Origin: a virus
IMG/VR virus record: IMGVR_UViG_3300010370_000272
Coordinates: 1-22,392 of that record
Length of the DNA: 22,392 nucleotides
Direction: 5' to 3' (one strand)
Positions within the stretch are counted from its first letter, which is position 1; every line of letters begins with the position of its first letter. Made by a program: the position numbers and the translations under genes. The notes under the pieces are model-generated. The model was not told the DNA's origin. It did not search any database and was given only the letters and a program-made list of their open reading frames with translations. This document shows, in pieces, positions 1 to 22,392 of this stretch.

Positions 1-754
1 GAGTCCTAATACCCTCAACAGACCCAGCCTGCATACGCGCATTAATACCAGTCCGTGATTGCATAGCAAGTAATTCATTGATTCCACCAGCGCCCAAACG
101 GTAACCGCGCAAAGGACCACGCAGGTTTGTCATCACCTGCTGCTGGCTCATTCCATACTGTTGTTGGAGTTGAACGCTTAGATTATCGGCAGAAAGAGCG
201 TATGAGCGATTACGGTCAACACGATTGTCAATTGTTTGACCGACTGCCTGAATAGCCTGTCCAGCCATTTGAACGTACGGATTACCTGCAAATGCTTGTA
301 GGCCGCCAAGGATTCTTCCGCCGCCACCGCCACCTGGAGGACCACCACCTGGGGGACCACCACCAGGGCCTCCTCCTCGTCCTAGCATCCCTAAGATGCG
401 CTCCATATCGTTAAATTGCTGTTGACGCATTGCACTGATATCAGCAGCAGCAGGCATGCCCTTACTGGTGTCCATATAACTAGAACCAGACTTACCACTA
501 ACCTTGCCCATAGCAGTAGCGGCTTTATTTAGTTCAGCAGTAAGGCTCTTTGTATCTGTAATTAAAGACTTAAAGTTAGCCTTAATCTTTTTAGTATTTT
601 CATTGAGTTTACTTAACTCATCATTAAGACCCTGAAGCATTTTGAGGTCAACGCTAAGGCGTGAGTTAACAACGGAATTACCCATTGTACTAGCGGCATT
701 ACCTTCGGCAGGGGTCCCAAAGGCTCCTCCTCCTAGGTTTACCTCATCTGCCAT
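1..754 (-). CDS. Tape measure protein, N-terminal 251 residues (gene runs off the left edge)
   Basis: The frame opens with ATG at 754 behind a GGAGG ribosome site and stays open to the window edge, so the 3' part is missing. Residues about 36-88 are Lys/Asn/Leu-rich and look helical or coiled-coil. Residues 127-146 are an almost pure Gly/Pro linker (repeats of PPGGG). After it comes a Gln/Ala-rich stretch. Family assignment rests mainly on context: in tailed phages the tape measure gene follows the tail tube and the frameshifted tail-assembly protein, which is the arrangement here. The tape measure sets tail length and sits inside the tube. The start lies two bases after the stop of the upstream frameshift extension, suggesting coupled translation. 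It could instead be another large tail or baseplate hub component, because the diagnostic C-terminal part is out of view. Confidence 0.7.
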   Translation of the reverse strand, partial: MADEVNLGGGAFGTPAEGNAASTMGNSVVNSRLSVDLKMLQGLNDELSKLNENTKKIKANFKSLITDTKSLTAELNKAATAMGKVSGKSGSSYMDTSKGMPAAADISAMRQQQFNDMERILGMLGRGGGPGGGPPGGGPPGGGGGGRILGGLQAFAGNPYVQMAGQAIQAVGQTIDNRVDRNRSYALSADNLSVQLQQQYGMSQQQVMTNLRGPLRGYRLGAGGINELLAMQSRTGINARMQAGSVEGIRT

Positions 755-756
755 TA

Positions 757-930
757 TTAGCCTCCGCTAGAGTTTCTCCAACGAGCCATACGAAACCAGT
801 ATGTTCGTTGTCTTACCGTCATAGATTTCAGGTCATTAAGACCAAAACCTCTATACGTAGAGGCAATCGCTTCGTATTCCCAGTAAACCCTAACTAAATT
901 AGCCAAATAAAAGTGCGACCCAATCAAGGG
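757..930 (-). CDS. Probable frameshifted C-terminal extension of the tail assembly protein
   Basis: After the stop codon (899-901) of the upstream 263-residue gene, the frame one base downstream is open from about 930 to a TAA at 757-759. It has no ATG near its start and no Shine-Dalgarno site. It encodes a protein-like, aromatic and Arg-rich segment: VRVYWEYEAIASTYRGFG, then a MTVRQRTYWFRMARWR region. It fills the otherwise unexplained gap up to the tape measure gene. The simplest reading is a +1 (equivalently -2) ribosomal frameshift, giving a fusion of about 310 residues if the slip is at the CTT codon at 911-913. Tail assembly chaperones of many phages are made this way just upstream of the tape measure gene. 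Alternatives are a separate gene starting at TTG 927 (56 residues) or a sequencing error that split one gene. Confidence 0.6.
   Translation of the reverse strand, partial: PLIGSHFYLANLVRVYWEYEAIASTYRGFGLNDLKSMTVRQRTYWFRMARWRNSSGG
899..930 (-). other. Candidate recoding (frameshift) window
   Basis: This is the only stretch where the upstream frame (stop at 899-901) and the downstream extension frame (preceding stop at 931-933) are both open, so any shift must occur here. In mRNA sense the last upstream codons are GCA CTT TTA TTT GGC TAA. CTT followed by T allows a slip to TTT, the same P-site change used at the bacterial prfB +1 site, but here the next codon is TTA, not a stop. The exact slip site is inference. 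Confidence 0.45.
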
Positions 931-1690
931 CTAATACAATCTTAGCACTACAGTGGGCGCATTGGGTTTCCACCTCTTCCATACGAGGCCCTGGCTGTGC
1001 AGAGAAAAGGGACTTGACTAACTTATTTCGGTCAGCCAATGACAACCCTCTTGCCCACGCCTCTTTTTCTAAGGTGGCTTTATTGGACATTATGCAACGA
1101 CTAAGCATCAGTGTATTTTGTTCAGCAGTCGTCTTGCCGCGCTTTCCTACAAACTGGCTATCTCCACCAGTTGGGTAACGCAATTGAACAACTTCTCCAT
1201 TTTTGAGGGTGACCTCAATTGGAGCGTGCAAATCTACCTGTGGCTGTTCAATTGTAAAATCTTTTTCCAAATCCATCGTGATATCGTTGTCCCCAGAACA
1301 CTCACGACACGTGACTTGAAACTCTCGGTAACGACCATAGGTGGCCTTAAGAACAGCCAAAAACAACACGTCTCTATCACCAACAATCAGTTCTTCTAGA
1401 ATGGCTGGTTGCTTGACAATTTCCAAATCGCCAATTGATACAACTCCACGACGAAGGAGTTGTGTCATGTATTCAGAATATGTGACATTCTTTTGAATGT
1501 CATAGGCAGACAAGATTTCTTCGTCTTCGCCATTCAACTCACGGACTGTTGCCGACATGAGCCATTCACCTTTTGATTGATAACCACGCAAAAGGTCAAC
1601 TTTAAGCGTGGTTGGAGAATCAATCTTTGGTGCAGGGTCTTGTAAAGACTCATTAACGACGGCAGCGTCAGATTCAAAGTTAGTACCCAT
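899..1690 (-). CDS. T4-type baseplate/tail assembly protein with two CxxC pairs
   Basis: This 263-residue protein starts at ATG 1690 behind AAGGAG. Its layout fits the T4_baseplate (gp26-like) family used as tail assembly factors in many myoviruses: an N-terminal helical half with the segment YSEYMTQLLRRGVVSIGDL (about 71-89), and a C-terminal part with CxxC pairs at C128/C131 and C244/C247. Together the pairs could bind one zinc ion. It lies between the tail tube gene and the tape measure gene, the usual place for the tail chaperone. The end of the gene overlaps an open reading frame in the +1 frame, which suggests that a longer frameshifted form is also made. The family call is from memory of motif and context. 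A stricter label would be conserved tail assembly protein. Confidence 0.65.
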   Translation of the reverse strand: MGTNFESDAAVVNESLQDPAPKIDSPTTLKVDLLRGYQSKGEWLMSATVRELNGEDEEILSAYDIQKNVTYSEYMTQLLRRGVVSIGDLEIVKQPAILEELIVGDRDVLFLAVLKATYGRYREFQVTCRECSGDNDITMDLEKDFTIEQPQVDLHAPIEVTLKNGEVVQLRYPTGGDSQFVGKRGKTTAEQNTLMLSRCIMSNKATLEKEAWARGLSLADRNKLVKSLFSAQPGPRMEEVETQCAHCSAKIVLALDWVALLFG

Positions 1691-1715
1691 GTAGTGCTCC
1701 TTAATTGTTTATTAG

Positions 1716-2339
1716 TTAGTTAACAGTGGCGATACTATCAATATCGTCAGGACCAAATGCAATTTGAAAACCTTCGTGATGAATGGTCATCTGTTGAATG
1801 AGGATACCGTTATCTCCAGCATTGAGGCCATTCATTGCAAAAACACCAGGCCAGCAGTTGAACAACTTAAAAGCCAATCGCACATTACCAGGTTTTGTGG
1901 TGTCGCTTGGAAGGTCATTGGATTGGTATGAAGAACCATCTGCACGAGTGTATGGGTGGTCATACACCTTAACAACAATGTCACAACGGTAGTTGTTTGA
2001 GTTGTTTGAAAGCGTTAGTCCAGTGCTTCCCTTAACTTCTCCCTGTTGCCACGAATGGATAAACGTTTGCCACTTCCACATCTGGGCTTGTTCAGCAAAT
2101 ACTCCACGGCTAAACGAGACAGGAGGAAAGTCTGACTGTCCAACCATCTTGTGCGGATGAGTATTCATTCCGCCCTCACGGTAAGCAATCAATTCATTGG
2201 TAACGCTAAGACCAGACATTTCAGCAAAGCCAAGTGTTCCTAGCCCCTTAGCGTGTTCAGTTCCCAATTCTCCAAACGGGACAATCTGAACTTGGAACTT
2301 AAAGTTGCGAAGCGGGTCGGTTCTCTGTGCAAGAGCCAT
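1716..2339 (-). CDS. Tail tube protein (T4 gp19-like)
   Basis: This protein of 207 residues would form the inner tube of the contractile tail through which DNA passes. The N-terminal pattern DPLRNFKFQVQI, then GFAEMSGLS and YREGG, is typical of the gp19-like tube family, where a beta-strand start is followed by an EMSGL-type loop. Length is close to that of other tube proteins. It follows the sheath gene by nine bases, has AAGGAG before ATG 2339, and precedes the tail assembly gene, which is the standard myovirus order. Expression is probably high, as it is a multi-copy structural protein. I am confident of the role. Confidence 0.85.
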   Translation of the reverse strand: MALAQRTDPLRNFKFQVQIVPFGELGTEHAKGLGTLGFAEMSGLSVTNELIAYREGGMNTHPHKMVGQSDFPPVSFSRGVFAEQAQMWKWQTFIHSWQQGEVKGSTGLTLSNNSNNYRCDIVVKVYDHPYTRADGSSYQSNDLPSDTTKPGNVRLAFKLFNCWPGVFAMNGLNAGDNGILIQQMTIHHEGFQIAFGPDDIDSIATVN

Positions 2340-2348
2340 TATTACTCC

Positions 2349-3833
2349 TTAAAGTGTTTCTGTGAGGTTTGAGCCACCAGTGAACTGGTTAACTGTGATT
2401 ACGATGAACTCGGCGGGAGTCTGCAAAGCAACCCCGACCTCAATTCGGACTTCTCCATTTTCAATACTTGCTGACGTGTTGTTAGTGGAATCACAAATGA
2501 TGTAGAACGCTTCGTTTGCATTACGTCCCTTGAGACCACCAGAAGCCCAGAAGTCAGCAAGGAACTTGGAAAGACGAACCTGGATGGTCGTCCAAAGTCG
2601 CTCATTGTTTGGCTCAAACACGGCGAACTCAGTGAGACGCTTTGTCTGAGACTTGATGTAGTTAAGGCTACGACGGGTTGGGACGAACTTGGTAATGTCC
2701 GTCTTCTTCAAAGTGCGAGCACCATTAACAATGACACCAGCACCAGGAACAGCCTTTAGCGTGTTGATGTGCGAGTCATAAAGCGTACCCTGCTCTGCCT
2801 CAGTAAACGAGGTAGTAAGACCAAGAGCATTACGCAAATCGTACGCATATCCAGCAGGAGCCTTGGCAACCGTACGCTCGGCTTCAACACGAGAGTACAA
2901 ACCAAGAATGGCTCCACCAGGGAACGTGTCACGAACGGCTGCCGAACCACTCTTAGACGGGTCAACCATCTGCAACTTTGGATAGTACACAGCGCCATAA
3001 GAAGACGCCGTGTATGCACTAATCGCGGTCAAAGCATCTGCACCAGCCGTAACCGTTGTCGGGTCAATGACCAAGAAACAATCACCACGAGTTTCGCAAT
3101 ACGAAAGAGCGTTATTTACAACAGCAGCAGTAGTCATACCTACCATGTTGAGAACCAGTTCTTCAGAAACTGCGTCAAATGCTGAAACAGCGCTATTCCA
3201 GTTTGCGTTGCTGATACTAGCGCCATCACTTCCAGAAGAAAGAGCAGAGTTACTGACAGCAGTAACGGTGTACGCCGAAGAGTACGCAGCCACTCCAGAA
3301 ACACGAACATACGTTGAATAGTTATTTACAACCGTTGGGAGATAGCGATTTGCGTTCGGGTCAAGGCTGACCTCATTCCAACGCTCAACTTCAATACCAC
3401 TCAATTTAATCGTGAGATTGAAAGTAGGTTCGTTGCCAGTAGTTACACCAGCGGTAACAGTAGCAGTCAGGTTGTTACCCCACGTTCCAGGGTTTTCTGC
3501 ACGAAGGTTGAACACAGTAGTAGAACTGCCGCCATTTACAGTTCCAGCAACGTTTACCGAAGCCGACACAGAAGTTGCTGAATAGACTCGTGAAACGTAG
3601 GCAGTACGACCGCCGTTGGCAAAATAGTGATAAACAGCGTAGCCAAGGTCGTAGGCGTTCTCAAGTTCGCCATAGAGAGCCTTATACGAAGTCCAAGAAC
3701 TAATCTTGGTGGGAACAACTGGGCCTCGTGCAGCAGTGCCAATAAAGCCAGCAGCAACTGTCGTGGTTCCAGCAGTTGCGGTAGTGGCAAACGTTCCTTC
3801 AGAAACGTATACGCCAGGTCGTGAATATGCCAT
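2349..3833 (-). CDS. Contractile tail sheath protein
   Basis: This 494-residue protein forms the outer tail sheath that contracts during DNA injection. The N-terminus has SRPGVYVSE (about 4-12), a start typical of sheath proteins. The C-terminal domain carries VFEPNNERLWTTIQ (from about 405) and FWASGGLKG (about 428-436), followed by a strand-rich end with PAEFIVITVNQF. These are hallmarks of the conserved sheath C-terminal domain. The middle is Ser/Thr/Ala-rich and probably forms the variable surface domain. The start ATG 3833 has AAGGAG at normal spacing. The upstream intergenic region (3834-3881) holds a possible promoter element. This gene is the main evidence for myovirus morphology. Confidence 0.93.
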   Translation of the reverse strand: MAYSRPGVYVSEGTFATTATAGTTTVAAGFIGTAARGPVVPTKISSWTSYKALYGELENAYDLGYAVYHYFANGGRTAYVSRVYSATSVSASVNVAGTVNGGSSTTVFNLRAENPGTWGNNLTATVTAGVTTGNEPTFNLTIKLSGIEVERWNEVSLDPNANRYLPTVVNNYSTYVRVSGVAAYSSAYTVTAVSNSALSSGSDGASISNANWNSAVSAFDAVSEELVLNMVGMTTAAVVNNALSYCETRGDCFLVIDPTTVTAGADALTAISAYTASSYGAVYYPKLQMVDPSKSGSAAVRDTFPGGAILGLYSRVEAERTVAKAPAGYAYDLRNALGLTTSFTEAEQGTLYDSHINTLKAVPGAGVIVNGARTLKKTDITKFVPTRRSLNYIKSQTKRLTEFAVFEPNNERLWTTIQVRLSKFLADFWASGGLKGRNANEAFYIICDSTNNTSASIENGEVRIEVGVALQTPAEFIVITVNQFTGGSNLTETL

Positions 3834-3853
3834 TGTTAATTACTCCTTAGTTA

Positions 3854-3862
3854 AAGTATACC
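3854..3862 (-). promoter_or_regulatory. Possible promoter -10 element upstream of the tail sheath gene
   Basis: In the direction of transcription this reads GGTATACTT, containing TATACT, one base from the bacterial -10 consensus. It ends 20 bases before the sheath ATG. The same nine bases occur at 20508-20516, 19 bases before another structural gene. No good -35 box is visible at 17 bases, so this is only a candidate. Confidence 0.25.
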
Positions 3863-3881
3863 TGAAATAACAAAACTGTAC

Positions 3882-4610
3882 TCATTCTGGAAGCCCCTCT
3901 TCGGAATTACTATCCATATTATAAACGCCATTAACAACACTGTTAATACGCTCAACAGTGCCGATAACTTCTTGAACCGCATGACGACCAACAATATGAG
4001 ATGACGGAATCTCAGCAGTCATTTGTACGGTGTAAACTTTGCGAAAAATACGCTTACGATAACCAGCCTCTGGGTCAAGCAGGTCAGCAGTGGTCCAGTC
4101 AAGCAGGTCTAAGCGACGGATAGTTCCGTCAGCCCCAATGTCAATAAACCCACGCCGCCACGGAAATATCTCAGTAAGCATTTTTGCGCTCAACTGACGG
4201 TCATGAAGGGCAGTTCTGGTAAAGGTAGAAACCTGATACAACAGGTCTACTGGAACATGCTCGTTTGCTTCCAAATAACCATAGGCATCTTTACCAGTTT
4301 TAAAACTAAAGTTAGTAGAAACACTAGGCCAATAGTCCATACGGTTTGCAGACCCACTAGGAATAGCGGGAACTCCACCAGCACCAGTTCTGAAAAAGAT
4401 ATCTGATTCAGAGTGCTGGCGATTGCGAGCATGGATAATATCAATATGCTCTAAAGTGATAAACGGGTAAGAACGCTCAGTTTCTCCTTCTGGATATCGG
4501 AAAAAAACCTCAACAGGACGTTCGTTGTTTCTATCATCCGTTACGGTCATGCCGTTAAACAAGGCTTTTAGTGCCTCATCTTCGGCAAGGAGAAACCCAA
4601 CTCTGCTCAT
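3882..4610 (-). CDS. Probable tail terminator/neck protein
   Basis: A 242-residue protein of unproven family. It begins MSRVGFLLAEDEALKALF and contains a strand-rich segment, RYPEGETERSYPFITLEHID (about 38-57), the kind of arrangement seen in tail terminator and tail completion proteins that cap the tube where it meets the head. It lies directly upstream of the sheath gene and downstream of the gp10-like protein, where the tail terminator is expected. Its ATG overlaps the previous stop as ATGA (4607-4610), so translation is likely coupled. The C-terminus is acidic (SNSEEGLPE). I recognise the position better than the sequence. Another neck role is possible. Confidence 0.5.
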   Translation of the reverse strand: MSRVGFLLAEDEALKALFNGMTVTDDRNNERPVEVFFRYPEGETERSYPFITLEHIDIIHARNRQHSESDIFFRTGAGGVPAIPSGSANRMDYWPSVSTNFSFKTGKDAYGYLEANEHVPVDLLYQVSTFTRTALHDRQLSAKMLTEIFPWRRGFIDIGADGTIRRLDLLDWTTADLLDPEAGYRKRIFRKVYTVQMTAEIPSSHIVGRHAVQEVIGTVERINSVVNGVYNMDSNSEEGLPE

Positions 4611-5035
4611 CGGTACTTCTTATTTAAAGTTGCAGCAACTTTATTAGAAATAATATTCCCAAAACTTTCTTCACGGCTTTTTACAAAAGAACGAAGAAGC
4701 GGCTGAGGAGCATTAGAACCAGGAACTCCATACTCCAAATCTGTTGCAGAGCGAGACGAGTCGCTGTCATTTGGAATACCGTACTCAAGTGTCCCTGAGT
4801 TTTCATTGTAACTCACACTTAGGTTTGAAACCATCCCTGTCCAACCATTGTCAGATTGACGGGCTGCTTCTTGCAATGCCACAGTTTCTTCTTTTACTGC
4901 GGCGTCAATGGCGTCAGCCAAAGCCTTGGGATACTCCTTAGCAAGAAACTCTGCATAGCGAACAATTTCAAATTCCCCAGAAAGGAATGACGGTCTAGAA
5001 GTTCGTGCAGAGGTAGCAGACGTAGATGTGCTCAT
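4607..5035 (-). CDS. HK97 gp10-like neck/tail completion protein
   Basis: This is a 142-residue protein. After a Ser/Thr-rich N-terminus it has a helical stretch with YAEFLAKEYPKALADAID and KEETVALQEAAR (about 27-59), then strand-forming residues (LSVSYNENSGTLEYGIP), a proline break (APQPLLRSF) and a final helix ending NKKYR. This order, long helix then sheet then a PxPxxR-type turn before a C-terminal helix, matches the HK97 gp10 family that works at the head-tail joint. It lies between a probable head-closure gene and the probable tail terminator gene. The start at 5035 follows a GGGG-type ribosome site. The fold family is an inference from the pattern. Confidence 0.55.
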   Translation of the reverse strand: MSTSTSATSARTSRPSFLSGEFEIVRYAEFLAKEYPKALADAIDAAVKEETVALQEAARQSDNGWTGMVSNLSVSYNENSGTLEYGIPNDSDSSRSATDLEYGVPGSNAPQPLLRSFVKSREESFGNIISNKVAATLNKKYR

Positions 5036-5065
5036 AGCACCCCATAACTTCTAGGCAATTGGACC

Positions 5066-5083
5066 CTTTGACGCTCGTCAAAG
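5066..5083. repeat. Perfect 8-bp inverted repeat in an intergenic gap
   Basis: CTTTGACG, two bases, then CGTCAAAG lies within the 62-base gap 5036-5097, one of the longest non-coding stretches here. No run of T follows on the transcribed strand, so it does not look like an intrinsic terminator. It could be a protein-binding site or an mRNA hairpin about 30 bases ahead of the gene starting at 5035. One such repeat by chance in this length is not unlikely. Confidence 0.35.
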
Positions 5084-5097
5084 TTAAACCAATATTA

Positions 5098-5637
5098 TCA
5101 GATAGACGGAAGGGCAGAAGGCCAGGGCAAATTACTAATATTGTTAAAGACCGTTGTTGGGTCAAATGGGTACTCTTGGTTCATGTACACCTCAAGACCT
5201 TCAATTACAACGATAATGTCGTCTTTTGCACGACCACGAACTTTGTACGAAGTGACAGTAAAATAACGCCCGTCATACATAAACAAGTCGTTTAGGTGGG
5301 TTTTATATTCCCAAGGATTAGATATCCCAGCCAACCTAAACTCCTCAATAGACGCAACAAGGTTGATTACCTCAACTGGCTGACGACCTTCAGGAATTGA
5401 ACGCTTCTGGTCCTCAGTTTCGGTAATCATCAGAACTGGGACTACTATGCCACTTGAGTACTTTCTACCACCAGTACCACTGACGCCTTCATCATACACA
5501 TCGTCAAAGTAAGACCCAGTTGCACTAGCCGCATTACCAAACGGCAAAAACTCATACCAAACTACAGACTCACCTACATTACGAGTGTATTCACGGTAAT
5601 GTTTTCTGATGAGACCTAGTTCTACCCTAGGGTCCAT
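5098..5637 (-). CDS. Probable head closure/stopper protein
   Basis: A 179-residue protein, family not recognised with certainty. It starts MDPRVELGLIRKHYREY, has a probable flexible loop (DEGVSGTGGRKYSSG, about 49-63) and then several short strands, including GRYFTVTSYKVRGRAKDD and IIVVIEGLEVYM. A small beta-barrel with a long loop is the usual build of head-closure (stopper) proteins, and gene order supports this. The ATG overlaps the stop of the upstream gene as TGATG (5635-5639), so the two are probably translated together and may form adjacent connector rings. It could also be a different neck protein. Confidence 0.45.
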   Translation of the reverse strand: MDPRVELGLIRKHYREYTRNVGESVVWYEFLPFGNAASATGSYFDDVYDEGVSGTGGRKYSSGIVVPVLMITETEDQKRSIPEGRQPVEVINLVASIEEFRLAGISNPWEYKTHLNDLFMYDGRYFTVTSYKVRGRAKDDIIVVIEGLEVYMNQEYPFDPTTVFNNISNLPWPSALPSI

Positions 5638-6446
5638 CAGAAGAATCCAGTGTTATAAAGACTGCTTGGAGGGTTGGTATCTACGAATACGTCTTCACGC
5701 AGGTCGTCTCCGCCCTCTTCAAGTTCAATAGTTCCCTTATCTCGTTCTGGGAATACTCTCTCAATCGGACCGTAGTCACCGATTTCACGAGCAATATAGA
5801 TAGGCACATACCTATTCGTTGTCCGTGATACACGGCTAAGGTTCATTACCTCAATGCGATTAACGCCAATGTTCAAAGCACGAGCCTGGTTTTCATATTG
5901 GCGCTGCCAATACTCAAGAAGACTTTGAACCATTCTGAAACGCTGGCTTCCAGGAATATGGACTGACTCGGACGTCATTACATCAATGTCGCGGCTGTAT
6001 TCACTCAGCAAAGCCCACAAAGCGTTAACAACCGTTGCCATACCGATTGTGTCAATCACAATTCCTGACATGTTTTCCAATGGCACAGATAGGTTATATA
6101 CATGCTCTTCAATCGCATGGTGAGCATAGAAATCAAGGTCTGCTGGAAGAATCCACTCGTAGTAATAGCCTTCAACCATTACCTTAGAGTTTGCGGCTGG
6201 AGTTGACGAAAGTCGCAAAATACCGTTTCTTGCGTCCAAAGAAAACGCAGATGCTGCTAACTCAACTGGCGTAGTAGACGTGTAAATAGCAACATATAGA
6301 GAGTCTTTGTCAATGTTTGGATTGCCTAATTCATAGGTGCGAGTAACAGCATCAAACGAAACCTGAAAGAACTTAGGAAAATCTCGTAAGAACGTACGAG
6401 CAAGTTCAGTGACTTCATTAACTATTGTTGCTGGGAAGTGGGCCAT
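5637..6446 (-). CDS. Probable head-tail connector (neck) protein
   Basis: A 269-residue protein without a family I can name. The N-terminus (MAHFPATIVNEVTELARTFLRDFPKFF region) looks helical. The middle has strands (SLYVAIYTS, GILRLSS, VMVEGYYYEW) and then a long helical section around IEEHVYNLSVPLENMSG to LLEYWQRQYENQ. The tail is acidic (ELEEGGDDLREDVF). It follows the fibre-like and small 50-residue genes and precedes the probable stopper gene, so an adaptor or neck role is likely. It starts three bases after the stop of the 50-residue gene and has no strong ribosome site of its own, suggesting coupled translation. Confidence 0.5.
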   Translation of the reverse strand: MAHFPATIVNEVTELARTFLRDFPKFFQVSFDAVTRTYELGNPNIDKDSLYVAIYTSTTPVELAASAFSLDARNGILRLSSTPAANSKVMVEGYYYEWILPADLDFYAHHAIEEHVYNLSVPLENMSGIVIDTIGMATVVNALWALLSEYSRDIDVMTSESVHIPGSQRFRMVQSLLEYWQRQYENQARALNIGVNRIEVMNLSRVSRTTNRYVPIYIAREIGDYGPIERVFPERDKGTIELEEGGDDLREDVFVDTNPPSSLYNTGFF

Positions 6447-6449
6447 TGC

Positions 6450-6602
6450 TTATTCGTCCGATGAGTCTGCACCATCAATGGTGTCTTGGTCTGGGTAATT
6501 TAAAGCAGGTTGTTGCTCACGATGACGCTTGACCATCATGCGACGAATAATAGAAATATCTTGAACTGAGCCTGTTGGCGCTGAAAGTGGCCTATCGGTC
6601 AT
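6450..6602 (-). CDS. Small 50-residue protein, unknown function
   Basis: This short gene fills the gap between the fibre-like gene and the connector gene. It starts at ATG 6602 with GAGGT about five bases upstream and ends at TAA 6450-6452, three bases before the next ATG. The product begins MTDRPLSAPTGSVQDIS, has a basic centre (IIRRMMVKRHREQQ, about 18-31) and an acidic end (DQDTIDGADSSDE). There is no membrane segment or signal peptide. The tight spacing on both sides and the good ribosome site argue that it is real. The role is unknown. A small connector or assembly factor would fit the location. Confidence 0.6.
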   Translation of the reverse strand: MTDRPLSAPTGSVQDISIIRRMMVKRHREQQPALNYPDQDTIDGADSSDE

Positions 6603-6610
6603 TGCGACCT

Positions 6611-7354
6611 CTAGTTAAATACAGCAGTGCTAAGGATAATTTGGTCGTCGTCAGCAATTACTGAAACAGTGGGAGTTGCGCCTTCTCCAGTGTTGTTTGC
6701 CAAACTGACAGAAGTTCCAGCGACTAACGAGGCAACGTAGTTTCCAGTCGTGTCGGTTCCAAGAGTTACAGAGTTTGCCGCAATGGTTGCCGTAAGAGTT
6801 CCGCTTGCTAAATCAGTAAGCGTTACTGAACCACTAAGGTCTCCACCCAAGGTAATAACAGGGTCTGGCTTGCTAGTAACATTGCTCCAATCAACTGTTG
6901 CCGAAGGAACAGATGGAGAAAAAGCCCTCTTATCAATAATGTCGTTAGAGACAATTGATTCATTTGCTCGCCGTAGTACGGCGGCAAGAACAACGTCAGT
7001 GCTCAAAAGTGTTGGGAAAAGTGGATTGGTGGAACTAGCCGTTCCCGTAACTGTTTGGATAGTTACGGCGCTACTTGCATAGCGAGCAACCACGAGGTCA
7101 AAACGGTTACCAGAGGTAGGAGCACTTGATAGTGAGTATGAGGCATTTGCGCTAAGAGCGTAATCAGCACCTTCATAGGAAATGGTGCCAGAGGCTACGG
7201 CAACAATGTTGCCAGAAACAGCCGTTACTGCGCCTCCAGAAACAACGCCCTTCCTGCGATTACCCAAGATTTCAAAATCAACACGGTCTGGCTCTGCCTG
7301 GTCAAGCGTAGATTTATCAGTATCTGGTGCATTAGGGATTGTAAACCCTGGCAT
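6611..7354 (-). CDS. Fibre-like structural protein encoded in the head-neck region
   Basis: A 247-residue, Ser/Thr/Val-rich beta protein. Residues 1-145 resemble the N-terminal domain of phage fibre or baseplate proteins (GTISYEGADYALSA, then RFDLVVARYASSAVTIQTVTGTAS and VLAAVLRR, ending IIDKRAF). Residues about 153-235 carry typical fibre-shaft elements: NVTSKPDPVITLGGDLSG and GTSVSLANNTGEGATPTVSV. It stops soon after the shaft, with no receptor-binding tip, so it may be a short head or neck fibre, or a shortened fibre gene. It is encoded between the capsid genes and the connector genes, not with the adhesins at 19-22 kb. AAGGGG precedes ATG 7354. The structural nature is well supported; the exact site on the virion is inference. 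Confidence 0.6.
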   Translation of the reverse strand: MPGFTIPNAPDTDKSTLDQAEPDRVDFEILGNRRKGVVSGGAVTAVSGNIVAVASGTISYEGADYALSANASYSLSSAPTSGNRFDLVVARYASSAVTIQTVTGTASSTNPLFPTLLSTDVVLAAVLRRANESIVSNDIIDKRAFSPSVPSATVDWSNVTSKPDPVITLGGDLSGSVTLTDLASGTLTATIAANSVTLGTDTTGNYVASLVAGTSVSLANNTGEGATPTVSVIADDDQIILSTAVFN

Positions 7355-7362
7355 ATTACCCC

Positions 7363-7593
7363 TTACAGAGTGTCGTAGATGTTGCCATTGTTACGCAGAT
7401 AGTTGTACAAATCGGTAGGAATGTTGAATCGTTTTCCGTCAACAAAATTATACACCGAACCGCCCCAGTACATCGTCCATGTACCTTTTACACGAGCCTG
7501 AGTGAGGTTGCTACCAGTTTCTGGAACTGGAATTGCGACCTGAACGCCATCGTCTTCAACGGGTTCAGCAAATTGCTGTGACTTTCGTACCAT
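7363..7593 (-). CDS. Small structural-region protein, unknown function
   Basis: A 76-residue protein starting at ATG 7593 with AGGAG at good spacing. The first 30 residues are polar and probably disordered; the rest is compact and aromatic: VKGTWTMYWGGSVYNFVDG followed by IPTDLYNYLRNNGNIYDTL. It is the first gene after the terminator that closes the capsid transcript. The position just after the major capsid gene would suit a minor capsid, decoration or connector protein. I do not recognise a named family and see no catalytic motif. Confidence 0.65.
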   Translation of the reverse strand: MVRKSQQFAEPVEDDGVQVAIPVPETGSNLTQARVKGTWTMYWGGSVYNFVDGKRFNIPTDLYNYLRNNGNIYDTL

Positions 7594-7620
7594 GTAATTC
7601 TCCTAATGTTATACGTTACT

Positions 7621-7658
7621 AAAACAGAGGGGGCCAGTGGGTTTCCCCACCGACCCCC
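7621..7658 (-). terminator. Intrinsic terminator after the major capsid gene
   Basis: On the transcribed strand a 13-bp stem (GGGGGTCGGTGGG with CCCACTGGCCCCC, two G-U pairs) closes a GAAA tetraloop and is followed by TCTGTTTT. It lies 22 bases past the capsid stop codon. This is the clearest terminator in the window and would lower expression of the downstream connector and tail genes relative to capsid. Confidence 0.88.
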
Positions 7659-7680
7659 GCTTGAGTTTACCTGATGATTA

Positions 7681-8778
7681 TCAGGAAGCGCCGATTGCGC
7701 CACCCTTGGTGTTGATGAGCACGCGGCTCTCATGGGTGATGACTCCGAAGCCCCAGATTGCATACCAAGCCAATCCGTGCTCACGACCGAAGTCAATGAC
7801 GCCACCGTCACGGAGTTCCACTGGCAATGCAATGGCCTGACCGAAGGCGTTGTCACCAATCATGATTGCGTTGTACGAGTCAGCAGTCGGGTCCTGGAAG
7901 CCACCAGTTGCGGCATCAAGGTCAACGACGTCAGACGACGTAGCCTGACCCTTGAGCACCTGCGTGGTCTCAATGAACACGACGTCGTACAGACGACCGA
8001 TTTCACCAAGCATGAAGTTGCCAGGAGCGGCGTACTTCGTGACTTCAATGAACTCAGGCCAGTCACGGAGCGAACGGCTCTGCGACGGGTGAACGAAGCA
8101 GACGTACGTGTCGCCCAGACGCGGGATGTTCTGACCAGCGAGAACCTCAACTGCGTCCTTGATGGTTGCAGGCGAGAGGTAGCCAGGGGCCGAAGCCGAA
8201 CCAGCGGCGCTGTACTCGTACGGAGCGATAGAACCACGGGTGGAACCATTGGTCTTGCGTCCGAACACAACGCTTGGCGGAACTGCTGCGCCACCACCGA
8301 ACGGAACGCCAGCCTTGTAAAGCGTGTTACGAGCCTGGATATCCATTGACTGGGCCATGTGACGACCAAGGAGTCGGGAAGCCGACGCCATGACGTCATC
8401 AAACGCTGCGTTGAGGAGCAACTCGGTCACTGCGACCGACTTACCCTGTTCCTTCACGGTGATTTGAATCTGCGAAGCAGACAGAGCGCTTGGCTCCATG
8501 CGAACACCTTCAGTCAGTTCAGCGCCAACGGCGTCGTCCGTGGTGAGGTTGTTATAACGCATGAAGTTGACGGTGAGACCTGGCATGACGCCAAGTTCCG
8601 TCTTCTTGACAGCGAACTGCTCAAAGCGCAGAACGGGCATTGCCTGGAACAAGATTTCCTTGCTCCAGATGGTCTGGATTGCGGGTGACAGGGTTGCGTC
8701 AGACGAGTAACCAGTCGTAGTAATTGCCGACAGGTCTGCACCCGTAATTGCTCCACCTGCTGGTGCGGGAAGTGCCAT
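7681..8778 (-). CDS. Major capsid protein (N4-gp56 family)
   Basis: This 365-residue protein forms the capsid shell. The N-terminal third, with TIWSKEILFQAMPVLRFEQF (about 36-55), MPGLTVNFMRYNNL and ITVKEQGKSVAVTELLLN, followed by ASRLLGRHMAQSMDIQARN, is characteristic of the N4-gp56 family of HK97-fold capsid proteins. The C-terminus has the usual strand and Gly-rich ending (WYAIWGFGVITHESRVLINTKGG). It follows the scaffold gene and is closed by a strong terminator. Codons are clearly more G+C-rich in the third position than in neighbouring genes (many GAC, AAC, AAG, GGC/GGT), as expected for the most highly expressed gene, and this creates several long false frames. The start at 8778 has GGAGG. 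Confidence 0.9.
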   Translation of the reverse strand: MALPAPAGGAITGADLSAITTTGYSSDATLSPAIQTIWSKEILFQAMPVLRFEQFAVKKTELGVMPGLTVNFMRYNNLTTDDAVGAELTEGVRMEPSALSASQIQITVKEQGKSVAVTELLLNAAFDDVMASASRLLGRHMAQSMDIQARNTLYKAGVPFGGGAAVPPSVVFGRKTNGSTRGSIAPYEYSAAGSASAPGYLSPATIKDAVEVLAGQNIPRLGDTYVCFVHPSQSRSLRDWPEFIEVTKYAAPGNFMLGEIGRLYDVVFIETTQVLKGQATSSDVVDLDAATGGFQDPTADSYNAIMIGDNAFGQAIALPVELRDGGVIDFGREHGLAWYAIWGFGVITHESRVLINTKGGAIGAS

Positions 8779-8785
8779 TAGAGAA

Positions 8786-8801
8786 TATCCTCCGTAGGAT
8801 A
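8786..8801 (-). promoter_or_regulatory. Hairpin overlapping the capsid gene ribosome site
   Basis: TATCCT, a four-base loop, and AGGATA pair perfectly. The Shine-Dalgarno GGAGGA of the major capsid gene lies partly in the loop and partly in the 3' arm. The stem is only 6 bp and AU-rich, so it may be weak. It could tune initiation or protect the mRNA 5' end. Confidence 0.35.
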
Positions 8802-8835
8802 GGTGTTGTTAGTTATTTGTAATTCTTCTTAGGGT

Positions 8836-9630
8836 CTAAAAACGGCCCCGTGAAGAACGTGCGTTCAAAAGTCGCTCTCGCATTTTTTGATACTGTTCCA
8901 TTGACATGTTACGGATATCCTCCGCTGTTAACGTTTGCTGCTCCATCTGAGTTTCCATTGGCCCAACTGGTGGGGCTGTTACACCCGCACCCTTCAAGCG
9001 ACTTTGGGATTCCGCCGTCGCTCGCTGAACATTTTCCAGAATAGCAGAACTAACTTCTTTGTACCTGTTAATCTGCATTTCAATTTCTTCTTCAGATGAG
9101 CCGCTAATCAAGTTAAGAAGTTCAGGAATAATGTACTCCTGCTCTTCCTGCATACGGCGACCAATGTAGGTCTGAAGTTCCTGGTGACGGCGCTCCTTGT
9201 CCAAGAGGGCTGCCTGTGCCTGACGGTCACGGTCAATCTCCTCAAGACGGGCCTGCCACTCAGCCTCAACGTTGTTGAGTTTCTGGTTAAATTCCGTCTC
9301 CTGCCTGAGAAGGAGTTCCTTTGCACTCAACTCCTCAAACTCGCGCAGACGGATGGCTTCGGCTTCCTTCTTAGCACGCTCTTCGGCTTCCTTAATCGCC
9401 TTTTCGCGCTCGTCAGAAAGAACCTTCAATTGCTCCTCAAGTGCCTTGGTGCGGGAATCGGCCTCTTCAAGACGCTTGTACATCTTGTCCTTTTCCTGCT
9501 TACGGATGTTCTCAACTTCATCTTCCGTAAAAGCCTTGCCCTTTTGACCAGTTACCTTGTCTGCTTCATCCATCATGGCTGTAGTAGCCTCAACTGGAAT
9601 GATTACAGAGTCGTCTGATTGCTTTGCCAT
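8836..9630 (-). CDS. Capsid scaffolding protein
   Basis: A 264-residue, highly charged protein between the portal and major capsid genes, the classic scaffold position. Residues about 38-160 form a long predicted coiled coil rich in Glu, Lys and Arg (for example YKRLEEADSRTKALEEQL). A second helical part (about 165-215) follows, then a Gln/Met-rich linker and a basic tail ending LLNARSSRGRF, which could contact the capsid protein as in other scaffolds. No protease motif is visible. The scaffold directs shell assembly and is then removed; the nearby HslV-like protease gene is of interest here. The start at 9630 is supported by an AGAGAGG-type site upstream. Confidence 0.82.
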   Translation of the reverse strand: MAKQSDDSVIIPVEATTAMMDEADKVTGQKGKAFTEDEVENIRKQEKDKMYKRLEEADSRTKALEEQLKVLSDEREKAIKEAEERAKKEAEAIRLREFEELSAKELLLRQETEFNQKLNNVEAEWQARLEEIDRDRQAQAALLDKERRHQELQTYIGRRMQEEQEYIIPELLNLISGSSEEEIEMQINRYKEVSSAILENVQRATAESQSRLKGAGVTAPPVGPMETQMEQQTLTAEDIRNMSMEQYQKMRERLLNARSSRGRF

Positions 9631-9684
9631 AGGTGTGTACCTCTCTAGTTCGGCGTGTATTAACTGAATTAATTAAACGGGTTA

Positions 9685-11364
9685 TTATTCTTCTGGATTA
9701 CGACGCTGGGCGAACCTAGCACCATAAGCCTTGCTTACCAATTGATTCATCAAGTCAGATTCTATCGGGCCAACAGCCGTTCCAGGCATTGGACCTTCAG
9801 AACCTCCTGCGGAAGATACGTTCGGCCCCCCAGCCGACGTAGCCCCAGGACCTTCAGCACCAGGAGCCATGCCAGTTGCCAGCATGACTGCCATTTGTAT
9901 TTGTGCATTAAGCATGTTCAACGACCCCTGGTCAATGGCGTCGTCCATTAGTTCTTCAAAGATTTCTTCCATCTTTTCGTTCGGGAACTCTTCACCCAAG
10001 GTACGCAGAGCGCCACGCTTAGACTCCAGACCTAAAGCCATCTTTGCTTGAACCTCATTCAACTTGATAAGAACGTCTACAGGCAACGGGTCGGGCCAAT
10101 GAATAGTAGTTTTATAAGTAATTGGGTCTGCTGGGTCAAGTTGCAAAAGGTTGTCACGCTCTGGCTTAGCAGAAGTTAACTGGTTATAAACCAACATTTC
10201 TGGACGAAATACCGCAGCAGTACGAATGATTAATTCGTTAATGCGCTCCAAACCTTTTGTAAAGTGAATCTTCTTCATCTGATAGCGGTTCATCAATGGC
10301 TGGTATTGGATAGCCAAAGCCACACCAGAGGTATTGGATACTGGCTGGAACTGACCAAGCGCTGCTTCTGGGATTCCAGTAATTTCGTGCATGGTGCGCT
10401 TTAGGAATTGGATGTATTCCAAAGCACCTGACATTTCCCCACGAGATTCAAGGTTGAAAACGTTTGCATCTTTAGGCAGACCTGCCCAAACCTTCTTTGG
10501 CCCACGCTCCAACTGGCTTGCCTTAGCGCCAGTAATGATTGTTACAGGGGCGGCGTGGTAATTGATAATGTCAGAAACTTCAGTCATCTTCTCGTTAAGT
10601 TCCCTATTTAACGGAATAATATCCCAAATATCTGACTGGCCCCAAGGAGATGACGAAATGCTAACGTTTGGAATGTGGACAACAGGAACCATTCCAATTG
10701 CATTTGGGTACTCGTCAATTAGTTCATCGTTGATAAATTGCTGAACTAATTCGTCAGTAAGGATTTCAGTAAACGTATAAACCTGGCGAGTTCCCTCAGC
10801 AGACGTTCCCCAAAAACGATACTTGAGTTTGAAACGAAGCAACCTGTCTCGGTCATGAGGGTGATACTCAGGAAAACAATGTGCTGGGTTTAGAGGAATG
10901 ACTCTGATTTTTCCTTCATGAGGAATACCAACGCTGTCAACGTACGGTTCTTCATAAGCAACTTTTACAAAGCAGTCTCCAGTGACTCCAGCCAACTGAC
11001 CCATTTCCCACAGCACTTTGTGCTTGTTATTGTGGGAGTTCCAAACATCATCAAGCAAGTGAGGAATGATTGCATTGTTCTGTTCAGGGGCTTTGAATTG
11101 CACACCCTTACCAAAACAGAAGTTTGTGATGTAGTCCGACATAGTTCGGACGTAGTTCATGTAGAACTGGGCTTCGCCCATCTCACGGCGATACGACCAA
11201 TGGTGGCCCAAGTACCACGCCCAAGCAGATGAGTATCTATTTAGGCGTGGTCCATGAACCTCAAACTCTTCGTCTGCTAATTCAACCAGACCCAATGGGC
11301 TGATTGCGACCGTGAGGTCGCTTGCAGCAGCGCGGTATGACGGTGACCAGAAGTCAATTGCCAT
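9685..11364 (-). CDS. Portal protein
   Basis: A 559-residue protein forming the ring at one capsid vertex through which DNA enters and leaves. It has the usual build: an N-terminal helical region (YRREMGEAQFYMNYVRTMSDY, about 58-78), an alpha/beta wing, a conserved section around HIPNVSISSSPWGQSDIWDI and LNREL, and a helical stem and crown (about 310-480). The C-terminal 70 residues are low-complexity Gly/Pro/Ser/Ala, ending with a basic QRRNPEE. Length fits the family. It is followed by the scaffold and capsid genes. The start ATG 11364 lies eight bases after the previous stop. The role is well supported by size, sequence character and order. Confidence 0.85.
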   Translation of the reverse strand: MAIDFWSPSYRAAASDLTVAISPLGLVELADEEFEVHGPRLNRYSSAWAWYLGHHWSYRREMGEAQFYMNYVRTMSDYITNFCFGKGVQFKAPEQNNAIIPHLLDDVWNSHNNKHKVLWEMGQLAGVTGDCFVKVAYEEPYVDSVGIPHEGKIRVIPLNPAHCFPEYHPHDRDRLLRFKLKYRFWGTSAEGTRQVYTFTEILTDELVQQFINDELIDEYPNAIGMVPVVHIPNVSISSSPWGQSDIWDIIPLNRELNEKMTEVSDIINYHAAPVTIITGAKASQLERGPKKVWAGLPKDANVFNLESRGEMSGALEYIQFLKRTMHEITGIPEAALGQFQPVSNTSGVALAIQYQPLMNRYQMKKIHFTKGLERINELIIRTAAVFRPEMLVYNQLTSAKPERDNLLQLDPADPITYKTTIHWPDPLPVDVLIKLNEVQAKMALGLESKRGALRTLGEEFPNEKMEEIFEELMDDAIDQGSLNMLNAQIQMAVMLATGMAPGAEGPGATSAGGPNVSSAGGSEGPMPGTAVGPIESDLMNQLVSKAYGARFAQRRNPEE

Positions 11365-11372
11365 TTACTTGA

Positions 11373-11714
11373 TTACTTCTTCTTTGCTTTCTTAGCGGCT
11401 GGCTTCTTAGCAACCTGCTTCTTTGGTGCTGGCTTGGTAAGTTCGCTAAGCGGCTTGGCGGTTGGGATTGCCTGAGCAACCGTTTCCTTGATGGTTGCTT
11501 CAACGACCTTGCTCTGCTTTGCAAAGAAGTTAGCAATGTTGGGGTCGCCAACCTTCGTGCTCAACTCATTCAGTGCATACAAAGCAACAGGAAGAATTAC
11601 GATGTTTAGTGCAGGGTCAATATTCCACGTGGAAAGCAAGTAAGAAATAACACCTGCGACACCACCTTTTGTTGCCACATCAGCAATACTAGAGACGCTG
11701 ATTTTCTTGTTCAT
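11373..11714 (-). CDS. Small membrane protein with Lys-rich tail (holin-like)
   Basis: A 113-residue protein. Residues about 13-30 (GGVAGVISYLLSTW region) and 34-50 (NIVILPVALYALNEL) are likely membrane helices; an amphipathic stretch follows, and the last 20 residues are nearly all Lys, Ala and Pro (KKQVAKKPAAKKAKKK). Two membrane helices plus a cationic tail is a common holin arrangement, so it may act in lysis. However, it is coded next to the portal gene, 1.4 kb or more from the lysis cassette. The tail also resembles histone-like DNA-binding tails. The start at 11714 has AAGGAG. Function is not settled. Confidence 0.6.
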   Translation of the reverse strand: MNKKISVSSIADVATKGGVAGVISYLLSTWNIDPALNIVILPVALYALNELSTKVGDPNIANFFAKQSKVVEATIKETVAQAIPTAKPLSELTKPAPKKQVAKKPAAKKAKKK

Positions 11715-11743
11715 GAACTACTCCTTGAGTGTTGTGTTAATGA

Positions 11744-12373
11744 TTATACCTTTTTACGCCGTTTGGCGCTCACTTTTTCACCTTGCACAAAGGAGTGGAA
11801 AGGTGCCCCTGTGTTGGGGTCGTACTTGGAAGCAATAGCCAAGGCACGAAGCGCACAAGTCTTTGCAACTTGGCTAGTTACTTTTTTGTTACGAACTAAT
11901 ACTTGGAGTGCCCCCAAAGCATAAGAGGAACCGCTACCAAGTGCATAAAGACCAGAGGCTTCAGAGGACCACGAGTAGTCGCTTTCTACAACATAGATAG
12001 TCCCATTGACAACCACGAGCACTGATGAACCTTGTTCAGCAATATGCTCTTTGTCGTCCTTGTCTGGAACTGCATACCCCTGTGATTCAAAGCACTCTCT
12101 TAACAAAGGGATAAAACGAGCAGTAAAGAACTGGTCTAATTTCTTTCCCTTTGTGTTTGGCGGTGGCGCTGGAGGCTGAAACACGTGGTGAAGGATGTTG
12201 ATTGCTCGCACATCTCCAGCGGCTCCAAGTATGTACTTACCATTCTGGGCAAGTTTGCTAGAGCCTTCACGAAGCGTACCAATCTGCCCAGTACCATCTC
12301 CATTTGTTGTAATGCGAGAGTCGGAGCAAACTACGGCAAAACCGTCGCCTTGTATACCAATGATGGTTGTCAT
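11744..12373 (-). CDS. HslV/proteasome-like Ntn-hydrolase peptidase
   Basis: A 209-residue protein resembling the HslV peptidase and proteasome beta subunits, which use an N-terminal Thr as nucleophile after loss of Met. It begins MTTIIG, so Thr2 would be the nucleophile. Asp18 in CSDSR matches the family's Asp17, and Lys40 (SSKLAQNG) is the likely counterpart of Lys33, after a short insertion. Other family features are a Gly-rich AAGDVRA segment (about 51-57) and ALGSGSSYALGAL (about 144-156). A Pro-rich insertion occurs at 66-73, and the C-terminus is basic (KRRKKV). It starts two bases after the phosphoesterase stop. No HslU-like ATPase is encoded nearby. It may process capsid or scaffold proteins, or act on host proteins; the substrate is unknown. 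Confidence 0.7.
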   Translation of the reverse strand: MTTIIGIQGDGFAVVCSDSRITTNGDGTGQIGTLREGSSKLAQNGKYILGAAGDVRAINILHHVFQPPAPPPNTKGKKLDQFFTARFIPLLRECFESQGYAVPDKDDKEHIAEQGSSVLVVVNGTIYVVESDYSWSSEASGLYALGSGSSYALGALQVLVRNKKVTSQVAKTCALRALAIASKYDPNTGAPFHSFVQGEKVSAKRRKKV

Positions 12374-12375
12374 GG

Positions 12376-13527
12376 TTACTTGGCTACGAACTCTTTACCT
12401 TGATACATAGTCCAACCGTTATAGATTGGCATTACCTCGTACGAGAACTTGTGTTCTCCAGAGTTTTCGTAGGTGACAACCGCAATACCTTGCTGCCAAT
12501 TTTCGTACCTAGTAAGAGGTCGTCCATCAAGGTCAACACCACCTTTCGTAGACGGGACAGCCCCGTCAATACGAGCAAGGCAACCAGGTGAAGCAGCCAT
12601 AATAGTGCGAGGTCCATCAAAATCTTCTCGCGTTTTATAGGCTGTTTCAATTCGGTGGATATGTCCATAAATGACACTCGTCTTTTCGTTGTTGAGATAT
12701 ACGTGGGCAGTAGAGCCTGACGACTTCACACGGTCGCCGTGGATGATTCGCAACTTCTCATTAATCCAATAATCAGATGCTGGGTAACCAGGTCGGTAAT
12801 CAACCTTGTACTCATCCATTCGGCAAAGGTATGGAACTGTAAGAACAGGCCATGACTCTGGAGTGTTTCCCTTACGCAACCCGTATGCGGCTGCTGCATT
12901 GGTAAGAAGGTACTTAGGCATGCGCTCTTCGTGGTTGCCTGCAAGCCACACAATCTTTGCCTTTGGTGCAGCCTCACGCAACTGAGCACAAAGAAGTGTT
13001 GCTCGGTCAATTGTTGCTTGAGTAGTCTGCTGATACGCAGGTGTAGTGAGGTACTTACCCATCTCAGGCAAATCAAGGTTGTCGCCTAAGCAAACAATCG
13101 TTACTGGGTTGACATGCCTGATAAGTTCAATGGCAATCTCAATTGCCTTCTCATCGTGCGTTGGTTCAAGTTCTCCGCTTCTTCCACGGTAGTAACCAAT
13201 CTGCATGTCAGGAAGAATGACGTCCTTTTTGTACGTTGCTTTTTCTCGTTTAATTGCCTTCTTAGGTGGCAACTTATATGAAGGACCTTGATGAACCACA
13301 GGCCACTTAGGACCACTATCCCAAGTAGGAGAAAACTGAATGGCTGCAAGGTCATGAACCTCTGCTTCACCATCCTCGTTCTTGGTAAGAGACTGATAAA
13401 TAGATACGCGCTTTACGTCACCTATGTCATCAATGCTGATGTTCTTTCTGTTCAGCAAATCAATTAACTGACCAATGACACGCTCTTTGCGTTCTGGTCC
13501 GTTTAAGTCATTGGTCAGATTGGTCAC
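12376..13527 (-). CDS. Calcineurin-like metallophosphoesterase
   Basis: A 383-residue protein with the five metal-binding blocks of the calcineurin-type phosphoesterase fold: PDMQIG (D107 and Q109, the usual DxH written as DxQ), LGDN (D149), AGNHE (197-200), HGD (263-265) and GHIH (288-291). These would hold a two-metal centre that cleaves phosphoester bonds, in phages probably in nucleic acid. The first 100 residues are a separate region without an identified motif. The start is GTG 13527 with AAGGAG seven bases upstream, overlapping the end of the helix-turn-helix gene by 20 bases. The DxQ variant is, to my knowledge, common in phage members. The enzyme class is secure but the substrate is not. 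Confidence 0.82.
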   Translation of the reverse strand: MTNLTNDLNGPERKERVIGQLIDLLNRKNISIDDIGDVKRVSIYQSLTKNEDGEAEVHDLAAIQFSPTWDSGPKWPVVHQGPSYKLPPKKAIKREKATYKKDVILPDMQIGYYRGRSGELEPTHDEKAIEIAIELIRHVNPVTIVCLGDNLDLPEMGKYLTTPAYQQTTQATIDRATLLCAQLREAAPKAKIVWLAGNHEERMPKYLLTNAAAAYGLRKGNTPESWPVLTVPYLCRMDEYKVDYRPGYPASDYWINEKLRIIHGDRVKSSGSTAHVYLNNEKTSVIYGHIHRIETAYKTREDFDGPRTIMAASPGCLARIDGAVPSTKGGVDLDGRPLTRYENWQQGIAVVTYENSGEHKFSYEVMPIYNGWTMYQGKEFVAK

Positions 13528-13792
13528 AGGAGCACTCCTTGTTAACGTGTCGTTGAACAGTACTTACGCTCATAGGGTATCCGTTTTTACGGAGAACCTT
13601 TGAAAGCCATACAGTACTATATGTTTTGTTTTTCCCTTGGTATTGCGTTGTACGAATCATCTCAATCGCTTTGTTAATTGCGTCAGACTCTTCGCTTGAC
13701 AAACTATCCAACAACTTACCCAGTTTGCAATTTACTTGCTTATGTTCTCGTTGTGGGTTTAGTAAATCAGTTATCAGTGATGAACTGTCCAA
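13508..13792 (-). CDS. Small helix-turn-helix-like protein
   Basis: About 94 residues. The C-terminal half (KTYSTVWLSKVLRKNGYPMSVSTVQRHV spans about residues 56-83) looks like a winged helix-turn-helix: a WLSKVLRKNG helix, a turn, and an SVSTVQRHV recognition helix. This suggests DNA binding. It ends with two Cys (CSC). No ATG is available at the start. A TTG at 13804 has no ribosome site, while the in-frame TTG at 13792 has GGAG six bases upstream, so I prefer 13792. It overlaps the phosphoesterase gene by 20 bases, which suggests they work together, perhaps with the HTH protein guiding the enzyme to DNA or acting as a late regulator. Confidence 0.55.
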   Translation of the reverse strand: MDSSSLITDLLNPQREHKQVNCKLGKLLDSLSSEESDAINKAIEMIRTTQYQGKNKTYSTVWLSKVLRKNGYPMSVSTVQRHVNKECSCDQSDQ

Positions 13793-13819
13793 ATTGTGCT
13801 CCAAGTTGTAGTGTGTTTG

Positions 13820-14374
13820 TTAAACCGCTTTCTGCTGTTGGTTGAACTCTACCACTGCCTGAGGAACGTTGTCGCCACAAACATAACGAATGTGCCACGG
13901 TTCTTCAGGAACGACTTCCCACGAGAAACCAAAAGTCTTAACATTGGCAATAAGCCAGTTAATGCGCTTCTCTTCAGCGGCTGAGTGAACGTCTACAGCC
14001 AACCCAAGGTTGTGCATGCTCTTCCCAGGCGTTGCAAGGGGGGCCTGACCCTTCTTGAGGTACCATTTCTTGCCTTCAAAATCCTTTGGCTTCACACCAG
14101 CAATTGGCTCATTCTGATAGCGCGAAAGAAAACCCTTCTTTTGAAGTTCGTATTCGCGGTATGTGTCACCTGCTGAAGTCGGCTTCAACTCAACGCCATC
14201 AGCCTTAGCCTTGGCAACCATTGCCGCCCATGCGTTTGCTGCAAGATGGTGCAACTTGCCACCACCAACTGCTGGCTTCAGCAACTTTGGCGGCAACTTT
14301 CCAGGCACAACTCCCTGAAGGTCAAGTGGCATAACAACGGGAACAATGTAATCCCAGGGGGCTTTCTTAGGCAT
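13820..14374 (-). CDS. Endolysin, peptidase M15 (D-Ala-D-Ala carboxypeptidase/VanY-like)
   Basis: A 184-residue zinc peptidase expected to cut peptide cross-links in the host cell wall at lysis. It has the M15 signature SMHNLGLAVDV (S119, H121, D128) and EEPWHIRY (H161), giving the His/Asp/His zinc ligands with E157 or E158 as the catalytic acid. The upstream TSAGDTYREYELQ segment (about 66-78) is also typical. There is no signal peptide or separate wall-binding domain, so export would depend on a holin. It is coded right after several small membrane proteins, with an 8-base overlap (ATG at 14372-14374). It is the catalytic part of the lysis cassette. Confidence 0.87.
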   Translation of the reverse strand: MPKKAPWDYIVPVVMPLDLQGVVPGKLPPKLLKPAVGGGKLHHLAANAWAAMVAKAKADGVELKPTSAGDTYREYELQKKGFLSRYQNEPIAGVKPKDFEGKKWYLKKGQAPLATPGKSMHNLGLAVDVHSAAEEKRINWLIANVKTFGFSWEVVPEEPWHIRYVCGDNVPQAVVEFNQQQKAV

Positions 14375-14645
14375 TGGTATTCTCCTCTGTATCAGTATTA
14401 TTTTCTTTATTTCTACCAGTAGAAATCATTAGACCAGCCAGTGTACCAGTGATGAAAGTTGCCACGCTGGACAGCACTCCAAAGAACATCTTGTCATTCT
14501 CTGCCTGAGCGCCAATGGGCTGGGTGACAAACACAAGAGCGTAAAGAACGCCAATCGTAGTAATAGTTAATACGCCAGCCAAAACACAGCCGACGACAAA
14601 CTTAAGTCTTGAGTCCATCTCTTCTGGGGTAAGTCTTTGCTTCAC
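14367..14645 (-). CDS. Two-helix membrane protein, holin candidate
   Basis: I place the start at GTG 14645, which overlaps the stop of the lipoprotein gene as GTGA and has GAGGAG 11 bases upstream, giving 92 residues. A longer frame from ATG 14726 would lie inside the lipoprotein gene and lacks support. Residues 16-40 and 54-75 are hydrophobic helices (VVGCVLAGVLTITTIGVLYA and FFGVLSSVATFITGTLAGLM), with charged ends. The protein immediately precedes the endolysin, so it is the best positional candidate for the holin that lets the endolysin reach the wall. Other small membrane proteins upstream compete for that role. Confidence 0.6.
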   Translation of the reverse strand: MKQRLTPEEMDSRLKFVVGCVLAGVLTITTIGVLYALVFVTQPIGAQAENDKMFFGVLSSVATFITGTLAGLMISTGRNKENNTDTEENTNA

Positions 14646-14866
14646 GGTGCTACTGTCTCCTCGGTTGGAACGGTGTCTGCGATAGTTGTTTCTGATGGAT
14701 TGAATCCAAGTAAGGTCTCTGTACATGCTCCATCTACCTCGCAGATTGGTGGATTACATTCATCTAAATTCCAGTTTTCTGGGTCTTGACATGGATAGCG
14801 GTATGAACCGTCGTAACCACATGCGGTTAAAAATAACAAAGAAATAAAAAAGATTTTCTTTTTCAC
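14642..14866 (-). CDS. Small lipoprotein in the lysis cassette
   Basis: A 74-residue protein with a clear lipoprotein signal: MKKK, then a hydrophobic core (IFFISLLFL) and the lipobox LTAC, so Cys16 would be lipidated. The mature part begins GYDGSYRYPCQDPENW and carries four further Cys (CQD, CNPP, CEVD, CTE), then an acidic Thr-rich end. Its location in the lysis cassette invites comparison with outer-membrane spanins, although the mature part has no coiled coil; superinfection exclusion is another possibility. It starts with GTG 14866, overlapping the upstream stop as GTGA. In a Gram-positive host a spanin would not be needed. Confidence 0.65.
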   Translation of the reverse strand: MKKKIFFISLLFLTACGYDGSYRYPCQDPENWNLDECNPPICEVDGACTETLLGFNPSETTIADTVPTEETVAP

Positions 14867-15117
14867 ACTTCCTCGTTCTTGGGTGCCTTCTTGTCAACCT
14901 TTGAAAACACTTCATTAATCTCGTCAAGGTCAAGTTTTCCATCATCCAAAAACTCACGAGACAATCCCTCAACTACGGTTGCCACACCCGCAATGCCAGC
15001 CATAAACACTGCCTTCCACACGGGTACTCCAGCGATTGTTCCCGCTCCGATAACTCCAAGACCGCTTGCGGCAAATGTTGCAAGAATACGAAGAGTGATA
15101 TTTTGTAGTTGCTTCAT
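14863..15117 (-). CDS. Holin-like membrane protein with acidic tail
   Basis: An 84-residue protein. Residues about 8-30 (ITLRILATFAASGLGVIGAG region) and 31-49 (VWKAVFMAGIAGVATVV) form two hydrophobic, small-residue-rich segments typical of holins. After these comes an acidic tail, DDGKLDLDEINEVF, which resembles half of an EF-hand loop, then KKAPKNEEV. The ATG at 15117 lies eight bases after the upstream stop. Its stop overlaps the lipoprotein GTG. It is one of three candidate holin or antiholin proteins in the cassette, and I cannot say which forms the pore. Confidence 0.6.
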   Translation of the reverse strand: MKQLQNITLRILATFAASGLGVIGAGTIAGVPVWKAVFMAGIAGVATVVEGLSREFLDDGKLDLDEINEVFSKVDKKAPKNEEV

Positions 15118-15125
15118 ATAAATCC

Positions 15126-15341
15126 TTACTTTTTCTTAGTAACGTGCCAAGCCATGTGGTCATGTAAGTCACCCTTCACATCACGAACATCTTGTTTTAA
15201 TTCTGTGATGGCTTCCATGACTACGTTATGGTCTGCCCTGTTTTCATCCCTAAACTCAAGCATGAATTTGATGAGCCAACCAACGCCCCCACCTACTACT
15301 GGGATAAGCGCAACAATGACTGCAATCCAAAAATCGCTCAC
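15126..15341 (-). CDS. Single-pass membrane protein with coiled coil
   Basis: A 71-residue protein with one membrane helix (residues about 4-27, WIAVIVALIPVVGGGVGWLI), then a charged helix likely to form a coiled coil (VVMEAITELKQDVRDVKGDL, about 40-59) and a basic end (HVTKKK). One membrane helix plus coiled coil is seen in inner-membrane spanins and in XhlA-like lysis proteins. The position at the head of the lysis cassette fits either. The start is GTG 15341, overlapping the previous stop as GTGA. The role is inferred from layout only. Confidence 0.6.
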   Translation of the reverse strand: MSDFWIAVIVALIPVVGGGVGWLIKFMLEFRDENRADHNVVMEAITELKQDVRDVKGDLHDHMAWHVTKKK

Positions 15342-15907
15342 CGCAACCTGCCAAACCCAGTGCCCTTGTCTGTAGGGCCAAAGTTTTCATTACGAACCTG
15401 CTTAACTTCGCTGTAATCAAGTCGTCGCTGAATGTCCAATTCATTAATGTTGGCTGGGTTTGCCTTGTTGTATAAGAACTTTGCCCTGCTTCGCATACGA
15501 GCAGTGTCAATAAAACGAATTCGTGGACTTACGCCAGCACCTTTAATTTTTGTAAAAGGCTGGTGCGGTTTAAAAACATCAGTAGGTTCTTGTACTACCT
15601 TTGCACTACTTGATTCTCGTCGTACAGTTTGGTAACCACCAACGTTTCCAATAAACCCAAGACGACGACCAGTGTCGCTGGCTACAAATCTATTCTTAAA
15701 GTTGTAGTCATACCCAAGGTTTTTGTGTTCATGCTGAGAACCGTAAAACTCAGACCAACGGGCCTTTTTCATTGCGGAGAAGTCATACAAACCTCCTCCC
15801 TGGTATGACCCTGCAATAGGGATACCAGAGAGGGAGGTTGTCAGCGGGATAATGACCTTTCTAGGGTCACTACTTCTACCTCTAGGAGAAGCGCCTTCAC
15901 CAGCCAC
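15338..15907 (-). CDS. Unknown protein downstream of terminase
   Basis: A 189-residue basic protein that I do not recognise. It starts at GTG 15907 (M-AGEGASPRGRSSDP) after a weak AGGT site. It is Gly-, Arg- and Ser-rich and seems mostly disordered, with a few aromatic patches (SEFYGSQHEHKNLGYDYNF, about 52-70). There is no membrane segment or enzyme motif. The mRNA for residues about 23-40 contains a strong imperfect hairpin (15790-15839). It lies between the terminase-linked gene and the lysis cassette. A virion-associated or DNA-binding role would fit the charge, but there is no direct evidence. Confidence 0.6.
   Translation of the reverse strand: MAGEGASPRGRSSDPRKVIIPLTTSLSGIPIAGSYQGGGLYDFSAMKKARWSEFYGSQHEHKNLGYDYNFKNRFVASDTGRRLGFIGNVGGYQTVRRESSSAKVVQEPTDVFKPHQPFTKIKGAGVSPRIRFIDTARMRSRAKFLYNKANPANINELDIQRRLDYSEVKQVRNENFGPTDKGTGFGRLR
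15790..15839. repeat. Long compound inverted repeat inside a coding region
   Basis: Three nested pairs of arms align: AACCTCC (15790-15796) with GGAGGTT (15833-15839), CTGGTAT (15800-15806) with ATACCAG (15822-15828), and CCCT (15809-15812) with AGGG (15818-15821), around the loop GCAAT. That makes 18 paired bases with small internal loops. It is stronger than expected by chance and lies inside the 189-residue gene. Only a short TTTGT follows on the transcribed strand, so terminator function is doubtful. Confidence 0.6.
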
Positions 15908-15940
15908 AGCCGTTACCTGCTAAGCCTTTATAGGCTTTAA

Positions 15941-16363
15941 TCAGTCAAAAACGACAGTCGGATTTGGCCTGTTTACGTGAGTACCTGGATTCATCTCCAT
16001 CTCAAACGTTGGCATCCCGTCACCAGCCATAGCACCCGTCACAAAGTCACTAAGAAGGGCAGGGGCTTCAATCCACGAAGCCGAACCCACGTGGGCACGC
16101 TCGCGCATGGTGTCCTCAGGATGCTTATAGAACATCTCTGGGTTGTTGTGGTTCTGACGCATGGGCGACGGAGCGGTGTCAAAATATGCACCAATTGAGA
16201 AGTCGTTTGGAATGTCAGTGTCAGTTGCCACGCCCTCTTCAAAGCGAAGCGGCCCCTTGTTACCAGGGATGCTTGGTGCCATAGAACGTTCAAAAACGTT
16301 GCGCTGCGCTTCGGGAAACGGGTTCTGCGGAGCAATGGACATGTTCACGGTGGGGTCTTGCAT
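15941..16363 (-). CDS. Unknown protein following the large terminase
   Basis: A 140-residue protein that I do not recognise. The start is ATG 16363, which has GGAGG eight bases upstream; an in-frame TTG at 16378 would overlap that ribosome site and is unlikely. The protein is Met-, Pro- and Asn-rich and acidic (MQDPTVNMSIAPQNPFPEAQ at the start) with no membrane helix or enzyme motif, and looks largely disordered. It ends PGTHVNRPNPTVVFD. It follows the terminase gene after a 59-base AT-rich gap. It may be a small virion or packaging-associated protein. Confidence 0.65.
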   Translation of the reverse strand: MQDPTVNMSIAPQNPFPEAQRNVFERSMAPSIPGNKGPLRFEEGVATDTDIPNDFSIGAYFDTAPSPMRQNHNNPEMFYKHPEDTMRERAHVGSASWIEAPALLSDFVTGAMAGDGMPTFEMEMNPGTHVNRPNPTVVFD

Positions 16364-16422
16364 TTTATAATCCTCCAAAGGTGGATATCTCTTACGTCTA
16401 CTTTATCATTTTTTAGTAGTTT

Positions 16423-17988
16423 CTACCGAAAGAACGGGGATATGCCGACCTGTACCTCTGGCATAGTCTCGTGGACAGTCATAGCGCAGGCAAGAGCCAA
16501 TGAGTCTGGGTAGTCGTCAAAGGCTCCCTTTTCTTCAGGGGCGGCAGCCAAAAGATACGGACCTTTGTAAACTTTTTCAAGGTCTGACATTTGCTGGTTA
16601 AACCTCTTCCAAGGTCGTGTACGCCGTGCCTTAGAATGGGCTGGAATAATCAACTGGTCACGCTGAATGAGTTCTGTCAAATGTACCCACCGTTCGTGCT
16701 GCGCCTTTGAGTCAGACGACATAGCGATTACCTCAATATCGGGCAACAGCAACTGGAGACGTTCTGCCACAGCACCACCAACACCCTGAGAGTCAACGCC
16801 CAATCGGATTACCGAATAGTGCCTTAAAAAGTCCACTATTTCAAAGTACTGTTGTTCCCACTCTTGGTTATTAATTTCTAACCAGTTAAGTACACGATGT
16901 TCGTAGAACCCAAAAGCGTCTGGATGGTCCCAGTCAACCCAAACCACGGTAGCAACGGTTGAGTCGTTAGAACGAGCAACGTCAATACCAGCAACCACTG
17001 GAGTTCTCCACCACTCTTTAACAAGTGGCATGCTTTGGTCAAACAAACGCTCAAGCCGTTCTTCGGTAATAAACATACCTTTTTCAAGAATCCATTTGTT
17101 GCAATACGACATTTGGAACTCGTCTGAATCTTCACCAATACGAACACGTTCTTTGGAAATAAACTTCCCGTAGTTATTGTTGTACTTAGAAGCAACACGC
17201 CAATCGTATTCAAAGTGTGCTTGTCGGTGCCGTTTACCACCGTTTACCAAACGCCTTTTATTAAATTGAATCATCTTGTAAAAGTATGATTTGTTGCGAG
17301 AAGCAGTTCCAGTCAAGCAAATCGTTCCGTTGTTGAACGCCAACATCGGTTTAATTGATTTGGTAATCATAAACTCATCGGCTTCTTGACACTCATCAAC
17401 CAGCACAAAATGGTAAGTCTTTGATTCAATCTTTGCCTTTGGGTTGCAAGTCTGCATACGGCAAAGTGACCCAGCGTTCTTCAATGTAATAATCTTGCCC
17501 TTACCACGAGCGCCACCAGAAGCGGCCTTGTCGTCAATCTCTGGGTCAAGCAAAAAGTTGAGAGCATGTTCGCTTGTCAACTTGGTAACAATGCGACTAA
17601 ACACAGTATCGGCCTGGTCTTCAGTTGGGGCAAATACACCGCACCAAAAACCCTTTTCAAACTTTTCCAACCACATTGGATAGACGGGTGCCAACTTTGG
17701 AAGAATGACCATCATAGAAGCCATTACTCCAGAAAGAACTTCTGATTTACCCGACTGACGACAACCAATCACAGTAACTTCGTCACCATCACCAAGAATG
17801 ATAGATTCAATCAAACGGTAGGCAATTGGTATCTGGTATGGGAAAAACTCAATGTCACAAAACTCTTCAGTAAAGATAATTAACTTCTTTACAAGGTGGT
17901 CTACAAACTCTGTAGATGCCTCATCTAGTTCTGGGGAGAGTTCCTCAATATCAAGTGGCTCCTCTAGTTCATCCGTTTCGTTCTGCAC
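16423..17988 (-). CDS. terL: Terminase large subunit
   Basis: A 521-residue DNA-packaging motor that pumps the genome into the prohead at the portal and cuts it. The ATPase half has Walker A GCRQSGKS (75-82), Walker B VLVDE (195-199) and the coupling motif TGTAS (226-230). The nuclease half has the three acidic sites of the RNase H-like fold: GIDVA (D336), GVDSQGVGG (D399) and FDDYPDSLALA (D491, D492 or D495). All key residues are present. The N-terminus is very acidic (DELEEPLDIEELSPELDEAS). The start is GTG 17988, overlapping the upstream small gene by 20 bases, with only a weak ribosome site, so coupling is likely. Confidence 0.95.
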   Translation of the reverse strand: MQNETDELEEPLDIEELSPELDEASTEFVDHLVKKLIIFTEEFCDIEFFPYQIPIAYRLIESIILGDGDEVTVIGCRQSGKSEVLSGVMASMMVILPKLAPVYPMWLEKFEKGFWCGVFAPTEDQADTVFSRIVTKLTSEHALNFLLDPEIDDKAASGGARGKGKIITLKNAGSLCRMQTCNPKAKIESKTYHFVLVDECQEADEFMITKSIKPMLAFNNGTICLTGTASRNKSYFYKMIQFNKRRLVNGGKRHRQAHFEYDWRVASKYNNNYGKFISKERVRIGEDSDEFQMSYCNKWILEKGMFITEERLERLFDQSMPLVKEWWRTPVVAGIDVARSNDSTVATVVWVDWDHPDAFGFYEHRVLNWLEINNQEWEQQYFEIVDFLRHYSVIRLGVDSQGVGGAVAERLQLLLPDIEVIAMSSDSKAQHERWVHLTELIQRDQLIIPAHSKARRTRPWKRFNQQMSDLEKVYKGPYLLAAAPEEKGAFDDYPDSLALACAMTVHETMPEVQVGISPFFR

Positions 17989-18202
17989 GGCTGCCTATTT
18001 CGTAATGTAGGTCCTCTAGTATTTGGAATACTTCGTCTAAATCAGAGTAAGTTCCGTTGTGATAACGGTGCTTATCAAAACTAGCACCCAACTCCATCAA
18101 GGTTGTTTCGTACCAATTCATCAAAGACGGAAGGTCCATACGACCAATCCGTGTAGACGGTAATTCTTTTGTAGTAATCTTCTTCCAAAGGTTTAGCGCC
18201 AT
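17969..18202 (-). CDS. Small protein upstream of large terminase, unknown
   Basis: A 77-residue, mostly helical protein that starts at ATG 18202 with AAGGAG eight bases upstream. It begins MALNLWKKITTKELPS and has a likely two-helix core: DLPSLMNWYETTLMELGASF and SDLDEVFQILEDLHYEIGSR. It overlaps the previous gene by 10 bases and the terminase gene by 20 bases. The small terminase subunit normally precedes the large one, so this could be a minimal small subunit. It is shorter than known ones and no DNA-binding motif is evident, so I leave it unnamed. Confidence 0.6.
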   Translation of the reverse strand: MALNLWKKITTKELPSTRIGRMDLPSLMNWYETTLMELGASFDKHRYHNGTYSDLDEVFQILEDLHYEIGSRAERNG

Positions 18203-18603
18203 TCCCTAATCTCCTTGGGCTTGTGTTGTAGTTCACGGCCTTTAACAGCCATTGTCAAACCCATTATCTCATTTTGAGGTTTATTTCGTTTACAAATGCC
18301 AAATTGAGATACGTACTTACCAATACCAATTTGTAATCCACGACCTGTACGCCACGGGTAATCAGTCTCTCTCATAAAACCAATAGATAATGAAAAGCCC
18401 TTATGGGTGTCTCGCGTAACCCAATAAATAAAACCAACGCCCTGAACAAGGTTCATTGTTCCCTTAAATACGTAATGTCCAAGAATAAATGAAAGAGGTA
18501 GCGTCACTAAAAAAGAACGGTTGTATACAGAAAGCGCCCAAATGGTATTTGCTACAGATGCAACAAACAACCAAAATGCCGTGTAACCAATGATTTTACG
18601 CAT
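18193..18603 (-). CDS. Membrane protein of unknown function
   Basis: A 136-residue protein with hydrophobic segments at about 4-25 (IIGYTAFWLFVASVANTIWA), 31-47 (FLVTLPLSFILGHYVFK region) and possibly 50-63 (TMNLVQGVGFIYWV). The rest is a soluble, basic C-terminus ending KPKEIREWR. It starts at ATG 18603, two bases after the upstream stop. It is unusual among packaging genes. A role in superinfection control or in a membrane-linked assembly step is possible, but I do not recognise a family. Confidence 0.6.
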   Translation of the reverse strand: MRKIIGYTAFWLFVASVANTIWALSVYNRSFLVTLPLSFILGHYVFKGTMNLVQGVGFIYWVTRDTHKGFSLSIGFMRETDYPWRTGRGLQIGIGKYVSQFGICKRNKPQNEIMGLTMAVKGRELQHKPKEIREWR

Positions 18604-18605
18604 GG

Positions 18606-19196
18606 TTACAGTCTAATGCCAGCAGCGTCCGTTCCACTAGGCGTACTGAAGTCAGAGAACTCATTTGCGTATGGTGTTTGCGCTGCTGGGCGATACCCGT
18701 AGCCGTTAAGCGTTGTATTAATGAAATGGCCTTTAGAGTTGCTTCTAGCAAACGCTTCGTACACGCCTACGTCCATAGGGCCATATACATAATCAGTTCC
18801 ATTGCGCCCATGTTTGTGGAAACGAACCAATGCGTAACCCATTTTGGCTCCGTATAAGTCCATCATTGGCTGGTCAACGATAAACTTGTGTGAGCAAAGC
18901 CTGGTGCTTGCTGAAGGTCCTTGACCATAGTTACTTGGGTCATCTGGTTTGTTGGCAATCTGGGCAACGTGAACCGTAGAAAAAATGGGCAAGTCTTCAC
19001 GACTTACTTCACGACCAGTCGTAGTGTCAACTAATGCCCGACCACTATCATCAACTTCGGCACCACCAGGAACCGTCTTACCAGCGACTTGCTGACGAGT
19101 ACGCTCACGCTGAGCGTCAATCTCAGCCATGCTTTCATTAATTCGCTCCGTTAGCGATTTACGTCCAGCAGGAAGACCTGGCTTACGTCGTGCCAT
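18606..19196 (-). CDS. KTSC-like domain protein
   Basis: A 196-residue protein. The N-terminal 70 residues are basic and helical (MARRKPGLPAGRKSLTERIN), then mostly disordered. The C-terminal half resembles the small KTSC domain: ALVRFHKHGRNGTDYVYGPM (about 122-141) followed by VYEAFARSNSKGHFINTTLNGYGY (about 145-168), with the typical SKG and FN core. KTSC domains are of poorly known function and occur in many phages. No ribosome site precedes ATG 19196; a mini-ORF ends five bases upstream and may deliver ribosomes. It is the first gene of the packaging cluster. The domain call is tentative. Confidence 0.6.
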   Translation of the reverse strand: MARRKPGLPAGRKSLTERINESMAEIDAQRERTRQQVAGKTVPGGAEVDDSGRALVDTTTGREVSREDLPIFSTVHVAQIANKPDDPSNYGQGPSASTRLCSHKFIVDQPMMDLYGAKMGYALVRFHKHGRNGTDYVYGPMDVGVYEAFARSNSKGHFINTTLNGYGYRPAAQTPYANEFSDFSTPSGTDAAGIRL

Positions 19197-19201
19197 AGCG
19201 A

Positions 19202-19267
19202 TTAATTAGCAGCAAATGTTAAAACAATAAAATACTTTGTTTTTTCTTGTGCAAAACGTTGACTCAT
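19202..19267 (-). CDS. Possible 21-codon mini-ORF
   Basis: ATG at 19267 overlaps the stop of the Gly-rich gene as ATGA. The frame (MSQRFAQEKTKYFIVLTFAAN) ends at TAA 19202-19204, five bases before the next ATG, and so fills the whole gap. The next gene lacks its own ribosome site, which fits termination-reinitiation through this mini-ORF. At this length a chance frame cannot be excluded. Confidence 0.3.
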   Translation of the reverse strand: MSQRFAQEKTKYFIVLTFAAN

Positions 19268-20112
19268 GTCCTGTACCTTACATAAACGACACCAGAACCG
19301 CCGTTTCCTGCATCCGTATCTGAACCAGCACGACCACCACCACCAGTGTTTGCAGCAGCGTTTGCCACTCCAGTACCTGGTGCAGCGCCTCCACCGCCTC
19401 CGCTTCCCCCTACTCCAAATCCTTGTGTATTACTTGCACCGCCTCCGCCACCTCCAACAAGAGTGGTGCCAGCAGACTGTCCAAGCCAAAGAGAAATGTC
19501 TTTTCCTGAACCGCCAGCGCCACCAGTGCTACCAGCAGCGGCACTACCAGCACTACCAAGTCCTCCACCCCCACCACCGCTAGTGCTATTGCCAGAGCCG
19601 CCATTGGTCCCACCTTGTAGTGGGTAAGGTGCAGCGTTACTACTAGACCATGCAGGAGCAGCACCTTTTCCACTTGCTGAACCATTCACAAGAATGGCTT
19701 GACCACCACTGGGTGTAACTGTTGATGCTGTTCCAAAATTGTATGCTATTTGGGTTGCGGGGTTTGCACCACCAACACCAATTACAACTGAATAAGTTGT
19801 AGCAGGTAGATATAGAGTGGTTTCAAGATAACCACCACTTCCTCCACCCCCAGAACCAGGTCTGCCGTTACCATTCCAAGAAGTTTCTCCAGATGAACCA
19901 CCACCAATAATGATGAAATCAAAGAGACCAGCAGTAGTAACAGTTAACGTACCATCTGATGTAAACGTAATTAAACGATAAGGTTTATTACTAACAGTAA
20001 TGGCAGTACTTGCATTACTTGCAATTCCATAACTGTCAACAAAACCAAAGGTTGAGGATTTTCCCCAATTCCCAATTGCGCCTTGCTGAGTTCTAGCAGC
20101 GTACCTGCTCAT
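19264..20112 (-). CDS. Glycine-rich tail fibre/adhesin protein
   Basis: A 282-residue protein with a short N-terminal part, a beta-strand cap (YRLITFTSDGTLTVTTAGLF then DFIIIGGG, about 46-74), and a long Gly-rich body with runs of GGGG from about 90 to 265, ending in NGGSGVVYVRYRT. This layout is the Gly-rich domain found in phage and bacterial surface proteins; in T4-like phages, Gly-rich repeats form the tip of receptor-binding adhesins. It is a paralogue of the partial gene at the right edge: both share the cap and the GGSGxVxVRxR ending. The start has AAGGA upstream. Gly-rich DNA of this kind recombines easily, which would help change host range. Confidence 0.7.
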   Translation of the reverse strand: MSRYAARTQQGAIGNWGKSSTFGFVDSYGIASNASTAITVSNKPYRLITFTSDGTLTVTTAGLFDFIIIGGGSSGETSWNGNGRPGSGGGGSGGYLETTLYLPATTYSVVIGVGGANPATQIAYNFGTASTVTPSGGQAILVNGSASGKGAAPAWSSSNAAPYPLQGGTNGGSGNSTSGGGGGGLGSAGSAAAGSTGGAGGSGKDISLWLGQSAGTTLVGGGGGGASNTQGFGVGGSGGGGGAAPGTGVANAAANTGGGGRAGSDTDAGNGGSGVVYVRYRT

Positions 20113-20122
20113 GTACTAATCC

Positions 20123-20488
20123 TTATGCAATTCGGTTAACAAATCCAAAGATTTCAACCTTGCTTGCTGTTCCAGCAAAAGCCGTAACCGTTGTTACCGC
20201 AGCGCCAGTTCCGCTCAAAATCAAACCTGGACAAACAAGAACAAGTCCAGATGGGGTAGCAGGAAGAGAAACTTGAATGAGGTCACTTGTCGTCGTTGCT
20301 CCACCAAATTCTATGGTCAAAGTTACGGCAGAAGAATGAGTGTTGTTGGCATATAGCCAGATTTCATCTAAAGTGCTAGACGAGGTTCCCGTAGCATGAA
20401 TAGTGTTGCCAAGGGTTCCAGTCTGGGAAATAGAAATACCACGACCATTGGTACTACCAGACAGTTTTACTTTGCTAAAAGTTGCCAT
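20123..20488 (-). CDS. Small beta-rich structural protein
   Basis: A 121-residue protein rich in Thr, Ser, Gly and Val with no Cys pairs or catalytic motif. It begins MATFSKVKLSGSTNGRGISI and has alternating strands (AVTLTIEFGGATT, GLVLVCPGLILSG, ASKVEIFGFVNRIA). The pattern suggests a compact beta-sandwich, probably a capsid-exterior or fibre-associated protein. It lies among the adhesin genes. CAGGAG precedes ATG 20488, and a TATACT element is 20 bases upstream. Role inferred from context. Confidence 0.6.
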   Translation of the reverse strand: MATFSKVKLSGSTNGRGISISQTGTLGNTIHATGTSSSTLDEIWLYANNTHSSAVTLTIEFGGATTTSDLIQVSLPATPSGLVLVCPGLILSGTGAAVTTVTAFAGTASKVEIFGFVNRIA

Positions 20489-20507
20489 TAATATCTCCTG
20501 ACTTCTT

Positions 20508-20516
20508 AAGTATACC
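20508..20516 (-). promoter_or_regulatory. Possible promoter -10 element upstream of the 121-residue structural gene
   Basis: It reads GGTATACTT on the transcribed strand, ending 19 bases before ATG 20488, in the 48-base gap 20489-20536. The same nonamer precedes the tail sheath gene at nearly the same distance. An 11-base palindrome (TTACTTAGTAA) lies just upstream, at 20522-20532. There is no clear -35 box. Confidence 0.25.
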
Positions 20517-20536
20517 GTAGTTTACTTAGTAATTTA

Positions 20537-21202
20537 TTAAATCCTATATCCGTAAATGGCGTATGTTCCTGTGAATGTTCCCGTGTTTGGATAAATTTCA
20601 ATGCCGTCATAGGCCGTAGCATTTGTGTTTGCTCCGCGCCAATATTCTTGCCGCATAGTCGTATAGTTTGCGCCCTCTGCTATAAGACCTTCGGACATAA
20701 AAGTGGTGGCTTGGGCAAGTTGCGGAGCACCAATAGTAATTTCGTAATAATTTCTAGTTGTCTCAAATGTACCAAAACGGAACTCTGTTTGGTTTGCTAG
20801 TCTTGCTATTGTGCTTGCGGTGGTTACAAGCAAATACACAGCATTGTAAGTGCTAGTGCTGATGCTTGACCCACTTCCCCGCAGTCTCATTTGTGCGTTG
20901 GATGTGGTTGATGCAGCGCAATTTACAATAATTTTATAGTTTGTAAAAGCCGATGTGAATACGTTGTCAACAGTTATTGTTGAAGCGGTCGTAAATGATG
21001 TTTGAGCCTTTACTAACTCCAGCCCAGGAGGAGTATCGGCGTCGGCTACATATACCCAAGATGCGCCATCATAAATAACTAAACGCTTGGTATCAGTCTC
21101 AAAGATTGTTTGACCAGTGTAAGGAACTGATGGGCGTGTAGAAGACGTGCAAACACCTGGGCGAATTGCCGAACTTGCTCCAAGAACAGATGACAGAGGC
21201 AT
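20537..21202 (-). CDS. Tail fibre-like structural protein
   Basis: A 221-residue protein. Near the N-terminus it has GQTIFETDTKRLVIYDGASWVY (about 31-52), a motif frequent in phage fibre and baseplate-attached proteins. The remainder is a strand-rich domain (SFTTASTITVDNVFTSAFTNYKIIV, then MRLRGSGSS, then FRFGTFETTRNYYEI), ending TGTYAIYGYRI, typical of galectin-like or carbohydrate-binding phage modules. Its ATG overlaps the upstream stop as TAATG with GAGGT before it, so it is coupled to the 73-residue gene. A receptor-binding or fibre-tip role is likely, but the exact family is not established. Confidence 0.65.
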   Translation of the reverse strand: MPLSSVLGASSAIRPGVCTSSTRPSVPYTGQTIFETDTKRLVIYDGASWVYVADADTPPGLELVKAQTSFTTASTITVDNVFTSAFTNYKIIVNCAASTTSNAQMRLRGSGSSISTSTYNAVYLLVTTASTIARLANQTEFRFGTFETTRNYYEITIGAPQLAQATTFMSEGLIAEGANYTTMRQEYWRGANTNATAYDGIEIYPNTGTFTGTYAIYGYRI

Positions 21203-21423
21203 TATTCAGTAACCTCTGGCATTACTGGTGGGGTGAAATCTTCTGTTTCTTCGTCGTAAATAAAACCAACACCAGCGTAGGTCTTTCCTTCAGTATCAAA
21301 GAAGGTCTCAACCCAACGTCCTGGATAGCGTTCTGGATTAGCCTTGAGGAAATCCTCCATGACCACCGCGACGTGAGTGACGACGTTGTTGTCATCAATT
21401 TGTGCAAAATACTGTGCGCTCAT
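21202..21423 (-). CDS. Short fibre-associated protein, paralogue of the upstream gene
   Basis: A 73-residue protein beginning MSAQYFAQIDDNNVVTHVAVV, with a middle GRWVETFFD and YAGVGFIYD (about 50-58), then an acidic Pro-rich end. Nearly every block has a counterpart in the neighbouring 80-residue protein, in the same order, so the two are tandem paralogues. Similar short proteins are common among adhesin genes of aquatic myophages, as far as I recall, but their function is not known. AAGGAG precedes ATG 21423. Confidence 0.65.
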   Translation of the reverse strand: MSAQYFAQIDDNNVVTHVAVVMEDFLKANPERYPGRWVETFFDTEGKTYAGVGFIYDEETEDFTPPVMPEVTE

Positions 21424-21433
21424 TAATTACTCC

Positions 21434-21676
21434 TTAATAAGTTGGTTCAATAAATATATCAAGAATAGGGTCGTACTCAAACCCAATACCAGCATAGCAA
21501 CCACGAAAATTGTTGTTGTATGAGGTTTGCAACCATTGTCCTTCAAGACCAAGGGAAGCAATGAAAGTTTGACCAATCGGCTCACTTTCTGGAAAAGTAC
21601 CTCCACCGCAATCATCGTTGGACACGACAATTACTTGTGTAACCCTATTTTCTACTACCTGTGCAAAATGTGCCAT
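21434..21676 (-). CDS. Short fibre-associated protein
   Basis: An 80-residue protein with the order MAHFAQVVENRVTQVIVVSND, then GQWLQTSYNNN, then CYAGIGFEYDPILDIFIEP. It matches a short family seen in marine and freshwater phages near tail fibres, in which longer versions carry a WIQTSYNT segment followed by NYAGIGYTYD. It contains two Cys, C23 and C60. The start forms a TAATG overlap with the stop of the Gly-rich gene upstream, and there is no separate ribosome site, so it is translated with the adhesin. It may help fold the adhesin or attach to it, which is speculation. Confidence 0.65.
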   Translation of the reverse strand: MAHFAQVVENRVTQVIVVSNDDCGGGTFPESEPIGQTFIASLGLEGQWLQTSYNNNFRGCYAGIGFEYDPILDIFIEPTY

Positions 21677-22392
21677 TACGAGAGCCTAAACCTTACTAAG
21701 ACGATTCCAGACCCACCTGCGGAAGCACTTCCACCGCCACCACCAGTGTTTGCTGTTCCTGCTGAACCTCCGTTGCCACCACCACCAGCGCCACCAGTAC
21801 CACCAGAACTGCCACCACCACCACCACAATAGCGAGTGGTTAGGGCAGCCTCTCCACGCCATGATGATGCGTCAAATCCAGCACCACCGTTACCTCCAGA
21901 AGCAGCAGCAGAGTATCCACCACCGCCACCTCCTGGGTTTGGTGCGTTGTTGCTACCACCAGCACCAGCCTTTCCAGTCAAACCATCCACTTGTGCGGAG
22001 CCACCAAGTCCACCTGCTCCTGGAGAATCTTGTCCACCACCTCCACCACCAGATGCACCAGGAAGTCCAGCAGTACCAGCAGTGCTTCCACCTCCACCAC
22101 CAAATCCTGTCAAATCTAAAACAGTTGTAGCGGTAGAAGAAAGAAGAGTTGCACTACCGTTACGGTTAGCAGCGCCACCTGCTCCAATGGTGATATAAGC
22201 GTTGGCATTCAAATAGATAGTCTGTTGACATGGGGCACCCCCACCGCCACCTCCACCATAGGTTGTTCCACCACCACCACCAGCGCCCACAACAAGGACG
22301 TCAAACAAACCAGGAGTGGTAACCGTTAACGTCCCCGATGCAGTAAACGTCAACATCGTGTAAGAGATTCCACCTACTGTTATGTTGGCTGA
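21676..22392 (-). CDS. Glycine-rich tail fibre/adhesin, 5' end outside the window
   Basis: The frame is open to the right edge. An internal Met at 22356 is not the start, because the 12 codons before it (SANITVGGISYT) match the region ahead of the same cap in the gene at 19264-20112. The visible part has the strand cap (LTFTASGTLTVTTPGLFDVLVVGAGG), a body of Gly runs with Ala/Ser/Asn, and the ending GGSGIVLVRFRLS. This is a Gly-rich adhesin paralogous to the one 1.5 kb away. A role in receptor recognition is likely. At least 239 residues are present. Confidence 0.7.
   Translation of the reverse strand, partial: SANITVGGISYTMLTFTASGTLTVTTPGLFDVLVVGAGGGGGTTYGGGGGGGAPCQQTIYLNANAYITIGAGGAANRNGSATLLSSTATTVLDLTGFGGGGGSTAGTAGLPGASGGGGGGQDSPGAGGLGGSAQVDGLTGKAGAGGSNNAPNPGGGGGGYSAAASGGNGGAGFDASSWRGEAALTTRYCGGGGGSSGGTGGAGGGGNGGSAGTANTGGGGGSASAGGSGIVLVRFRLS

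Follow-up and report, generated by a model that had tools for sequence, protein, structure and literature searches.

A candidate +1 frameshift at CUU-YUA, with a conserved upstream RNA helix, in a T4 gp26-type tail assembly chaperone gene

Gene order and the two frames of the chaperone locus

The window is a stretch of 22,392 nucleotides of viral DNA (IMG/VR record IMGVR_UViG_3300010370_000272). It carries a set of tail genes, all on the minus strand, in the order sheath, tube gp19, gene A, ORF B and tape measure:

3833-2349, minus strand: sheath, in a block of minus-strand genes
2339-1716, minus strand: tube gp19, the upstream neighbour of gene A
899..1690, minus strand: gene A, putative short form of the tail assembly chaperone (TAC-N); 263 aa, T4 gp26-type, two CxxC pairs, stop codon TAA at 901-899
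757..912, minus strand: ORF B, putative +1-frame extension (TAC-C); first codon after the slip TAT at 909-907, 50 codons, stop codon TAA at 759-757
2..754, minus strand: putative tape measure protein, running off the window; ATG at 754, two bases after the ORF B stop

The tape measure protein is assigned from its position, and weak profile matches are consistent with that. Near the other end of the fragment, two long glycine-rich proteins of similar make-up are encoded at 19264-20112 and 21676-22392; these are possibly related paralogues serving as tail fibre or adhesin.

Gene A matches PF12322 (T4_baseplate) at 43.9 bits in a Pfam profile search (E 2.8e-11; cut-off 24.5 bits) and phrog_150 in a PHROGs search (E 2.9e-12). 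It is the single PF12322-type chaperone in the 22 kb record, which is itself a fragment. AF2 models were made with A and B folded apart. The model of A has a pLDDT of 89.6, and that of B has three confident helices at a pLDDT of 91. A fold search for the chaperone placed HK97 chaperone 2ob9 at the top by probability (0.72), yet at an E value of 0.86, with YqbN 3klu at 0.28. For B, the PDB fold search gave no match, and Pfam and PHROGs gave weak tail-protein matches only. From the sequence matches, we infer that A and B would act as a tail assembly chaperone.

A sequence-only reading of this DNA had A ending at 899 after 263 codons, followed by a frame open for 57 codons that stops two bases before the tape measure ATG. 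These coordinates are right: A runs 1690-899, and the +1 frame relative to A is open from 930 to 760, with its stop TAA at 759-757. The frame arithmetic, 1690-927 = 763 = 1 mod 3, gives an offset of +1 (or -2), in agreement with that reading. The predicted A-B fusion is about 310 aa long and reads ...DWVAL-YLANLVRVYWEYE... across the junction.

Relatives were gathered as 80 loci from a viral contig search, more from a profile search and 20 from genome contigs. The junction was compared in 79 distinct window-type relatives, whose A proteins range down to about 42% identity. ORF B is in the +1 frame in all 79, far more often than chance would give, and is never fused to A; it is also in the +1 frame in every scoring distant actinomycete or BRock relative. 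Its conserved pattern is YWEYExIASxYxGFxLxDxKxMTVRQRxxWxxMAxWR, and its median dN/dS is 0.158 versus 0.134 for A. A ratio this low, and this near to that of A, indicates that B is under purifying selection. It had been suggested that homologues with the two frames fused would betray a sequencing error, and there are none among the relatives. Likewise, we found no support for a pseudogene in which A and B had once been one frame. The same one-base offset recurs in 79 distinct sequences from many samples, plus isolated phages and chromosomes. Its conservation across independent assemblies refutes error or decay as the source of the split, and we give these essentially no weight.

The start codons of the B frame address whether B could instead be a separate small gene, translated by re-initiation or by internal initiation from a GAGGUG sequence. 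As had been noted, the window has no ATG in this frame before YWEYE; the only start-like codons are TTG at 927 and TTG at 905. Neither is conserved as a start among the 79 relatives, and 30 of these have no ATG, GTG or TTG at all upstream of YWEYE. Some loci do offer an apparent start. The TTG at 905 overlaps the stop of A in 19/79, a GTG at -59 has GAGGUG upstream of it in 16/79, annotators of Streptomyces phages call B from internal starts, and Pseudomonas phage Cygsa01 has an ATG overlapping the stop. However, stops in the B frame block upstream internal initiation in many relatives, and the conservation of B begins at the codon directly after CUU. GAGGUG was considered as the start signal for B and rejected, because it is in the wrong frame or blocked in most alleles. 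The downstream frame is thus conserved in 79/79 without a conserved start, and a start of its own for B is very improbable.

The CUU-YUA site and its UUU_C counterpart

In 19 of the 79 relatives, a stop codon keeps the B frame shut up to 23 nt before the stop of A; therefore, a shift would be confined to about the last eight codons of A. Within these eight, only Trp257 and the pair CUU-YUA are invariant. The sequence-only reading had located the overlap in a 32-base segment holding CTT TTA TTT GGC TAA; that segment is 930-899, the motif lies at 913-899, and the putative shift site can be narrowed to its first two codons:

908..913, minus strand: shift site CUU_UUA; P-site CUU predicted to slip +1 to UUU, with UUA in the A site

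CTT followed by TTA or CTA stands exactly four codons before the stop of A in 79/79. When codon changes are counted over a tree of 83 A genes, there are none at CTT and 16 at the codon after it, each of them a swap of TTA and CTA. The counts at seven further conserved Leu columns are 34-40. The codon after YUA varies (UUU, UUC, CUC, CUG, CUU), as does the stop codon of A (TAA 58, TGA 17, TAG 4). Codon use per 1000 in the window is 7.1 for UUA, 5.3 for CUA and 27.7 for CUU. Judged from this usage, UUA and CUA would be rare, slow Leu codons for the A site.

Since CUU is invariant and, followed by U or C, re-pairs one base forward as UUU or UUC, the geometry is more readily explained by +1 than by -2. 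A -2 slip at the same place, back two bases on YUA or UUY, would end in the same frame, and geometry alone cannot separate the two. According to the PRFect authors, some apparent +1 sites proved to be -2 (PMC10885494). However, YUA moved back by two sits on UUU or UUC and is mismatched in the CUA alleles (23/79), and the codon after YUA is a variable one. The invariant third base of CUU would also have no clear role in a -2 slip, in which no re-pairing explains the conserved bases. We regard a -2 shift as highly unlikely.

The +1 slip on CUU has precedent. CUU_U is the RF2 shift site and was by far the most efficient among 32 variants tested, and in the Ty1 site CUU is followed by a hungry or slow sense codon (PMC5009743). 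According to the PRFect authors, +1 shifting lacks a known general motif (PMC10885494). There is no Shine-Dalgarno sequence within 25 nt of CUU in 56 of the 79 relatives, and therefore the RF2 type of stimulator is absent from most of them. A search for a 3' stimulatory structure found none (median z 0.01).

On this comparison of sequences, A is very probably the short form (TAC-N), and A+B the long form (TAC-NC), of one chaperone expressed through a programmed +1 frameshift at CUU. The earlier reading of a frameshifted tail chaperone is thereby supported and narrowed to CUU-YUA. Both the occurrence of the shift and its rate are things that we infer. With CUU in the P site and a slow UUA or CUA in the A site, the tRNA-Leu on a ribosome translating A would re-pair one base forward on UUU or UUC, and B would then be read. 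Ribosomes that do not slip would terminate three codons later and release the short form.

More distant relatives keep B in the same +1 frame with a slip codon that is one base different, UUU_C. These include the Streptomyces phages BRock, LuckySocke, pSt2308 and GiJojo and contig loci from Streptomyces, Nonomuraea, Saccharothrix, Actinomadura and Terracoccus. By tblastn, the A proteins of these Streptomyces phage and actinomycete relatives are roughly 29-36% identical to that of the window. Seventeen members of the class were examined, including one Proteobacteria and one Bacillota metagenome contig. TTT-C is present in 17/17, at a distance of four codons from the stop of A in 15 and of three codons in L179 and L190. 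A forward slip by one base on UUU_C gives perfect re-pairing, on UUC. Among the Phe codons of the chromosomal loci, TTT accounts for about 10% (73/724), and among those of the BRock phages for 18%.

B is annotated as a separate hypothetical protein in BRock (L081 3779-3961), LuckySocke (L082 3827-3982) and GiJojo (L084 3779-3976), with its start placed inside the conserved region and the shift not annotated. Loci L180-L191 are PF12322 chaperones with a +1 extension in actinomycete chromosomes. One of these, L182, lies in a cluster with a sheath, a gp19 tube and a protein in the tape measure position that has NlpC/P60 and SLT domains. Such a locus may be a prophage or a tail-like particle. In three Lysobacter MAGs (L192-L194), the chaperone homologue ends TTT TTT TTG and is followed by no recognisable B in any frame; these possibly use a different shift or none.

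An RNA helix upstream of the slip codon

The RNA around the junction can form a two-part helix, whose strands in the window are:

970..977, minus strand: outer helix 5' strand AGAGGUGG; contains the Shine-Dalgarno-like GAGGUG and the Val240 codon GTG
961..967, minus strand: inner helix 5' strand ACCCAAU; pairs with 924-918, from alifold and pair counts
918..924, minus strand: inner helix 3' strand AUUGGGU; ends 4 nt upstream of CUU (913-911)
909..916, minus strand: outer helix 3' strand GCACUUUU; includes the slip codon and must open when the ribosome is on CUU

In the consensus, the outer helix pairs codons 238-241 (GGAGGUGA) with codons 259-261 (UCACUUYU, slip codon included), and the inner helix pairs codons 242-244 (ACCCARU) with codons 256-258 (AYUGGGU) over 7 bp. 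In a scan of 151 windows across A+B in 40 sequences, the junction is the only strong consensus structure, at -6.95 versus -1.0 for the next independent window and a median of 0. Of the helix cells, 94% are paired, and shifting the partner along by one, two or three columns lowers this to 37-61%; the helix is a post hoc finding, and invariant bases account for part of this pairing. Doubly changed cells number 39, versus 12.6 +/- 4.4 in shuffled data. The pair 962/923 joins the third bases of codons 243 and 256, both synonymous. It has 4 shared changed branches versus 0.6 expected, which puts it at rank 16 among 5264 comparable pairs. Taken alone, the AC-forbidden association at this pair is weak: it falls in the top 34 of 4442 pairs, and many of those are tied. 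The minimum-energy fold of the window's own sequence is a different one at -20.0, and enforcing the helix gives -17.5, i.e., 2.5 kcal/mol worse. Rfam has no real match, and no such structure is found in the UUU_C class.

The helix bears on two of the invariant codons. The Val240 codon is GTG throughout the tree of 83 A genes, for which the helix offers a reason. Since CUU itself pairs within the outer helix, part of its invariance could also stem from RNA structure. One relative, L145, retains CUU although its outer-helix pair is broken.

With CUU in the P site, the outer helix could not be formed. The 7 bp of the inner helix, melted by the passing ribosome, would refold just behind it, 4 nt from CUU, and so stimulate the shift. 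Cho et al. tested upstream hairpins with spacers of 2-5 nt (PMC3639245). A small hairpin refolding behind the ribosome lowered -1 shifting, best when close in, with the effect halved from 2 to 5 nt, and such a hairpin raised +1 shifting at CUUCGGC in yeast. The inner helix, with its conserved 7 bp and 4-nt spacer, has this layout. From this analogy, the conserved upstream helix probably stimulates the +1 shift. The frameshift could also be real and the helix unrelated to it, serving for example to hide the Shine-Dalgarno-like GAGGUG or as a processing site. The outer strands hold the slip codon and GAGGUG and must be open during the shift, and the UUU_C class does without the helix, both of which fit an unrelated role. 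However, this is the sole strong consensus structure in A+B and it ends at the shift site, with a spacer in the published range. We treat an unrelated helix as a possibility to be kept in mind, on the doubtful side. A stronger form of the stimulation proposal is that the hairpin, refolding during translation directly upstream of CUU-YUA, drives the ribosome forward. The two together would make a natural self-contained bacterial +1 cassette, which a large group of environmental phages would use instead of the -1 heptamer of lambda or the gene duplication of T4. We consider that proposal evenly balanced between being right and being wrong.

The products would then divide the work as in lambda G/GT, where the short form coats the tape measure and the long form recruits the tube protein (PMC5009743). 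The short form would be the majority of the molecules and coat the tape measure, and the few long molecules would recruit tube protein.

T4-type chaperones and known frameshift systems

T4 gp26 and gp51 are paralogues, both in PHROG 150. The hhalign alignment of the A-B fusion profile with T4 gp51 extends across B (E 3.3e-6), and the one with gp26 covers A only (E 1.5e-5). B alone against the gp51 tail gives P 0.008, or 0.0003 with BRock-type rows, which is above all 60 shuffles but weak. The two T4 proteins have been described as short and long forms from separate genes with no shift (Vladimirov, Gautam and Davidson 2022, as cited in PMC10885494 and PMC12846349). The link between the two is therefore no novelty of this comparison.

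By eye, a B-like extension also appears at +1 in cyanophage S-SCSM1, Streptococcus phage GXN1, Bacillus SP-15 and one uncultured large phage, and at -1 with U_UUU_UUC in S-RIM8 and Vibrio phage Bakedbeans. The GXN1 overlap (L091 3700-3745) holds CCC_CGA, which could plausibly serve as another kind of +1 site. The annotation of several phages lists the extension separately, as a hypothetical protein or under the name 'baseplate hub assembly catalyst'. The proteins of that name in S-SCSM1 (+1; L087 4685-4874) and S-RIM8 (-1, U_UUU_UUC; L088 4679-4869) look like frame-shifted gp26 extensions and not independent proteins. That in Cygsa01 (-1; L090 3309-3482) also looks like such an extension and has its own ATG over the stop. 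Among T4-type chaperones, T4 thus has a duplication, some cyanophages and Vibrio phages apparently a -1 shift, and the window class and the Streptomyces phages apparently a +1 shift.

Most tailed phages shift backwards in their tail chaperones, and the forward version is rare. Xu, Hendrix and Duda reportedly treated frameshifted tail assembly chaperones, lambda G/GT among them, in 2004. That phage tail chaperones use frameshifts is already known; few +1 cases have been documented, and the signals behind them are ill defined. For T4-type chaperones, a +1 CUU-YUA site preceded by a conserved helix seems new, with no earlier description in the literature searched, which lacks most subscription papers. 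Nature supplies this one site in 79 distinct alleles, in which the codon pair is invariant, the spacing is fixed and the upstream helix covaries. What a 5' structure contributes to forward shifting can therefore be tested directly.

Among known systems, T4 gp26/gp51 is close: A is of the same family, and the additional C-terminal part of gp51 aligns with B, weakly when B is taken alone. T4, however, has separate short and long genes, and the window, a fragment, shows one gene and a putative shift. Like lambda G/GT, the pair stands just before the tape measure, between it and the tail tube (likewise in L182). It has a short form and a C-terminal extension in an overlapping second ORF near the 3' end that has no conserved start codon. 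In contrast to lambda, which shifts -1 on a heptamer, the window has its second frame at +1, with CUU-YUA as the putative site and UUU_C in the distant relatives, and its protein is of the T4 gp26 family, not G. The wider kind of tail chaperone also admits +1 forms (PMC5009743). The haloarchaeal myovirus HSTV-2 is like the window in this respect, its tail chaperone being very likely shifted +1, as summarised in PMC5009743. Bacterial RF2 (prfB) shares CUU in the P site and the +1 move to UUU (79/79 in the window class), but its A-site codon is UGA and a Shine-Dalgarno sequence lies 3 nt upstream, where the window has a sense YUA and no close Shine-Dalgarno. The yeast Ty1 site, CUU_AGG_C, is likewise CUU followed by a slow sense codon; it operates with a different tRNA set, whereas the window has Leu YUA as its A-site codon and a conserved upstream helix.
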